Of a stretch of 64,000 nt of DNA, positions 1-64,000 are shown one piece after another (position 1 is the stretch's first letter; each line of letters starts with the position of its first letter). Under the pieces are notes generated by a model, which did no database searches, was not told the origin of the DNA, and saw only the letters and a list, made by a program, of their open reading frames with translations. Made by a program: the position numbers and the translations under genes. The DNA is from Psychrobacter arenosus (GTDB lineage Bacteria > Pseudomonadota > Gammaproteobacteria > Pseudomonadales > Moraxellaceae): positions 1,364,001-1,428,000 of the forward strand of contig NZ_LR884459.1 in NCBI RefSeq assembly GCF_904848165.1, read 5' to 3'.

Positions 1-106
1 GTTGATAAGAAATTTTTAGGTTGGTTTTATTATATATTGTACGTTTAAATCTCCCTAAATCCCTAACTCAGGATAGAGCTGTGCTTGCGTAGGAAAGAGG
101 AACTGC

Positions 107-275
107 AAATCCCCCCCAACCCCCCTTTGTAAAAGGGGGGCTTTAAAGCTCCACTCCTCTACATTGTTTAATAGAATCTGCTTTTATCCCCTCCCTTTTT
201 TAAAGGGAGGGTTAGGGTGGGATTTTTACCTTTATTTAATAGAATCCGCTTTTGTCTCCTCCCTTTCCTAAGGAA
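107..275. repeat. Palindromic C-rich/G-rich intergenic repeats (three partial copies)
   Basis: Three related units lie here. One is a C-run/TTTGTAAAA/G-run hairpin (107-142). The second is a CCCTCCC...GGGAGGG hairpin (about 184-227). The third is a truncated copy (about 248-275). A leader of about 30 bp (TTAATAGAATCTGCTTTT, 168-185) recurs at 235-252, so part of the block is a direct duplication. Related hairpins occur at 41406-41457 and 42177-42216 in this window, so this is a dispersed, probably non-autonomous repeat family. Confidence 0.6.
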
Positions 276-393
276 TTTCTATTTAAAGCTGATTCTCTAA
301 AAACAACCGCTTGCAAACCTAAAATTGACATGCAATTTTTACGGTTTTCAGGGTTGGGGGGATTTAGTATTGAACAAAATACGCATAAAAAAA

Positions 394-422
394 AAGCCGT
401 CCTCAAAAAGAGAACGGCTTTT
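394..422 (-). terminator. Rho-independent terminator of tuf
   Basis: Read on the minus strand, an AAGCCGTTCT/AGGACGGCTT stem (one wobble pair) is followed by a run of T. It lies about 55 bp past the tuf stop codon. Confidence 0.85.
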
Positions 423-476
423 TAGCTAACAACTAACCGATTGCTCGGCTAGCGTTAGATAGCTTAGGGTTGTGGC

Positions 477-1667
477 TTATGCGTGAACAGTAGCAACAAC
501 ACCAGCGCCTACAGTACGGCCGCCTTCACGAATAGCGAAGCGAAGACCTTTGTCCATAGCGATTGGGTGGATAAGCTCTACGCCCATCTCAACGTTATCA
601 CCAGGCATTACCATTTCAGTACCGTCTTGTAATTGGATTGCGCCAGTTACGTCAGTAGTACGGAAGTAGAACTGTGGACGATAGCCGTTTAGGAATGGTG
701 TGTGACGACCACCCTCTTCTTTTGACAGTACGTATACTTCAGCGTCAAACTTAGTGTGAGGAGTGATTGAACCTGGCTTAGCTAGTACTTGGCCACGTTG
801 TACATCTTCACGCTTAGTACCACGTAGTAGTACACCACAGTTTTCGCCAGCACGACCTTCGTCTAGCAATTTACGGAACATCTCAACACCAGTACAAGTG
901 GTTTTTTGAGTGTCACGGATACCAACGATTTCGATTTCGTCGCCAACTTTAACGATACCAGACTCAACACGGCCTGTTACTACAGTACCACGACCAGAGA
1001 TTGAGAATACGTCTTCGATAGGCATCAAGAATGCTTTATCGATGTCACGCTCAGGCTCAGGGATGTAAGTGTCTAGGATGTTAAGCAGTTCTACAACCGC
1101 TGGCTCACCGTATTTGCCGTCTGAACCTTTAAGCGCTTCAGTAGCTGAACCTTTAACGATTGGCGTGTCATCACCTGGGAAGTCGTAGTCAGATAGAAGC
1201 TCACGAACTTCCATTTCTACTAGCTCAAGCAATTCTTCGTCATCAACGATGTCACATTTGTTCATGAAAACAACGATGTATGGTACGCCAACCTGACGTG
1301 ATAACAAGATGTGCTCACGAGTTTGTGGCATAGGGCCGTCAGTAGCAGATACTACTAGGATAGCGCCGTCCATCTGTGCCGCACCAGTGATCATGTTTTT
1401 AACATAGTCGGCGTGACCTGGGCAATCGACGTGCGCGTAGTGACGTGATTCAGTGTCATATTCTACGTGTGAAGTGTTGATCGTGATACCACGAGCTTTT
1501 TCTTCAGGAGCACTATCGATAGCTGCGTAGTCTTTGGCTTCGCCGCCAGAAGTTTTAGCAGCAACTGTTGCGATAGCAGCAGTTAGAGTGGTTTTACCGT
1601 GGTCAACGTGTCCGATGGTACCGACGTTGACGTGTGGCTTGTTACGTTCAAACTTGGCCTTTGCCAT
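477..1667 (-). CDS. tuf: Translation elongation factor Tu
   Basis: EF-Tu is the cytoplasmic GTPase that delivers aminoacyl-tRNA to the ribosomal A site. At 396 aa it has the usual bacterial length. The GTPase motifs are intact: P-loop GHVDHGKT near residues 19-26, switch [10 protein letters not shown] near 81-88, and NKCD near 136-139. Domains 2 and 3 follow and the protein ends in the normal [14 protein letters not shown] C-terminus. The start sits after an AAGGATAT-type ribosome site. It is the last gene of a minus-strand unit preceded by tRNA-Thr(TGT), Tyr, Gly and Thr(GGT), the same order as thrU-tyrU-glyT-thrT-tufB in E. coli. It is therefore probably the tufB-type locus; a second tuf copy elsewhere is common but cannot be seen here. 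Confidence 0.98.
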
Positions 1668-2053
1668 GGGTATATCCTTCTGTTATTAAAAGTTTAGAAG
1701 CACTAATGCTATAAAGCTTTTATACCAACTGCTAGTGCTATATCTCACTGTCCGGTGGTCACTTTATTGCAAGTAGACTCTAAGACTTCGTTGTCATTAA
1801 TTAACGGTTCATTAATAAGAGATGGCCCTACTTCGCCATCGCTACGGCCTCACCCTATTATAGACCAGCTATGCTAGGGGATATTTTCTAAAACTGCTAT
1901 TGAAGCTAGCCCTTTTGTTCTTTTAACTACTCAATGCAAGTAATGATGAGTAGAACGAAGGTTTAGCTTTTTATTATTAATAGGTTATATACTAACTGAC
2001 AGCACTAAAAGGCAACACAGATGTGCTACCTTCTTATTTACTCTATTCAAAAT
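1668..2053 (-). other. tRNA-tuf spacer / tuf leader
   Basis: There is no gene in these 386 bp between tRNA-Thr(GGT) and tuf. A short GATGGC/GCCATC hairpin sits near 1822-1842. Whether tuf has its own promoter here or is only read through from the tRNAs cannot be decided from sequence alone. Confidence 0.4.
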
Positions 2054-2128
<75 letters not shown>

Positions 2129-2209
2129 ATAAAGAGTAGACTATCGTGCTAATAATTATACAAAAAATCCCTCAGCAAAATGATTGAGAAGGTATCTTTG
2201 TACGATTAG

Positions 2210-2283
2210 TGGAGCGGGTGGCGGGAATCGAACCCGCGTCATTAGCTTGGAAGGCTAAGGTGTTACCATTATACCACACCCGC
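2210..2283 (-). tRNA. tRNA-Gly (anticodon TCC)
   Basis: On the minus strand a 74-nt cloverleaf has acceptor stem GCGGGTG/CACCCGC, anticodon arm TTAGC-CTTCCAA-GCTAA (anticodon TCC), the T-loop GGTTCGATTCC and an encoded CCA. Confidence 0.97.
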
Positions 2284-2382
2284 AAAGCCATGTAGTTTCA
2301 GCAGGTTTCTGATTCTAACCCTTAGACATCAGTTGGAGGTCTAAGTTGTAGATTAAGTAAAATACTTAAATCAGATAAAAAA

Positions 2383-2466
2383 TGGTGGTGGGGGAAGGAT
2401 TCGAACCTTCGAAGCTTTCGCGACAGATTTACAGTCTGTTGGGTTTGACCGCTCCCCAACCCCACC
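2383..2466 (-). tRNA. tRNA-Tyr (anticodon GTA)
   Basis: On the minus strand an 84-nt class II tRNA has a long variable arm, acceptor stem GGTGGGG, anticodon arm ACAGA-CTGTAAA-TCTGT (anticodon GTA) and an encoded CCA. Confidence 0.97.
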
Positions 2467-2576
2467 TGATTAAGTAACTAGTTTTCGCAAAGCTATAAGC
2501 TTATTTGAATATAACCAATCACTTAAGTTTTTGCTTTACTTAAAAAGCGGGCTGTTTAAAACAGCTACTTTGAAGA

Positions 2577-2652
<76 letters not shown>

Positions 2653-2674
2653 TTGTTCCTTCAAAGTGGGGAGT

Positions 2675-2702
2675 ATTCTATCAAATATAATTTAAAACAC
2701 AA
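2675..2702 (-). promoter_or_regulatory. Sigma70-type promoter of the tRNA-tuf unit
   Basis: On the minus strand TTGTGT (2697-2702) and TAGAAT (2675-2680) are separated by 16 bp. They lie just upstream of tRNA-Thr(TGT). A C-rich discriminator (ACTCCCCAC) follows the -10 box, as in stringently controlled stable-RNA promoters. Regulation by ppGpp is inference. Confidence 0.65.
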
Positions 2703-2891
2703 CCCCTTTCTGCAATTTATTTTAAATTAATTTAAAAAAGATGCGGTTAGGGTTGCCAAAAACCGCTATTTAAAGACACGCAGACCATATTACACAAGGG
2801 CTGGAGCCTAAAAAAGGGACAGCCACTATTAAAGTCACTATCCCCTATTTTTTTGTCAATTAACAGGTGCTTAGTCAAATTTACTTATTGA

Positions 2892-4661
2892 TTAGCCACC
2901 CACGCCGCCCATATTAAACATCCATAGCGCGATACCTAGGATAATTAAACCAATAAATACCCAAATAAACCAACCACCACTAGGTTTTTTATGAATATCA
3001 GAATTGGTGGCAGGATTATTCAGCGCTTGATCCATAGCATTATTGCCTGCGGTACCTAAATCTTTAGCGCCACCTAGATTGGCAGTGCCTGAGAGTTGAC
3101 TGGTAGCGGCTTGCTTAGCACGCAATACATCGGGATCGGCTTCTTGCTGCAGCTCGGTAGTCGTAGTTTTATCATGAGCGTCTTTGACAGACGGATCAGA
3201 AAAATCTTTAGTAGGCATGGTGGTCTCCGGTGACGGCTCGCTATGCTTTAAGGCGGGCTCGGGTTGTACGGGCTCAGATACGGTTGGTTCTGTGACTGTT
3301 GGTGCCTCCTCAGCTAATAGTACAGGGGCAGGCTCTACTACTGGCTCAGGTTCTACCACTGGCTCAGGTTCTACCACTGGCTCAGGTTCTACCACTGGCT
3401 CAGGTTCTACCACTGGCTCAGGTTCTACCACTGGCTCAGGTTCTACCACTGGCTCAGGTTCTACCACTGGTTCAGGTTCTATTACTGGCTCAGGTTCTAT
3501 TACTGGCTCAGGTTCTACCACTGGCTCAGGTTCTGCTACTGGTTCAGGTTCTGCTACTGGTTCAGGTTCCGTAGAGACTGTTGGTTTTGACGCTAAGGAT
3601 TCTGCCAATACCGGTGTCGGCGCCACAGAAGTGGGTTTAGCGGTAACTGGCTCATCTACAGTGTCAACGCTATCTAACGCATCAGTACCAATATCAGTAC
3701 CAATATCAGTATCAATATCAGTATCAATATCAGTATCAATATCAGTCTCTATAACTTCAGCAGTATCTAATACAGCATCCGTCTCTAAGACTTCTGAAGA
3801 TTTTTCGACAGAGCTACTTGGACTGGTCTCTAGATTAGCCTGTAAAGGCTGTACAGGCTGTTGTAAGAGCGTTTCTGTAGGGTCAGCACCGCCCTCTTGC
3901 GGATCGCCACTATTATCAGAAATAGAGTCTACATTTACTGAGCTTAAAGTTTCTAAAGGCACTGGTGGTAACACGGACTCTAATACTTCAGGTTCGCTAG
4001 ATACAGGGTCTGGGGTAGTATTGAGACTAGTATCTCCCGAGTCAGTAACGCTGCTATTTACAACAGTATTACCTGTATGAGCAGTATCAAGCTTAGCGAC
4101 CGCATCCTGGGCGGGGATATTGCCCATATCTGCCGCGACAGGCAGCTCGCTAGCAGCAATAGAATCTTGAGTCACACTCGTTACCGGGTCGGCATCCACA
4201 GCAGAGTTACTCTCAGTGGTGATGATTGGCTCAGCCATGCCCTCTTGCATATCTTGGGTTGCCCCTGCCGCCAAAACGGGCGCTGTGTCGGACACAGAAG
4301 CAGCTGTTGGAGCTGACACTACCGCAAAACTAAAGGCCGCAAAACTGACTTTATCTGCTGCGTTTAACCGCTTAGATTTATTCGCTTCGATTTGCTCGTC
4401 ATTGACGAAAGTGCCGTTTGATGAGGCCAAATCTTTAAGATACAGTTGGCCATTGAGCACGCTCAATAGGGCGTGATTACGCGAAATTTGTTTGCTACCT
4501 AAGACGACATCATTGTCTGAACCGCGGCCAATGGACAAGCTGTCAGTCACACTAAGGGTCAAATCCCCTAAGGCCTCAGTTAAAGCATTTAATTGCCACT
4601 GCGCCGCCGTATCGCCAGTATTATTACTGTCAGTCATCGTATTATTACTCGGGTTATCCAT
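2892..4661 (-). CDS. Tail-anchored FHA-domain protein with EPEPV repeat spacer
   Basis: The 589-aa protein begins with an FHA (phosphothreonine-binding) domain at about residues 25-110. The signature parts are visible: GRGSDND, SRNHALL and [10 protein letters not shown] very long low-complexity region follows, with DIDT tetrapeptides and then at least a dozen PEPVVE-type hexapeptides. The C-terminus has one hydrophobic helix ([19 protein letters not shown]) and a short Gly-rich tail. With no N-terminal signal, the FHA head should face the cytoplasm, held on an extended acidic/Pro arm. The substrate or partner kinase is unknown, and no Ser/Thr kinase or secretion-system gene lies nearby. Both repeats are in frame, so copy-number changes would alter arm length without breaking the gene. 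Family certain for the FHA part, role unknown. Confidence 0.85.
3341..3570. repeat. 18-bp in-frame tandem repeat in FHA gene
   Basis: About 12.7 copies of an 18-bp unit (CTGGCTCAGGTTCTACCA on the plus strand) encode the six-residue PEPVVE unit on the minus strand. Most units are identical, with scattered variants towards the 3570 end. This suggests recent expansion by slippage or recombination. Confidence 0.95.
3681..3746. repeat. 12-bp in-frame tandem repeat in FHA gene
   Basis: About 5.5 copies of the 12-bp unit A(C/T)CAATATCAGT encode DIDT or DIGT on the minus strand. It is a second, independent tandem array in the same gene. Confidence 0.9.
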
Positions 4662-4792
4662 CTACGTTCTCCTAGTGCATTTAGTCTTTTATTACTCATT
4701 AATATTATTTATTTACGACTTTTTTCAAGGTTTGCAAATTTTTATAGGCGAGTATTTTATCACTCGTTATAGCTAAAGGTTGCCGCCCCTAA

Positions 4793-5650
4793 CTAGCGAT
4801 GGGCGGATAAATACTGCGGTCTTAAGATGCCCGCCAATTTATTATAAGGAATCACCAGTTCAGGCTGTCCAGAAGCGTACGGTGCAATCGCATAAGACTG
4901 ATATTTTAACACCACGCCTTGATCGTTCAGCGACACATTATCTGTCATACTAAAAGGCCAGTTTTTTTCGTACTCTGCCACATCATTCGTGAAGTCTTTA
5001 ACCCAATTTTTATACGCATCGTAGGCCAGAGCTTCAAACTTAGGTTTTGCAGACGCGATTAATAAATTATCCAAGGTTAACCGGCGTTTATTGTTACTAT
5101 CGAGCAGTACGTATTCAACATAAGGCATCCCATGCGCGCCGCCCAAATACAGATAAGAGCTGACTTCAAATAACTCCAATTCCCCGACATGACCGAGATA
5201 GTCTGGCTGCACATCGATACTATAGTGCAGCATACTGTCTGCAGGTAAATCATCCAATTGCGACTGGGTAAACTCATCTAAAGAGATTTTGACAGCCGCT
5301 GCGTTTTTGGATTTGCTCTTGCCCCTCTCAATTGCCGGCGCACTCATATCGCGACCATCCGTGGCAATCTCATTGACCAAATCATTCACGATGGTATTCA
5401 TCCAAGCGTGATTGCTCGCTAAATACTGAATGTTGACTTCAGGACAATTGTTTTTCTCTAAGCACACTGTACTGACAGCCTCAGGCAAGCTATAGTCTAA
5501 GTAATCGGTACTGTAAATAAGCGTGGCGGCTTGCGCAGGCAAGATCGCACTAGCACTTAGCGCCATAATTATAGGGACGCCCAGTCTTTTACCCTGTCTA
5601 GCGAGAGTAGCGGTAATAGCTGACGGCATGAACAGCAATTGATGGGCCAT
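4793..5650 (-). CDS. Secreted DUF3298 (RsiV-like) protein
   Basis: The 285-aa protein starts with a basic stretch and a hydrophobic signal sequence ending near ALPAQAA, so it should be periplasmic. The C-terminal half matches the DUF3298 / RsiV-type fold known from anti-sigma factor RsiV and polysaccharide deacetylase PdaC. It has the characteristic motif YAIAPYASGQPELVIPY near residues 253-269. The N-terminal part (about 45-140) resembles the DUF4163 half that usually precedes it. No sigma factor gene is adjacent, so a direct anti-sigma role is not supported. An AAGGA ribosome site 8 nt before the ATG supports the start. It may bind lysozyme-like or cell-wall ligands, but that is inference. 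Confidence 0.75.
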   Translation of the reverse strand: MAHQLLFMPSAITATLARQGKRLGVPIIMALSASAILPAQAATLIYSTDYLDYSLPEAVSTVCLEKNNCPEVNIQYLASNHAWMNTIVNDLVNEIATDGRDMSAPAIERGKSKSKNAAAVKISLDEFTQSQLDDLPADSMLHYSIDVQPDYLGHVGELELFEVSSYLYLGGAHGMPYVEYVLLDSNNKRRLTLDNLLIASAKPKFEALAYDAYKNWVKDFTNDVAEYEKNWPFSMTDNVSLNDQGVVLKYQSYAIAPYASGQPELVIPYNKLAGILRPQYLSAHR

Positions 5651-5884
5651 AGCAAAATCCTTATTTACGATTATTCTTTATTATTTATGATCTAGCAAAT
5701 AGTGACTAGCAAAGCAAAGCGCAGGTTTGATGCTAGTTTAATAGGACAGCGCAACCGCCTAAAAACCTTGTTAACAGCTTAAAAGACCATGCACTCAGCT
5801 ATTTTAAAAGCTATTTAATCATAGCTTATCTTAGCGCAAATCATTGTTGAAACTATGTTGATTATAAAGCTTAATCATAACCAT

Positions 5885-5912
5885 AAAAAAAGACACGCTA
5901 ATCAGCGTGCCT
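5885..5912 (-). terminator. Terminator after prfC
   Basis: On the minus strand the stem CACGCT-GATT-AGCGTG is followed by TCTTTTTTT, about 75 bp past the prfC stop codon. Confidence 0.8.
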
Positions 5913-5986
5913 TCCTCCTTTACTAGCTATTGCACAAATAACGGCAACGGCCTTCGCTAAACCTTAGTGCTTGCAAGTAACACTAC

Positions 5987-7582
5987 TTAGTGCTCGCGAG
6001 TACTGCTAAAGGTCACTTCCGGATAGCGGTCTTGCATCAGTTGTAAATTTACGCGTGACGGTGCTAGATATGTCAGATAGCCACCGCCATCGAGAGACAA
6101 CTGGTCGTGGGCTTTACGCTTAAATTTCGCCAAAGCCACTTCATCATCACAATGAATCCAACGGACAGTCGCAATGGAGACCGGCTCAAAGATACACTGC
6201 ACTTTATACTCTTCTTTAAGGCGATGAGCGACCACTTCAAACTGCAACACCCCGATGGCGCCCAAGATTAAATCATTGTTAATCTGAGGCATAAATACCT
6301 GGGTAGCGCCTTCCTCACTAAGCTGCTGCAGACCTTTTTGCAAGGCTTTCGATTTCAGCGGATCTTTGAGGATTACGCGGCGAAACAGCTCTGGCGCAAA
6401 GTGCGGAATACCGGTAAAGTTCAGCGTTTCACCTGAGGTAAAGCTGTCGCCGATACTGATGGTGCCGTGGTTGTGCAGACCGATAATATCACCAGGATAC
6501 GCCTCTTCTAACGCCTCGCGATCGCCCGCTAAAAAGGTCAAAGCGTCTGAGATGCGTACTTCTTTACCTAGGCGCACATGGTTAAGCTTCATACCCTTTT
6601 CGTACTTGCCGGAGCACACGCGTAAAAAGGCGATACGGTCACGGTGACGCGGGTCCATATTGGCCTGAATTTTAAACACAAAACCGCTAAACTCGGTCTC
6701 TTTTGCCAACACTTCACGCTGCTCGGTCGGGTGATCTTTCGGTGCCGGTGAATACTGAATTAAAGTATCTAGCACCATATCGATGCCAAAGTTACCCAAG
6801 GCTGTACCAAACAATACTGGCGTCATCTCACCGGCTAAGAAGGCTTCGACATCAAAGTCTTCTAATGCCATCTGCACCAGCTCGAGCGACTCTTCAAACG
6901 CAGCAAAAGCCAAGTTGCCTAAACGCTCACGCACATCGGGATAGTCGTACCCGTCACGGGTCTGCGTAGGGATAATCTCGCCACCATGACCTTTGGTGTA
7001 GAAATAAGTCTTATCTTCTATTAGGTTATATACCCCAACGAAATCTTGCCCCATACCTACTGGCCAGGTCAATGGCACGCATTTGATGCCAAGGACGGTT
7101 TCAATCTCATCCAACAGCTCAAGCGGGTCACGAATTTGGCGATCTAATTTGTTGACGAAAGAGATGATAGGCGTGTCGCGCATACGACAGACTTCCATCA
7201 ATTTAATGGTTCGGGCCTCGACCCCTTTGGCACCATCAATCACCATCAACGCGCTGTCTACAGCAGTTAGCGTACGGTAAGTATCTTCCGAGAAGTCGGC
7301 GTGACCTGGGGTATCGAGTAGGTTGACCACGTGATTTTTATAAGGAAACTGCATAACTGAAGTGGTGATCGAGATACCACGCTCCTGCTCCATGCTCATC
7401 CAATCGGAAGTAGCATGACGGTCTGATTTGCGGCTTTTAACTTCACCTGCTACCTGAATCGCTTGGCCCCAAAGCAGCAGCTTTTCGGTCATGGTGGTCT
7501 TACCCGCATCGGGATGCGAGATAATAGCGAAGGTGCGGCGCTTGGCGACTTCCGCGTTTAAGGTCTTTTGATCTACGCTCAT
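5987..7582 (-). CDS. prfC: Peptide chain release factor 3
   Basis: RF3 is a GTPase that recycles RF1/RF2 from the ribosome after termination. The 531-aa length is typical. GTPase motifs are visible: SHPDAGKTT (residues about 22-30), DTPGHADF (about 92-99) and NKLD (about 146-149). They are followed by the RF3-specific C-terminal region with [15 protein letters not shown]. The gene is single, on the minus strand, with its own terminator, and is divergent from ohr. Nothing unusual was noticed. Confidence 0.97.
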
Positions 7583-7883
7583 AATTTATGGCTTCAACTG
7601 TAAGGTATGACAATATAAAAGGTCAGCAATCGCTAACAGAATATTGGCAACCGATCGCAAATAAGGGAAATAAGTGGGCGTATTGTAACGGATTTAGGGG
7701 GCTATTGCAGAAGATGTTTACTGAGTCTAATAGAAAAAAGGTTACAAACCCTTAGCATCTGCTTACGGGTAAAAAACGCTGCCAAGGTATTTATCTGCTA
7801 TAGTGAATTGGGTGGTAGAAGCCACTTTCAAAACGATTAACCTTATAAAACTGTTATTAATATAAACAAAACAAGGATGCCTT
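7583..7883. other. prfC-ohr divergent spacer
   Basis: This 301-bp spacer holds the 5' regions of prfC (minus) and ohr (plus). I see no coding sequence and no convincing MarR/OhrR operator. A TATCTGCTATAGTG stretch near 7790-7806 could contain an ohr -10 element, but this is weak. Confidence 0.3.
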
Positions 7884-8297
7884 ATGAAAACATTATACGC
7901 AACAGAAGCCACAGTTACTGGTGGTCGTACCGGTAGTGCCAGTCTAAAAGACAGCGATTTAACCATTAATATGGTCGCGCCAGGTTCTGGTAAAGACGGC
8001 AACAACCCTGAGCAACTATTCGCTATGGGCTACGCAGCTTGCTTTGATGGCGCCTTAGGCGTGGTCAAGCAAATGGAAAAAGCCAAATTTGACTCTACCA
8101 CTAAAATAGCCGTTGAGCTGCAATCAGGTGGCGAGCACGACTATAATATCGGTGCTAAAATTCACGTTATCGCTGAAAATACAGACTTGTCAGCAGATGA
8201 GTTCCAAGCCATTGTCGAAAAAGCACACGAAGTTTGCCCTTATTCTAAAGCTACCCGTGGCAACGTCGATGTAGAAGTGACTTCAGAAGTAAAATAG
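7884..8297 (+). CDS. ohr: Organic hydroperoxide resistance protein (Ohr)
   Basis: The 137-aa OsmC/Ohr-family thiol peroxidase reduces organic and fatty-acid hydroperoxides in the cytoplasm, usually with lipoylated proteins as electron donor. The two catalytic cysteines are present: C53 in YAACFDGAL and C118 in EVCPYSKATRGN. The active-site Arg lies in the GGRTGSA segment near residue 15. Length is normal for the Ohr subgroup. An AAGGATG ribosome site precedes the ATG. No ohrR regulator gene is adjacent, so its control cannot be deduced. Confidence 0.95.
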   Translation: MKTLYATEATVTGGRTGSASLKDSDLTINMVAPGSGKDGNNPEQLFAMGYAACFDGALGVVKQMEKAKFDSTTKIAVELQSGGEHDYNIGAKIHVIAENTDLSADEFQAIVEKAHEVCPYSKATRGNVDVEVTSEVK

Positions 8298-8380
8298 TCC
8301 TGTAGCACAGTTTTGTCCCCTACTTTGAAAATCCTATAGTCTGAAAAACATAAGATGCTCAAGTAGGGGCAACGGATTAA

Positions 8381-8412
8381 GAGCCCAATCTAGCGATAGT
8401 TTGGGCTTTTTA
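8381..8412 (+). terminator. Terminator after ohr
   Basis: The stem AGCCCAA/TTGGGCT is followed by TTTTT. A separate 9-bp inverted repeat (CCCCTACTT 8317-8325, AAGTAGGGG 8361-8369) lies between the ohr stop codon and this terminator. Confidence 0.75.
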
Positions 8413-8674
8413 ACGTTTATAGGATTAATATGAAACGCTCCCGTTAACGACACCCTACTCCGCTATAAAGCTAACCTCGACTACTACATCACCAATATTT
8501 CGCCAACCAAAACGCAACGGCAAACACTCAGGCACGGCGCTAAATTTTCGTTATAATAAACTCATATTATTTGAATTTTTTAACTATCTTTTTTCAGTGC
8601 TCCTTTAGCTATTGGCGCTGACCCTACTTTATCTCTCTTATAATAATCCTCATAACTACTAAGTGACGCTCTCT

Positions 8675-11653
8675 ATGACTGACGATATTTCTACCCCAAC
8701 GCCTGACAGCACCTCCGACACCTCTCATGCAGCGCTCGATCCCAATGTGATGCCTAAGTTTTCAGATATGCCCAATGTCGCGATGATGGACACGGCCCAC
8801 GTCAATAAAGACACGCCGCCCTTTATCTTGGTCGACGGCTCCTATTATTTATTCCGCACTTATCACGCGCTACCCAAGTCTATGATGACTACCCAAGGGC
8901 TGATGACCAATGCTATTCGGGGCACATTGAATGCGTTATTGAAATTAATGCGCCGCTATCATCCGACCCATATGGCGGTATGTTTTGATACTAAATCCCC
9001 AACCTTTCGCCATGCCTTATCGCCTGAGTATAAGGCTAACCGGCCCAAGATGGATCATGAACTAGCTGAACAGATTCCTTACATCCATCGTTTAGTACGA
9101 GCGTTGGGTATTCCCCTGCTACGTATCGAAGGTGCTGAAGCGGATGACATTATCGGTACCCTAACCCAACGCGCAGTCGCTGAAGGCCATCACGTTGTCA
9201 TCTCCACCGGCGATAAAGACATGGCGCAGCTGGTCAATGACTGTGTGATATTAGAAGACAGCTTTACCGGTAAGATTACTGACGTGCAAGGGGTTATCGA
9301 AAAATTTGGTATCAAGCCCACGCAAATGGTTGATTATCTGACGTTAATGGGCGATGCCTCGGACGGTATTAAAGGCGTGCCTGGTATTGGTAAAAAGACC
9401 GCAGAAAAGCTGCTGAATGACTATGGCAGTTTGGGCGGTATCTTAGAGAATGCTGAAAATATCTCGGGTCGTGCCGGTAAAAACCTAATCGAACATGCCG
9501 ACGATATCCCCATGAACTCGCAACTGGCGACCATCGTCACCGACCTAGATATCGGTCAGGACTGGGAAGACCTGCGAGTGAATACCGATCCTTCGCAATT
9601 TATCGATGAGCTGCGGGATTTATATAGCGAGTTAGAATTTAAAAACGAGTTGGCCTCGCTTGACCATCCGAATCATCCATCTAACGCACAGTCTATTGAT
9701 GACAGTAAGGCCGCTAGCGAATCACAAGCGCAAATTGCTAAGACCCTGCAAAATCAAAAACAAGCGTCAATCATTGAGCACGTCAAAGACAGTAAAAGTC
9801 ACGATAAGGCTTGGCATACGGTTTTAGATATGCCGGCGTTTGAGTCTTTAATTACTAAATTGGCTGGCGCTGAGCAGTTTGTGATTGATACTGAAACCAC
9901 TAGTGTGTATTGGCGCCAAGCTGAGCTAGTAGGGTTGTCTTTTGCAGTCGAGGCACACGAAGCTTATTACGTGCCGCTAACCCATGCGCTAGAAGGCGAT
10001 GAGCTCGTCGCCAAACAGCTTGACCGCGATACTGTACTGCAAGCGCTAAAACCTATCTTAGAGAATCCTAAGGTTGGTAAAATCGGTCAGCATTTAAAAT
10101 ACGATGCGCATGTATTAAGCAAATACGGCATCGACCTCAACATTGCCCCAAACAATTGGGCGATGGATACTATGCTCGCCAGCTACGTGATTAATGCCGC
10201 TATCACCCGTCATGGCATGGACGACCTCGCCCGCCATTACTTGCACACACAGACCATTACTTTCGAAGACGTCGCCGGTAAAGGCGCAAAGCAAGTGAGC
10301 TTTGACCAAGTCGCTATCGATATCGCCAGTGATTACGCTTGTGAAGATGCCGATATTACTTGGCAACTGTTTGAGTTGATTAACAATAAACTTAAAGACG
10401 ATGCTACCAACTCACGCCTATTGCATGAGTTAGAAATTCCGACAGCGCAAATCCTGTGTAAAATGGAAGCCAATGGCATTTTGATTAAGCGTCCTTTCTT
10501 AAACGAGCTGTCTAAACGTTTTGACGAAGAGATTATTGCTTTAGAAAAACGCGCTTATGAGGTAGCTGGAGAAGAGTTTAACCTAGGCTCTCCTAAGCAA
10601 TTGGGCGAAATGCTGTTTGATAAACTTGGCGTCGTAGGCGGTAAGAAAACTAAATCAGGTCAGTACTCTACCTCTGAGTCGGTACTGTCGAAGATAGACC
10701 ACGAGCTGGTGGATATCGCTTTAGAGTATCGCAGCCTTGCCAAGTTGAAGAATACCTATACCGATGCTTTGGATGCCGTTGCTGACGCTGAGACCGATCG
10801 TGTGCATACCAGCTACCATCAGGCACTGACCAGTACCGGTCGTCTGTCTTCTACAGATCCCAACTTGCAGAATATTCCGATTCGTACCGCTACCGGTCGC
10901 TTAATTCGTCAGGCATTTATCGCACCGGAAGGCCGCGTTATCTTAGCGGCGGATTACTCACAAATTGAGCTGCGTTTAATGGCGCATTTCTCAGGCGATG
11001 CTAACTTAACCCGCGCATTTAACGAAGGCTTAGATATTCACACGGCCACTGCTGCCGAAGTATTGGGCAAAGCGGTCGAAGACGTGACCTCTACAGAACG
11101 TCGCAACGCGAAAGCGATTAACTTCGGCCTGCTCTACGGTATGAGTGCCTTTGGGCTTGCTAAGCAATTGCAAATGACCCGCGATGAGGCGCAAAGCTAT
11201 ATCAAGTTATACTTCAGCCGCTATCCGGGCGTGCAGCAGTATATGCAAGATACTCGTGCTGGCGCTTATGAACATGGTTATATTGAGACTATCTTAGGCC
11301 GTAAACTGTATACGCCAGATATCAATAATAGCAACCGCATGGTTAAGCAAGCTGCCGAGCGTGCCGCGATTAACGCCCCACTCCAAGGTAGCGCTGCGGA
11401 TATCATTAAGCTAGCGATGATTGCCGTCGATAAAGTCTTGCCGAAAGAGTCTGCCAAGATGCTCCTGCAAGTTCATGATGAATTAGTGTTTGAAGTGGAT
11501 ACGGATAAAACCGATGAGATTAGTGCTCTAATCAAGCAGGCTATGGAAGAAGTACTTAGCCATACTGCTAAAGATATGGGCTGGGACGTCGACTTTGCCG
11601 TACCGCTGTTGGTTGAGACGGATACTGGGGCTAATTGGGATGAGGCTCATTAA
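8675..11653 (+). CDS. polA: DNA polymerase I
   Basis: This DNA repair and Okazaki-fragment maturation polymerase has three modules in order. The 5'-nuclease spans about residues 40-330 (AEADDIIGTL; GVPGIGKKTAEKLL helix-hairpin-helix). The 3'-5' exonuclease spans about 380-590, and its motifs are complete (VIDTETTS, LKYDAHVLSKYG, YACEDADITW), so proofreading should be active. The polymerase domain has motif A DYSQIELRLMA, motif B RRNAKAINFGLLYG and motif C QVHDELVFEV. At about 992 aa it is longer than the 928-aa E. coli enzyme because of an N-terminal extension of about 40 aa and a polar linker near 330-375. The start is uncertain: an in-frame GTG lies at 8663, but the ATG at 8675 is preferred. 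Neither has a strong ribosome site. Confidence 0.97.
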   Translation: MTDDISTPTPDSTSDTSHAALDPNVMPKFSDMPNVAMMDTAHVNKDTPPFILVDGSYYLFRTYHALPKSMMTTQGLMTNAIRGTLNALLKLMRRYHPTHMAVCFDTKSPTFRHALSPEYKANRPKMDHELAEQIPYIHRLVRALGIPLLRIEGAEADDIIGTLTQRAVAEGHHVVISTGDKDMAQLVNDCVILEDSFTGKITDVQGVIEKFGIKPTQMVDYLTLMGDASDGIKGVPGIGKKTAEKLLNDYGSLGGILENAENISGRAGKNLIEHADDIPMNSQLATIVTDLDIGQDWEDLRVNTDPSQFIDELRDLYSELEFKNELASLDHPNHPSNAQSIDDSKAASESQAQIAKTLQNQKQASIIEHVKDSKSHDKAWHTVLDMPAFESLITKLAGAEQFVIDTETTSVYWRQAELVGLSFAVEAHEAYYVPLTHALEGDELVAKQLDRDTVLQALKPILENPKVGKIGQHLKYDAHVLSKYGIDLNIAPNNWAMDTMLASYVINAAITRHGMDDLARHYLHTQTITFEDVAGKGAKQVSFDQVAIDIASDYACEDADITWQLFELINNKLKDDATNSRLLHELEIPTAQILCKMEANGILIKRPFLNELSKRFDEEIIALEKRAYEVAGEEFNLGSPKQLGEMLFDKLGVVGGKKTKSGQYSTSESVLSKIDHELVDIALEYRSLAKLKNTYTDALDAVADAETDRVHTSYHQALTSTGRLSSTDPNLQNIPIRTATGRLIRQAFIAPEGRVILAADYSQIELRLMAHFSGDANLTRAFNEGLDIHTATAAEVLGKAVEDVTSTERRNAKAINFGLLYGMSAFGLAKQLQMTRDEAQSYIKLYFSRYPGVQQYMQDTRAGAYEHGYIETILGRKLYTPDINNSNRMVKQAAERAAINAPLQGSAADIIKLAMIAVDKVLPKESAKMLLQVHDELVFEVDTDKTDEISALIKQAMEEVLSHTAKDMGWDVDFAVPLLVETDTGANWDEAH

Positions 11654-11686
11654 ACCTTAAGCTAGCTAGCTAGTGAGTTAAATTAG

Positions 11687-11720
11687 AATAAGCTGGGCTT
11701 TTTGCTCAGCTTATTTTTTT
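11687..11720 (+). terminator. Terminator after polA
   Basis: The 12-bp stem AATAAGCTGGGC/GCTCAGCTTATT (one wobble) has a T5 loop and a T-rich tail. The right arm plus T-tract (TTGCTCAGCTTATTTTTTT) recurs at 11748-11765, a small local duplication. Confidence 0.85.
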
Positions 11721-11789
11721 GGGTTATTGTTGGTGAAGAGTTTCAGTTGCTCAGCTTATTTTTTTGGTCAATTGTAATACTTAGACTAT

Positions 11790-11812
11790 GTAGGCTGGGC
11801 ATTTTGCCCAGC
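11790..11812 (+). repeat. GTAG-type REP palindrome 1
   Basis: The tetranucleotide GTAG is followed by GCTGGGC-ATTTT-GCCCAGC. It is the first of four such units around the RAYT gene, here in plus orientation. Confidence 0.85.
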
Positions 11813-12007
11813 TTTTTATAAGGTGATATTGAATAACAGGGCTTATAGATCAATGCACTGGGTAAAGTTTATCAGCCTATTTTACTAGCTGTTCTAGTCA
11901 CTGATAATGGCAACTTCTCTAGTTTTGAAACTGGCTATTGTAGAGTCAGCTTTTTAACCTTACCGGCAACTACTATCTGCTGTACTCATATTAATAACTA
12001 TAATATA

Positions 12008-12030
12008 GCTGGGCAAAATGCCCAGCCTAC
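12008..12030 (-). repeat. GTAG-type REP palindrome 2 (inverted)
   Basis: The reverse complement reads GTAG-GCTGGGC-ATTTT-GCCCAGC, identical to REP 1 but in opposite orientation. It lies just before the 12061 gene. Confidence 0.85.
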
Positions 12031-12060
12031 GCCCACTTCCTAATTTCAAATGAGGTTTAA

Positions 12061-12612
12061 ATGGATATTCTAATAGTAGTTATCGCATTGCTGTCTTTAT
12101 TAGTTAGTTATGCTGTATTTCAATCCAACGACAAACCAAAAATTATTGTCTATATTGAACCGCACTATGGTAAAGAGTCTTTTGTTAAACTTATTATAGA
12201 GAATATAGGTAAATCAACTGCTTTTGACGTCAATTTTCATAGTGATAGATGCATACCTTTCAAAGCTTTTGGCCTAAATAAACTGCAAAACCCACCTCAA
12301 TATTTTACTAGTGGCTTGTTTGTTCATGGTATTAAAACTTTTACACCTAAACAAAAATACATCTTTGATTGGGGTCAGTTAAGTGGATTAAAGGAAGCGC
12401 TAGATAATGAACCTTTGTATATAACTGCAACATATCAATATAAATATCCTCTAAACCTCTGGAAAAGCAAGATAAAAGATGAATCAATAGTCAATATTAA
12501 TGAACTAGATCATTTACCCATGAGCCAAGGAGGTACTGATAAATTGTTGAAAGATATTCATAATGCTTTAGATAAGATTAACTCTACTATTCAGAAAAAT
12601 AGAGTGTGCTAG
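12061..12612 (+). CDS. Membrane-anchored protein of unknown function
   Basis: The 183-aa protein is not recognised. The N-terminus is one hydrophobic helix (about residues 3-19), followed by a soluble part. The stretch KLIIENIGKSTAFDVNF (about 44-60) has the look of a beta-strand 'EN.G...A.dV' motif seen in many uncharacterised single-helix membrane proteins. The C-terminus ends in a polar helix and Cys. Base composition is clearly more AT-rich than polA or tuf. The gene is bracketed by inverted REPs at 12008 and 12618. A TGAGGTTTAA ribosome site precedes the ATG. The composition and isolated position suggest acquisition by transfer, but this is inference. Confidence 0.7.
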   Translation: MDILIVVIALLSLLVSYAVFQSNDKPKIIVYIEPHYGKESFVKLIIENIGKSTAFDVNFHSDRCIPFKAFGLNKLQNPPQYFTSGLFVHGIKTFTPKQKYIFDWGQLSGLKEALDNEPLYITATYQYKYPLNLWKSKIKDESIVNINELDHLPMSQGGTDKLLKDIHNALDKINSTIQKNRVC

Positions 12613-12617
12613 CTCTC

Positions 12618-12640
12618 GTAGGCTGGGTATCCTGCCCAGC
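12618..12640 (+). repeat. GTAG-type REP palindrome 3 (variant)
   Basis: GTAG-GCTGGGT-ATCCT-GCCCAGC is a diverged copy with one wobble pair and a changed loop, in plus orientation. It lies 54 bp upstream of the RAYT gene. Confidence 0.8.
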
Positions 12641-12693
12641 ACTATCTATAACTATAAAACACCTCTAAACTAAAGACTACTTCATCATAAAGA

Positions 12694-13233
12694 ATGAATA
12701 TGCGCCAATATATCAGGGATAAAACCACAGGTGGCACTTACTTTATTACTCTCACTCTACAAGATAGGAAATCAACGCTGCTTATCGAGCATATCAATGC
12801 TTTCCGGCAAGCCTTCCGCTCTGTCAAACATCATCATGATTTTACCTTAGACGCTATGGTGCTATTGCCCGACCATATTCATATGGTGTTAACCCTTGCT
12901 GAAAACAGCGATAATTATTCAGTCATCATAGCCAGTCTAAAGAGCCAATTTTCCAGACAAATTAAAAAAACAGAACCTATTTCATTATCACGAAAGCACA
13001 AGCGAGAAAGAGGCATTTGGCAGCGTCGGTTTTGGGAACATCGTATCCGTGATGAAAAAGACTATAGAAGTCATCTCGACTATATCCATTATAACCCCGT
13101 CAAACATGGTCTTGTAGTGAACCCACTGGCATGGCCTTATTCAACTTTACATCAATTGATAGCTCAAGGCTTATACCCTCATGATTGGGCCGTTGAAACA
13201 GTGCCTATCATGATAGATGTGTTATATGATTAA
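12694..13233 (+). CDS. REP-associated tyrosine transposase (RAYT)
   Basis: The 179-aa protein belongs to the Y1_Tnp/IS200-like HUH superfamily, in the domesticated RAYT (TnpA-REP) branch. Visible signatures are the metal-binding HxH in LLPDHIHMVL (H61, H63), the branch motif GIWQRRFWEHRIRD (about 107-120) and the conserved Tyr in YIHYNPVKHG (Y130). RAYTs nick and process single-stranded REP hairpins and are thought to spread them. No IS ends or second transposase accompany the gene. It sits between oppositely oriented GTAG-REPs at 12618 and 13245, the typical arrangement of a RAYT with its cognate repeats. The reading frame and all key residues are intact, so it is probably active. Confidence 0.92.
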   Translation: MNMRQYIRDKTTGGTYFITLTLQDRKSTLLIEHINAFRQAFRSVKHHHDFTLDAMVLLPDHIHMVLTLAENSDNYSVIIASLKSQFSRQIKKTEPISLSRKHKRERGIWQRRFWEHRIRDEKDYRSHLDYIHYNPVKHGLVVNPLAWPYSTLHQLIAQGLYPHDWAVETVPIMIDVLYD

Positions 13234-13244
13234 GATAAGAATAT

Positions 13245-13267
13245 GCTGGGCAAAATGCCCAGCCTAC
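13245..13267 (-). repeat. GTAG-type REP palindrome 4 (inverted)
   Basis: The reverse complement reads GTAG-GCTGGGC-ATTTT-GCCCAGC, identical to REPs 1 and 2. It lies 12 bp after the RAYT stop codon and may double as its terminator hairpin, although no T-tract follows. Confidence 0.85.
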
Positions 13268-13320
13268 AATTACTTCTAGCGGGAGTAAGCTCCAGAATTT
13301 AAGACAACCCTTTACCCCAT

Positions 13321-13983
13321 TTATTTCCCCTCCCGAAGCAAAACAGCATCCTCAAAAGTATAACCCCCCTCCATTAAAGTACCTGTATAACTCACCGTGG
13401 TCACCGCATAAGGCTGATTCGGGATACGATAGATGACACCGCTATCCATAAGGCAAACTTTATACGCCGTGGCGGTTTGGTTACTACTGGCATATTTGCC
13501 GTCCCCAGTTAATACCTTATAGTTAAACTTATACTGGGTTAACTCGCCCATATCCTCAAGCCATGAGGTCACCTTTTCCTTACGCTCGGTTAGAGAGTTT
13601 ACTTTTATTTTGGTCGAGACATAATCGGGCTTAAGCGTGATAGTTCGCTGCTTGATGCTATGCAGCTTTTGCGTAAAAAAAGTATCCTGATCATCATTCT
13701 CATCGAACTTTTTAGTCTTAGGGTTGATATAAATAGAGCGCACTTCTACCAAAGGCTGAGGATATTTTGCCTTGAGGTCGTAATAATACAGTTGCGGTAA
13801 GCGCCCTCGCCCATCATCAAAATGGCGCAGTATATAAACCTTCTTATCGGTAGGCTCATAACCGACCATCTCAATACGTTGACCCCCACCGACCGTGGCT
13901 AAGGCACTAACCGGTAGACTGAAAAGTACGGTAGTGGCTATAGCGCTAAGCAGGGATTTATTCATATTTAGACTGTTCATCAT
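13321..13983 (-). CDS. Secreted protein of unknown function
   Basis: The 220-aa protein is not recognised. It has a signal sequence (residues 1 to about 29, ending SALA) and then a beta-rich, charged periplasmic part. Early in the mature part is the motif RIEMVGYEPTDKKVYILRHF; later there is one Cys (VCLMDSG) and an acidic end. An AGGAG ribosome site 8 nt before the ATG at 13983 supports the start. It is divergent from the SH3-domain gene at 14223 and separated from it by 239 bp. No close partner is evident. The neighbourhood (13.3-17.1 kb) is a run of secreted or membrane proteins, so an envelope role is likely. Confidence 0.75.
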   Translation of the reverse strand: MMNSLNMNKSLLSAIATTVLFSLPVSALATVGGGQRIEMVGYEPTDKKVYILRHFDDGRGRLPQLYYYDLKAKYPQPLVEVRSIYINPKTKKFDENDDQDTFFTQKLHSIKQRTITLKPDYVSTKIKVNSLTERKEKVTSWLEDMGELTQYKFNYKVLTGDGKYASSNQTATAYKVCLMDSGVIYRIPNQPYAVTTVSYTGTLMEGGYTFEDAVLLREGK

Positions 13984-14222
13984 GCACCTTACTCCTAAAA
14001 ATAAATATAAAATTCAGATACTTACTAATTCCTAATATATACATTATTGCTAAAGTAATATAGTAGGAGAACGTACCTAAATAAATAGACAAATAGCTAG
14101 GCAAATAGCTAGGAAAATACCTATTAAGTAGCTACTAAGATTTAAAACTATATTGCTCAGTACTTTTTCCGACATCACTCTTCCTCTACCCTAAATATTA
14201 ATAATAAAAAGGTGGCAATCCT

Positions 14223-15110
14223 ATGATTATTAAGCCCTTACTAGCAGCCGCACTACTTGGCTTAGTTTATAGTCCCATTGCGCTAGCCAAGCCTACCGCA
14301 GCGCAGCAGAGCCCAGTAGCTACTCAGCGGGCTATTGTTACGATTGAAGAGCCTACATACGCCAATTATGTGTTCGAGGTCGAAAATAAGAGTGTGCAGC
14401 GCATGCTTAATGACCAAGTCAATGTCCGCACGCAACCCTCGCTACAGTCTGATATTGCTGATACCTTAACTATTGGGCAAGAAGTTACCATAGTGTCCAA
14501 AAGCAAGCAGGTGTTCAAAAGTGGCAATCGGGCCGCGAACTGGTACCAAGTACGCTATAGCCAAGCGGGTAAAGAGCGTGTGGGCTATGTTTGGGGGGCG
14601 AACTTTAGCATTGGTTATCAAAAGCTAAGAGGCTATGAGTTTTTATTGGGCGTTGCCCCTGCCAAAGAAGATGGCGAGGTCACAATGGTTGTCAATGTCG
14701 TCAAAGAGGGAAAACTTAAACAGCAGGTTCACTTCGAGACCACCCAAGAAAGTCTCAGCTCTGTGCGTTTGCAGTGGCTGTCCAACAAAGGCTTAACAGG
14801 GATAAAAAACATTCTATTTGCTGAAGTCTCCGGAGAGGCTTGCGGCGTCCCTACGATGCAGCAATATATGCTATGGGATGGTGAGAAGTTAATAGCTATG
14901 CCTACGCTTATGACGGTGGGCGATGCTGGTATTTATTATCATACTGAAGATTATATCTTTCCTACGGACAAACAAGGCAAGCCCAATCAAATCACTATGA
15001 TGTTAGAAGAAGGCGAAGAGGATGGCGTTGAAGGCAGCGGTAATATAAAAATTACTCAAAAGGAAAAAACCGTCTATCTTTGGAAAAATGGTAAGGTGAT
15101 TAAACAATAA
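14223..15110 (+). CDS. Periplasmic bacterial SH3-domain protein
   Basis: The 295-aa protein has a signal peptide (cleavage probably after PIALA, residue 22). A bacterial SH3 (SH3b) domain follows at about 58-135, recognisable from VNVRTQPSLQSDIADTL, then the VTIV strand and WYQVRYS, and ending in VGYVWGANFS. SH3b domains often bind peptidoglycan or other envelope ligands. The remaining 160 residues (about 136-295) form a beta-rich region with no match I can name. An AAGGTGG ribosome site precedes the ATG. It is monocistronic. Confidence 0.8.
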   Translation: MIIKPLLAAALLGLVYSPIALAKPTAAQQSPVATQRAIVTIEEPTYANYVFEVENKSVQRMLNDQVNVRTQPSLQSDIADTLTIGQEVTIVSKSKQVFKSGNRAANWYQVRYSQAGKERVGYVWGANFSIGYQKLRGYEFLLGVAPAKEDGEVTMVVNVVKEGKLKQQVHFETTQESLSSVRLQWLSNKGLTGIKNILFAEVSGEACGVPTMQQYMLWDGEKLIAMPTLMTVGDAGIYYHTEDYIFPTDKQGKPNQITMMLEEGEEDGVEGSGNIKITQKEKTVYLWKNGKVIKQ

Positions 15111-15314
15111 GCGCTTGTGCACAGGATAAAAAACCGTTTATAAACCTAATTTTTATGCCATAAGAATATAAATAATCTTCAATAATTCAAATAGTTGATT
15201 TATTTAAGATGGGCATAGTACTGACTTTATGATTCTGCTACACTTCCTGAACAACTATAAACATTAGCCGATAAATTATTTTGAGCGTATTACTTTATTT
15301 ATAAAGAGGCAGCA

Positions 15315-15971
15315 ATGAAAGGCAAGGTTTTAAATTATTCTGAGCAAAATGGCCAAGGAACTGTGGTCGCAGAAGACAATAATACTTATATATTTTCGAC
15401 CTATAACTGGCTTGAGCAAGCCCAGCCTATGGTAGGAGATGAAGTCAAATTAGATATCGATCATACCGGCAGTGTCGTCGGTGTCTCCTACGGCCTACTG
15501 CGCAAAAATTACGCTGCGACTGTGCCACAAGATAACCCTATGCCCGTGATAGATCATGGGGCTATGGGCGCCAATAATATGCCCGCAGAATGGGCTATTG
15601 AAGAAAATTACACCATTGTAGACTGGTTTAAAAAGTGCCTGAGGAAGTATGCCACTTTTCAGGGTCGTGCCCGCCGCAAAGAATATTGGTATTGTAATTT
15701 GATGGTCATTATCATCTATATTGTGGCTGCTATCATTGACGGTATTTTAGGCACAGACGGGGTCATTGCGAGCCTAGCTATTTTAGCGTTATTTATCCCC
15801 TTGCTGTCTGTCATGGTCAGAAGGCTACATGATATTAATAAATCAGGGTGGTGGTATTGGATATCCATCATTCCATTAATTGGTGGTATTTTATTACTGG
15901 TATGGATGTGTACGGATACCAACCCGAATACTAACCAGTATGGTCCGCCTGCTCGCAACGTAAATTTATAG
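15315..15971 (+). CDS. Cold-shock-like/DUF805 membrane fusion protein
   Basis: The 218-aa protein has an OB-fold, cold-shock-like N-terminus (residues 1-60; MKGKVLNYSEQNGQGTVVAE, then VGDEVKLDID), a linker, and a DUF805 membrane domain (about 100-212). The DUF805 signs are FQGRARRKEYWY, several hydrophobic helices, VRRLHDINKSGWWYW and the terminal DTNPNTNQYGPP. The OB part lacks the full aromatic RNP1 motif of CspA, so nucleic-acid binding is uncertain. DUF805 has no assigned biochemical role. A GAGG ribosome site precedes the ATG. A similar architecture (cold-shock domain plus membrane domain) occurs at 42238-42888. Confidence 0.85.
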   Translation: MKGKVLNYSEQNGQGTVVAEDNNTYIFSTYNWLEQAQPMVGDEVKLDIDHTGSVVGVSYGLLRKNYAATVPQDNPMPVIDHGAMGANNMPAEWAIEENYTIVDWFKKCLRKYATFQGRARRKEYWYCNLMVIIIYIVAAIIDGILGTDGVIASLAILALFIPLLSVMVRRLHDINKSGWWYWISIIPLIGGILLLVWMCTDTNPNTNQYGPPARNVNL

Positions 15972-16020
15972 ACGCATCTATATTTATCATCTTTATAGCT
16001 ATTTTTATAATAGAAAAGCA

Positions 16021-16049
16021 AAAGCCCAATCTAGCATTGGGCTTTTTAT
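16021..16049. terminator. Bidirectional terminator
   Basis: The stem AAGCCCAAT/ATTGGGCTT with loop CTAGC is flanked by an A-run on the left and a T-run on the right. It can serve both the DUF805 gene (plus) and the lipoprotein gene at 16093 (minus). Confidence 0.8.
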
Positions 16050-16092
16050 TGTCTTTAACTATATGAATATGGCTTGTGGCTTAATAAACGCC

Positions 16093-17058
16093 CTAGCGAT
16101 AGGCGCGCTTAATTTCTGCTTCAATAAAGTCTGCAGCGATTTTATTGTAGTTTTCACAATAGACGAGGGCTTTATTAGGGTCCTCATTTTCTGGCCATTC
16201 TCGTGCTCTATTGACAACGGCTTCATAGACTTTGCCTCTATATTGTACCGCTCCTGGGAAAGTCCCATACTGCGTTTCATAGCCATCACGTGGATCTTCG
16301 ACCAAGATACTAGCGGCAATAGTGTTGTTGCTGCCCACATTGACGTTAGCAAATTTTGCTTGGCGGTATTGGGCACTGCGCCAAGCGGTTAGGTCGCGAT
16401 AGTTCGTCACGTCTGTGTCATCAAACTCAAAGTAGCTTCTATCGACCTTATGAGCATTGGTATAGCATTGCGCGCCTTTGGGAAAGACTAGGGTCTTGTT
16501 TTGCGTGCCCGGCAATTTGTTTAAAATGGTGGTGAAGCCTTTGGCCTTATTAGAACCCACCCCTGCTTGCCCCGCTATATTAATGGGGCGATACTGCACA
16601 TCTTTACGCAACGTATTGTTGTTATTGCTATCTTTCCATAGCAAATGATATTTCAATGCGGAATCGACATTGGTATTGGCCGCCAATTGGGTACTACCTA
16701 AAGAAGAAAACTCAAACTTATCTGCCAGTAGATACTCCATGACTTCTTTACTATTACTTGTAGAGTCTTTGCCAAATAAGGGCTTCTCAGTAATACGCGT
16801 ATTGCCCGTAGCCATTCTAATATCAGCACGCTCGATATAATCGACCTTTTGATTCTTATCGGTATTAAAACCAAAGGCAACAATCTCTATCGCCTTATTG
16901 TTAGTGCCATCGCCTATCACATAGCTGCCATCATCTTCGCCGCAACCACTGATGACCATCGGTAGCAGCATAATGCCCAATACTTTATTTAGCGTCATCG
17001 CCTTGCGGACGGTAGCTACTGCGCCATCTTGACGAGATATATTATGACCAAAACTCAT
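16093..17058 (-). CDS. Putative lipoprotein of unknown function
   Basis: The 321-aa protein is not recognised. A lipobox MVISGC lies at about residues 35-40, so the mature protein should be lipid-anchored with N-terminal CGEDDGSYV. The region just after looks like a short acidic tether. The rest is Asn/Thr/Lys-rich with no cysteine-rich domain other than isolated Cys near AQCYTN and VYCENY. Two starts are possible: ATG at 17058 has a good GAGGG ribosome site but gives a long n-region, while ATG at 16998 gives a textbook lipoprotein signal with only AAGG close by. The longer form is given. Confidence 0.7.
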   Translation of the reverse strand: MSFGHNISRQDGAVATVRKAMTLNKVLGIMLLPMVISGCGEDDGSYVIGDGTNNKAIEIVAFGFNTDKNQKVDYIERADIRMATGNTRITEKPLFGKDSTSNSKEVMEYLLADKFEFSSLGSTQLAANTNVDSALKYHLLWKDSNNNNTLRKDVQYRPINIAGQAGVGSNKAKGFTTILNKLPGTQNKTLVFPKGAQCYTNAHKVDRSYFEFDDTDVTNYRDLTAWRSAQYRQAKFANVNVGSNNTIAASILVEDPRDGYETQYGTFPGAVQYRGKVYEAVVNRAREWPENEDPNKALVYCENYNKIAADFIEAEIKRAYR

Positions 17059-17340
17059 GAGTTACCCTCTATTATTGCCCTTTGGGCATAAAATGCTATT
17101 TAATGGAGACCCGACTAATATAAGCTCTTGCACCTATAAGAGCGAGTCAGGTCATGCGGACTACTCTAGCGACTAATAGTCTGCGGTAATGCTTAGACAG
17201 GGCTAATGACACGCCCTATACTGGGAAGGCAGGAGCTTTATGGCTCTCCCTACCCTTTTTGAATCACTGGTTTTTTAATTAATGTCTTTTAACTAATAAC
17301 TTTGAAACAACGTCTTTTAATCAACGATAAGGATTTCACG

Positions 17341-18126
17341 ATGAACATACTAATCACAGGAGCCTCTCGCGGTATTGGCTTGGCGGCTGCCCGTAAACTG
17401 GCGAGCAAAGGTCATAACGTTGGCCTTTTCGATATCGATGTTCCTGAGCTCGGCAATGCGCTTAAACATAAGTCTTTTAAGAAATCGATCAAGTCCAAAG
17501 CCATTTTGCATGGCAATCTTGACGTCACTAGCCCAGAAGATTGGGATACGGCTATCGAGCAAATGACTGAGTCTTTCGGCGGCGTGGATGTTTTGATTAA
17601 CAATGCCGGTATCCTCATTACAGGAGAGTTGCCGGAAACCGATTTAGACAAACAATTGATGTTGGTCGATATTAACTGTAAAGGTATCTTGATTGGTTGT
17701 TATAAAGTAGCCCAACAGCAAAAAGGGGATAAATACAGCAAAATTATTAACCTATCTTCAGCATCAGCTATTTATGGTCAACCTGAGTTAGCCCCTTACT
17801 CAGCCAGTAAATTCTTTGTCCGTGGCCTTACTGAAGCCTTAAATATTGAATTTGCTACCCGCGGGATTAAAGTGGTAGATGTGATGCCATTGTGGGTCAA
17901 AACCGATATGACTAAAAATGTTAATGTGACCAGCATCAATCGCTTAGGGATGCATTTAACAGCTGATGATGTCGCTAAGACCTTATATAAAATAGCCATT
18001 GCCCCCAATCATAAGTTAGGCAAAGTTCACTATACTGTAGGCTTACCCGCAAAGATATTTGAGAGTTTAGCTCAAGTTACGCCTAGCAAGATTACCCGTT
18101 GGATGAACCAAAAGATTGGCTCTTAA
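17341..18126 (+). CDS. SDR-family NAD(P)-dependent oxidoreductase
   Basis: The classical short-chain dehydrogenase/reductase of 261 aa has the cofactor motif TGASRGIG (residues about 7-14), structural NNAG, catalytic Ser in NLSSASA and YSASK (Tyr/Lys pair). The substrate cannot be told from sequence. The start is the ATG at 17341, which has an AAGGA ribosome site 7-8 nt upstream. An upstream in-frame TTG at 17302 would add 13 residues but lacks support. It is monocistronic with a strong terminator. Confidence 0.92.
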   Translation: MNILITGASRGIGLAAARKLASKGHNVGLFDIDVPELGNALKHKSFKKSIKSKAILHGNLDVTSPEDWDTAIEQMTESFGGVDVLINNAGILITGELPETDLDKQLMLVDINCKGILIGCYKVAQQQKGDKYSKIINLSSASAIYGQPELAPYSASKFFVRGLTEALNIEFATRGIKVVDVMPLWVKTDMTKNVNVTSINRLGMHLTADDVAKTLYKIAIAPNHKLGKVHYTVGLPAKIFESLAQVTPSKITRWMNQKIGS

Positions 18127-18183
18127 AGGTTGTAATTCATACCTTACGAGCTAATGTTTCCACTAAAATATGATAGTAAATTT

Positions 18184-18216
18184 AAAAACCGGCTTATTGA
18201 GAGGCCGGTTTTTTTT
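18184..18216 (+). terminator. Terminator after the SDR gene
   Basis: The stem AACCGGC/GCCGGTT with a 10-nt loop is followed by eight T residues. Confidence 0.88.
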
Positions 18217-18494
18217 GTTTCTATTAATTAGTCGAAACTATTTAACTAAAGCTATTTAATTGCAGTTGCTTAATTAAAGCGCCTTAGTTTAAGACCGTTA
18301 GTTCAAGACAGCTTACCCAAGATAAGTAGTACTGATTGGGTATAGGCCGCTTAACCTATTATGTATTGTAAGCGTATTGGTGTTGGTTAAGGAAAATTCG
18401 CCGAGGAATAAGCTCGTTAACCTTATGGCACAAATTCTCGCACTTTATTATATATAAAGCAATAATTTCAAATAGTTAATCAAAAATTAATCAT

Positions 18495-18509
18495 TGATAA
18501 TTATTCGCA
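18495..18509. promoter_or_regulatory. Candidate Fur-type site upstream of ferritin
   Basis: TGATAAT-T-ATTCGCA matches the 7-1-7 Fur core TGATAAT-N-ATTATCA at 12 of 14 arm positions. It lies about 230 bp upstream of the ferritin start, farther than usual, so this is a weak call. Confidence 0.35.
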
Positions 18510-18737
18510 TTGGTTACATCTCTTGACGCACTCCTCATAACTCTCCACACAATTGGGACAGCAGTTTACTGACTTAGTAAGGACTGCCTTCTATAATAAT
18601 GTAGTTGGCTTAGCTTACAGACTCATCCCTACTCTTTGCTGATAAGCCATTAAATAATTAGATAAAAATCGCTATAACAAAAGATAGTAGTTATAAAAAT
18701 CTTTCTATTCATTATTGCTAATTTTAAGGAGTTCACT

Positions 18738-19280
18738 ATGGGTGACAAACGTATTTCAGACAATATCGAGCAGGCTCTTAACGACCAAATGAACAATGAA
18801 GCGGCGCAAGCGCAAGCTTATCTAGCGCTAGGCGTTTGGGCAGAAGCCAATAATTATACGGGTATTGCCGATTTCTTCTATAAGCATTCGGAAGAAGAGC
18901 GTCAGCATATGTTTAAGTTTTTAGAGTATATTAATACGCGTGGCGGTACGGCGAAAATTGGTGCGATTGCTGCGCCTGCTGATAACCCTACGAACTTAAA
19001 AGAATGTATCGAAGACGTGTGGCAACATGAGTTAGAGAACTCTAAAAAGATTTATGCGCTAGTCGATCAAGCCATGGCCGAAAGAGATTGGGCAACTTTC
19101 AACTTCTTGCAGTGGTTTGTGAAAGAACAGATTGAAGAAGAAGCCTTGATTGATGGCTTACGTGATAAGTTTGCGTTGGCTTCTGAAGATAAAGCAAACA
19201 ATGCTAACTTCTACTCGCTTGACCGTGATATGCAAGGAGCTTCGCAAGAAGGTGAATTGCCACGCCAAGCAGAACTATAA
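18738..19280 (+). CDS. ftnA: Non-haem ferritin
   Basis: The 180-aa four-helix ferritin stores iron after oxidising Fe(II) in a 24-subunit shell. Ferroxidase-centre ligands are visible: E in MNNEAAQAQAYL (helix A), ExxH in SEEERQHMFKF (helix B), E in HELENSKK (helix C) and the QxxEE pattern in KEQIEEEALI (helix D). The C-terminal tail (about 165-180) is Gly/Gln/Glu-rich. It lacks the bacterioferritin haem Met pattern, so FtnA-type is preferred over Bfr. An AAGGAG ribosome site is present. A possible Fur site lies upstream. Confidence 0.93.
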   Translation: MGDKRISDNIEQALNDQMNNEAAQAQAYLALGVWAEANNYTGIADFFYKHSEEERQHMFKFLEYINTRGGTAKIGAIAAPADNPTNLKECIEDVWQHELENSKKIYALVDQAMAERDWATFNFLQWFVKEQIEEEALIDGLRDKFALASEDKANNANFYSLDRDMQGASQEGELPRQAEL

Positions 19281-19385
19281 GAAATAATCACAAACTCAAC
19301 TAGGCACTCTTTAACTAGCTGATGTTATATCGTATTTTTCTATGACTAGCGCCTAATAGAGATAGACTTGAAAGCATCGCGCTTT

Positions 19386-19420
19386 GCCCTAGCCGCCCTC
19401 AATTCGGTTAGGGCTTTTTT
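19386..19420 (+). terminator. Terminator after ferritin
   Basis: A GCCCTAGCCG/CGGTTAGGGC stem is followed by TTTTTT. Confidence 0.8.
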
Positions 19421-19459
19421 ATGGGTGTTATAAATACTGTCTTATTTTAAAGCTTTAAG

Positions 19460-20071
19460 TTAACGGCGTTGGCGCTGACAGCTTTGATATTGTTGCCATA
19501 AAATAAACCCACTCCACCCAATACAGCCAACCATCCACAGACAGCCAAACCAATAACTAATCGCCGCAATACGTTGGTCAAACTCAAGCAGATCAGTCTC
19601 GGTTAATAGATATTCAAAATCATGAAAGCCGTACGGAGCATGTTGCCCAGTATTGCCCCCTATTAAGGGCAACTCACCGATACTAGCGTCGCGAATATAA
19701 GGCGCTAAATCTACAAAATTCTCTGAAAACCACCAAAGTGCTACCGCTGCAGCAAACACATCACGCTGTTGCAGCAGAAACACGCCAGCGCAAACCATAG
19801 GCATTAATAGTTGCCCTAGCATGCCGCCTAAAGACATCAAAAACTGATTGCCGAATAGGCCAAAAATCACATGACCCGCTTCATGAAACGGTAAATTTAC
19901 CAAATGCAGTAGCGAGCCCATATCATCGCGGATGCCCCCCATTAAGCTTATGGTATATAGGAGCAAACCGATTAATAGTGTCAGCCGCAATAGCACAAAC
20001 GGCAAATAGTCTTCGCTCTGCTCGGGTAGTAGCAGTTCATTTAACCCTTTTCCGGAAGACGCTTTTTCCAC
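19460..20071 (-). CDS. Membrane protein with HEXXH zinc-site motif (M50-like)
   Basis: The 203-aa protein has about four to five hydrophobic segments (near 24-45, 58-75, 80-105, 108-122 and 170-192). FHEAGH (HExxH) lies within the second one, next to LPFHEAGHVIFGLFG, as in membrane-embedded zinc metallopeptidases of the M50/site-2 type. A second metal ligand such as the NxxPxxxLDG motif of M50 is not obvious, so proteolytic activity is unproven. It is encoded 55 bp downstream of the beta-helix lipoprotein on the same strand, so they may be co-transcribed. The family is inferred from motif and topology only. Confidence 0.65.
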   Translation of the reverse strand: MEKASSGKGLNELLLPEQSEDYLPFVLLRLTLLIGLLLYTISLMGGIRDDMGSLLHLVNLPFHEAGHVIFGLFGNQFLMSLGGMLGQLLMPMVCAGVFLLQQRDVFAAAVALWWFSENFVDLAPYIRDASIGELPLIGGNTGQHAPYGFHDFEYLLTETDLLEFDQRIAAISYWFGCLWMVGCIGWSGFILWQQYQSCQRQRR

Positions 20072-20126
20072 CTACTGATTCCTTCTATTTCTATATCTAG
20101 TTCTATGGTTACTGCTTGCCTATAGG

Positions 20127-21479
20127 TTATTCATTAGTACGATTATCCATTAATACAGTAGTAGCTTGATTCGGGGCACTGATTTGTATTTGCTGAACCA
20201 GGGGTTTATTAGCGGCGAACCGATTATTACGAACTTGGGTATTTTGGATAGCGGCTAGCACTCCTTTACTCTTATCAGCGTATTTCTCACGGATTTCTGA
20301 GCCTATTTTGATTGCTATACCGTCCGCTTGGGTAAAGTCGTTATTCATAATCTGCGTGCCATCATCTTCGACAATGATGCCGGTGTCGACTTGTATAAAC
20401 GTATTGCCCAGGATCTGATTGTCCTTGGCACTGTCGATATGATAGCTGGCAAGCAGGGTCTCAGCGAGCGGATAAGCGCCACAGGTAAACCCTTTAAGAT
20501 TACGCGATTGCCTTGAGGCCACCCAGACGCCAACCGGCTCCTCACGAAACGTATTGCCTTTGATGATATTGTCACGCGCTGATTCGGTACGCTTAAAATG
20601 GTTACTTTGACTAGGGTCGTCCGCATGCTCAAAACAGTTGCGATACAGCAGCACACTACCCGCGCCATTATGAATAAATTCGTTATTTTGGATGGTGTTA
20701 AATCCTGAGGCATCGCCCGCGATCGCCTCACGATTGGGTTTAAACGAGCGAAAGCCATTATCGATGAAGACCGAGTTTTGAATAGTATTGTGCTGACTGC
20801 CAAACTCTAGATACAGTCCTACGGTGCCTGAGCGAGCTACTCTAAGCTGATCGAAAGTCACTCGTTGTACATGATCGCCCACGAAGATACCGCTATTATT
20901 ACTGCCCTCGCTACTAACATTGATAATACGGATATCCTGCGGCGCCAAAGCTCTATTGGCTTCTGGGTCGGTTAATCCCTGGTTATAGCGCACATTGGGG
21001 TTGGTCTTTTGCCGAATATTGAGCGCATGGCCATAGCCTTGTACGTGGCAATTGGCGACGGCAAGTTGGGTAATTGCGTTATCTTGTTTGGGCTTAATGG
21101 TGATGGCAGTTTTGTTCGCGGTAGTGTCTGTCGGACCTAAAATAGCGCCATTACAGTCTAATGAAGTATTTGAACTATCTAGGATAAACTGTACGCCTTT
21201 AGTCGCCAAGTCACAGTTTTTTGCCAACTGAGTATGACCCTTAATAGTGACGACTTGATTGGTCTGGAAATCAGCGCAAGCCAAGTGCTGCGTGGGCGTC
21301 GGTAAGCTTGCCTCTATTACCCTATTCTTCTCTATAGCCAGCGTAGCATCGGCATTTAACTCTGACCCTATTGTGCCTGTAGGCAAACGCTCACAACCTG
21401 CCAGCATCAGGACCGCTACACTACTGACCAATATGATTTGGCTAGTCTTATTAGGGTGCGTCTTACATTTTTTGAACAT
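20127..21479 (-). CDS. Right-handed beta-helix (NosD-like) lipoprotein
   Basis: The 450-aa protein has a lipoprotein signal with lipobox MLAGC (residue about 29). It then shows a pectin-lyase-type parallel beta-helix: repeated coils such as DCNGAIL, IRIINVSSEGSNNSGIFVG, HNTIQNSVFIDNGF, FNTIQNNEFIHNGAG and NQILGNTFIQVDTGI. This pattern is typical of NosD/CASH-domain and polysaccharide-lyase or epimerase relatives. The substrate is unknown. The ATG at 21479 is preferred because AAGGTG lies 8 nt upstream; a GTG at 21497 would add six residues. The downstream HEXXH membrane protein is probably in the same transcript. Confidence 0.8.
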   Translation of the reverse strand: MFKKCKTHPNKTSQIILVSSVAVLMLAGCERLPTGTIGSELNADATLAIEKNRVIEASLPTPTQHLACADFQTNQVVTIKGHTQLAKNCDLATKGVQFILDSSNTSLDCNGAILGPTDTTANKTAITIKPKQDNAITQLAVANCHVQGYGHALNIRQKTNPNVRYNQGLTDPEANRALAPQDIRIINVSSEGSNNSGIFVGDHVQRVTFDQLRVARSGTVGLYLEFGSQHNTIQNSVFIDNGFRSFKPNREAIAGDASGFNTIQNNEFIHNGAGSVLLYRNCFEHADDPSQSNHFKRTESARDNIIKGNTFREEPVGVWVASRQSRNLKGFTCGAYPLAETLLASYHIDSAKDNQILGNTFIQVDTGIIVEDDGTQIMNNDFTQADGIAIKIGSEIREKYADKSKGVLAAIQNTQVRNNRFAANKPLVQQIQISAPNQATTVLMDNRTNE

Positions 21480-21653
21480 GCGGTGACACCTTATCACTGG
21501 TTATCGCTGACCTAGCTTGGCACTATAGATAGAGTATTTAAAACGGTTTGCATAGACTATAGTTTAACTAAAAGGTCGCTCAAATAGCGCACCATTTATC
21601 TAAAAGCACCACCCATAACTCTATTACTCATTAATAAAGATAAGGATAGCATA

Positions 21654-21914
21654 ATGACTACTAAAAATACGCCAAAGCCTGATGCGGTAAGTATTATCGA
21701 CAACGAAGGTTTGGATATGCCTATGAATGACCCAATGGGTACCGATATGGATGGGGTGAGCGAAGGCCTAACACCGATGCACCGCCAAAATATCGATGAA
21801 TCTCGTGTCGATGAAGTCTTAGTAGAAGACGCGCTAGACGATAAAGACTATCCCGGTATTCGTGATATCGCTGATAATGATGCGGTAGCCCATAGCCATA
21901 GCGATGATTTATAA
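21654..21914 (+). CDS. Small acidic protein of unknown function
   Basis: The 86-aa, Asp/Glu/Met-rich protein has no signal peptide, membrane segment or cysteine. It is likely to be largely disordered (MDDPMGTDMDGVSEGL-type composition in the middle, HSHSDDL at the end). A clear AAGGA ribosome site and a dedicated terminator at 21986 support it as a real gene. It is not recognised; similar short acidic proteins are often stress-related, but nothing here shows that. Confidence 0.7.
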   Translation: MTTKNTPKPDAVSIIDNEGLDMPMNDPMGTDMDGVSEGLTPMHRQNIDESRVDEVLVEDALDDKDYPGIRDIADNDAVAHSHSDDL

Positions 21915-21985
21915 GCGTGGCTTATGATGACAGCTCTATAACCTGTTGGTAAAACTTATAAGCATTTATCATTATTCATAACCGC

Positions 21986-22014
21986 AAAAAGCCCTGACGA
22001 TTCAGGGCTTTTTT
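21986..22014. terminator. Bidirectional terminator
   Basis: AAAAAGCCCTGA-CGA-TTCAGGGCTTTTTT is a near-perfect hairpin after the small acidic gene. Its A-run on the left also allows use on the minus strand, by the gene at 22104. Confidence 0.88.
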
Positions 22015-22103
22015 AGGTTAAAGCTAAGAGAATAATAGGTTTTAATTAAAGAGTAATGCCGCTTAAAGCTAATCTAGTTCTAAGAGAATAATAAAGGATT
22101 AGG

Positions 22104-22934
22104 TTAAGGCAATGCCGCAACCGGTTGATCCGTCCATACATCACGATAACTGGTGTAATAAGAAATCAAAACGACCGGCATAACAGTAAGAAAGCCTAAT
22201 CCTAAAGTAAATATCATAACCAGAGGTGCCACAAACATAAAGATTAACCCATACACAAACATCGGTAGGATATTTTTTAGGCAGGCTTTAAAGCTCTTTT
22301 TCATAGCTTCAATAGGCGCTACGTCATGCAAAACAATCAACGATGGCGCAAACCAAATCGCCATGACTAACGGGATAAGTAAAACGAAAAACAGCAAGTA
22401 GGCAATAATAACCCCAGCAGAAAATAGATTGCTCATACCCTGCTCGACACTGCTAACATCACCGGTAAACATACTTATGGCCATACCGCCTAGCGTAATA
22501 AATAACGGTATCATCGCTATGATAATACCCACTAAATATAATAACCCGACGATAATTAACGGGACGAAATGGGTTTGAAACCCAGAGAATAAATGGTCAA
22601 ACCGCAACTCGCCGCCTGTCGCTTGCACATTGGCGCCTTTGATAATGCCACCCATAAAGACGAAGACCAATAGGTTAAACAATAAGCCGATAATGGGCAG
22701 CACGCCCCCTATCGCCATGATCACAATAAAGACGACCATAATGCCTATCCACAATAGGAAGTTATTTTTAAATAGGGTAAACGCTTGCGTAAGCCAGCCA
22801 ATCCCAGCTGCCGCATTACAAGAGCGCGGCTCTAGCAACAGTTGCGGTAAAGGATTGCCATAAGGGTCAGTATGTGGAGAGTAGCTGGTTTCTTTAGTTA
22901 ACGAAGTGGCGGGTGGGGTATAAGGAGAGTTCAT
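22104..22934 (-). CDS. BPSS1780-family inner-membrane protein
   Basis: The 276-aa protein has a 37-residue polar N-terminus, then CNAAAGIGWLTQAFTLFKNN followed by about six transmembrane helices. The first (LLWIGIMVVFIVIMAIGGVL) and a later IVLHDVAPIEAMKKSFKACLKN loop fit the BPSS1780 / DUF975-like membrane family, in which soluble loops carry the A.K.SF.a...N motif. Function is unknown. Its 5' side carries an 11-bp inverted repeat at 23001-23039. Confidence 0.75.
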   Translation of the reverse strand: MNSPYTPPATSLTKETSYSPHTDPYGNPLPQLLLEPRSCNAAAGIGWLTQAFTLFKNNFLLWIGIMVVFIVIMAIGGVLPIIGLLFNLLVFVFMGGIIKGANVQATGGELRFDHLFSGFQTHFVPLIIVGLLYLVGIIIAMIPLFITLGGMAISMFTGDVSSVEQGMSNLFSAGVIIAYLLFFVLLIPLVMAIWFAPSLIVLHDVAPIEAMKKSFKACLKNILPMFVYGLIFMFVAPLVMIFTLGLGFLTVMPVVLISYYTSYRDVWTDQPVAALP

Positions 22935-23328
22935 CGTGTTACCTCAAAGTCAGCGAGCGCGCTATAGGAATAATTATAATTATTTATTAATGGTAGGGAA
23001 CTGCCATTTATAGTTAACGGCAGAATCAATAAATGGCAGTCCGTTTATTGAATAAAAGCTTTTTTATTAAAATTAGCTAAGCAAAGTTTTTACCATAAAA
23101 ATAGCGTCTTTCCCAACCCTTTTTTATTTTTGCACTAGCTAGCGAATAGTGATTACACAATCCTTGTTACTTTTTTTTCTTTTTATTTAGACAGCTAGAC
23201 AGCTCTTTAGGCAGTTATTTAATAAGTACCTTATTAAAAAAGACGCCACTACGAAAAAGACCCTAGAGAAAAGTTACTCATAGGGTCTTTTTTTAGCGAC
23301 TAAACGGGGACGTTAAAGATGAATCCCG
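22935..23328. other. hemH-BPSS1780 spacer
   Basis: This 394-bp spacer contains an inverted repeat CTGCCATTTAT (23001-23011) / ATAAATGGCAG (23029-23039) upstream of the 22934 start and the hemH terminator at 23257-23293. Nothing else was seen. Confidence 0.5.
23257..23293 (-). terminator. Terminator after hemH
   Basis: On the minus strand the AGACCCTA/TAGGGTCT stem with a 15-nt loop is followed by TTTTTC. Confidence 0.8.
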
Positions 23329-24348
23329 TTATGCCCAACCATCTAAGGTACAAGCCCACCCTTGCACGAGCGGCGTGGCTAAAGCAGTTAGCAACTCAAT
23401 ATGGCCTTCATCAGCATTCAACGCTGGGATATAGTGGTACTCTTGCCCGCCCGCATTGATGAAGTTATCGCGGTTTTCTATGGCGAGCTCTTCTAAAGTC
23501 TCTAAGCAGTCGGCTGAGAATGCCGGACTCACCACTTGCACCGAGCGCACGCCTGCCTTGCCCCACTCATCTAAGATGACGTCGGTATAAGGTTTCACCC
23601 ATTCTTGCTTACCAAAGCGTGATTGGAAGCTAATAATCCATTCGTCTTCCTTCAAACCCAACTCGTGCGCCACTTGTGCCGCTGTACATTTACAACGTTT
23701 CGGGTATGGATCGCCTTTATCAGCATACGGCTGCGGAATACCATGAAAGCTAAACATTAACTTTTCAGGCTTACCATGATGGGCTTGAAAACGGCGGATA
23801 GAGTCTGCCAAGGCTTTAATATAGAGCGGATGGGCAAAGTAATCTTTTACGATAGTAAAATTGGGCAAATTGCGTTGTTTCAGCGACCACTTGGTTACCG
23901 CGTCATAAACCGCACCGCCAGAAGTCGCTGAGTACTGGGGGAATAACGGCAAGATGACAAAGTGATCAACGCCTTCGCTTTGCAGCTTATTCATGACATC
24001 AGGCAGACCTGGGTTGCCATAGCTCATAGCCGCATGGACAGACACGGGAAATGGTGCCGCGCTATCAGTCATACGCGCCTGTACCAATTCGACCTGTTTA
24101 TTCAATATCTTACGAATGGGTGAATCGCCTTCCCAAATACTGGCATAAGCATGCGCTACCCTTTTTGGGCGACTCGGTAACACGAATAGATTGAGGATAA
24201 TCGCCCACAGAAACTGCGGAATCTCAATCACGCGAGGGTCCGATAAAAACTGCTTAAGATAGCGACGTACAGCGGGTGCAGTAGGCTCGTCTGGCGTACC
24301 AAGATTGACGAGTAACACGGCAATGCGCGGCGGCTGAGAAGGTTTCAT
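23329..24348 (-). CDS. hemH: Ferrochelatase
   Basis: It inserts Fe(II) into protoporphyrin IX, the last step of protohaem synthesis, at the inner membrane face. The 339-aa protein has family motifs: [12 protein letters not shown] at the N-terminus, [13 protein letters not shown] near 130-142, [18 protein letters not shown] with the catalytic His (FSFHG), and [16 protein letters not shown]. The C-terminal region has [18 protein letters not shown]. Length and motifs are complete. It is divergent from metX. Confidence 0.97.
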
Positions 24349-24683
24349 GCTAGGGTGGCATCCTTATGACAATGTAAAGCAGTGGGGTCTTTACTACCCG
24401 CTTGATAATAGGGGCAAAGCTACGCTCAAAACTGGCTTAGTGTAGCATCTCACAGCTTATTATGCCTGAGCAAAACCGTGGCTATCGTCTTGAAATACTG
24501 AATCTATTGTTTTAAATTATTTACTGCGATTCCTCTGCTGGCCGCCAAAACTATAGGACGAATAGCAGAATAATATCAGCAAGCTAGCGATATGCCTTGC
24601 CTAAAACTTTTTACCCTGTCATAAGCTCAATATGGAAGTTGTACTTCCCCTAGCATCCGCCTACAATACAGGCTCACCCTGAT
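24349..24683. other. hemH-metX divergent spacer
   Basis: This 335-bp region holds the two promoters. I see no convincing riboswitch, MetJ box array (AGACGTCT-type) or ORF. Confidence 0.4.
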
Positions 24684-26024
24684 TTGATAGAGCATGAGGT
24701 GGATTTGAGCGCACATCCTGAGCTGACCGACCCTAAATTTAACGATTCTGTCGGTATCGTTACCCCCGAGACCCTACATTTTGACACGCCATTGACGTTG
24801 GAGTGCAACCGCACTTTGCCCGCGTTTGACCTCGTCGTAGAGACCTATGGCACCTTAAATGCCGATAAGTCCAATGCGGTGTTGATTTGTCACGCCTTAT
24901 CCGGCAGTCATCATGCGGCCGGTTATCACAGCGCCGAAGATAAAAAGCCCGGCTGGTGGGATACTATGATTGGTCCCGGCAAGCCTATTGATACCAATCA
25001 TTATTATGTGGTTTGTCTCAATAATATTGGCAGCTGTCATGGCTCTACCGGTCCTACTACGCCAAATCCTGACAGTGCTACTGGCGCCCCTTACGGTCCC
25101 GATTTCCCACTGATTACCATCAAGGACTGGGTAACTACTCAAGTCATGCTGGCAGATCGTCTGGGGATTCAAGTTTGGCACGCGATTGTGGGCGGCTCGA
25201 TGGGCGGTATGCAAGCGCTACAGTGGTCTGTGGATTATCCCGAGCGGTTGCAGCGTTGTGTCGTGATTGCTAGTACGCCTAAATTATCTGCGCAAAATAT
25301 TGCCTTTAACGAAGTTGCGCGCCAGTCTATTCTCTCTGACCCTGACTTTAAAGACGGCTACTATCTTGAGGCCGGGACTTACCCTCGCCGCGGTTTAATC
25401 CTAGCGCGTATGGTCGGTCATATTACTTATTTGACTGAAGATGCCATGAAGTCGAAATTTGGCCGTGATCTCAAGTCGGGCAAGTTTATGTACGGCTACG
25501 ATGTCGAGTTTCAGGTCGAGAGCTATTTACGCTATCAAGGCGAACGCTTTAGCGAAAACTTCGATGCCAATACTTACCTGCTTATGACCAAGGCTCTAGA
25601 CTACTTTGATCCCACTCGGGGTTATGTCGATGACGACTCTTTGTCTGATATTGAAGCCTTAAAGGCTACGCTAGCGCATACCCAATGTCAGTTCTTAGTC
25701 GTGTCATTCACTACCGACTGGCGGTTTGCTCCGGAGCGCTCACAAGAGTTGGTCGATGCTTTGATGGCGAATGCTAAACCGGTCAGTTATGTGAATGTGG
25801 ACGCGCCTCATGGTCATGACTCGTTCTTATTTGATATTCCTCGTTATATGAATGCAGTACGTGGCTTTATGAACGCCCCTTTTTTAGCCCAACCTCGTGT
25901 AGCAGTACAGCCTGACAGTCAAGCGCAACCGTGCCCTACTGAGCAGGAGGGTCAGCAGACCGCTAAGCCACCACAGAGCGAAACCTCTCCAGTAACAGAC
26001 CGTAGCCAGGGAGCCGACCTATGA
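24684..26024 (+). CDS. metX: Homoserine O-acetyltransferase (or O-succinyltransferase) MetX
   Basis: It acylates homoserine in the first committed step of methionine synthesis. The alpha/beta-hydrolase fold has its nucleophile in GGSMGG (S172 in this frame), the catalytic Asp after [12 protein letters not shown] and the catalytic His in [12 protein letters not shown]. The start is unclear: TTG at 24684 is the longest frame, while GTG at 24699 or TTG at 24705 are alternatives and no ATG fits. An extra Gln/Pro-rich tail of about 45 residues follows the usual end, after GFMNAPFL. It overlaps metW by four bases (ATGA), a tight two-gene operon. MetX proteins paired with MetW may use succinyl- or acetyl-CoA; the sequence seen does not settle it. 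Confidence 0.94.
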
Positions 26025-26644
26025 GAATAGATCATGAACTTGCCAAACGTTGGATTGCCCCAAACTCGCGCATCTTGGACTTAGGGTGCGGTGATGGTTC
26101 GCTATTGGCACATATGCAAGAAACCCTCGGCGTTAGCGGTTACGGCCTAGAGTTGGATGGTGACAAGATTAACGAAGGTATCGCCAAAGGCCTCAATATC
26201 ATCGAACAAGATTTGAACGATGGTTTGGCTCGTTTTGCGGACAATAGCTTTGACACGGTAGTGATGGCGCAAGCTTTACAAGCGGTAAAATCCCCCGATA
26301 CGTTGCTACTGGATATGCTGCGCGTGGGCCGAGAAGCCGTCATTACTTTCCCTAACTTTGCACATTGGCAAAACCGCCTGCATTTAGGCTTAAAAGGGTT
26401 AATGCCGGTTTCAGAAGCGCTGCCTTATGAATGGTATAACACACCCAATATTCATTTATGCACCTTTAAAGACTTTGAGAAATTATGTGCAGATAATAAT
26501 ATTCGCATCGTCAATCGCTTTGCCGTCACCGACGCAAACAGCCGTTTTCCAGTAAGCCGCAACCCATTAATGACCGCTTTAGTCCGCCGCGCTCCCAATC
26601 TATTGGCGGACGTTGCTATCTATCGCGTGACTTTACAAGATTAG
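26021..26644 (+). CDS. metW: Methionine biosynthesis protein MetW
   Basis: The 207-aa SAM-methyltransferase-fold protein has motif [13 protein letters not shown] (residues about 19-30), followed by a typical MetW pattern: [20 protein letters not shown], and [16 protein letters not shown]. MetW is required for full MetX activity in several proteobacteria and lies next to metX. The four-base overlap shows translational coupling with metX. Confidence 0.96.
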
Positions 26645-26995
26645 TGGATGATACCGTCTTAAGCTGATTAAATTATCCTTAAGACTATCTACCTTTTTAC
26701 GAGTGATGTCTAAAATATCTGGCTAGTTGATAGCAGGTTTTAACTTTCTTAAGCTTGCTAAGGTCTTACTTAAGCCTTACTGTAATATTTAGTTACGCAA
26801 CTATAGACAGTTCGGGCGTCCTTAAGCTGTAAGAATGGGTAATTAGTATTTGAGTTTCGTAAACTGCAGTGGTAAGCTAACGAAATTAAGTCAATCCCTA
26901 ATTAGGTATAGATAATGCTATGCCCTTAATTACGCGGCGATTGCGACCCTTTTTCCCTATTCGTCTTTGTACAGAGAAGACTGAACGGAGCTGCT
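26645..26995. other. metW-Sel1 spacer
   Basis: This 351-bp spacer has several CTTAAGC/GCTTAAG-like short repeats (26655-26835) but no ORF or clear terminator. Nothing further was recognised. Confidence 0.3.
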
Positions 26996-27577
26996 ATGAA
27001 AATGTTTAAAACTGTCTTGTTAACAGCTTGTTTGTCAGTAGCGGGCTTAGCCAATGCTGAATTGGTATCTAACGTCCCCCTTGATACGTCACGTTTTGAA
27101 CTTATGAGCGTCAGTGATTTGACAGCTCGTGCCAACCAAGGCAATGACCACGCCCAGTTCTATTTGGCCAAGCGCCTACAAAAAGGCATGGGTATCACCC
27201 AAAATACCCAACAAGCTGCCCAGTGGTATACCAAAGCCGCTCAGCAAGGCGTAGCCCCCGCTCAGCTTAATTTAGGTATCATGTATCTGCGCGGTGAAGG
27301 TGTCCAACCTAATATCCAGCAGGCGCGCCTATGGTTAGAAAAAGCAGCCGCATTGGGTGATAACCGTGCCAGCTACACGCTTGCGCTATTGGATGAAAAA
27401 CAGCAGAAGCTGGTTGATGCCTATAAATGGTATGACCTAGCAGCTCGTGATGGCATGCTGGACGAAAAAGTCCGTACCAAAGCTCGTGGCAAAATCGGTC
27501 AATTAGCATTGAACTTATCTAATTCTGATATTCAGAAAGCTCGTGTTGAAGCCGACAGCTGGTTCCAAAATAAATAA
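26996..27577 (+). CDS. Secreted Sel1-repeat protein
   Basis: The 193-aa protein has a signal peptide (ends LANA, about residue 21). Two to three Sel1-like repeats follow, recognisable from AQFYLAKRLQKGMGITQNTQ, AAQWYTKAAQQGVAPAQLNL, GIMYLRGEGVQPNIQQARLW, LEKAAALGDNRASYTLALL and DAYKWYDLAARDG. Such alpha-solenoids usually scaffold protein-protein contacts in the periplasm. A GGAG-type ribosome site is present and a terminator follows. The partner is unknown. Confidence 0.88.
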   Translation: MKMFKTVLLTACLSVAGLANAELVSNVPLDTSRFELMSVSDLTARANQGNDHAQFYLAKRLQKGMGITQNTQQAAQWYTKAAQQGVAPAQLNLGIMYLRGEGVQPNIQQARLWLEKAAALGDNRASYTLALLDEKQQKLVDAYKWYDLAARDGMLDEKVRTKARGKIGQLALNLSNSDIQKARVEADSWFQNK

Positions 27578-27609
27578 GCTTTCGTCGCACAGCCTATCAC
27601 AGATTCTAA

Positions 27610-27636
27610 AAACTCAGCTTAGGCTGGGTTTTTTTA
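27610..27636 (+). terminator. Terminator after the Sel1 gene
   Basis: An AACTCAGC-TTA-GGCTGGGTT stem is followed by a T-run. Confidence 0.75.
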
Positions 27637-27870
27637 TGGGGATGGCTTATTTATAGCAACACAGGTTGTTTGCTTGTCCGTTTATTAGCCCTCTATCCGC
27701 TGGTAAACTAAATAGACTTATTTTAATCCTTACAATCAGTAAGTGAATCCTATAAAATACGCTCTGTCCTGATTTAGCCTTAAATTTTGGGATTATTTGT
27801 AGTAACTATTTTTAAAATCTTTTAACCCCCCTAAGCACTAGGTTTGCGACCTAGCCCGCAGGAGATCATT

Positions 27871-28926
27871 ATGACCAAGAACACTGACACCACTATGCCA
27901 GCCGCTTTAACTGACGCCAAACCAGCGACTGAATACGATAGCGTTACCAATAACATCGTAGTGGCTGCGCTATATAAATTTATCCGCTTTCCAGACTTTA
28001 AAAACTATCGCGAGCCTATCTTAAATAAAATGCTTGAGCACGATGTCAAAGGCACCTTGTTAATAGCAGCTGAGGGCATCAATGGCACTATCGCAGGTAG
28101 CCGTGCTGGTATCGATGCCGTACTCACTTACTTGCGCACCCTACCCGCTATCGGCGAGTTTGAGTTTAAAGAGTCTTATACCAATGTGCCACCGTTTTAC
28201 CGCACCAAGGTTAAACTCAAAAAAGAAATCGTCACGATGGGCGTTGAAGGTATCGATCCGCTACAATCGGTGGGCCGTTACGTTAAACCTAGCGAATGGA
28301 ATGACTTAATTAGCGATCCAGACGTGCTATTAATCGATACGCGTAACGATTACGAAGTGCAAATCGGCACCTTTAAACATGCGGTAAACCCAAAGACTAA
28401 AACTTTCCGTGAGTTCCCTGATTACGTCAAAAACGAGATGGATCCTGCGCAGCATAAAAAAGTCGCTATGTTTTGCACCGGTGGCATTCGCTGTGAAAAA
28501 TCTACTGCTTATTTGCGCGAACAAGGCTTTGACGAGGTCTATCATTTAGAAGGCGGTATCCTTAAGTATTTAGAAGAAGTGCCGGTGGAAGAGTCTTTAT
28601 GGGAAGGCGATTGCTTTGTTTTCGATAATCGCGTGGCGGTCAATCATAACCTAGAAAAAGGCGAATACGACCAGTGCTACGCTTGCCGTATGCCAATCAC
28701 TGAAGCCGAAAAACAAAGCGCTGCTTATGTTAAAGGTGAGTCTTGCCCGCATTGCATTGATAAAGCCACCGAAGAGCAAAAAGCGCGTTTCCGTGAGCGT
28801 GAGCGTCAAATCGAATTGGCAGAATCGCGTGGCGAGTCGCATATCGGTAGTGAGGTCAACGATATTATTGAGAAACGCCGCCAGATGAAACTTGAGCAAC
28901 GTAAAGTAGCAGCTGATGAAAGCTAA
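27871..28926 (+). CDS. trhO: tRNA uridine(34) hydroxylase, rhodanese family (TrhO/YceA)
   Basis: The 351-aa protein is the oxygen-dependent tRNA U34 hydroxylase that makes 5-hydroxyuridine. It has an N-terminal acylphosphatase-like domain (about 25-125; [25 protein letters not shown]) and a rhodanese domain with active-site [14 protein letters not shown]-terminal Cys cluster follows (CYACRMPIT ... SCPHCID). The start is the ATG at 27871 with an AGGAG ribosome site 7 nt upstream; an upstream in-frame TTG is not supported. It is single-gene with a bidirectional terminator. Confidence 0.95.
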
Positions 28927-28968
28927 ACCTTATTTAAAAGACAGTTAAAAGTTAAACAATCAGCTATA

Positions 28969-29008
28969 AAAAAAGCACCCTAGTCTCTAACTGTGGGTGC
29001 TTTTTTTG
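28969..29008. terminator. Bidirectional terminator between trhO and hydroxyisourate hydrolase
   Basis: AAAAAGCACCC ... GGGTGCTTTTTTT forms a strong stem with A and T runs on both sides of a 14-nt loop. Confidence 0.88.
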
Positions 29009-29052
29009 GGCTGTAGCTTTTAAAATATAGCTGTTGCGTCTGCTAAGCGCTA

Positions 29053-29523
29053 TTAGCTACCGCGATAGGTGCTATAGCCATACGGAGATAAGGTAATAGG
29101 CACATGATAGTGTTTATCGCCTTCGATATTGAAGTTGACTTCGACATACGGGAAGAAAGGGTCTATGCCCTGCTTACGAAAATAAGGCGCGGTCTTAAAG
29201 ATTAATTTATAAGTGCCATCGTGCTTGGTCTTGCCATCATTGGGCAAGAATTCATTGACACGGCCTTCGCTAGAAGTGGCCTTGGTATCTAGTAGCTCCC
29301 AACTGCCGTTGCTCTGTTGCTTCATCAGTTGCACGTCTACATTAGGCGCAGGCTTACCCGTACTGATGTCTAAAATATGGCTGGATAATTGATAAGCCTC
29401 TTTGTCTAAAGCATAGCTTGGGGTACTGGCAAAAGCCATAGCACCGACCACCGCAAGGGCAGGTAAGCTACCCATTTTAGTAATGCTCATTTTAGGCAAG
29501 TTACGAGAGTTAAATATTGACAT
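29053..29523 (-). CDS. uraH: Exported 5-hydroxyisourate hydrolase (transthyretin-like)
   Basis: It hydrolyses 5-hydroxyisourate to OHCU in uric-acid breakdown. The 156-aa protein has a signal-like hydrophobic N-terminus (about residues 17-38, ending SYALD). The transthyretin-like HIUase domain follows with LSSHILDISTGKPAPNV (catalytic His) and GRVNEFL, and ends with HYHVPITLSPYGYSTYRGS, which has the diagnostic YRGS C-terminus. This form should be periplasmic, unlike cytoplasmic PucM/UraH types. No uricase, OHCU decarboxylase or xanthine dehydrogenase gene is nearby. An AGGAC ribosome site supports the start at 29523. Confidence 0.92.
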   Translation of the reverse strand: MSIFNSRNLPKMSITKMGSLPALAVVGAMAFASTPSYALDKEAYQLSSHILDISTGKPAPNVDVQLMKQQSNGSWELLDTKATSSEGRVNEFLPNDGKTKHDGTYKLIFKTAPYFRKQGIDPFFPYVEVNFNIEGDKHYHVPITLSPYGYSTYRGS

Positions 29524-29894
29524 AAATAGTCCTAAATTATAAATTTCTGAATAGGGTATTCTTAATAGAGTATAGGAAGAATCCTGCTTTTAGCAGTCTC
29601 TTCATCTATGAAGTAAATATTAACATGCACTTGCCTTTAAATAGATTTTCTTAATAAAAACCTCTTTAAGTTACTACAAAACCCTCGTATTTCTAGGGGA
29701 TAAAATCTTATTTTGTTTGGGTAAAGTAAGCCTACCTCACAAGATTTATACGCTCTCTTAGACACACTAAAAACTGTCAATTATCTTATAGGCGCAAAAA
29801 AGCGGCAACCCATTACGAGTTACCGCTTCTATTAATCTATCCCCTTTATGAATGGACTAACTTGTCCACCTAAAGCATCAAAACTTCAGACAAA
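29524..29894. other. serA-uraH spacer
   Basis: This 371-bp spacer holds the serA terminator at 29794-29830 and the uraH promoter region. No other structure was recognised. Confidence 0.4.
29794..29830 (-). terminator. Terminator after serA
   Basis: On the minus strand AAGCGGTAA/TTGCCGCTT is followed by TTTTTG. Confidence 0.75.
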
Positions 29895-31121
29895 TTAGTA
29901 AAGCACACGCACACGAATCGTTTCTTCAATACCTTTAAGTCTTTCTAGGGCTTCAGAAGAGTCATCATTGTCAACATCCATCACTAGATAACCGACATTA
30001 CCTTCGGTCATAAGGCTCTGCGCCAAGATGTTGATACCAGCAGCAGCAAATGAGCTGTTGATTTGTGACAACACACCTGGAACGTTTTTATGGATGTGCA
30101 AGAGACGGTGCGAGCCTTCTTTTACAGGGATGCTAACTTCAGGGAAGTTTACAGCCGTAATAGTATCACCAGTGTCTGAATAGCGAACGAACTTCTCAGC
30201 GACTTCTAGACCAATATTAGCTTGCGCTTCTTGCGTTGAGCCACCGATATGCGGGGTCAAAATGACGTTATCAAACTTACGTAGTGGCGATTCAAACTCT
30301 TCATCTGCTGACTTTGGCTCTTTCGGGAAGACGTCGATAGCCGCACCCAAGATTTTGCCCGACTCAATAGCGGCTGCTAAGTCATCAATCTCAACACAAG
30401 TACCGCGAGCGGCGTTGATAAAGTAGCTGCCCTCTTTCATTTCGTTAAACTGCTCAGCTTTCATCATATAGCGAGTGCTAGGCACATCAGGCACGTGCAA
30501 AGTCACGATATCCGCTTTTTGTAATAGCTCTTCTAAGCTGCCTACTTGCGAGGCGTTGCCCAATGGCAATTTGGTCACGACATCATGATAGATGACTTTC
30601 ATACCCAAACTTTCAGCCAATACCGACAGTTGCGAGCCGATAGAGCCATAACCTACGATGCCCATCACTTTACCGCGAACTTCATGCGAGTTGGTAGCTG
30701 ACTTGCCCCAACCGCCACGATGCACTACCGCACTCTTTTCTGGGATACCACGGTATAACATGATGGCTTCGGCCAATACCAATTCCGCAACTGAGCGGGT
30801 GTTGGAGTAAGGCGCGTTAAAGACAGGAATACCTAGCTCGCGAGCGGCCTCTAAATCCACCTGATTGGTACCAATGCAGAAACAACCGATGGCGATTAAT
30901 TTGTCCGCTTGCTCTAAGATATCACGGGTCAACTGCGTGCGTGAGCGAATACCGATAAAGTGAGCGTCTTTAATTTTTTCTGCCAATTCTTCTGGATCTA
31001 ACGCGTGTGATAGGTATTCAATGTTGCTATAACCCGCATCTTTTAACACTTTAACTGAGTTATCGTGCAAGCCTTCGAGCAATAAAAAACGGATTTTATC
31101 TTTAGGTAATGATAACGCCAT
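29895..31121 (-). CDS. serA: D-3-phosphoglycerate dehydrogenase
   Basis: It carries out the first step of serine synthesis, oxidising 3-phosphoglycerate with NAD. The 408-aa protein has the N-terminal substrate domain, the NAD motif GIVGYGSIGSQLSVLAE (about 155-170), catalytic Arg in INAARGTCVEID, Glu-containing FPKEPKS and His in LTPHIGGSTQEA. A C-terminal ACT domain follows (HKNVPGVLSQINSSFAAAGIN), the usual serine-feedback site. Length equals that of the E. coli enzyme. It faces the D-2-hydroxyacid dehydrogenase gene at 31738 across a divergent spacer. Confidence 0.97.
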   Translation of the reverse strand: MALSLPKDKIRFLLLEGLHDNSVKVLKDAGYSNIEYLSHALDPEELAEKIKDAHFIGIRSRTQLTRDILEQADKLIAIGCFCIGTNQVDLEAARELGIPVFNAPYSNTRSVAELVLAEAIMLYRGIPEKSAVVHRGGWGKSATNSHEVRGKVMGIVGYGSIGSQLSVLAESLGMKVIYHDVVTKLPLGNASQVGSLEELLQKADIVTLHVPDVPSTRYMMKAEQFNEMKEGSYFINAARGTCVEIDDLAAAIESGKILGAAIDVFPKEPKSADEEFESPLRKFDNVILTPHIGGSTQEAQANIGLEVAEKFVRYSDTGDTITAVNFPEVSIPVKEGSHRLLHIHKNVPGVLSQINSSFAAAGINILAQSLMTEGNVGYLVMDVDNDDSSEALERLKGIEETIRVRVLY

Positions 31122-31737
31122 CTGAAATACACCCTATATCAAAAAATGTGATGAAATGATGCGCTTTATCTTACACAAAATCCACCCATGATGTTAGTGG
31201 GAAGATGAATATATGCTTGCCATTTTTGACTATACTGTCCAACTATTGGTTATTAAGGCGGCTTTAAGGTGATGATTACGGTGCAATTGTTGTTAGGTTG
31301 AGCTCAAGAGATGTCTACCACTACAAAACCGAGGCTGCAGTTACCTCTATTATCCTTAACGGCGCCTAGCCTTTTATAAATTATGCTGCCAAACCCACTA
31401 ATCAACCTAATAAAAAATGACGAGTCACTGCCCTAACACAAACAACACGGTTACCGATAAACTTAGTTTCTATTTTTTTCTTATAGGTCATTTACGGCTG
31501 TAATTCGTGATGGATATTAGCTTGCGACGTCTGGTTTTCAGGGTAACTTAAACCTGTTACCATAATGAGGCTTAGCAATAGCTTACGACAGTTTGTAAGC
31601 AGCCGTTAGCGTTCTTAATGACTAACACTATATAATTTAAGCCCCTTGTTTCTACTATACTACTATTATTGTTTTCAAAGTTTGAGCCTTATCGTCTATT
31701 ATAGCTAACCATTGACTTCGCCAGCATTGAGACTACC
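31122..31737. other. Long serA/D-2-hydroxyacid dehydrogenase divergent spacer
   Basis: These 616 bp hold no credible ORF. A short hairpin GCTTAC/GTAAGC lies near 31580-31600, and the 31738 gene should have its promoter just upstream (TATAATT near 31630). The unusual length could hide a small RNA or regulator sites; I see no named family. Confidence 0.4.
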
Positions 31738-33267
31738 ATGACTGCACCGCAAACGACCCCTACCCCAAACCCTGCTACCGCCACTCCAGCCCATGAGCTT
31801 ACTCATGCAGCAGAGCAAACCGAGGTGACTACCAATCCGTTGGCAGCAAACGCCGCTCATGCTACTGCGGCACTCACTAGCTTGTTGGCGAGTCTGACGA
31901 ACGAGCAAGGCTTTGATGACAGTCAGATTAAACTGGATGCGGCAAGCTTAGAGCATTGGGGTAAAGACTGGACCAAACATTTTGCGCCAGCCCCTTCCGC
32001 TATCGTCTTTCCGAAGTCGACCGAGCAAGTACAAGTTTTAGTAAAATTAGCCAATGACTACAACATCGTTATAACCCCAAGTGGCGGTCGTACCGGGCTG
32101 TCTGCAGGCGCAGTAGCTAGCAATGGTGAAATCGTCGTTAGCCTTGATAAGATGAATAAAATCGGTCAGTTTTATACGGCAGATCGGTTGGTTGAAGTTG
32201 AGGCGGGAGTCATTACTGAGCAGTTGCAACAGTTTGCCGAAGCGCAGGGTCTATATTATCCAGTAGACTTTGCTTCAGCGGGTTCAAGCCAAATTGGCGG
32301 CAATATTGGCACTAATGCCGGCGGTATTAAAGTGATTCGCTACGGTATGACCCGCCAATGGGTATTGGGATTAACTGTAGTCACGGGTAAAGGCGATATT
32401 CTAAAACTCAACCGTGGCATGATTAAAAATGCTACCGGTTATGATTTACGCCAATTATTTATTGGAGCGGAAGGGACCTTAGGCATTGTCACTGAAGCAC
32501 AGATTAAGCTCGACCGCCCACCGCAGGATTTAACCGTTATGGTTCTCGGTATGGACGAGTTTGACCATGTCATGAACGTGTTATCAGCATTCCAAGCACA
32601 GGTTGATTTAACGGCGTTTGAATTCTTTGATGATGTGGCAATTGATAAATTAATGGCAACTGGGCATGTGCAAGAGCCGTTTGAGGCGCGTACTAAATAT
32701 TATGCCTTACTAGAATTCGAAGCGCCGTATGAGCCGATTATGGAAAAGGCGATGGCGATTTTTGAAGAGTGTATGGAAAACGGTTGGGTCGTCGATGGGG
32801 TGATGAGCCAAAGTATTGCGCAGGCGATGGACTTATGGAAATTGCGCGAATATATCTCTGAGACCATTTCCGTATTTACCCCCTATAAAAACGATGTGTC
32901 GGTATTAATTAGCCATGTGCCGAGCTTTATCCACGATATCGAAGCCGTTGTTAATGCGCGCTATCCTGACTTTGAAATCTGCTGGTTTGGGCATATTGGA
33001 GATGGTAATTTACACCTGAATATTTTGAAGCCAGAAAACCTATCAAAAGATGAGTTTTTTGAAAAATGCCAGAGTGTGAACGATTCTATTTTTGCAATTG
33101 TGCAGCAATATGGCGGTTCAGTGTCAGCAGAGCATGGCGTGGGTATGACGAAAAAACCGTATCTTCATTATAGCCGTAGCGAAACCGAGATTGACTATCT
33201 GCGTGAGGTGAAAAAAGTCTTTGATCCGAATGGTATTATGAACCGGGGTAAGATTTTTGATATCTAA
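31738..33267 (+). CDS. FAD-linked D-2-hydroxyacid (probably D-2-hydroxyglutarate) dehydrogenase
   Basis: The 509-aa protein belongs to the GlcD / D-lactate / D-2-hydroxyglutarate dehydrogenase family. A poorly conserved 45-residue N-terminus is followed by the FAD-binding PCMH domain (about 85-265; TPSGGRTGLSAGAVA, GGNIGTNAGGIKVIRYGMTR, YDLRQLFIGAEGTLGIVTEA). The C-terminal cap has the metal/substrate motif CWFGHIGDGNLHLNI and SAEHGVGMTKKPYLHY. SerA makes D-2-hydroxyglutarate as a side reaction, and pairing of these genes is known in other bacteria, so the divergent serA neighbour favours D-2-hydroxyglutarate as substrate. D-lactate or glycolate cannot be excluded. Confidence 0.88.
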   Translation: MTAPQTTPTPNPATATPAHELTHAAEQTEVTTNPLAANAAHATAALTSLLASLTNEQGFDDSQIKLDAASLEHWGKDWTKHFAPAPSAIVFPKSTEQVQVLVKLANDYNIVITPSGGRTGLSAGAVASNGEIVVSLDKMNKIGQFYTADRLVEVEAGVITEQLQQFAEAQGLYYPVDFASAGSSQIGGNIGTNAGGIKVIRYGMTRQWVLGLTVVTGKGDILKLNRGMIKNATGYDLRQLFIGAEGTLGIVTEAQIKLDRPPQDLTVMVLGMDEFDHVMNVLSAFQAQVDLTAFEFFDDVAIDKLMATGHVQEPFEARTKYYALLEFEAPYEPIMEKAMAIFEECMENGWVVDGVMSQSIAQAMDLWKLREYISETISVFTPYKNDVSVLISHVPSFIHDIEAVVNARYPDFEICWFGHIGDGNLHLNILKPENLSKDEFFEKCQSVNDSIFAIVQQYGGSVSAEHGVGMTKKPYLHYSRSETEIDYLREVKKVFDPNGIMNRGKIFDI

Positions 33268-33299
33268 GGCATAGCTTTCATAAATACAGCCCCAAACGC

Positions 33300-33351
33300 A
33301 AAAAGCCCGGCATTATCGCTATAATTATTAGCGTAATGCCGGGCTTTTTTA
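33300..33351. terminator. Strong bidirectional terminator
   Basis: AAAAAGCCCGGCATTA ... TAATGCCGGGCTTTTTT forms a stem of 16 bp with a further CGCTA/TAGCG inner pairing. It separates the dehydrogenase gene from the minus-strand BLUF gene. Confidence 0.92.
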
Positions 33352-33407
33352 GTATTGACGACCTGTTTTTAATGGCAGACTGTCATTTAAAGGTTACGGT
33401 AAAACGG

Positions 33408-34055
33408 TTAGTAGAATAAAAATATAATTGAGACAATCACACAGAGAAGTAAAGTACTCTGCACAACTAAAAAGGCCTGATGTGGCGCTGCAATAGCGCT
33501 CAGCCATTTACCTATAGCGTTAAAATTCGCTTGCATAGGCTTGGGCTGTGGTAGCTTGTCGATATTGGTAATCACGTTCAAAAATTCTTCCCACTGTTGT
33601 TGATTCCAGTCAAATGGTTTAAAAGGCATAAATTTATTTAAAGTGGCCAGCTCACTTTTATAGTCTTTGGAGAGTAGCCAACGCTCTAGATACAATAAGC
33701 GCATCGACCAGCCCTGAAAATGGCGACTGTCGATAGGGGTAAACTGATGAATTTGTACTTGTTTATGGCGCTTGTCCGTACGGCATAGATTGTCTTTTAA
33801 CGCCAATACTTCTTCTTTTTGTCCTTCAATACACTGCAAAAAACAGCCATTGCCATAGCACAGGATGCCGGTAATGCCATGCTGCGCATTATTCACAGTC
33901 GCCACTCTTTTGATATTGGCTAAAGTTTTTGGATTTAAGAGCCCCCACCAACTAATACGGCTGATATATACCAACTGCATTAAACTGTCATCCGTGGCAG
34001 TCTGTGCCGGGGCCATGCTATCTATAGGATGGGCTGGATAAAGAGTGGTCATCAT
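33408..34055 (-). CDS. Membrane-anchored BLUF blue-light sensor
   Basis: The 215-aa protein has a BLUF (FAD) photoreceptor domain at about residues 26-125. All key positions are present: Tyr in LVYIS (Y30), NN of the flavin pocket (N55/N56), Gln in FLQCIEG (Q74), DKRH, and the WSM motif (W116/M118). A linker (about 125-188) follows. The C-terminal hydrophobic helix (FLVVQSTLLLCVIVSIIFLF) places the sensor at the membrane. There is no EAL, GGDEF or cyclase output domain, so signalling must be through a partner protein. Neighbouring genes give no clear partner. Confidence 0.92.
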   Translation of the reverse strand: MMTTLYPAHPIDSMAPAQTATDDSLMQLVYISRISWWGLLNPKTLANIKRVATVNNAQHGITGILCYGNGCFLQCIEGQKEEVLALKDNLCRTDKRHKQVQIHQFTPIDSRHFQGWSMRLLYLERWLLSKDYKSELATLNKFMPFKPFDWNQQQWEEFLNVITNIDKLPQPKPMQANFNAIGKWLSAIAAPHQAFLVVQSTLLLCVIVSIIFLFY

Positions 34056-34572
34056 TCATCCCCATAACTCTCTATAAGGTTGATGTTAGCGCAAACGGTT
34101 ATTTACCGTGGCAAGAGTCTCAAAAAAAGTCAGTAATACAATCAATCGTAATATAGCTATTATTTTGATTTCAAAAGAATAATTAACTTGTTATCGCTAG
34201 CATAGTAGACGCTAATCTGCATAAGTATTAGGGTGAAGTCATAGCGAGTTATGGCTAATTTATACTTCCCTTACTGCTTATTTTTTCGCTCTACTAAATC
34301 TATAACACTCGCCTAAAGCTAACTAAAGTCAGCCGCTAGCTGCTAAGTATAGCAAAGTTATACACTTGTTACTCAAATTAGTTAATTTTTAGCAAAAATA
34401 CTCTTGCAATATTTATATCTTAACACATATATATATTTAACCTACATATATCGTGTGCTTCGTTGCGTTATATAGTGCGAGATTCGAAGTTAAGTAACCT
34501 CGCTTTATCTCTGCTAAATATTAGGTATAGTAAGCGCACTCGAATTCGCAAATGCAGATAAAAGGCCCACAG
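34056..34572. other. BLUF-GNAT/nitrilase spacer
   Basis: These 517 bp are strongly AT-rich, with a TATATATAT stretch near 34427-34436. No ORF or recognised RNA was seen; it should hold the promoters of both flanking genes. Confidence 0.35.
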
Positions 34573-36162
34573 ATGAGCAAAATTGATGACTTTCATCTAA
34601 AGATTCAACAGATTGAAAAGAAAGACTATCCGCAACTCAAAGCTTTGATGGATAGAGTGTATGCCGATATGGGTGGCTCTTGGTCTAAAGAGACTATTCA
34701 TGCCTTAATCGACGCTTTTCCAGAAGGGCAAATTGCCTTATTTGACCACGATAAGCTCATCGGCATGGTGCTCTCCATGCGCGTCAACTATCAACGCTTC
34801 TCTAACCCCCATACTTATGACGACTTGATTGGTCATAAAGAAATCATCCGCGACAATCCTGAGGGTGATGCGATGTATGGTCTTGATGCGTTGATTGATC
34901 CAGACTATCGCGGCTATCGTCTCGGTCGTCGCCTTTATGATGCGCGTAAAGAGTTGTGCCGTCAGATGAATTACCGCGCTATCTTAGCCGGTGGCCGAAT
35001 TCCTAATTACCACAATTATCCAGACCTAACGCCGGGCGACTATATCGACCAAGTCAAAGACCGTGAGATTCATGACCCTGCGCTGTCTTTTCAGCTGTCT
35101 AATGGCTTTATCGTCAAACGTATCTTAACGGCTTATTTGCCGGATGATGATCAATCTAAAGGCTTTGCTACCCTGCTCGAATGGGCAAACATTTATTACG
35201 AACCTTTAGAATATCAACCAAATACACGTAAATCTGAAGTGCGTATTGGCGGTATCCAGTGGCAAATGCGTGAGGTAGAGTCGCCTGAAGAGCTGCTGCA
35301 ACAGGTAGAATTCTTCGTTGATATTATGGCGGACTATAACTCTGACTTTGCTTGCCTGCCTGAATTCTTTAACGCGCCACTTATGGGTCTCTGTGAATCG
35401 ACCGATCAAAATGTGGCTATTCGCTTTTTAGCCGGTTATACCGAGTGGTTTAAAAATGAGATTTCTCACTTAGCCGTGAGTTATAATGTCAACGTCATTA
35501 CCGGCTCTATGCCACTATTAGACGAAGATGATACGCTCTACAATGTGAGCTACTTATGCCGCCGCGACGGTACAGTAGAGGAGCAGCGTAAGATTCATAT
35601 CACCCCTCATGAGCGTAGTGCTTGGGTGATTGAAGGCGGTAATAAAGTTCAGGTCTTTGATACGGATGCCGGTCGTATTGGTATCTTAGTTTGTTATGAC
35701 GTCGAATTCCCAGAGCTCGCCCGCTTGCTAGCGTTAGAAGACATGGACATCTTATTTGTACCTTTCTGGACGGATACTAAGAACGGTTATCTGCGCGTGC
35801 GTCATTGTGCTCAAGCGCGTGCTATCGAAAACGAATGCTACGTGATGATTTGTGGCTCGGTAGGTAACTTGCCGCAGGTCGAAAGCTTAGATATTCAATA
35901 TGCGCAATCTTCGGTCTTTTCACCGTCAGATTTCGCCTTCCCACACGATGCGATTATGGCAGAGACTACCCCCAACACTGAGATGGTGTTCTTTTCAGAT
36001 GTGAATTTAGATAAATTGATTCATGTGCGTAACGAGGGTTCGGTGAATAACCTAAAAGACCGCCGCGAAGATCTCTTCACGCTAAAGTGGAAGAAAAAAG
36101 CCAAACAGGCTATTAAGATTAACCAGCCTGTCATTAAAGATGGTTCAGACTATCCTAATTAA
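34573..36162 (+). CDS. GNAT acetyltransferase-nitrilase fusion protein
   Basis: The 529-aa protein fuses an N-terminal GNAT domain (about 10-200; GLDALIDPDYRGYRLGRRLYDAR is the acetyl-CoA loop) to a C-terminal carbon-nitrogen hydrolase (about 215-505). The nitrilase triad is present: Glu in CLPEFFNAP, Lys in EQRKIHITPHE, Cys in ILVCYDVEFPE. This two-domain enzyme is widespread, but its substrate is not established. The ATG at 34573 is chosen because AAAGG lies 7 nt upstream; the ATG at 34552 would add seven residues. It is monocistronic. Confidence 0.9.
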   Translation: MSKIDDFHLKIQQIEKKDYPQLKALMDRVYADMGGSWSKETIHALIDAFPEGQIALFDHDKLIGMVLSMRVNYQRFSNPHTYDDLIGHKEIIRDNPEGDAMYGLDALIDPDYRGYRLGRRLYDARKELCRQMNYRAILAGGRIPNYHNYPDLTPGDYIDQVKDREIHDPALSFQLSNGFIVKRILTAYLPDDDQSKGFATLLEWANIYYEPLEYQPNTRKSEVRIGGIQWQMREVESPEELLQQVEFFVDIMADYNSDFACLPEFFNAPLMGLCESTDQNVAIRFLAGYTEWFKNEISHLAVSYNVNVITGSMPLLDEDDTLYNVSYLCRRDGTVEEQRKIHITPHERSAWVIEGGNKVQVFDTDAGRIGILVCYDVEFPELARLLALEDMDILFVPFWTDTKNGYLRVRHCAQARAIENECYVMICGSVGNLPQVESLDIQYAQSSVFSPSDFAFPHDAIMAETTPNTEMVFFSDVNLDKLIHVRNEGSVNNLKDRREDLFTLKWKKKAKQAIKINQPVIKDGSDYPN

Positions 36163-36299
36163 CAGTCAACTGAGCTCCTAATTCATAGTCCACTGGGCTT
36201 AGGTAGCCAATTGTCATTTATTAGCCGCTATCTTCAAGAAAGCTTTTAGGCGACCCTTGAGTTATCGGCGGATAGCTGACATCCTAGTAGAGATAACCC

Positions 36300-36335
36300 A
36301 ACGCTTAGCAGCTAACTACTGCTAAGCGTTATTTT
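36300..36335 (+). terminator. Terminator after the GNAT-nitrilase gene
   Basis: AACGCTTAGCAG/CTGCTAAGCGTT is a 12-bp perfect stem followed by ATTTT. Confidence 0.85.
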
Positions 36336-36398
36336 GTATATTTGCCTATAGCGTTATAGAGCACTAAAAACGAGCTTTAAACCATTTGAGTCCCTGTT

Positions 36399-37007
36399 AT
36401 GACTAGCCCTTCTGTCCCGCCTGCCACACCTCCGCCCTCTGATTCGCATACGCCTACTACCCCGAAAACTTCCAAGACCGCTAAAAATAAACCCACTACC
36501 GCATTAGGCAAGGCCAAGTCTTGGTTATGGACACTCATTAAATATCTGGCCATATTTTTACTGGTGTATACCGCGATTAACTGGTGGCGGCAACCGGTCA
36601 TGCCGGCTGAACCCAACCTGCAACTGACCGACTATCAAGGTCAAACGGTGGATATCGCCGCCCTTAGCGAGGACTCTCCCGTATTGGTGTATTTTTGGGG
36701 GACGTGGTGCCCTGTCTGTAAAATTACTTCACCAACCGTAAGCTCGTTAGCACAAAACAGTCCTTATCCGGTTGTGACCATTGCGGTACAGTCAGGCAGT
36801 AATCAAGAGCTGGGGCAATTCATGCAGTCTAAGGGCTATCAGTTCACGGCCATTAATGATGAAAGTGGCGAGATGTTTAATGCTTGGGAAGGCAAAGTCA
36901 CGCCCTCGTTTGTCATTATGAAAGAAGGTGAGATGACTCAAGGATTGACGGGCGTTCAACCAGAATGGTCACTGCGCTTACGGCTTTGGTTGTCTTCGGT
37001 TTTTTAA
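36399..37007 (+). CDS. Membrane-anchored thioredoxin-like protein (ScsD/TlpA type)
   Basis: The 202-aa protein has a Pro/Thr/Lys-rich cytoplasmic N-terminus (residues 1-40), one transmembrane helix (about 45-63) and a periplasmic thioredoxin-fold domain. The redox site is WGTWCPVCK and the cis-Pro region is VTPSFVIM. The CPVC dipeptide and protein length fit ScsD-like disulfide oxidoreductases. No scsB/dsbD partner is adjacent. The role is likely periplasmic disulfide reduction or exchange. Confidence 0.88.
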   Translation: MTSPSVPPATPPPSDSHTPTTPKTSKTAKNKPTTALGKAKSWLWTLIKYLAIFLLVYTAINWWRQPVMPAEPNLQLTDYQGQTVDIAALSEDSPVLVYFWGTWCPVCKITSPTVSSLAQNSPYPVVTIAVQSGSNQELGQFMQSKGYQFTAINDESGEMFNAWEGKVTPSFVIMKEGEMTQGLTGVQPEWSLRLRLWLSSVF

Positions 37008-37090
37008 GTTAATATTATTATAAAATTAGAAAATAATAAGCCCCTATGCTTATATTTCTGTCGGGTAAACCTTCTCATAGGAAACACCAC

Positions 37091-37519
37091 ATGATTAATA
37101 GTAAAAAAGAGATTGTCCCAAAAGTAGGCATTGAGGGTGTCAAATTCTCAATGACCCAAGAGGAAGTAAGCAAACTGTTAGGCAATCCAGCTGGTGTAGA
37201 TGACTCCATCGCTGAACAACCTGTTTATTATTACGATGCGATAGGACTCGCCATTGTCTTCCAGTGGCTAGGTGACCACTATAAAATCCATAGCTTTGAG
37301 ATTGATAGAGACTTATATACTCTGTGGCAAGCTGCGGTGATTGGACAACCTTATGAGGCGATTGTTGAGTTAATTAAAGACAATGGCGTTAAGGATTACG
37401 TTGAATATACTAGCAACTCAACCTCAAGAGTTATCATGTGCGAGAGCGCAAATCTAAGCTTTAGTATTGAAAACGGGGTGGTTGACTCATTGACCTTATA
37501 TAACCCAATCTTGGGTTAG
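37091..37519 (+). CDS. Small soluble protein of unknown function
   Basis: The 142-aa protein is not recognised. It has no signal peptide. The early part (GIEGVKFSMTQEEVSKLLGNP) resembles the 'G..fGms..eV..lLG.P' pattern found in several uncharacterised and some immunity-like proteins. The later part is beta-rich (YYYDAIGLAIVFQW). The ATG at 37091 has an AGGAA ribosome site 8 nt upstream; an upstream ATG at 37046 would add 15 residues. It could be co-transcribed with the thioredoxin gene 83 bp before. An immunity role is speculation, since no toxin gene is present. Confidence 0.65.
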   Translation: MINSKKEIVPKVGIEGVKFSMTQEEVSKLLGNPAGVDDSIAEQPVYYYDAIGLAIVFQWLGDHYKIHSFEIDRDLYTLWQAAVIGQPYEAIVELIKDNGVKDYVEYTSNSTSRVIMCESANLSFSIENGVVDSLTLYNPILG

Positions 37520-37870
37520 CAAGCCTAATGTTGGTGCAACATTTAGCCCTTATAAAAGCCTACTTTTACCGGTCAGCCCCCTCCCCTATTTTTAGTCATT
37601 TTTTTACCTTATAATGGGACGCTTTGATATTTTTGCATTCGGCCCAATACAGTAGATTACGCTGCATATATGCGCTTTTAATGGTTATCACCAAAGCCAT
37701 ATACTGACTTTCGAAGCCGCAACCCTATTCCAATAAAGGCGCGTTTACTGCCCTTATTAAGCTGCTTTTAATTAATGCTAACTGTTATTAACTGCTAGTG
37801 ATTGACCATCTCCACCGCTTGCTCCACACCTCGATCCTCCCACTATTGACTAGAGATAAAGACGCTGACC
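37520..37870. other. Spacer before ileS
   Basis: These 351 bp form the 5' region of ileS. No T-box or other riboswitch was recognised and there is no ORF. Confidence 0.35.
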
Positions 37871-40696
37871 ATGACCCAATCTGTAGATTATAAAGACACC
37901 TTAAACCTTGCCGACACCCCATTCCCAATGCGCGCCAACCTTGCCAACCGTGAGCCTGACTGGCTTAAAGCCTGGGAAGAAGATGACGTGTACGGCAAGA
38001 TTCGCGCCGCTCGTACAGGCCGTGAAAAATACATTTTGCATGATGGCCCTCCGTACGCTAACGGTCAGATTCACTTAGGTCACGCGGTCAATAAAGTCCT
38101 AAAAGATATTATTACCAAATCAAAAACACTATCTGGCTTTGATGCACCGTACGTGCCCGGTTGGGATTGTCACGGTCTGCCTATCGAGCAAAAAGTCGAA
38201 GCTAAGGTCGGCAAAGTCGGCCAAAAAGTCTCAGCGACTGAGTTCCGTGGTCTTTGCCGGGAGTACGCGAGTAGCCAGGTCGAACTACAGAAAGCAGACT
38301 TTAAACGTCTGGGTATCTTTGGTGATTGGGATAATCCTTACCTAACCATGAACTTCGCTCAAGAGGCAAATATCGTCCGTGCCTTAGCGAAAATCTATGA
38401 CAACGGTCACGTGACCCGCGGTATGAAGCCGGTCAACTGGTGTCTAGATTGTAGCTCTGCGCTAGCGGAAGCCGAAGTCGAGTACCAAGATAAAGTGTCA
38501 GATGCCATCTATGTGGGTTTTGACGTTATAGATTTGGCTAAGTTAGCTGCCGTTGCGGGCTTAGGTAGCGATCCTATCAGTGCACAAGCCGTCATCTGGA
38601 CCACTACCCCGTGGACACTGCCTGCAAACCAAGCTATCTCGGTACATCCTGAGCACAACTACAGCATCGTGAAGACGGAAAAAGGCAATCTACTACTAGC
38701 CACCGACCTTATCGAGTCTGCTTTGACCGCGCTTGAGTTGACCAATGCAGGCGTTATCGCTGAAGTGACGGGACGCGAGTTAGAAAATTTAACGGCTCAG
38801 CATCCTCTCATCGCTGAGCGCCAAGTGCCTATTATCCTAGGCGATCACGTGACCACCGATAGTGGTACTGGCTTAGTTCATACTGCTCCAGGTCATGGTC
38901 TTGACGATTATATTGTGGGTCTACAATATGGCTTAGAAGTGGAAAACCCAGTGGGTGGCAATGGCGTCTATTTAGATAGCGCCGCTGTCTTCGCGGGCGA
39001 GCACATCTATAAAGCCAACCCAAAAATCATCGCTGCATTGAATGAATCAGGCCACCTGCTTAAACACACGAAAATTGAGCACAGCTACCCGCATTGCTGG
39101 CGCCATAAGTCACCCATTATCTTCCGTGCGACCCCGCAGTGGTTTATTAGTATGGAAGCCCAAGGTCTGCGTGAGCGTGCTTTAGCGGATATCCCTAAAG
39201 TCATTTGGACACCAGCTTGGGGGCAAAACCGTATCGAAGCTATGATGACTGGTCGACCAGACTGGTGTATCTCGCGTCAACGAACTTGGGGCGTGCCTAT
39301 CCCATTCTTTACCCATAAAGAAACGGGTGAGCTACACCCTAATACGCTAGAGCTCATGGAGACCGCAGCGCAGAAAATTCATAATGGTGGTGTAGAAGCT
39401 TGGTTTGATGCCAATTGTGAAGATTTCTTGGGTGCGGAAGCGGCAGATTATGATAAAGCGACCGATACCTTAGACGTTTGGTTTGACTCAGGCAGCACCC
39501 ATTTTGCCGTCCTTGAGCAGCGCGATGAACTGACTAACCCGGCTGATATGTATTTAGAGGGCTCGGATCAGCATCGTGGTTGGTTCCAGACCTCCTTATT
39601 AACCTCGGAAGCAATGTACGAGCGTCCGCCGTTCAAGCAAGTATTAACCCACGGTTTCGTGGTGGATGAAAACGGCCGTAAGATGAGTAAGTCACTCGGC
39701 AATATTATCACCCCGCAAGACGAGATTAATAAAACCGGCGCAGATATGTTGCGTCTGTGGATTGCTTCAAGCGACTACCGTTATGAGATGAGTGCAGGTC
39801 AGAAGGTCTTTAAAGGCTCGATCGATATGTACCGCCGTATCCGTAATACGCTGCGTTTCCTATTGGCAAACACCGATGACTTTAATGCCGCTACCGATAG
39901 CGTTGCCATAGATGAGTTGGTCAGCCTAGATCGCTTTATCTTAGAGCGAGCGCAGACGGTTCAGGCCGATATCATCACCGCTTATGATGCGATGGATTTC
40001 CACCAAGTCACTCAGCAAATCATGGCCTTCTGCTCACAAGACTTGGGCGGTTTCTACCTCGATATCATTAAAGACCGTCAGTACACCAGTCAAACCGATG
40101 GTCAGCCACGCCGCTCAGCGCAAACTGCGATTTATCATATCGCCCATGCCCTACTGCGTTGGATGGCCCCTATCTTGACCTTTACGGCTCAAGAAGGTTG
40201 GGAGACGCTGCATAAAGGCAATGAGCTTAGCGATGCTGATAAGTATATCTTTACGCAAGAGTGGTATGAATTCCCAGCATTTGCGTTAAGCGACATTCAA
40301 GTGGAAGATTGGCAGCGTATTTTGCAAGCGAAAGATGCTATCAATAAGCAGATCGAAACCGCACGTGAAAATAAAATCATCAGCGCCAACCTATCTGCCG
40401 ACGCGACTTTATATGCCAAAGGCGATATGTTCGCAAGCTTAGCGAAATTGAAAAATGAGCTGCGCTTTGTTTTGATTACTTCTAATGCTACTCTGTTAGA
40501 GCTAGATGATGCGCAAAATGGTGAGGCTACCGAAGTCGATAACCTGCGCGTCAGCATCTCAGCCGCTCAAGGCACCAAATGTGTGCGCTGTTGGCATATC
40601 CGCAATGACATCGGGGTCGATGCGGCTCATCCTGAGCTGTGCGCCCGCTGCGTAAGTAACGTTAGCGGCAACGGAGAGGAACGCCACTATGCATAA
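37871..40696 (+). CDS. ileS: Isoleucyl-tRNA synthetase
   Basis: It charges tRNA-Ile in the cytoplasm. The 941-aa length is that of bacterial-type IleS. The class I motifs HIGH (HLGH in [13 protein letters not shown]) and KMSKS ([10 protein letters not shown]) are intact. The editing domain ([14 protein letters not shown], then [11 protein letters not shown]) and the C-terminal zinc-binding Cys (CVRCWH ... CARC) are complete. It overlaps lspA by eight bases, the usual ileS-lspA coupling in gammaproteobacteria. Confidence 0.98.
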
Positions 40697-41324
40697 TGAA
40701 GGGCCCAATGAGGTGTCGACCAATAAAATTGCAGTTGAGAATATCACTGCCAATGACATCCAGCCTAGACATGTCTCCCCCGCCGCTATCTCTGAGAGTG
40801 CGGCGTTGGTCAAAACGCCTAAAGATATTGCAAATGGCAGCAAGGCCTTTATGTGGTATCTGCTGGCGTTGGTCGTATTGGTAATTGATCAGTGGAGTAA
40901 ATGGCTGGCGGAGTCAACCCTGACTTTCTTACAGCCGGTACCGGTCATTGAGCCGATATTGAATTGGACCTTAGCTTATAATGAAGGCGCAGCATTCAGT
41001 ATGCTAGCGGATCAATCGGGTTGGCAAAAGTGGTTTTTTGCAGGACTGGCGCTAGTTATGGCGCTATTCTTAATCGTTTATTTGCTGAAAGTTCCACGTC
41101 GAGCGCGTCTATTATCGACCGGTCTTGCTTTAGTGTTAGGCGGTGCTTTGGGCAACCTAATCGACCGCTTAATGCATGGTCATGTGATTGACTTTATCCA
41201 TGTGCATTATGCCGATGCTTGGCACTACCCTATCTTTAATATCGCTGACGTTGGCATTTGTGTGGGCGTTGCTTTGATTATCATTGATATGATTTTCTTG
41301 GAAGGCAAACGTAAGGCTAAATAG
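40689..41324 (+). CDS. lspA: Lipoprotein signal peptidase (signal peptidase II)
   Basis: It cleaves prolipoprotein signals at the inner membrane. The 211-aa protein is longer than usual (about 160-170) because of a 50-residue polar N-terminus. Four transmembrane segments follow. The family motifs are clear: [24 protein letters not shown] (catalytic Asp) and FNIADVGI (second Asp). The start ATG lies inside ileS, giving an eight-base overlap. Many lipoproteins in this window are its likely substrates. Confidence 0.96.
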
Positions 41325-41405
41325 ACTTTTAGAATTAGCTAGGTTTAACATATTAAAAGATATTCAAAGTGGGTTGGCTAATGCTGACCTGCTTTTTTTA
41401 TGACT

Positions 41406-41457
41406 AAAAATCCTCCCTAGCCCTCCTTTTTTAAAGAAGTGTTAGGGAGGATTTTTT
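41406..41457. repeat. Palindromic repeat flanking kptA (left), also terminator of lspA
   Basis: AAAATCCTCCCTA ... TAGGGAGGATTTT is a 13-bp perfect inverted repeat with internal CCCTCCTTTTTTAAAG. It belongs to the same family as the copies at 184-227 and 42177-42216. The T-run after the right arm lets it act as a plus-strand terminator. Confidence 0.75.
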
Positions 41458-41543
41458 GGTCTCTGGGGGCAATAGCTAGTCCTGCTAACCCAATAAACAA
41501 CAGTGATATAATCGGACATCCCTATAAAAAAACGAGAAAAATT

Positions 41544-42092
41544 ATGAGCAAAGCCAACACTAATGCCAGTAAATTTCTAAGTTATATCTTACGCCACGAG
41601 CCAGAGTCTATAGGGTTATCCTTAGATACTGAAGGTTGGGCCAATATAGAAGAACTTATCCGGCTCGCTAATGCATCAGGCAACCCGCTAACTGTAGAGC
41701 AGCTTTTTTCTATTGTAGAGAAGGACGAAAAACAACGCTTTTCTCTATCGTCAGATAATAAAAATATCCGTGCTGCTCAAGGCCACTCGTTAAAGTCTGT
41801 GAGTTTAGATCTAACCGAAGCCACGCCGCCTACCCATTTATTTCATGGCACTGCAGAGCGCTTTATGGAGAGTATTAATTCAAAGGGATTGTTAGCGCAG
41901 CAAAGACAGTATGTCCACTTAACTGAAAACCGTAATACTGCGATTGAAACAGGCACACGCTATGGCAAAGCCGTGTTGTTGAGTGTGGACCGCCAAAGAA
42001 TGGTTAGCGAGGGGCACAAATTTTATCAAGCTGACAATAGTGTTTGGCTGACGTTGGCAGTGCCGCCTGCTTATATTGGTGTTGTATGCTAG
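41544..42092 (+). CDS. kptA: RNA 2'-phosphotransferase (KptA/Tpt1)
   Basis: The 182-aa NAD-dependent enzyme removes an internal RNA 2'-phosphate. In eukaryotes this is the last step of tRNA splicing; in bacteria its natural substrate is uncertain. Visible motifs: LSYILRHEPESIGL (catalytic Arg and His), IRAAQGHS, LFHGT, YVHLTENRNTA and GKAVLLSVD. Length matches the family. The ATG at 41544 is chosen because the longer upstream frame enters the repeat. It is flanked by repeat copies at 41406-41457 and 42177-42216, and sits between lspA and fkpB. Confidence 0.94.
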   Translation: MSKANTNASKFLSYILRHEPESIGLSLDTEGWANIEELIRLANASGNPLTVEQLFSIVEKDEKQRFSLSSDNKNIRAAQGHSLKSVSLDLTEATPPTHLFHGTAERFMESINSKGLLAQQRQYVHLTENRNTAIETGTRYGKAVLLSVDRQRMVSEGHKFYQADNSVWLTLAVPPAYIGVVC

Positions 42093-42176
42093 GCGTAGGG
42101 TGCGCTCAGCACATCATATGAATTGCAATGTTAATCAATACGGTCGCCACACCCTACAAAACCTACTAAAAAAGGT

Positions 42177-42216
42177 TTGCCCCCTCCTTTTTAAAGGAGG
42201 GTTGGGGAGGATTTTC
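42177..42216. repeat. Palindromic repeat flanking kptA (right)
   Basis: CCCCCTCCTTTTTAAAGGAGGG with a further GGGGAGGATTTT tail is a close relative of the 184-227 and 41406-41457 copies. It lies 85 bp after the kptA stop codon. Confidence 0.75.
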
Positions 42217-42237
42217 TCTATAAAAATGAACCTCAAT

Positions 42238-42888
42238 CTACAACAGCGCCTGCAAATCTCCACTACCTATTAAAAACAACAGCCCAGCCATATTGATAAC
42301 CACCGTGAGGTAATACATCAGCCGAAATTCCGCCTTTTGCGACTTATGCCGTAAATAAGTTTGCGCAACCATTGCCCCGACCCAACCGCCCGCAATGCTT
42401 AGCAGATGTAATGTCACCTCTGGCGTGCGCCACTCCCCCTTTTGCGCTGCCCCTTTGTCTTTAGCATAGACCAAAAAGGTAATAATCCCAATCACCACAT
42501 ACCAGCTGACGACCAACCACTCAAGTTTGTGCATCACCGCCAGTAAGACCAATACGCCGTAAAAAGCCACCCCAATCAATAGGCGTTTTTTCTGACCCGC
42601 CTCAAAATCCGCTTGCACACTTCTTTGTTGATTGCGCTTACGGATTTGTTGGTTCTTCTGCGCCATTTTCTGCTGTACGAAAGCCAGCTCTTGCACTTGT
42701 TGCGCTTGCGGACGCCCTTGTTTATCTTGACCTACGGTAAATACTACCGACTCGCCAATATCCGGACGGCGCTGGGCTTTAAATTCGCTAACGTGAAAAA
42801 ATATATCTTCACCGGCCTCTGTTTCGATAAAACCAAAGCCCTTGTCGTCCTGCCATTTTTTAATATTACCTTGTTGTCTATTGCTCAT
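42238..42888 (-). CDS. Cold-shock domain/DUF1294 membrane fusion protein
   Basis: The 216-aa protein starts with a cold-shock domain (residues 1-65; IKKWQDDKGFGFIETE has RNP1-like KGFGFI, and DIFFHVSEF has RNP2-like FFHVS). It continues with a charged helical linker (70-100) and a DUF1294 membrane domain (about 100-214) with about four hydrophobic helices and the motif GGWVGAMVAQTYLRHKSQKAEF. The cold-shock motifs are good enough for nucleic-acid binding. It is divergent from fkpB and convergent with kptA. This fusion type is known in gammaproteobacteria, but its function is not. Confidence 0.92.
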   Translation of the reverse strand: MSNRQQGNIKKWQDDKGFGFIETEAGEDIFFHVSEFKAQRRPDIGESVVFTVGQDKQGRPQAQQVQELAFVQQKMAQKNQQIRKRNQQRSVQADFEAGQKKRLLIGVAFYGVLVLLAVMHKLEWLVVSWYVVIGIITFLVYAKDKGAAQKGEWRTPEVTLHLLSIAGGWVGAMVAQTYLRHKSQKAEFRLMYYLTVVINMAGLLFLIGSGDLQALL

Positions 42889-43070
42889 ACGCTCGCTAAA
42901 ATCCTATTTAAATACACTATCGTAGAGGGTTATTTACGACTTTATCTTAAGTGTTGTTATCGATTACTGAGATAGCTATCAGCTATGCTACACTGATTAC
43001 TATAGCAATTCTCCTAGATTATCACGCTCTTTTATCCCCACTTTTTATTCGTAAAAACGGTACTACTATT

Positions 43071-43568
43071 ATGACGCAATCTCAGTTTATTAACCCCAAT
43101 GAAGATACTCGTATTACCCATGGCAGTGAGGTAAAGCTGCATTTTGAAGTGTCGCTAGAGAACGGTACGATGATTGACTCTACTTTCAGCCGTGATGAGC
43201 CAGTGACTCTTACTATTGGCGACGAGAGCCTATTACCAGGCTTTGAGAAGGTGCTGATTAACTTACGTGCTGGCGATACCCGTACCGCGCATCTAGAGCC
43301 TGAGCAAGCGTTTGGTGAATGGAATCCGGATAATATTCAGACCTTTAGTCGCACGCAGTTTGCCCTTACAGAAAGTAATCCTGAAGTGGGTATGATGATG
43401 GAGTTTGAAGACAAAGGTAAGAATACTTTGCCAGGCGTCATTAGCGCGGTTACGGAGGACACTATTGAAGTGGACTTTAACCATCCGTTAGCGGGACAGC
43501 CCGTACGCTTTAAAGTGCAGGTCTTTAAAGTCACCCCGCCGGGTGTGACGGGGATCAAATTGATGTAG
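43071..43568 (+). CDS. fkpB: FKBP-type peptidyl-prolyl isomerase (FkpB/SlpA-like)
   Basis: The 165-aa protein is a SlyD/SlpA-type PPIase with an IF (chaperone) insert. It shows VKLHFEVSLENGTMIDSTF, LLPGFEKVLINLRAGDTR, EQAFGEWNPDNIQTFSR and DFNHPLAGQPVRFKVQV. In many gammaproteobacteria this gene follows ileS-lspA directly; here kptA, a repeat pair and the DUF1294 gene lie between. The ATG at 43071 is the start that matches the family N-terminus. ispH, the usual next gene, is absent. Confidence 0.94.
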   Translation: MTQSQFINPNEDTRITHGSEVKLHFEVSLENGTMIDSTFSRDEPVTLTIGDESLLPGFEKVLINLRAGDTRTAHLEPEQAFGEWNPDNIQTFSRTQFALTESNPEVGMMMEFEDKGKNTLPGVISAVTEDTIEVDFNHPLAGQPVRFKVQVFKVTPPGVTGIKLM

Positions 43569-43693
43569 CAGTCCTTAGCTTATATTAATAGGCTATCGAT
43601 GCTTAAAGAGAGGCAGCATGTTAATAGGGGCATTACTTTAACAGGGGCAGCACTTTAAAAATATCAGTACTGAGTTTTTATGCTGCTATGGTT

Positions 43694-44323
43694 TTAATCG
43701 TCGCTATTAAATCTTAATGCTGAAGTTTTAATGCCCCAAATAAGCTCTACAAAGGCGCGGTTATTGGTAAGCGGCTCACTGTCTAAGATTAGGACATAGC
43801 CGCTGCCATCTATCCATAAAAAGACAAAGCTGGTACTCGGCATCAGCAAATCAACGTGTTTGAAAAATGATACTGCTTGGCCTTCAACCGCCCAACCGCG
43901 TTGTTGTTGACGGGTCAAAAAGTCAAAGAAATCAGCCGCAGCTACGCTAAGCATTTCGCTTTCTTCTTGCGTATAGCCAGTACGAGCTAAACAAAACCCT
44001 TCATTAGAACCAATAGCGGCACGGCGCTGACCGGACAAACTCGCTACCACGTAAGGTAAGAATTGATCAAGCGGCATATTGGGCGCGGTCAGTTTAGTAG
44101 CTAATTCTTCAATCCAACCATTTTCAATAAAATCCGCTAGCATTCTATGCGGATACTTGGCAGTCCACTGCTCGACACTCATACAAGTCTTGCCTGAGAG
44201 TAAAGATTGTAGCGCTTGCTGATGCTCATCAGGCTCGTTATAAGCGAAGGCTTCAAAGACACCAGCGGGCGTTAGCATGACATAGGTTTCGTTAGCAGGA
44301 CCAATGTGTCGATCAGTACTCAT
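43694..44323 (-). CDS. Unknown protein, last gene of the Roadblock/PAS cluster
   Basis: The 209-aa soluble protein is not recognised. It has no signal peptide or membrane helix. The C-terminal third (SFVFLWIDGSGYVLILDSEPLTNN-like region, about 164-190) is an alternating hydrophobic beta region. The rest is helical, with an Arg/Gln-rich stretch (TRQQQRGWAVEGQ). It follows the 204-aa unknown gene by 172 bp on the same strand and so probably belongs to the five-gene unit starting at 46995. Confidence 0.7.
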   Translation of the reverse strand: MSTDRHIGPANETYVMLTPAGVFEAFAYNEPDEHQQALQSLLSGKTCMSVEQWTAKYPHRMLADFIENGWIEELATKLTAPNMPLDQFLPYVVASLSGQRRAAIGSNEGFCLARTGYTQEESEMLSVAAADFFDFLTRQQQRGWAVEGQAVSFFKHVDLLMPSTSFVFLWIDGSGYVLILDSEPLTNNRAFVELIWGIKTSALRFNSDD

Positions 44324-44495
44324 AGAGCTTACCCTTTAAATAAAGTATCTTTCAATAAAGTGTCTTTCAAATACAGCGTTCTACAAAGACAGTATTGTTA
44401 AAAAACAGTTTTCTGCAAAAACAGTGTCGTTCAAATACTGTGTTATGACAACGTCATTCAACTAAAAGCAACTACCAAGATTGCCGTTAATACAG

Positions 44496-45110
44496 CTAAA
44501 CGCTAGCCTCACGGGCAGGCATCTGCTCTAATTGCCGCTGGCAAGCTACCCAACGTTCGTCAAATACCCAACCGTTGCGCGCCAAGCGAAACCATACCAA
44601 TGAAAACCCAATACGGTCTACGCAGGCTAGGCAATGGCCTAAAAAGTCATCTTCAATTTGCGTCAGCTGTTGCTTATCATTACTCGCTTTAGCTTTAATC
44701 AGACGATCCCCAAAATCCGCTGCGATTTGCCGCGCATCATCGCTACTAACACGTAAGCTATGGGAGGCCACGTTTAACGATGGGGTTACCAATACGCTCC
44801 AACGGGTAGCCACTTCACTAATCCGCTGAACATAACTATTTTTTTCTATACAGTCTCTAAAATGATTGCGCGTCGGTAGGGGCAAACGATCCGCTACAGT
44901 GGCCAATATAGCCTCCCCTTGTAGCGGCATATCATACCAACAGCCGTAGAATAAATCCGCTAATGCCCCTTGCAAAGGTTCATTTTGCGGAAATTTTCGG
45001 GCTAAGCGTAATCTTTGTTCGTGTAGCATCAGCTCGGTAGGTCGTTTTAGCACTTCCCTTGAATAATAACGGAACTGATGCTTTTCACTGTTAATAGCTT
45101 TATTAATCAT
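44496..45110 (-). CDS. Unknown protein in the Roadblock/PAS cluster
   Basis: The 204-aa, mostly helical, soluble protein is basic at its N-terminus (REVLKRPTELMLHEQRLRLA) and is not recognised. Conserved-looking features are FYGCWYDMPLQGEAI and several Cys residues (CWYD, RDCIEK, HCLACVDRI, ACQRQ). It lies 81 bp after the PhnD-like gene. No enzymatic motif was seen. Confidence 0.7.
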   Translation of the reverse strand: MINKAINSEKHQFRYYSREVLKRPTELMLHEQRLRLARKFPQNEPLQGALADLFYGCWYDMPLQGEAILATVADRLPLPTRNHFRDCIEKNSYVQRISEVATRWSVLVTPSLNVASHSLRVSSDDARQIAADFGDRLIKAKASNDKQQLTQIEDDFLGHCLACVDRIGFSLVWFRLARNGWVFDERWVACQRQLEQMPAREASV

Positions 45111-45191
45111 GCTCCTAGCCCTATATAAGTTCCGATATTAATCTTTAGTCTGCGCTGTAAGCGACCGCTATATCTAGCCTCGAGTGGCTGC

Positions 45192-45938
45192 TTAATCCAA
45201 TAAAGTTTCCATCAGATCAATCATAAACTCGCCGTCTTCTTCATCCATGGCTTCAAAGCCGGAAGGCATGCCCAGTTCTGCTAATAACGCCTTACCTTCT
45301 TCGGTAGTTTGCAACGATAAAATGACATTGGCTAAAACGTCAGCATGCTCAACATTATCTTTGATCAGTACCACGTGACAGATATCCGCCAAGTCGCTTT
45401 CAATCAACACGTTAAGCTGAGCTTTGGTGAGTTTAGACAAGCTATTAAATACTTCAGCTAAGAAAAACCCTATTTCCGCCTGACCTTGGATAACTTGACG
45501 AGCAGCCGCTTGATAAGACTCGGTAATCTGAAAGTCTAAGTCTGCCTCTAAAATATCTACCGCTTCTAACAGACGTAGGCCTATAAGCTTGACGTCTCTA
45601 TTGTCCGCCATCGCGACTTTATTGCCCGGCTGAATAGCATCGAGACTGTGTATCTCACTTTTGGCCGAGGACACAATGACCATTTCATCAGACTTACCAA
45701 TCGGGCGCGCGACCACTCGATAGCCTTTTTCCCGTATTAGCGCTGCCGCATCAAATGGGTTGGCATAAATTAATCCGACCTCTTGCGACGCTAGCATCTC
45801 GTTTTGCTCAGCATGCGAAGCTGGGGTCAATAAATGGACGCCTAAGTCTGATTGACGCTGCAACAAGTTATTGAACATGTGCCAACCGGCAAAGTGCTCG
45901 GGCGAAAAATCAGGGGCAATTAAAAAATTATAGGTCAT
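45192..45938 (-). CDS. PhnD-like binding-protein fold without signal peptide
   Basis: The 248-aa protein has the PhnD/SsuA/transferrin (periplasmic-binding type II) layout. It begins MTYNFLIAPDF with no signal peptide. It has GLIYANPFDAAALIREKGYRVVARP in the first lobe and KVAMADNRDVKLIGLRLLEA plus QVIQGQAEIGFFLAEVF in the second. In this family the protein is normally exported and feeds an ABC importer. Here there is no signal and no permease or ATPase gene, so a cytoplasmic ligand-sensing role is inferred. Its 27-bp distance from the PAS gene supports a shared transcript. Confidence 0.82.
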   Translation of the reverse strand: MTYNFLIAPDFSPEHFAGWHMFNNLLQRQSDLGVHLLTPASHAEQNEMLASQEVGLIYANPFDAAALIREKGYRVVARPIGKSDEMVIVSSAKSEIHSLDAIQPGNKVAMADNRDVKLIGLRLLEAVDILEADLDFQITESYQAAARQVIQGQAEIGFFLAEVFNSLSKLTKAQLNVLIESDLADICHVVLIKDNVEHADVLANVILSLQTTEEGKALLAELGMPSGFEAMDEEDGEFMIDLMETLLD

Positions 45939-45965
45939 AGTTACTGTCCCTTATAAGGTAACTTA

Positions 45966-46457
45966 TTATGGTGTCTCAGCTCGCATTTGCGCGTAAGTCG
46001 CTGCGGCTTCTTCAATTTTAGTACGTGACGGCTTGCGACGCACTGAGGTATAGCCTACGGTTTCGCCGCGACGAACGTTAGGTACCGCGGTAGCATAAAC
46101 CCAATAATGGGTGCCGTCTTTGCATAAATTTTTGACATAGCCATGCCATTTCTCACCCGCTTTTAGCGTTGCCCACATTTCAGCATAGACGGCAGAGGGA
46201 ATATCAGGGTGGCGTAAAATATGCTGCGGACTGCCGATGAGCTCGTCTAAACTGTAGCCACTAATCTCAACAAAAGCATCGTTGGCATGCGTGAGCACCC
46301 CATCAAGATCGGTACGAGAGACAATAAGCTTACCATCGGGATAGTTACGCTCTTCATCCGTATCATAAACTAGGCGCGTAGTCCCATCATAAAACTTGAG
46401 CTGGTATTCAGTAGCGGGTGCCTGAGGTTTCGGCATATCGGGAAGTTGAATGGCCAC
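45966..46457 (-). CDS. Stand-alone Aer-like PAS protein
   Basis: The 163-aa soluble protein is essentially one PAS domain (about 40-150) of the Aer N-terminal kind: RTDLDGVLTHANDAFVEISG, YSLDELIGSPQHILRHPDIP, MWATLKAGEKWHGYVKNLCK and VPNVRRGETVGYTSVRRKPS. In Aer this domain binds FAD and senses redox state for aerotaxis. Here no HAMP or methyl-accepting signalling domain follows, so output must go through another protein. FAD binding is likely but not proven by sequence. Confidence 0.9.
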   Translation of the reverse strand: MAIQLPDMPKPQAPATEYQLKFYDGTTRLVYDTDEERNYPDGKLIVSRTDLDGVLTHANDAFVEISGYSLDELIGSPQHILRHPDIPSAVYAEMWATLKAGEKWHGYVKNLCKDGTHYWVYATAVPNVRRGETVGYTSVRRKPSRTKIEEAAATYAQMRAETP

Positions 46458-46632
46458 GTGGCTCTCCTATGCTTAAAGTATTAAAGACTTGAGTACTAAC
46501 AATGCTAACAGGGTGATGGGTCATTATGAGGAGCTTGGGGATGAGCAGCTTAGCGGGGTAACTGACTTAAGCTAAACAACCTATCGGCTTGATAAATAAC
46601 AAATCATCGCGCGATTGTTAATGACTAGCTTA

Positions 46633-46995
46633 TTAAATAAGTTTCGATAAAGCTTCAGAAGCACGTTTGATATCTAGGAAAATAAGACCTAGCTTAGCAT
46701 TGGGCTTAGCCATCACCGTCAAAACGGCTTCTTCACCAGCGGATGTCATGATGACGTAGCCTTTTTCACCTTGCACCATAACGCGATCAATACTACCACG
46801 TGCCAATTCGCGACCTGCTCGATCGCCTAAAGACATCAAAGCTGCCGACATGGCGCCCACTCTATCTTCGTCAATACCGGCAGGCAATGCTGAGGCAATC
46901 ATTAGACCATCGGTCGAGATCAATGCTGAAGCTTCTACATCAGCAGATGAGCTGTTTAGATCGTCAAGTATCTGTTGAAACATATCAGTACGCAT
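46633..46995 (-). CDS. Roadblock/LC7-domain protein
   Basis: The 120-aa protein is a single Roadblock/LC7 (MglB-like) domain: VEASALISTDGLMIASALPA, VGAMSAALMSLGDRAGRELA, RVMVQGEKGYVIMTSAG and ANAKLGLIFLDIKRA-type ending. In other bacteria these proteins dimerise and act on a small Ras-like GTPase (MglA) or on signalling kinases. No such GTPase gene is adjacent. It is the first gene of the cluster, with a gap of 175 bp to the PAS gene. The start may also be the ATG four codons downstream. Confidence 0.93.
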   Translation of the reverse strand: MRTDMFQQILDDLNSSSADVEASALISTDGLMIASALPAGIDEDRVGAMSAALMSLGDRAGRELARGSIDRVMVQGEKGYVIMTSAGEEAVLTVMAKPNAKLGLIFLDIKRASEALSKLI

Positions 46996-47492
46996 AAACT
47001 TTTTCCCATTATCTGCCTGATACTATAGGCAATTACAATTCATCTGGTAGGCATTTATTTGAAGCTAAAACTAGAACAGTTAAGCCAGTATAAAGGGGGT
47101 ATAGGATAAAGGATTTAACCCACAAAATATATAAGGATTTAGTATTTTTGTAACAATTTTTGCAGTTTTTAGGGTATTAACGGTGACTAACACCCGATAA
47201 TCGGTTAAAAACTCCTCTATTATCGATAATTGTTGGTATATTCAGCCTCTGCTTTCTTACATAACGCTGCGATAGACTTTACATAATTTAGTTATATTAT
47301 TCCTATGATGATTGGTTTGTGAAAGGCCGCTGCTTCTTAATGACGGTTTATTAATTACAGCCTCTTGATGCGGCTTATTAATGCAGCCTATAAATAACAG
47401 ACGGCTACAATTTATGCCATTATTTAAAGCTTGTTTACTGCTATAAAGAGTTACTTAATTAAAAATTATTCGTTCAACTAGAGAGATATTTT
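46996..47492. other. Divergent spacer between the Roadblock cluster and tas
   Basis: These 497 bp are AT-rich promoter DNA without an ORF. TTAATGACGG-, CGGCTTATTAATGCAGCC-like short repeats occur near 47337-47390. No known operator was recognised. Confidence 0.35.
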
Positions 47493-48533
47493 ATGAAATA
47501 TACCGAGCTGCCCGTCCTTGGCGATAAAGTCTCCAAAATTTGTTTGGGCACGATGACTTGGGGTCAACAAAATACCGAAGCACAAGCGCATGAGCAGATG
47601 GATTTTGCTTTGGCAGAAGGGGTCAACTTTTGGGACACCGCTGAGATGTACCCTTCTCCACCTGATAAAGATAAACAAGGGGATACCGAGCGCTTTTTGG
47701 GCACTTGGTTGCCGAAGAGCGGTCGCCGCAACGATATTGTGCTTGCCAGTAAAATATCGCCTATGGGGTTTTTACGCGAGGGCAAAACCCGCTTTAATGC
47801 AAAGCATATTAGCGCCGCTATTGATGACAATTTAAAGCGCCTGCAGACTGATCATATTGATATTTACCAATTGCATTGGCCTGAACGTCAAGCAAACTTC
47901 TTTAGCACCCGCGGCTATACCGAAGCTATGGCTGAGCAAGACTTGAGCGATTTAACGCCTTTTTTAGAGACTATTGAAGCGCTAGATGCTGAGATTAAAA
48001 AGGGGCGTATCCGAGCTTATGGGCTGTCCAATGATACGCCTTGGGGTTTGATGCACTATTTGTGGGAAGCGGATAAAAATGGCTTGCCTGCCCCCATCAC
48101 CGTACAAAATCCATATAGCCTGCTCAACCGCTTATATGAGCTCGGTATGGCGGAGATTGCTCATCGTGAAAACGTCGGCTTACTAGCGTATTCCCCCTTA
48201 GGCTTTGGCGTATTATCGGGTAAGTACTTAGGGGGCAAACGCCCTGCAGGTGCACGCCTAACTGAGTATGATCATTATCAGCGCTATACCAATAAAGAGG
48301 CGATTTGGGCAACCGAGCAATACGCTAAAATTGCGGCAGATGCAGGCTTAGATATGGCACAGATGGCGCTGGCTTTTGTCAATACGCGTCATTTCGTAAC
48401 GGCTAATATCATTGGGGCAACTAGCATTGAGCAGTTAAAGAGTAATATCGATAGCGTCGATGTTGAGCTGAGCCAAGACGTGATTGAGGCTATTAATAAG
48501 GTGCATGAGCAGCAGCCTAACCCTTCACCATAG
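47493..48533 (+). CDS. tas: NADP(H)-dependent aldo-keto reductase (Tas family)
   Basis: The 346-aa TIM-barrel oxidoreductase has aldo-keto reductase landmarks: CLGTMTWGQQN, FWDTAEMYPSP with the catalytic Tyr, LASKISP with the Lys, HIDIYQLHWPER, GLSNDTPWGL and VGLLAYSPLGFGVLSGKYLGG. The sequence follows the E. coli Tas subgroup in length and motifs. Substrate unknown. It is monocistronic with a strong terminator. Confidence 0.93.
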   Translation: MKYTELPVLGDKVSKICLGTMTWGQQNTEAQAHEQMDFALAEGVNFWDTAEMYPSPPDKDKQGDTERFLGTWLPKSGRRNDIVLASKISPMGFLREGKTRFNAKHISAAIDDNLKRLQTDHIDIYQLHWPERQANFFSTRGYTEAMAEQDLSDLTPFLETIEALDAEIKKGRIRAYGLSNDTPWGLMHYLWEADKNGLPAPITVQNPYSLLNRLYELGMAEIAHRENVGLLAYSPLGFGVLSGKYLGGKRPAGARLTEYDHYQRYTNKEAIWATEQYAKIAADAGLDMAQMALAFVNTRHFVTANIIGATSIEQLKSNIDSVDVELSQDVIEAINKVHEQQPNPSP

Positions 48534-48623
48534 GCATTCACTATAGGCCTAGCTCTCAATCGTACAATCCCTATTACCCTAGCTCATAGTTGCATGTTAG
48601 TAGTTGTATGACTTGTATAAATC

Positions 48624-48660
48624 AAAAAAAGCGGATACCAATTATGGTGTCCGCTTTTTT
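48624..48660. terminator. Bidirectional terminator
   Basis: AAAAAAAGCGGATACC/GGTGTCCGCTTTTTT forms a stem between tas (plus) and the acyltransferase gene (minus). Confidence 0.87.
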
Positions 48661-48700
48661 ATTCAACTCAGTTTCTACGTAATACGATCTACTCTAAATA

Positions 48701-49573
48701 TTACGCCGTTTCTGTGAGCTTCTTTGCAGATTTCTCTGTCACTTTAGGAGGGTTTTTCAACACGCGATGGTGTAAGACAGCGAGCCCTGCTTGCATACTT
48801 TGCTCTAACTCCTTAGTCACCTCAGCGCGGGTTTTACCCTGCGTGCTTATTTGCTCTAGGGGCAACACATAAGCGGTAACTTTAGGCGTGTCCATCACTT
48901 GCAACAGGCTGTCTTTCATGGTCAAGCCACCATAGTAAGGGACTTTATCATCGAGCTCACCTTTGGCATTAACATAGCACAGTACGGTGGGTTGTACGGG
49001 TGCACCGGCATCAATAGCGGCTTGGAGCAATTTCCCATGGACGCGTTTAATCTTAGTGCCATCGGTGGTGGTACCTTCCGGATAGAATAAAATAGAGTAG
49101 CCTTTTTTCAAAAAGTCCGTCATCTGCTCAGCTACCGAATCCGCATCACCCGAGCCGCGTTTAATAAACAAAGTGCCTGCTGCTCTAGCTAGACGTCCGA
49201 ATATAGGCATATCTTCTACTTCAGCTTTCGATAAGAAGAAAGCCGGACTTACGCTACCCATGACCGGAATATCCATCCAAGAGACATGGTTCGAGGCCCA
49301 AAGCGCATGGGTTTGTGGTACGGGTTCAACTTCTACCACATTGACACCGAATGAGGCTGCCATATGACCACAAAAGGCTTGAATATACTTTGGTAGGATT
49401 TCGCGCGGTGGCTCTTGCCAAGCACCAATTTTTGAAGCGGCCTGATAGCCGCCTGCCATAGTACGCACCATACCGGTGACTTTTTTACCGCGTTTTAGCT
49501 GTTTTAAGGGCTGCAATTTTGCAATAGGGACCAAAGGTCTTAGCGGCGAAAAACGTTGCTTTCTCTTACTCAT
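48701..49573 (-). CDS. PlsC/OlsA-type lysophospholipid acyltransferase
   Basis: The 290-aa membrane-associated acyltransferase has the HxxxxD motif as SNHVSWMDIPVMG, the second block LFIKRGSG, and YPEGTTTDGTKIKRVHGKL as block III. A basic N-terminus precedes, and the C-terminal tail is Lys-rich. It could be 1-acylglycerol-3-phosphate acyltransferase (PlsC), but it lies directly downstream of an OlsB-like gene on the same strand. The OlsA step (acylating lyso-ornithine lipid) is therefore favoured. Confidence 0.88.
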   Translation of the reverse strand: MSKRKQRFSPLRPLVPIAKLQPLKQLKRGKKVTGMVRTMAGGYQAASKIGAWQEPPREILPKYIQAFCGHMAASFGVNVVEVEPVPQTHALWASNHVSWMDIPVMGSVSPAFFLSKAEVEDMPIFGRLARAAGTLFIKRGSGDADSVAEQMTDFLKKGYSILFYPEGTTTDGTKIKRVHGKLLQAAIDAGAPVQPTVLCYVNAKGELDDKVPYYGGLTMKDSLLQVMDTPKVTAYVLPLEQISTQGKTRAEVTKELEQSMQAGLAVLHHRVLKNPPKVTEKSAKKLTETA

Positions 49574-49789
49574 ACAGGATCCTTTCCAGTGATACTGAGT
49601 CCATATCCCCCTAGCGACTGGTCATAATGCCGCGGACAAAGCACCAGCTTAGCTGGTGAATATTGGAGGATATCACTTTATATTAAATAGACTTTTATCA
49701 TCCAGTGACTGCTTGTACACTGGAATAGTGTGAGTGCAGTATACCGTAAAGGAGCGAGGTCTAATAATAATAATTGCGGGACGCCTGCG

Positions 49790-50698
49790 TCACATTCCTC
49801 CTAATAAGTGCTGATAGCGGGGGTGCACCTGTTCGAAAGGCAACCAGACTAAAACATCAGCACAATGAAAATCGACATCATAACAAGCCTGCTCAGAGAT
49901 ACTAGCGCCCATCTTTAGATAGGTATTGAGTAACGGAGGAATAGTAGGCGCAGAGGATAATATAGTAGGCGGTAATCTATATTTAGGTCGGATATTAACT
50001 TTAGGGACTTGCGCTAATGTCTGTAGCCAACCGTTGATATTGCCCGCGCCGATAGGGATGGAACAGCAGCCCATAAAGGCATTGACTTTGAGATGACGTG
50101 CCACCTGACTGATGGCTTGCCATAGCAGGCGCAAGACTTTGCCATTACGGTACTCAGGATGGATACAAGTGCGCCCCACCTCTAAGATTTCATAAGGATA
50201 AGGCTTGAGTAAAGGGGTGAGATAAAACTCATTTTCACTATAAAAATGACCTAGCAATGCCGCTCTTTGGCTGTCTAATACTCTAGCGGTAGCTATCACC
50301 TGCCCCGCTTGTTGTAGGACGATATGCAAACAGGCTTCATCGTAGTCATCACTGTCAAGGTCATCGTTGAATACCACCCCAAAGCTGCTCGCAAAACACT
50401 GGGTGCGTAATTGCTTTGCGGCTAATAACAGCTGTGCTGCTACAGGCGACTCCCTATGATCAATGTCAAGCAAAGGATTATCAAAATCTTCCAGACCTGC
50501 TGTAGGGCTCACCCTAATATACTGTTGCGTTTGACCATCAATATAGTGACTAGTGAGAGTAGATGACTGTGTTGTAAATGACTCTGGTATTGCAGCTGGC
50601 GTGATCACACTAGTTAAAGAGGTGGCTTGAGCACAAGACTGTTGAGTGTGCCCGTATCTGTTCACCTGCGTACGGTTTAGATCAATAGTAGCTGACAT
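49790..50698 (-). CDS. olsB: OlsB-like ornithine N-acyltransferase (GNAT family)
   Basis: The 302-aa protein resembles OlsB, which transfers 3-hydroxyacyl groups from ACP to ornithine, the first step of ornithine-lipid synthesis. Visible family features: LRTQCFASSFGVVF, VIATARVLDS, LEVGRTCIHPEYRNGKVLRLLW (acyl-donor loop), MGCCSIPIG and PPLLNTYLKMGASI. The first 70 residues (Ser/Thr/Gln-rich) are an extension beyond the usual domain. With the OlsA-like gene downstream (217 bp gap) the two form a complete ornithine-lipid pathway. The symbol rests on motif and context. Confidence 0.85.
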   Translation of the reverse strand: MSATIDLNRTQVNRYGHTQQSCAQATSLTSVITPAAIPESFTTQSSTLTSHYIDGQTQQYIRVSPTAGLEDFDNPLLDIDHRESPVAAQLLLAAKQLRTQCFASSFGVVFNDDLDSDDYDEACLHIVLQQAGQVIATARVLDSQRAALLGHFYSENEFYLTPLLKPYPYEILEVGRTCIHPEYRNGKVLRLLWQAISQVARHLKVNAFMGCCSIPIGAGNINGWLQTLAQVPKVNIRPKYRLPPTILSSAPTIPPLLNTYLKMGASISEQACYDVDFHCADVLVWLPFEQVHPRYQHLLGGM

Positions 50699-50866
50699 GG
50701 TATCTCATCCCTTAGCTGAAGATACCTCAGTATGAAAACTCCATATGTCTAATCGATGACAACCCCAACGTATAGCGCTGTCATAGACGCAGTAAGTTGT
50801 ATCTAAATATAACCTTGCCTATTTAATAATCGGGAGATGACCCCATAATAAAGGGAGGGCTCGTAA

Positions 50867-51091
50867 ATGATTCGGTGGCTTCGAGCGCTTTATCCCCGTC
50901 ATGACGGCATAATAATTAATCTAAACGCTTATTTATTTTTTATCTTATTCATTAGCCTAAATTTTATTAATACTCCCTACGCTTACTTTTTTCATTTCTT
51001 TATACTTACTTTACTCTTAACCTCTATACCCGCAAATAACAAAACCCTTAAAGACTTAGCGCCCCTATCCCACGTAGTATTTATACACTAA
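50867..51091 (+). CDS. Possible small membrane protein
   Basis: The 74-aa ORF lies in the spacer before hflX. A good GGGAGG ribosome site lies 8 nt before the ATG, and residues about 22-56 are strongly hydrophobic. Against it, the sequence is very AT/pyrimidine-rich and resembles non-coding spacer, and no family is recognised. Confidence 0.25.
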   Translation: MIRWLRALYPRHDGIIINLNAYLFFILFISLNFINTPYAYFFHFFILTLLLTSIPANNKTLKDLAPLSHVVFIH

Positions 51092-51200
51092 CTCTTATTA
51101 ATATTTTGACCCCCTATTTTTTTTTACTCCTTATGTTTTAAGCCATACTTTTTACCCCTATTTAGCTTTAATAAATTTAACCCAATAAAGGTGATGCTCA

Positions 51201-52673
51201 TTGGAATATTTTGATCGATACGAAGGCGGCGAACGCGCCATACTAGTACATTTAGACATCCGTCAAATTCAAGACCCTGACGACTTAGAAGAGTTTGAGC
51301 TGCTAGCAGACTCAGCAGGCGCACAACGCTTGGCTTTAGTAACTGGCTCCCGGCCTAAACCTGATGCCAAATACTTCGTTGGTACGGGTAAAGCAGAAGA
51401 AATTGCTGAATTAGTACGTCAACATGAAGCCGATATTGTGTTATTTAACCACAGCTTATCGCCTTCGCAAGAGCGTAACTTAGAGCGCTTGGTTCAGTGC
51501 CGCGTCCTCGACCGTACTGGCTTGATTCTAGATATTTTTGCGCAGCGTGCTCGTACTTATGAAGGTAAGCTACAGGTAGAGCTAGCACAGCTTAATCACT
51601 TGTCAACTCGACTGGTGCGCGGTTGGACGCATTTGGAGCGTCAAAAGGGTGGTATTGGTCTGCGTGGTCCCGGTGAAACGCAACTTGAAACCGATAGACG
51701 CCTACTGCAAGTACGCGTCAGCCAACTTAAAAATAAGTTAGAAAAGGTCAAGCAGACCCGTGCGCAAGGTCGAGCGAAACGGCAAAAGTCTGACGTGCCA
51801 ACCATTTCTCTCGTGGGCTATACCAATGCCGGAAAGTCGAGCTTGTTTAACCGTCTAGTGGATGAAAACATTTACGCTGCGGATAAATTGTTTGCCACCT
51901 TGGACCCCACATTGCGCCGTTTAGACTGGCAAGGTGTCGGTCGAGTGGTCTTGGTAGATACTGTAGGTTTCGTCCGTCATCTACCGCATGAGTTGGTTGA
52001 GTCTTTTCATGCCACGCTAGAAGAGACGCTAGAGGCGGATTTATTGCTTCACGTTATCGACTCATCTAGTCCGGATATGCATGAGCAAATTAAGGCGGTC
52101 AAAGAAGTCTTAGCAGAGATTAATAATGATGTGGCCGTCCTCAACGTCTATAACAAGATTGATCTGACTGATGAGCCGCCGCATATTGGCTATGCGGAAA
52201 AAGATGTGCCCAATCGGGTCTATGTCTCAGCTCGTGCCAATACAGGTATGGACGAGTTGTCGTTGGCCGTACAGCAGCTATTAACAGGTTCGCTCACGGA
52301 GTTTGATTTAACCTTACCGTTTGGGGCAGGACAGCTCAAAAATGCCTTGTACGAGTTGGGCGTTATCGAAGAAGAAAGCTACGATGACACAGGCCACGAG
52401 CACCTGCGGATTCGCCTACAAAGCGATAAGCTTAAACAGTTGTTAGGCAAGGCGGGCATATCACCTATGGACGTATTGCCAGAAGGTCAAGCTATTCTAC
52501 TGATGCCTAAGCTAGAGCCTTTTGAAAAAGAGATTCAAGCGGATGGCGAGTCATTGGACAGTGATCTACTGGCTGATGATTATTTTGACAATGAGTTGCT
52601 TGAAGATAACTTATTAGACAGTGACTTGTTAGCAGATGATTTGCTAGAAAGTGAGCAAAAAGCTAATGATTGA
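51201..52673 (+). CDS. hflX: Ribosome-splitting GTPase HflX
   Basis: The 490-aa protein is a GTPase that dissociates stalled or heat-damaged ribosomes. The N-terminal HflX domain has the RLALVTGSRPKPDAKYFVG and GTGKAEEIAELV stretches, the linker has GIGLRGPGETQLETDRRLL, and the G domain has G1 GYTNAGKSSLFN, G3 DTVGFVRHLPHEL and G4 NKID. The start is TTG at 51201 with AAAGGTG upstream. The last 40 residues are an acidic tail with repeated LDSDLLADD-like units. hfq is not next to it here, unlike in enterobacteria. Confidence 0.95.
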   Translation: MEYFDRYEGGERAILVHLDIRQIQDPDDLEEFELLADSAGAQRLALVTGSRPKPDAKYFVGTGKAEEIAELVRQHEADIVLFNHSLSPSQERNLERLVQCRVLDRTGLILDIFAQRARTYEGKLQVELAQLNHLSTRLVRGWTHLERQKGGIGLRGPGETQLETDRRLLQVRVSQLKNKLEKVKQTRAQGRAKRQKSDVPTISLVGYTNAGKSSLFNRLVDENIYAADKLFATLDPTLRRLDWQGVGRVVLVDTVGFVRHLPHELVESFHATLEETLEADLLLHVIDSSSPDMHEQIKAVKEVLAEINNDVAVLNVYNKIDLTDEPPHIGYAEKDVPNRVYVSARANTGMDELSLAVQQLLTGSLTEFDLTLPFGAGQLKNALYELGVIEEESYDDTGHEHLRIRLQSDKLKQLLGKAGISPMDVLPEGQAILLMPKLEPFEKEIQADGESLDSDLLADDYFDNELLEDNLLDSDLLADDLLESEQKAND

Positions 52674-52698
52674 TTGCCATTAGCAAGATAACGCCCTA

Positions 52699-52750
52699 AA
52701 CATGGTATTGGCGGATTGTATTTTTTAGTGAGTCGATACCATGTTTTTTT
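52699..52750 (+). terminator. Terminator after hflX
   Basis: An AACATGGTAT/ATACCATGTT perfect 10-bp stem with a 27-nt loop is followed by a T-run. Confidence 0.75.
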
Positions 52751-52972
52751 ATTAACATGACTTTTTTACCTATTTTTCATTTGCCTATCTTTATTTTGCC
52801 TATCTTTTTGCCTGGAGCTTAGCGTAATGATTTAGCATAGGTCTAAACAGATGTCCTGTAGTGCTAAATAGCCCGTAAGGTAATTGCGGCTATTGCCAAG
52901 TCTGTGAGCCAACTTTATTATGGCTATAACCCTCTTATATTATTCACCTTATACCTTACTTCAGGATGAGTC

Positions 52973-53467
52973 ATGCCCTCCGCCAACTCTGTGCCTGCTA
53001 CGAGTCCTAAGCAGTCACCTACTCCTACTCGCCCTCTACCGTTAGGTTTTGCGCTGTTATTAACCTTGGCACTCGTCATCATTATCCGTGAAGGTGCGGT
53101 GGTGGTTTGTGCAGCCTTGAATATTTCTAGTGCGGCTAATATTGTGGGTATGCTGGTGATGTTTGCCATTCTCTTAGTATGGCGTTTGACCGTGGGGTTG
53201 CCGCAGTGGCTGACACAAGCTAGCAATACGTTATTGGTCGATAGTGGCTTTGCCTTTTTACCCGTTTCTGCAGGCGCAGGCTTGCTCATATTTGCCTTAG
53301 GCGATGAGCTTTGGGGCGTGGTATTGACGATAGTTATTAGTACCTTACTGCCACTTTGGGGCTTGGGAATATTGGCTAACCGTTGGTTAAATACGGAGCC
53401 AACAGCGCCAATAGCACCAACTGATAATGCACAGCCTTCTGCCTCGCAACAGCAGGACCAGCCATGA
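52973..53467 (+). CDS. lrgA: CidA/LrgA-family membrane protein
   Basis: The 164-aa protein has four hydrophobic helices (about 22-41, 47-65, 84-105, 110-130) and the family stretch VVCAALNISSAANIVGMLVMF. CidA/LrgA proteins are holin-like and affect autolysis or metabolite export; their direct function is debated. The C-terminal 30 residues are a polar Ala/Pro/Gln tail. It is translationally coupled to lrgB by a four-base overlap (ATGA). Confidence 0.9.
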   Translation: MPSANSVPATSPKQSPTPTRPLPLGFALLLTLALVIIIREGAVVVCAALNISSAANIVGMLVMFAILLVWRLTVGLPQWLTQASNTLLVDSGFAFLPVSAGAGLLIFALGDELWGVVLTIVISTLLPLWGLGILANRWLNTEPTAPIAPTDNAQPSASQQQDQP

Positions 53468-54159
53468 TAGCCTCTTCCTTACTGTGGCCCACTATAGCCG
53501 CCTTCTTGCTAACGCTAGTTGCGCACGTCTCCGCCCGGTTAATATCTAAACGCATCACCGCCTTACCTACTGTTATCACGGCTTTAGGCCTAGTGATTAT
53601 ATTTTTATACTTACTGCGGTGGGATTACAACGACTATTACCGGGTCGCTAAGCCCGTGTTTGACCATCTACTGGGCTATGTGACGGTATTATTGGCGATT
53701 CCTTTAGCCGCGATGAATTTTAAAGGTTTGCCTCTTAAACGCGTGTCGCTCATCATCGTTTTAGCGACTTTGACAGGCGCCTTATTGCCTATGGGATTAG
53801 CCTACGCTTTTTCTTTAAGTCACGACACCATTTTAGCCTTTGCTACCCGTTCTGTGACCACCCCTATTGGCCTGAGCGTAGCAGAAATTATTAAAGCGCC
53901 TTTGGCCATGGCCAACCTAATTATTATTGTCTCTGGCTTATTGGGCGGAACAGTAGCGCGTTTTATACTGCGGGGCGTGACGGACGATCGCGCCAAGGGC
54001 TTAACATTAGGGTTTACGGCTCATGCTTTCGGTACCGTAGAAGCTTGGCAGATTAGCCCGACTGCTGGGCGTTATGCAGCCTTTGGTCTGGCTGTAAATG
54101 GGTTAATTACAGCGGTTTGGGTGCCAATTTTTATTAGTTCTTTGTCTCTGTTTAACTAG
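53464..54159 (+). CDS. lrgB: LrgB-family membrane protein
   Basis: The 231-aa protein has about six transmembrane segments and family motifs such as YVTVLLAIPLAAM, FATRSVTTPIGLSVAE, GFTAHAFGTVEAWQ and AAFGLAVNGLITAVW. It is the CidB/LrgB partner of the preceding CidA/LrgA protein, and the two form one operon. Some family members transport glycolate or pyruvate; specificity here is not known. Confidence 0.93.
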   Translation: MIASSLLWPTIAAFLLTLVAHVSARLISKRITALPTVITALGLVIIFLYLLRWDYNDYYRVAKPVFDHLLGYVTVLLAIPLAAMNFKGLPLKRVSLIIVLATLTGALLPMGLAYAFSLSHDTILAFATRSVTTPIGLSVAEIIKAPLAMANLIIIVSGLLGGTVARFILRGVTDDRAKGLTLGFTAHAFGTVEAWQISPTAGRYAAFGLAVNGLITAVWVPIFISSLSLFN

Positions 54160-54648
54160 TAGCTTAAAAAGCTATGTCATAAAAATCGCTTTATAATTTG
54201 CTAGGTTACATTGACTTAAACAGAAACAATATTACTGGCTTTTCTCAGGTAATGGCTTGGTGGTCAAATCAGCTATCTGGGTTAAAAGCCAGTTTTTATG
54301 TTATAGTAGCGCATGACAATTGTATGATACCTTACTAGGTCTTGTTGTTATTTGGTATCCCTTGTTAGTGCTTGTGGTGGTGCTGGCCTAGAGAGCTGAC
54401 GCTGCTATGAATTGCGATGATGAGTTAGAGTTTGATTTAAATTCCGAGTTAAATCATGAATAACAGATGGGCGGTTATATCCCCAATCTATGGTTCCATT
54501 TATTGCAATGCAAAATCCTATCTGACTTTGAGTGCTTTATTAGTTTGTCAGATACTCATCCAACCTAGGTGGTTAGCTAAGCGTTAACTTTGCCCATTTT
54601 GTGCGCTTGTGAGTACTTTTGCCTCAACCCTATAAAAGTGATAACTCT
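54160..54648 (+). other. Spacer with long-loop hairpin after lrgB
   Basis: In this spacer ACTGGCTTTT (54234-54243) pairs perfectly with AAAAGCCAGT (54284-54293), followed by TTTT. It may be the lrgAB terminator. No ORF is credible in the remaining sequence. Confidence 0.5.
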
Positions 54649-55584
54649 ATGACAATATTACCCCGCTCTTTTGCTTCTTTGTTTTTGAGTCGTACCACTA
54701 TTCGTTCGATTTCTATGACCCCCGATACTGTATTTGCTATGAAAAATTTGCGTTTATCTTCTTTACTGACACCACGTGTGTTAGCGACCGTGTCTGCTAC
54801 TGCCTTGTCTATTACTGCATTTACTAGTGCCCAAGCCGCGGAAATGTTTATTTATAAAGACAAAAATAGTGGTCAGGTGCTCCTAACCAACGTAGACAAC
54901 CCTACTGGCGGATTTAGCAAATTTACCCAAAAAGTCAAAGTCACTTATTACCCAGATTCCAAAGCATTGACCGGCGCTAGTAGTAATAGCAGCTACGGCA
55001 GCAGCTCGCCTAGTGGCAGCGCGACTCGTAATGCTTATGATGCTTTAATCCGTGCCTCTGCCAGTCGTCACGGTATCGATCCTGGCTTAATGAAAGCTAT
55101 GATGCATACTGAGTCAGCCTTTAACCCCAATGCCCGTTCACCAGTGGGTGCGCAAGGTTTGATGCAGCTTATGCCAGCGACAGCACGCCGCTTTTCGGTC
55201 AGTAACCCGTGGAACCCTGCAGATAATATCGAAGGCTCTGCCAAATACATTGCTTGGTTATTGAAACGTTTCAATAATAATGTGGAATATGCAGTAGCGG
55301 GCTATAACGCCGGTGAAGGCAACGTGGATAAATATAAAGGTATCCCTCCTTTTCGCGAGACCCGCAACTATGTGAAGAGTGTCATGAGCCGTTATCACAG
55401 CTTATATAAAAATGACTCGGGACTATTAGCAGGGTCAGCCAACACGCCTTCTTCTACCAACAGTTATAGCAACAACTATAATGGTTATGACTCTCAGCCT
55501 GTTTCCTACGCTACAGTGAGTAATGGTGGTAAAGTAAGCAGTAGCGCCAGCTATGCCAATTCTGCTTATGATGCGTTACGCTAA
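54649..55584 (+). CDS. Secreted lytic transglycosylase (SLT family 1)
   Basis: The 311-aa murein hydrolase has a DUF4124-like short N-terminal segment after the signal (AEMFIYKDKNSGQVLLTN) and an SLT domain (about 130-240). Catalytic Glu is in MMHTESAFNPNARS; GAQGLMQLMPATARRF and AVAGYNAGEGNVDKY are the other conserved parts. The C-terminus is a Ser/Asn/Tyr-rich tail (about 245-311). The start is uncertain: ATG at 54649 is given, while ATG at 54739 would produce a textbook signal peptide (MKNLRL ... SAQA) and TTG at 54619 gives the longest frame. Confidence 0.9.
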   Translation: MTILPRSFASLFLSRTTIRSISMTPDTVFAMKNLRLSSLLTPRVLATVSATALSITAFTSAQAAEMFIYKDKNSGQVLLTNVDNPTGGFSKFTQKVKVTYYPDSKALTGASSNSSYGSSSPSGSATRNAYDALIRASASRHGIDPGLMKAMMHTESAFNPNARSPVGAQGLMQLMPATARRFSVSNPWNPADNIEGSAKYIAWLLKRFNNNVEYAVAGYNAGEGNVDKYKGIPPFRETRNYVKSVMSRYHSLYKNDSGLLAGSANTPSSTNSYSNNYNGYDSQPVSYATVSNGGKVSSSASYANSAYDALR

Positions 55585-55630
55585 GTCCTAAGGCGACGTT
55601 AAATTTCTATCTGTTAAGTCATTACCGTTT

Positions 55631-55661
55631 AAGCCAACTTAATATAAGTTGGCTTTTTTTA
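55631..55661 (+). terminator. Terminator after the transglycosylase gene
   Basis: AAGCCAACTT/AAGTTGGCTT is a 10-bp perfect stem followed by a T-run. Confidence 0.85.
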
Positions 55662-55800
55662 TGGGCCATCAACTAGCTTTATTCTCGTAGCTGACAAAGC
55701 TAAAATTATTATAAAAATATAATTAACTGAATCAGTTATACTCGATAGCCAGAAAAGTTGACCAACCAATAACTGCTAAAAATAGGCTGCGGGAGCTGAT

Positions 55801-56586
55801 GTGACATTTCTAAAACTGGGCATAATTAGTTTAGCCACCAGCTTAGTTGCATGTGGGGGTTGTAGCAATCCTATTAAGGAGCGCTCGTCCTCTATAAAGC
55901 AGCCGCCAGTATCAACAACGGTACCAGCAGTAGCAGCGCCTCTTACTTCATCCCCTACTCCAACGCCTACTCTTGCAGACACTAGCCTGCAAAACACTAG
56001 TATTGATAATGTCTGTGCTCACACGGGACCCGTCATAGTAACGCAAAGTGTCCGAGTTATAGATGGCGATACCGTAGAAGTAATCCCTATGACGGGGAAG
56101 TCTGAGCGCATTCGCCTATTAGGTATAGATGCGCCGGAAGCCAAGCAAGACTACGGCACACAAAGTATGCAGGCTCTGCAGCAATGTGTGGACGGAGCGA
56201 ATGTTAGTATTGAATGGAAGGAAAGAGACCGTTATGACCGCTTATTAGGCAAAGTCATAGCGGATGGCAAAGACTGCAACCTAAACCAAGTCGTGCAAGG
56301 GGCAGCGTGGCATTATAAGTATTATCAAGCAGGGCAGCTGGCCTATGACCGCTTGGCTTATGCCAATGCCGAAGTCCTAGCGCGCAATCAGCAGCAGGGA
56401 TTATGGGCTAGTAATAATCTAAAGGCACCTTGGGACTTTAGAAGAGGTCTTAGCACCAAATATGCGTATAACAATACCACTTATGATTTGACGCAGGCTC
56501 AGTGCCAGCTTGGCGGAGCTATGAGCGAGAATTATGAAAAGTTAGTAGAATTAGACCGTTCAGCGGATTTAAAGCGGGCTAAATAA
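55801..56586 (+). CDS. Lipoprotein thermonuclease (SNase-like)
   Basis: The 261-aa protein has a lipobox SLVAC (residue 18) and a Pro/Ser/Thr tether to about residue 70. A staphylococcal-nuclease fold follows: VRVIDGDTVEV, RIRLLGIDAPEAKQ (Arg/Glu of the site), and RDRYDRLLGKVI (second Arg). WHYKYYQ and QQQGLWA are also typical. It should degrade DNA/RNA at the cell envelope. The GTG start has a GGGAG ribosome site. It is monocistronic with a terminator. Confidence 0.93.
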   Translation: MTFLKLGIISLATSLVACGGCSNPIKERSSSIKQPPVSTTVPAVAAPLTSSPTPTPTLADTSLQNTSIDNVCAHTGPVIVTQSVRVIDGDTVEVIPMTGKSERIRLLGIDAPEAKQDYGTQSMQALQQCVDGANVSIEWKERDRYDRLLGKVIADGKDCNLNQVVQGAAWHYKYYQAGQLAYDRLAYANAEVLARNQQQGLWASNNLKAPWDFRRGLSTKYAYNNTTYDLTQAQCQLGGAMSENYEKLVELDRSADLKRAK

Positions 56587-56624
56587 TAGGTCATATCACT
56601 TATAACCAAGACAACGTCCAGACA

Positions 56625-56662
56625 TAAAAAAACCCACGAAATAAATCGTGGGTTTCTTATTT
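56625..56662. terminator. Bidirectional terminator between the nuclease gene and tsf
   Basis: AAACCCACGA/TCGTGGGTTT is flanked by an A-run and TCTTATTTT, so it can serve both strands. Confidence 0.82.
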
Positions 56663-56726
56663 TACGACTTTATACTACGGATGACTTAGTGAAAAGCCAC
56701 TGAGTATAAGGCTAGTAAACCGTAGC

Positions 56727-57602
56727 TTACTTAGCAGCCGCTTGCGCTGCAGCAACTTCAGCAGCAAAATCTTCTTGCTTCTTCTCGATGCCTTCGCCAA
56801 CTTCAAGACGTTTGAAGCTTAGTACTTTAACGCCGTCAGCTTTTAGTACATCGCCAACTTTCTTGTCGTTGTCCATAACGTACTGTTGACGAAGTAAAGT
56901 AACTTCTTCTAGGTACTTACGTAGGCCACCTTCAATCATTTTTTCAACGATATTGTCAGGCTTGCCAGACTCACGAGCTTTAGCTTCGATGATGTCTTTT
57001 TCACGAGCTAAGATATCAGCAGGTACGTCAGTGTCATCGATTGCTACTGGGTTGAAAGCAGCAATGTGCATGGCTAGGCTCTTACCCGTTTCTTCGTTGC
57101 CGCCTTCATAAGATACGACCACACCGATACGTAGACCATGACGATATGACGCAAGGTTAGCGCCTTCGATAGTTTCAGCACGACGTACTTGGATGTTTTC
57201 ACCGATTTTTTGTACTAGAGTAACACGAGCTTCTTCAACAGTTTGACCATCGCCGTAAGGCATGTCAGCTAGAGCTGCTACGTCAGTAGTGTTGTTTTCT
57301 AGAGCAATTTCAGCTACTTTTTCTGCAAAAGCAGTGAAGTTAGCATCTTTAGCAACGAAATCAGTCTGGCAGTTAACTTCTAACATTAACGCTTTGCCAT
57401 CTTTTTGAGCAATGATGATTGCGCCATCAGCAGCAATGTTACCGGCTTTTTTAGCGGCTTTTGCTTGACCTGATTTACGCAAGTTATCGATCGCCATTTC
57501 GACGTCGCCATCAGTTTCTTGGAGTGCTTTTTTACATTCCATCATGCCTAGACCAGTACGGTCACGCAATTCTTTTACTAATTTGGCAGATATTTGTGTC
57601 AT
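56727..57602 (-). CDS. tsf: Elongation factor Ts
   Basis: It is the nucleotide exchange factor that recycles EF-Tu-GDP. The 291-aa protein has the N-terminal UBA-like domain ([20 protein letters not shown]) and the core with [11 protein letters not shown]. The C-terminal part is typical. It is encoded 174 bp downstream of rpsB on the same strand, the standard rpsB-tsf operon. Confidence 0.98.
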
Positions 57603-57776
57603 GTGAACACCTCTATGTGGTTATGAATTATAGGGTTAAATGTCCCAATAATGACAAGGCATGATAAGTTACCTATATCATGCCTGTCACAACGGTTCAT
57701 GCACCTAAATAACTATTTAAGAGTGTCACCACCGCTACTCTCTAATGAGGTAAAGCAGTGATGATACTAAGAATAA

Positions 57777-58571
57777 TTACTCGGCAGCTGGTGCTTCAGC
57801 AGCAGCTTCAGTTTGAGCTTCTTCTTCAGCAGGAGCTTCTTGCTCTGCAGCAGCGCCACCAGCTTGAGTCTGTGCATACTCTTTACCAGCAATGATAGCG
57901 TCAGCCATTGAACTCACATATAGAGTTACGGCACGGATAGCATCATCGTTTGCAGGGATAACGTAATCAACGTTATCTGGGTTAGAGTTAGTATCCACGA
58001 TACCGATAACTGGGATACCTAGGTTTTTAGCTTCTTTAATAGCGATTGCTTCGTGATCTACGTCAACGACGAAGATAGCGTCAGGCAAGCCGCCCATATC
58101 TTTAATACCACCAAGAGAGCGCTCAAGCTTCTCCATAGCACGGGTACGCTCTAAAGCTTCACGTTTAGTAAGCTTAGCAAAAGTACCGTCTTCCGCTTGT
58201 TTCTCTAGCTCTTTTAGACGCGTGATTGACTGACGTAGTGTTTTCCAGTTAGTCAACATACCACCTAACCAGCGATGATCAACGTAAGGCATGCCAGCGC
58301 GGCGGGCTTCTTCACGGATGATGCTGCTAGCGGCACGTTTAGTACCAACAAATAATACTTTGTTTTTCTTGCTAGCTAGGCTGTTAGCAAAAGTCAAAGC
58401 TTCGTTGAAAGCCTTAACAGTGTGCTCAAGGTTGATGATGTGGATTTTGTTACGCGCGCCAAAGATGTAAGGACCCATTTTTGGGTTCCAAAAACGAGTT
58501 TGGTGACCAAAGTGAGCGCCAGCTTGTAGCAAGTCACGCATTGCGATTTGTGTAGGGTTTTGATTAGCCAT
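57777..58571 (-). CDS. rpsB: 30S ribosomal protein S2
   Basis: The 264-aa protein has S2 landmarks: [66 protein letters not shown] and [18 protein letters not shown]. The C-terminal 30 residues are an Ala/Glu-rich tail. It is the first gene of rpsB-tsf. Confidence 0.98.
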
Positions 58572-59025
58572 GTCTAAATATCCTTTAAGATGGGTTATGC
58601 CTCCACATCACAAAACGACCGATTCATTAACACGCATCTGGCTATTACTCTAAATAGATTAGCAGCCAAATTAATCAAGTCAACGAACACCCAGTGGTTT
58701 TTTATGGTGATGTGTGTGTCATTGGTTGGTGGGTTTACAACTAACTATGAGTACTTTTTTACACTCATAATGCTTAAGAAAAACAAAGCCTCATACAGTT
58801 ATGAGGCTTAACTTTAAATGAGCGTTAATTATCGAAATAAGAATGAATCCACAGATAAAGCGTAATTCAGGGTCTTAACCTATAATTAATGGCGTGTATT
58901 ATATCACAGTTTAAGGAACATAAACCAGATATAATTTGACACTCATGACTTATGGACTAGCATACTGGTAAGCCCATCAACTTGATTACAATGGGCTAAA
59001 ACCATACTACTGTATGATACCAAAA
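58572..59025. other. rpsB leader and end of the CheX operon
   Basis: These 454 bp hold the terminator of the upstream CheX operon at 58782-58812 and the rpsB promoter/leader. An S2-type leader structure was not identified. No ORF is credible. Confidence 0.45.
58782..58812 (-). terminator. Terminator of the CheA-like/CheX operon
   Basis: On the minus strand AAGCCTCAT/ATGAGGCTT is followed by TGTTTTTC. It lies between the last cheX-like gene and rpsB. Confidence 0.75.
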
Positions 59026-59475
59026 CTACGCGACACAAATTCCTATAACCGCATGGTAGCCCCGCCAATGCAAAGGAATAATATAACTGCGTCGCTCTTT
59101 AGGTAAGTACGCCTGACTCGGTGCCCCATCCATAACTTGGGGTGGCGAGATAATAAAATCTGAGCCAAACTCTGTTCTGGCATTACCCGATATTGTGTTG
59201 GCGATTTCACCTAATAAGTCTTTCATAATCTCTAAAGAACTGTCTGACTCACCCATTACCGTTAGCAAAGCTCTTAGCATCGCACTGGGCGCACTAACAT
59301 ACACGCTGCCCTGCAATGGCCCTGTAATTCTAATAACACCACTATAGTCATAGCCTATTGGGGTAGCATTATCATGCAAATAAGGGGTATCAATATCTGT
59401 CAAAGATTCGCCAAGCTGAGCAAAAAAAGCCACAACGGAATTGACGAATACACTTAGCTTTTCTGCTTTAACCAT
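59026..59475 (-). CDS. CheX-like chemotaxis phosphatase (second copy)
   Basis: The 149-aa protein has the CheX fold with the catalytic ExxN motif in LGEIANTISGNARTEFG. CheX and CheC dephosphorylate CheY-type response regulators. It begins MVKAEKLSVFVNSVVAFF and shares the overall layout of its upstream neighbour, including 'YDYSGVIRITG', so the two arose by duplication. It lies 31 bp after the first copy and is the last gene of the operon. Confidence 0.88.
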   Translation of the reverse strand: MVKAEKLSVFVNSVVAFFAQLGESLTDIDTPYLHDNATPIGYDYSGVIRITGPLQGSVYVSAPSAMLRALLTVMGESDSSLEIMKDLLGEIANTISGNARTEFGSDFIISPPQVMDGAPSQAYLPKERRSYIIPLHWRGYHAVIGICVA

Positions 59476-59506
59476 AATTTATCACTCTTCAAAGGTAAGC
59501 CCGCAA

Positions 59507-59956
59507 TTAGACTTGTAGGCATATAACAATTTCACCCACTTGCGATTGCCAAGTAATCGGAATGATAAAGGAACGTTCATTTTTTGGCAGGATGACACTT
59601 TGCGGTGACCCACTAAAGACAAAGGGGACCGAAATATGAAACTCATGGCCAAATTCCTTGCGCGCATTGCCTGAGACCGTGTTGGCAACCTCCCCCACCA
59701 AATCGACGTAATTGGCCTCGCTTTTATCAACTTCTCCAAAACTGTCTAAAATGCCTTCAAGCAAAGCTTGGCTAGCGGTAAAGTAGACCACCCCTTTCTG
59801 GGTTCCAGATATACCGATAACCCCTGTATAATCAAGGATTCTTGGCTGCTCATTTTCCAATAAATAGGGCGTATCTACGATGAGTTCAGCAGTAGTTAAT
59901 TGGTCAAAATAATTTTTGATAATATCTACAAATATTTGTAACTTTTGTTCTTTCAT
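59507..59956 (-). CDS. CheX-like chemotaxis phosphatase (first copy)
   Basis: The 149-aa CheX-family protein has the ExxN catalytic motif in VGEVANTVSGNARKEFG and ILDYTGVIGISG in the N-terminal strand. Its start is 2 bp after the response-regulator stop codon, so the two are translationally linked. It is predicted to dephosphorylate that regulator. Confidence 0.9.
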   Translation of the reverse strand: MKEQKLQIFVDIIKNYFDQLTTAELIVDTPYLLENEQPRILDYTGVIGISGTQKGVVYFTASQALLEGILDSFGEVDKSEANYVDLVGEVANTVSGNARKEFGHEFHISVPFVFSGSPQSVILPKNERSFIIPITWQSQVGEIVICLQV

Positions 59957-59958
59957 GA

Positions 59959-60321
59959 TTAGTCCTGCATAAGTTCGTCAAGAGCCTCTACCAACTCTTC
60001 TTCTGAAAAAGGCTTGGTCAAAAACCCACTAGCACCCAATGACAAGGCTTCTATACCGGTCGCTTTATCCGATAAAGCTGAAACGACTAAGATACGGACT
60101 TCTGAATTAATAGCTACGATTTTTTCGATGCACTCTAGGCCATCCATATGCGGCATGGTCAAATCCATCGTAATCACATCGGGATAGTGCGTATTGAACT
60201 TCTCAATAGCTTCCACACCACTAGTAGCAGTAGCCACTAACATAAACTTATCAGAGTTATAAGCACGTTGAATCCGATTTCTAATAATATTGGAATCATC
60301 TACTACCATTAACTTAAACAT
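59959..60321 (-). CDS. Single-domain response regulator (CheY-like)
   Basis: The 120-aa receiver domain has no output domain. Acidic pocket D8/D9 is in MVVDDSN, the phospho-acceptor D53 in ITMDLTMPHMDG, S81 in VVSALSD, and K103 in LTKPF. It sits between the kinase gene (182 bp upstream) and two CheX-like genes, so phosphate flow kinase HPt to D53 with CheX removal is the natural model. Output must be by protein binding. Confidence 0.95.
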   Translation of the reverse strand: MFKLMVVDDSNIIRNRIQRAYNSDKFMLVATATSGVEAIEKFNTHYPDVITMDLTMPHMDGLECIEKIVAINSEVRILVVSALSDKATGIEALSLGASGFLTKPFSEEELVEALDELMQD

Positions 60322-60503
60322 AACTGGGATTTCCCTAAATTAATCTTATTTATAAGCCTTCCTGCACAAGTCTTGTTAATTCTCGCTAGTCCAAGTATTT
60401 CTTAAACCAGCGATTATTAAAAGCGCGGTAATATTGCCGCAAAGGTTCCATCCTTATCTTGTGCAAGAAGTGTGTTTGGGTAGACTCGATACCCAGTCGC
60501 TAG

Positions 60504-62690
60504 CTATGCGATAGGTAATATAATCGTAAACTGAGTCATTTTGCCTTTTTCACTATTCACATTAAGTTGTCCGTGCGCCTCTTTAACCCGTTCTTTAATG
60601 ATATCTAGGCCGACACCGCGTCCACCATCTTCATCAGCTATGTCACGTGTAGTAAATCCGGAAGCAAATAAATCCGCTAGTAATTGGTTTTCAGTCAAGC
60701 CTACAGCTTCTTCCGTGCTATAACGGCCTGCAGTAACCAGTTTATTGCGAATACTGTCATAGTTAATGCCTTCGCCATCGTCTTGGATAGAGAGTACTAG
60801 CTGTTGCTCAGCGACTTTTGCGCTCAAGCTCACCAAACCTTGAGTCGGTTTGCCATTCGCCTCCCGTTGTCTGGGGGACTCAATACCGTGAACAATAGCG
60901 TTTCTTAATAACTGGATAGCGATCTCTTTTACGACAGGTTGTAGTTTCTGCGGAACAGTTGCGTCGTTAAAACCCGTCACTGTCAATTGCACCTGCTTAT
61001 GCTGGCGCGCCGCAATTTCCTGAGCAAAAGCTTGGTAATACGTCTCTAAGCTACTATCTGGTTTCGCAAAACTCATATTGAAGCCAGTTGGCGCTTCTGG
61101 CTGAGCCGGTGTCGCTGCCACACTCGTCGCTACAGGAGCCACTGCAGCTGGGCTATTACTAGTCGCTTTACTAGCTGGAGAAGCTTGGTTGATGCGCTCC
61201 CCTAAAGTCTCAATAGTGTTAGATAAGCTGAGCAAATCATCTAAATGCACTGCTAGTGGTAGGAAGTCATTGCCTGAGAGCGAGCTTTGGTTTTGCATAG
61301 CATACAGCTTGTCTTCCGCTTCTGAGGCGATATTGGTAAAGCTATGCAGTTTCAGGGCAGATGCTTCACCTTTTAAACTGTGCATCTCACGATAAATAGC
61401 TTTTAATTTCGCTTCAAGCTCGAACTGTGAGCTGCCTGGATTTTTAAGAATGTTATTCATTTTTTCGATATGCTGCTTAGTATTACCGATGAACTCATTA
61501 ATAATCTTCGGCTCAACATTCAAGATAGTGGTCAGCATCTCAATCTGCATGTCATTCTGCGCTCGCTCTTGCTCTAAGCGCTCCTCTAAACGTACTGCAT
61601 CAGACACGTCATTCACGTTGACCAAAATACGGGCAATATCCTTACCTTCATAGACGCGTGAAAATTTAAAGTCAAGATAACGGCTGTCATTCGCTTGCTC
61701 GGCCGTCGTATTGTGCAGCATGACTTTATGCAACGGGTTTAAAGAGTCCACTAACTTTTCTTTTACACGCGGGTTATACAGCTGCTCAATAAACTGACGC
61801 GTGGTATTCAAATCTTTATCTGAAATACGGCCGCGGAGAATATTGGTAAAGTTTTCACCACCCAAGCGGTCTGTACCAATGATACCTTCTAACGCTTTGG
61901 AATGTTGCTGACCAATATTCAGGTCTTTGTCTAACAGGAATAGACCAGTGCTAACCGTTTGCATAATCTCTTGAGTTTCGCGACGCGCCACTAAAGCTTC
62001 TGCATCAGAAGCACGCAGACGACGGACAAAGAAGAATACGAAAATAAGGAAGTAAGCTAGAATAGCGGCTACCCCAAGGATCTGTACTAAACGAATCGTT
62101 TCAGCTTGGCGTTGAGCACTTAAGAACACATCATCTGTCAAATCGTCTAACGATTCGTTGATTAGCAAACTAGAGGTTTTGGCCTGTTCAACCGCTTGGG
62201 TTAACTCATCTGATGAATCCACTAAGACGTTATCTGCATCCACCAAATAAGCATCGACCTTAGGCTTTAATAAATCCCATTCGCTTTGCGCAGTTTGGAT
62301 TTTGGCCAACGTCACTTCTGAGTCAATCTTAGGCAGCTGATTGCCTTTGCCACTGCCGCTAGTAGTTTCTCCACCTTCTCTAATAGCTACCAAGGCGGAA
62401 GAGATCATATTCGAGTTGTCTTGAAGTCGTTTCAATACCCTTTGAATATGCGGTGACTTAGTATCTTCGCCATAACTGTTATCAAGGTCAAATAGATCCT
62501 TAATAACGGACTGAGCGCCATTAGCAACTTTGTTGGTTTCATCGATTAATGAGGTATTACGCTCAAGTAAGCTTGAAGTAAAGAAGGTAAATGCCAGTAG
62601 TGCGCCAATCAAGGTTAAGAACAGGGTGATTGAAATAATCAACCCACGATAGCGTCTGCTATCAATATTATTAGTCATTGCCATGCTCAT
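60504..62690 (-). CDS. Transmembrane CheA-like histidine kinase with HPt domain
   Basis: Order in the 728-aa protein: transmembrane helix 1 (about 15-38), a periplasmic helical sensor region (about 40-198), transmembrane helix 2 (about 200-223), and a PAS-like domain (about 235-370). A helical HPt (P1-type) domain has His437 in REMHSLKGEASAL, followed by an Ala/Pro linker (about 503-535). The CheA-type ATPase has the N box LLRNAIVHGIESP, DDGEGIN and DGGRGVGLDIIKE. There is no CheW-like P5 domain, so coupling to MCPs is not expected; the sensor is built in. The start is 5 bp from the SBP stop codon. Confidence 0.93.
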   Translation of the reverse strand: MSMAMTNNIDSRRYRGLIISITLFLTLIGALLAFTFFTSSLLERNTSLIDETNKVANGAQSVIKDLFDLDNSYGEDTKSPHIQRVLKRLQDNSNMISSALVAIREGGETTSGSGKGNQLPKIDSEVTLAKIQTAQSEWDLLKPKVDAYLVDADNVLVDSSDELTQAVEQAKTSSLLINESLDDLTDDVFLSAQRQAETIRLVQILGVAAILAYFLIFVFFFVRRLRASDAEALVARRETQEIMQTVSTGLFLLDKDLNIGQQHSKALEGIIGTDRLGGENFTNILRGRISDKDLNTTRQFIEQLYNPRVKEKLVDSLNPLHKVMLHNTTAEQANDSRYLDFKFSRVYEGKDIARILVNVNDVSDAVRLEERLEQERAQNDMQIEMLTTILNVEPKIINEFIGNTKQHIEKMNNILKNPGSSQFELEAKLKAIYREMHSLKGEASALKLHSFTNIASEAEDKLYAMQNQSSLSGNDFLPLAVHLDDLLSLSNTIETLGERINQASPASKATSNSPAAVAPVATSVAATPAQPEAPTGFNMSFAKPDSSLETYYQAFAQEIAARQHKQVQLTVTGFNDATVPQKLQPVVKEIAIQLLRNAIVHGIESPRQREANGKPTQGLVSLSAKVAEQQLVLSIQDDGEGINYDSIRNKLVTAGRYSTEEAVGLTENQLLADLFASGFTTRDIADEDGGRGVGLDIIKERVKEAHGQLNVNSEKGKMTQFTIILPIA

Positions 62691-62695
62691 AATTC

Positions 62696-63565
62696 CTATT
62701 TTTGCTCTACAGGTGGTTTATTAGCTGCGGTATCGGCACTTGAGGCACTCAACCATTTGTCTTCTATCTTCTTAAATTCACCAGAAGCTTTTAGCTTGGC
62801 AATACCTTCATTGACTTGGGCTATTAATGAGTCATTCCCTTTGGCCATTAAGATAACCTGCTGCGCGGCAGGATTGCTTTCATCTTCATAAGGCACAATG
62901 ACCACTTTATGTTCAGGATGATTCGCTGCGGTATATTGTAATAAAGGCAAATCTTGCACAATAGCATCTACCTTGCCTTGCAATAAATCTTCAAATAATA
63001 AGAAAGTAGTCACCGTAGTAGATAGATCGCTATAACCGCCCATTTCTTTGACCTGATCCACTTGCTTGGTCCCTTCCATACCGCCGACGTGTAGACCTTT
63101 TAAATCAGACAGTCCATTAATAGTTAAATTACTTTTAGCGTACATAATGGCTGAAGGGTTAAAGAAGTAAGAGTTTGACAGGCCATATCTGGCATCACGA
63201 TCAACTTTATACGAAATACCGGATATGGCTAAATCACGGCTGCCGGATTCCACGCTATCAAACATGTTTTGCCAAGTTTCTGTATAAAACTCAACTTTAA
63301 ATCCTTGCTCCTCTCCAATAGCACGAATAGCATCAATATCAATGCCTTGCATATTTCCATAATCGTCCTGAAAAGAAAAAGGAGGCATGGTTCCTGTAGT
63401 AGCCACTTTAATAACAGGAGCAGAGTCTGGTAACTTACTGACGAAGGTTTCTTTCTTATTATTAGTCGCTTCAGCCGTTTGCAAATTTTCTGAAGACTCT
63501 GGCTGGCTACAACTGATTAAGCCTACACTCAATATAACGGGTAGCAGTTGATAGACGATTCTCAT
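62696..63565 (-). CDS. Lipoprotein solute-binding protein (family 3 / PBPb)
   Basis: The 289-aa protein has lipobox GLISC near residue 19 and a polar tether. The bacterial extracellular solute-binding family 3 domain (about 50-275) follows, with APVIKVATTGTMPPFSFQDD, GIDIDAIRAIGEEQG, DLAISGISYKVDRDARYGLS and LLFEDLLQGKVDAIVQDLP. Such proteins usually bind amino acids for ABC import; no permease gene is present. The tight link to the transmembrane kinase suggests it presents ligand to the kinase sensor region. Confidence 0.92.
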   Translation of the reverse strand: MRIVYQLLPVILSVGLISCSQPESSENLQTAEATNNKKETFVSKLPDSAPVIKVATTGTMPPFSFQDDYGNMQGIDIDAIRAIGEEQGFKVEFYTETWQNMFDSVESGSRDLAISGISYKVDRDARYGLSNSYFFNPSAIMYAKSNLTINGLSDLKGLHVGGMEGTKQVDQVKEMGGYSDLSTTVTTFLLFEDLLQGKVDAIVQDLPLLQYTAANHPEHKVVIVPYEDESNPAAQQVILMAKGNDSLIAQVNEGIAKLKASGEFKKIEDKWLSASSADTAANKPPVEQK

Positions 63566-64000
63566 AAAAGTTCCTTACACTTAATTATAGTTATCAATAA
63601 CGATATTAACGCTGAGCGTAAATACATATATTGTCTTTAAAATAGGCGTGCATAATTAATAAAGCTCTATAAAAGAGCTTTTATAACTGACGTTAATAGA
63701 AATAAGATTCAGAAATTTTAATAATATTCTGAAGTAAGGAATCTTTAGATGCTGCTATCTTAAAATCCGCAGGAGAATAATTTTTATTGAAATCTTTATA
63801 CAAATTAATCACTATAAAAATAATTTAATAAACTAAGTGATTATAAAATAGCTTTAATAAATAAAAGATTTGCCTGAAACTTTATAGACAACATATAGTT
63901 TTTAAGGCTTTATCAAAATTTCATGAAAAGCATTGTAATTTAGTGTAATAGTAAAATCAAACCTTATTCTTTAAAAATCTACTATTTTAATTATGGAATT
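63566..64000 (-). other. Upstream region of the SBP-kinase operon
   Basis: This 435-bp AT-rich region must hold the operon promoter. No ORF or clear operator was seen before the window ends. Confidence 0.35.

What the first reader, a model, noticed from the sequence alone, without database searches (positions are those of the whole stretch)
43694..46995. Five-gene Roadblock / Aer-PAS / cytoplasmic PhnD-like cluster with two unknown proteins
Seen: consecutive minus-strand genes encode a lone Roadblock/LC7 domain, a lone Aer-type PAS domain, a periplasmic-binding-protein fold with no signal peptide, and two unrecognised soluble proteins. No MglA-type GTPase, kinase, HAMP or ABC permease gene is present. 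Known: Roadblock proteins usually regulate Ras-like GTPases, and Aer-PAS binds FAD. Inference: a cytoplasmic redox- and ligand-sensing switch in which the Roadblock protein and the two unknown proteins relay the signal.
Basis: partly seen in the sequence, partly recalled or inferred. Interest (0 to 1): 0.75.

Follow-up and report, generated by a model that had tools for sequence, protein, structure and literature searches.

The report
Roadblock sensor operon without its GTPase
This is a conserved bacterial sensing operon built around a Roadblock protein, a kind that normally controls a small Ras-like switch enzyme; here and in several related lineages the switch gene is gone while the rest of the operon is kept under strong selection.

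Summary
The five genes are real and belong together: the same order occurs in Psychrobacter, Moraxella and Burkholderiales. In many relatives, including the window's nearest one (P. pygoscelis), two more genes sit between the 204-aa and 209-aa genes: a protein of about 420 aa (X) and a small GTPase with the MglA signature. That is the core of the published 'Group 3 MglA' system, here joined by an Aer-type PAS, a PhnD-like protein without leader, and a helical protein. By predicted fold the 209-aa 'unknown' is itself a Roadblock protein. The window genome lacks X and has no MglA-type GTPase that I could detect. Of 79 genomes of its genus with this Roadblock gene, 3 have the GTPase beside it, 36 only elsewhere, 40 none detected. 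Moraxellaceae need three separate changes, most simply losses; GTPase-less operons also occur in Burkholderiales. Yet the Roadblock gene stays nearly frozen (median dN/dS 0.006-0.007). So this is no relic: the five proteins, probably a redox- and ligand-sensing Roadblock scaffold, work without that GTPase. What the module controls (type IV pili?) is inference.

The parts
46633..46995 (-). ROB: Roadblock/LC7 protein, MglB-like, 120 aa
   Evidence: Robl_LC7 66.1 bits against cut-off 23; only Robl_LC7 match in the genome at E<=0.001; 78-83% identical to Burkholderiales copies
45966..46457 (-). PAS: lone Aer-type PAS protein, 163 aa, GTG start
   Evidence: PAS_3 4.5e-17; Aer PAS 8dik E 1.1e-37; R82, H83, W95, N110 conserved in at least 98% of the seven-gene-clade rows
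45192..45938 (-). PhnD-like protein, 248 aa, no leader peptide seen
   Evidence: PF12974 2.8e-33; no PDB relative by sequence at E<=0.1
44496..45110 (-). U204: all-helical protein with EPLQGALAD and LATRWSVL motifs, adaptor-like
   Evidence: AlphaFold2 mean pLDDT 88.9, pTM 0.56; alignments
44324..44495 (-). 172-nt spacer between U204 and U209, the place where relatives carry X and the MglA-type GTPase; no remnant detected
43694..44323 (-). U209: winged-helix-like head plus Roadblock-fold domain (about residues 82-203)

Best explanation
The cluster derives from a Group 3 MglA/MglB-type operon whose full form is ROB - PAS - PhnD-like - U204 - X - MglA-type GTPase - U209. X and the GTPase were lost in the window's lineage, and the other five genes still work. 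Shown here: gene order, homology, repeated absence of the GTPase, and strong selection after it. Inferred: ROB (as a homodimer, or paired with the Roadblock domain of U209) is a scaffold; the Aer-type PAS reads redox state through FAD; the PhnD-like protein reads a small cytoplasmic molecule; U204 passes the result on. In the full form the scaffold sets the GTP/GDP state of the GTPase. In the window it acts on its target directly, and the face that docked the GTPase now serves another partner. A plausible target is type IV pilus activity.
For: Five genes colinear in 19 of 20 loci and the seven-gene order also in Burkholderiales. GTPase with P-loop and YGxPGQ motif lacking the usual Asp (18 rows). 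Sister locus L108 (P. pygoscelis) with the same flanks keeps X and GTPase. Three changes needed in Moraxellaceae; window plus core Psychrobacter as one clade rejected, p-AU 0.00056. 40 of 79 genomes with ROB have no detectable MglA-type GTPase. ROB median dN/dS 0.007 in GTPase-less core Psychrobacter (680 pairs) and 0.006 in seven loci of genomes with none detected (20 of 21 pairs). Likely helix 2 of ROB invariant at 17 of 23 positions in 82 loci with and without GTPase.
Against: No protein-protein contact, ligand or output was tested. The Roadblock assignment of U209 is not supported by profile-profile comparison with ROB. The operon is not universal: 26 of 105 genomes of the genus lack ROB at E<=1e-30. 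One lineage does decay: L050 has lost PAS and PhnD and its ROB frame has a stop. In Burkholderiales, L168 keeps the GTPase inside an otherwise GTPase-less clade, so the number of losses there is unsure. A GTPase unlike the models used could have been missed.
Confidence: 0.65

Rival explanations
1. The GTPase is supplied in trans by a paralogue elsewhere in the genome, so the module is still a GTPase system.
For: 39 of 79 genomes of the genus with ROB also have an MglA-type GTPase, in 36 of them only away from ROB. Of ten GTPase-less genomes searched outside Moraxellaceae one has a copy elsewhere.
Against: The other 40 of 79, the window genome included, have none detected, and 9 of the 10 outside Moraxellaceae have none. 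The one paralogous locus read within the genus (L065) has its own Roadblock-like genes beside the GTPase. ROB is just as constrained in loci of genomes with no GTPase detected.
Confidence: 0.1
2. ROB now regulates another NTPase, for example a type IV pilus motor (PilB/PilT family), instead of a Ras-like GTPase.
For: Roadblock proteins are predicted regulators of NTPases in general (Koonin and Aravind, as cited in PMC4316618, passage). The genome has two PilT-family ATPases over cut-off. The likely GTPase-docking stretch of ROB stays invariant without the GTPase, so some partner must hold it.
Against: No link to pilus genes in the neighbourhoods read, and no interaction data.
Confidence: 0.15
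3. The cluster is a relic on its way out after losing its GTPase.
For: The operon is missing from 26 of 105 genomes of the genus at E<=1e-30, and L050 shows real decay.
Against: All five genes have median dN/dS below 0.05 in GTPase-less core Psychrobacter, with ROB at 0.006-0.007; all five stay open and in order in 44 of 44 named Moraxellaceae loci without GTPase in which the U204-U209 gap could be measured.
Confidence: 0.03
4. The five-gene form is ancestral, and X plus GTPase were inserted several times.
For: Counts of changes on a tree cannot by themselves tell gain from loss (treekit notes).
Against: X, GTPase and MglB are the published core of Group 3 systems (PMC4316618 section 18). The pair sits at the same joint in Moraxellaceae and Burkholderiales; repeated insertion at one joint is unlikely.
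Confidence: 0.05

Closest known systems
Group 3 MglA systems of beta/gamma-proteobacteria (Wuichet and Sogaard-Andersen 2014, PMC4316618; sections 14 and 18 and passages seen)
   Same: The full operon of relatives has what the paper lists: an unknown two-part protein, an MglA homologue and one or two MglB homologues.
   Different: Three further components (Aer-type PAS, PhnD-like, U204) are not in the sections I read. The window operon has no GTPase and no X.
MglA/MglB polarity switch of Myxococcus xanthus (PMC6876712 passages, PMC7519303 abstract)
   Same: An MglB-like Roadblock protein; in relatives also an MglA-type GTPase. The idea of a helical adaptor resembles MglA-SgmX control of pili.
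   Different: The GTPase is absent here; the inputs (PAS, PhnD-like) have no counterpart in what I read; U204 is not shown to be a TPR protein.
Actinobacterial conservons (CvnA-D; PMC4316618 sections 14 and 18)
   Same: Operon with a Roadblock protein and a small GTPase; conservons that lost the mglA gene are reported there.
   Different: Conservons have a histidine kinase and CvnC; neither is found here.
Orphan mglB-3 of Snodgrassella (PMC11112851; abstract, passages and section 19 seen)
   Same: A lone Roadblock protein (121 aa) with a mutant effect on colony spreading.
   Different: That genome keeps an mglA elsewhere. Whether it has PAS or PhnD-like neighbours was not looked up.
Aer, and the bipartite CetA/CetB energy-taxis receptor (CetB recalled, from no call)
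   Same: Aer-type FAD PAS domain; CetB is a PAS protein apart from its signalling partner.
   Different: No HAMP or chemoreceptor partner in the cluster.

Membership tests
Roadblock/LC7 (PF03259) | ROB scores above the curated cut-off | tested here: met
   66.1 bits against 23
Roadblock/LC7 (PF03259) | U209 scores above the curated cut-off or has the fold | tested here: inconclusive
   Below cut-off in all 27 relatives scanned (best E 3.5e-4; 16 of 27 at E<=0.1). Predicted fold matches MglB and other Roadblock proteins. hhalign with ROB not significant.
Group 3 MglA/MglB system | MglA-type GTPase gene in the neighbourhood | tested here: not met
   Absent from window and genome. Met in relatives such as L108 and L164.
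Group 3 MglA/MglB system | Unknown protein with receiver-like N-terminus and winged-helix-like C-terminus | tested here: not met
   No X in the window. In relatives X is present, but Pfam does not recognise its domains, so its identity with the published protein rests on place and size.
Group 3 MglA/MglB system | One or two MglB homologues | tested here: met
   ROB; U209 by predicted fold only
MglA family GTPase (the relatives' gene) | G3 motif without the usual Asp | tested here: met
   YGxPGQ in 18 of 18 rows; criterion from PMC4316618 passages
Aer-type FAD PAS | Sequence of the Aer PAS class with FAD-site residues | tested here: met
   8dik E 1.1e-37; R82, H83, W95 and N110 conserved. That these are the FAD residues is recalled.
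Aer-type FAD PAS | Binds FAD and changes with redox state | not testable with these tools
   needs purified protein
Phosphonate-binding protein (PF12974) | Family score above cut-off | tested here: met
   115.8 bits against 27
Periplasmic binding protein of an ABC transporter | Leader peptide and a permease gene nearby | tested here: not met
   No hydrophobic leader in the window protein or in the relatives aligned (by eye); no permease gene in the cluster
Actinobacterial conservon | Histidine kinase CvnA and GTPase CvnD in the block | tested here: not met
   neither in the cluster

The most novel reading that the evidence does not exclude
A Roadblock-based signalling complex that has outlived its Ras-like GTPase in several lineages: two Roadblock-fold proteins, a flavin PAS, a cytoplasmic binding-protein sensor and a helical adaptor signal without any small GTPase, so that the Roadblock scaffold itself is the core of the switch and the GTPase an optional add-on.
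Probability: 0.5. Interest if true: 0.77.

Novelty: new variant of a known kind. Interest (0 to 1): 0.6.

Why it matters
MglB-type Roadblock proteins are understood as regulators of a small GTPase. Orphan copies are common (328 of 749 in PMC4316618), and in 2014 that paper said none had been characterised; a 2024 paper ties an orphan mglB mutation to colony spreading (PMC11112851), but that genome still has an mglA. Here close relatives with and without the GTPase, in the same operon and with the same flanks, make the question testable: what does a Roadblock protein do once its GTPase is gone? The operon also proposes inputs (a flavin PAS and a ligand-binding protein) for Group 3 Mgl systems. 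I found no paper describing this operon in searches, which cover open-licence full texts only.

Tried and rejected

Rows dropped and limits: the large tree used 87 of 92 rows; L128, L150, L166 and L183 stop at contig ends and L050 lacks PAS and PhnD. It is a 'quick' tree; L188 and L189 are long branches and their states were set by eye. dN/dS (Nei-Gojobori) used only pairs with dS 0.05-2.0; pairs are not independent, and window-L108 pairs are mostly saturated or uncomputable. The core Psychrobacter set mixes genomes with and without a GTPase elsewhere; one search separates seven without. In one search several X lengths in Burkholderiales are too short because the match began inside the gene. 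In one search I gave 9 of the 11 GTPase-less Burkholderiales loci (L172 and L180 not given); completeness of those genomes is not told. Row L156 was left out of the PAS and PhnD conservation count because its PAS match came in two pieces. Three of the 79 ROB matches are partial (G556, G558, G584). X is fast-evolving with and without the GTPase (median dN/dS 0.409 and 0.322), so its selection tells nothing either way.
Full report
What is there. Five minus-strand genes at 43694-46995 were confirmed. In transcription order they encode ROB (Roadblock, 120 aa), PAS (163 aa), a PhnD-like protein (248 aa), U204 and U209. Pfam supports the first three well above cut-off. The nearest solved relative of the PAS protein is the Aer PAS domain. 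The nearest solved relatives of ROB are Asgard-archaeal Roadblock proteins (7f8m E 2e-28, 9jue), then a conservon Roadblock (3leq), another Asgard Roadblock (7yh1) and MglB (organism names of 7f8m, 9jue and 7yh1). Gaps between the five genes are 175, 27, 81 and 172 nt; a single transcript was not shown.

The missing genes. In 19 of 20 fetched Moraxellaceae loci the five genes are colinear; the exception, L050, lacks PAS and PhnD. In 9 of the 20 a further 2 kb lies between U204 and U209. In the six of these that I read it holds X (418-463 aa) and a GTPase (178-213 aa as the first start codon gives it). The same seven-gene order recurs in Burkholderiales, with ROB 78-83% identical to the window's. 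The GTPase has GxxGxGKT, TTV and YGxPGQ, the last without the usual Asp, in 18 of 18 rows, as described for the MglA family (PMC4316618, passages). That paper's Group 3 MglA systems of beta/gamma-proteobacteria consist of an unknown protein (receiver-like plus winged-helix-like), MglA, and one or two MglB (section 18). Pfam did not recognise domains in X, so X is matched to that protein by place and size. More distant loci fit the same plan: L189 has U204-like, X, GTPase, U209, ROB, PAS, PhnD; L190 and L192 have TPR protein, X, GTPase, U209-like, ROB; L188 has the plan without the GTPase.

Absence of the GTPase. In 86 rows the U204-U209 gap could be measured: 1.5-2.4 kb with GTPase, 0.9-1.1 kb with X only, 75-180 nt with neither. 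In the tree set 27 of 87 loci have the GTPase, 60 do not, and at least six changes are needed. In a careful tree of 33 loci rooted on Burkholderiales the window is sister to P. pygoscelis, which has the GTPase (support 99/97); three changes are needed within Moraxellaceae; one clade of window plus core Psychrobacter is rejected (p-AU 0.00056). These are trees of the operon, not of the species, and counts of changes do not themselves give direction; loss is the simpler reading. In the Moraxellaceae loci without GTPase X is absent too. In 11 Burkholderiales loci the GTPase is absent and X remains at 278-342 aa. L168 keeps a GTPase within that clade. No trace of X or GTPase was found in the window spacer.

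No GTPase elsewhere. In 105 genomes of the genus, ROB (E<=1e-30) is in 79 and an MglA-type GTPase (18-row profile, E<=0.001) in 43. Both are in 39, of which 3 have the GTPase within 5 kb of ROB; 40 have ROB and no GTPase; 4 have only the GTPase (sets compared). The window genome, one contig and 99.98% complete, is among the 40. Its ten matches to the Ras model all lie in open frames of 298-909 aa, so none is a single-domain small GTPase, and PF03029 gives nothing over cut-off. Ten GTPase-less genomes outside Moraxellaceae were searched (9 of the 11 Burkholderiales loci, and G419): nine have none, one has a copy elsewhere. Of the two genomes behind the third Moraxellaceae group, G006 has a copy elsewhere and G042 only a 25-aa fragment with a stop.

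Still under selection. In GTPase-less core Psychrobacter the median dN/dS is 0.007 for ROB (680 pairs), 0.045 PAS, 0.047 PhnD, 0.036 U204 and 0.032 U209. In GTPase-bearing Moraxellaceae it is 0.053 for ROB and 0.103-0.298 for the others, from fewer and more distant pairs. In Burkholderiales ROB gives 0.042 with and 0.036 without GTPase. In seven loci of Psychrobacter genomes with no GTPase detected, ROB gives 0.006 (20 of 21 pairs). The stretch D42-L64 of ROB, which by order of elements should be helix 2 (no model of ROB was made), has 17 of 23 residues invariant across 82 loci with and without GTPase, against 46 of 95 elsewhere in positions 1-118. Both MglB monomers contact MglA through helix 2 (PMC6876712, passage). 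So something other than the lost GTPase seems to keep that face.

How it may work. Shown: homology, order, absence, selection. Inferred: the PAS reads redox state by FAD; the PhnD-like protein reads a small cytoplasmic ligand; ROB and U209 form the platform; U204 is the adaptor. In full operons the output would be the nucleotide state of the GTPase together with X; in the window it would be direct. A pilus output is suggested only by two PilT-family ATPases in the genome, by MglA-SgmX control of pili in Myxococcus (PMC7519303, abstract) and by the Snodgrassella orphan mglB mutant (PMC11112851; abstract, passages and section 19).

Novelty. Group 3 Mgl systems and orphan MglB genes are known, and loss of mglA from conservons is reported (PMC4316618 section 14). 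An Aer-PAS and PhnD-bearing Group 3 operon, and its repeated persistence without GTPase under strong selection, I did not find in print in the searches named under Why it matters. I rate it a new variant of a known kind. Distribution: ROB relatives at E<=0.001 in 44 of 119 genomes of the family, 8 of 16 genera, and at E<=1e-20 in 7 of 398 genomes of the phylum.

Noticed in passing
L065:4962-7330 (G066, same genus as the window): A second Mgl-type locus: a BLUF blue-light flavin protein (PF04940 E 2.4e-22) directly before an MglA-type GTPase and a 138-aa ORF that matched ROB at E 2e-4, with a weak Roadblock-like ORF upstream. A light sensor in an MglA operon looks new to me; how common it is was not counted.
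   Followed up: partly
L057:3700-10973 and L056: A long cluster with X-like protein, MglA-type GTPase, ATP-binding protein, several Roadblock-like ORFs, a ferredoxin-like ORF (by eye), and by eye a PAS histidine kinase and response regulator.
   Followed up: no
L142 (record BMPS01000005.1): A record titled Streptomyces cinereus carries a Moraxellaceae operon almost identical to L042: mislabelled or contaminated record.
   Followed up: no
L050 (G033): The operon is decaying: PAS and PhnD gone, ROB frame has a stop.
   Followed up: no
L192:6989-11102 and L190:6995-11385: Proteins with a membrane segment (by eye) and TPR repeats lie directly upstream of X, GTPase, U209-like and ROB genes: a possible anchor or effector of Group 3 Mgl systems.
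   Followed up: partly
window 46633-46995: The closest solved relatives of this bacterial Roadblock protein by sequence are Asgard-archaeal Roadblock proteins (7f8m, 9jue), ahead of MglB.
   Followed up: no
window 41439-42092: Plus-strand ORF that looks by eye like a KptA-type RNA 2'-phosphotransferase; not tested.
   Followed up: no
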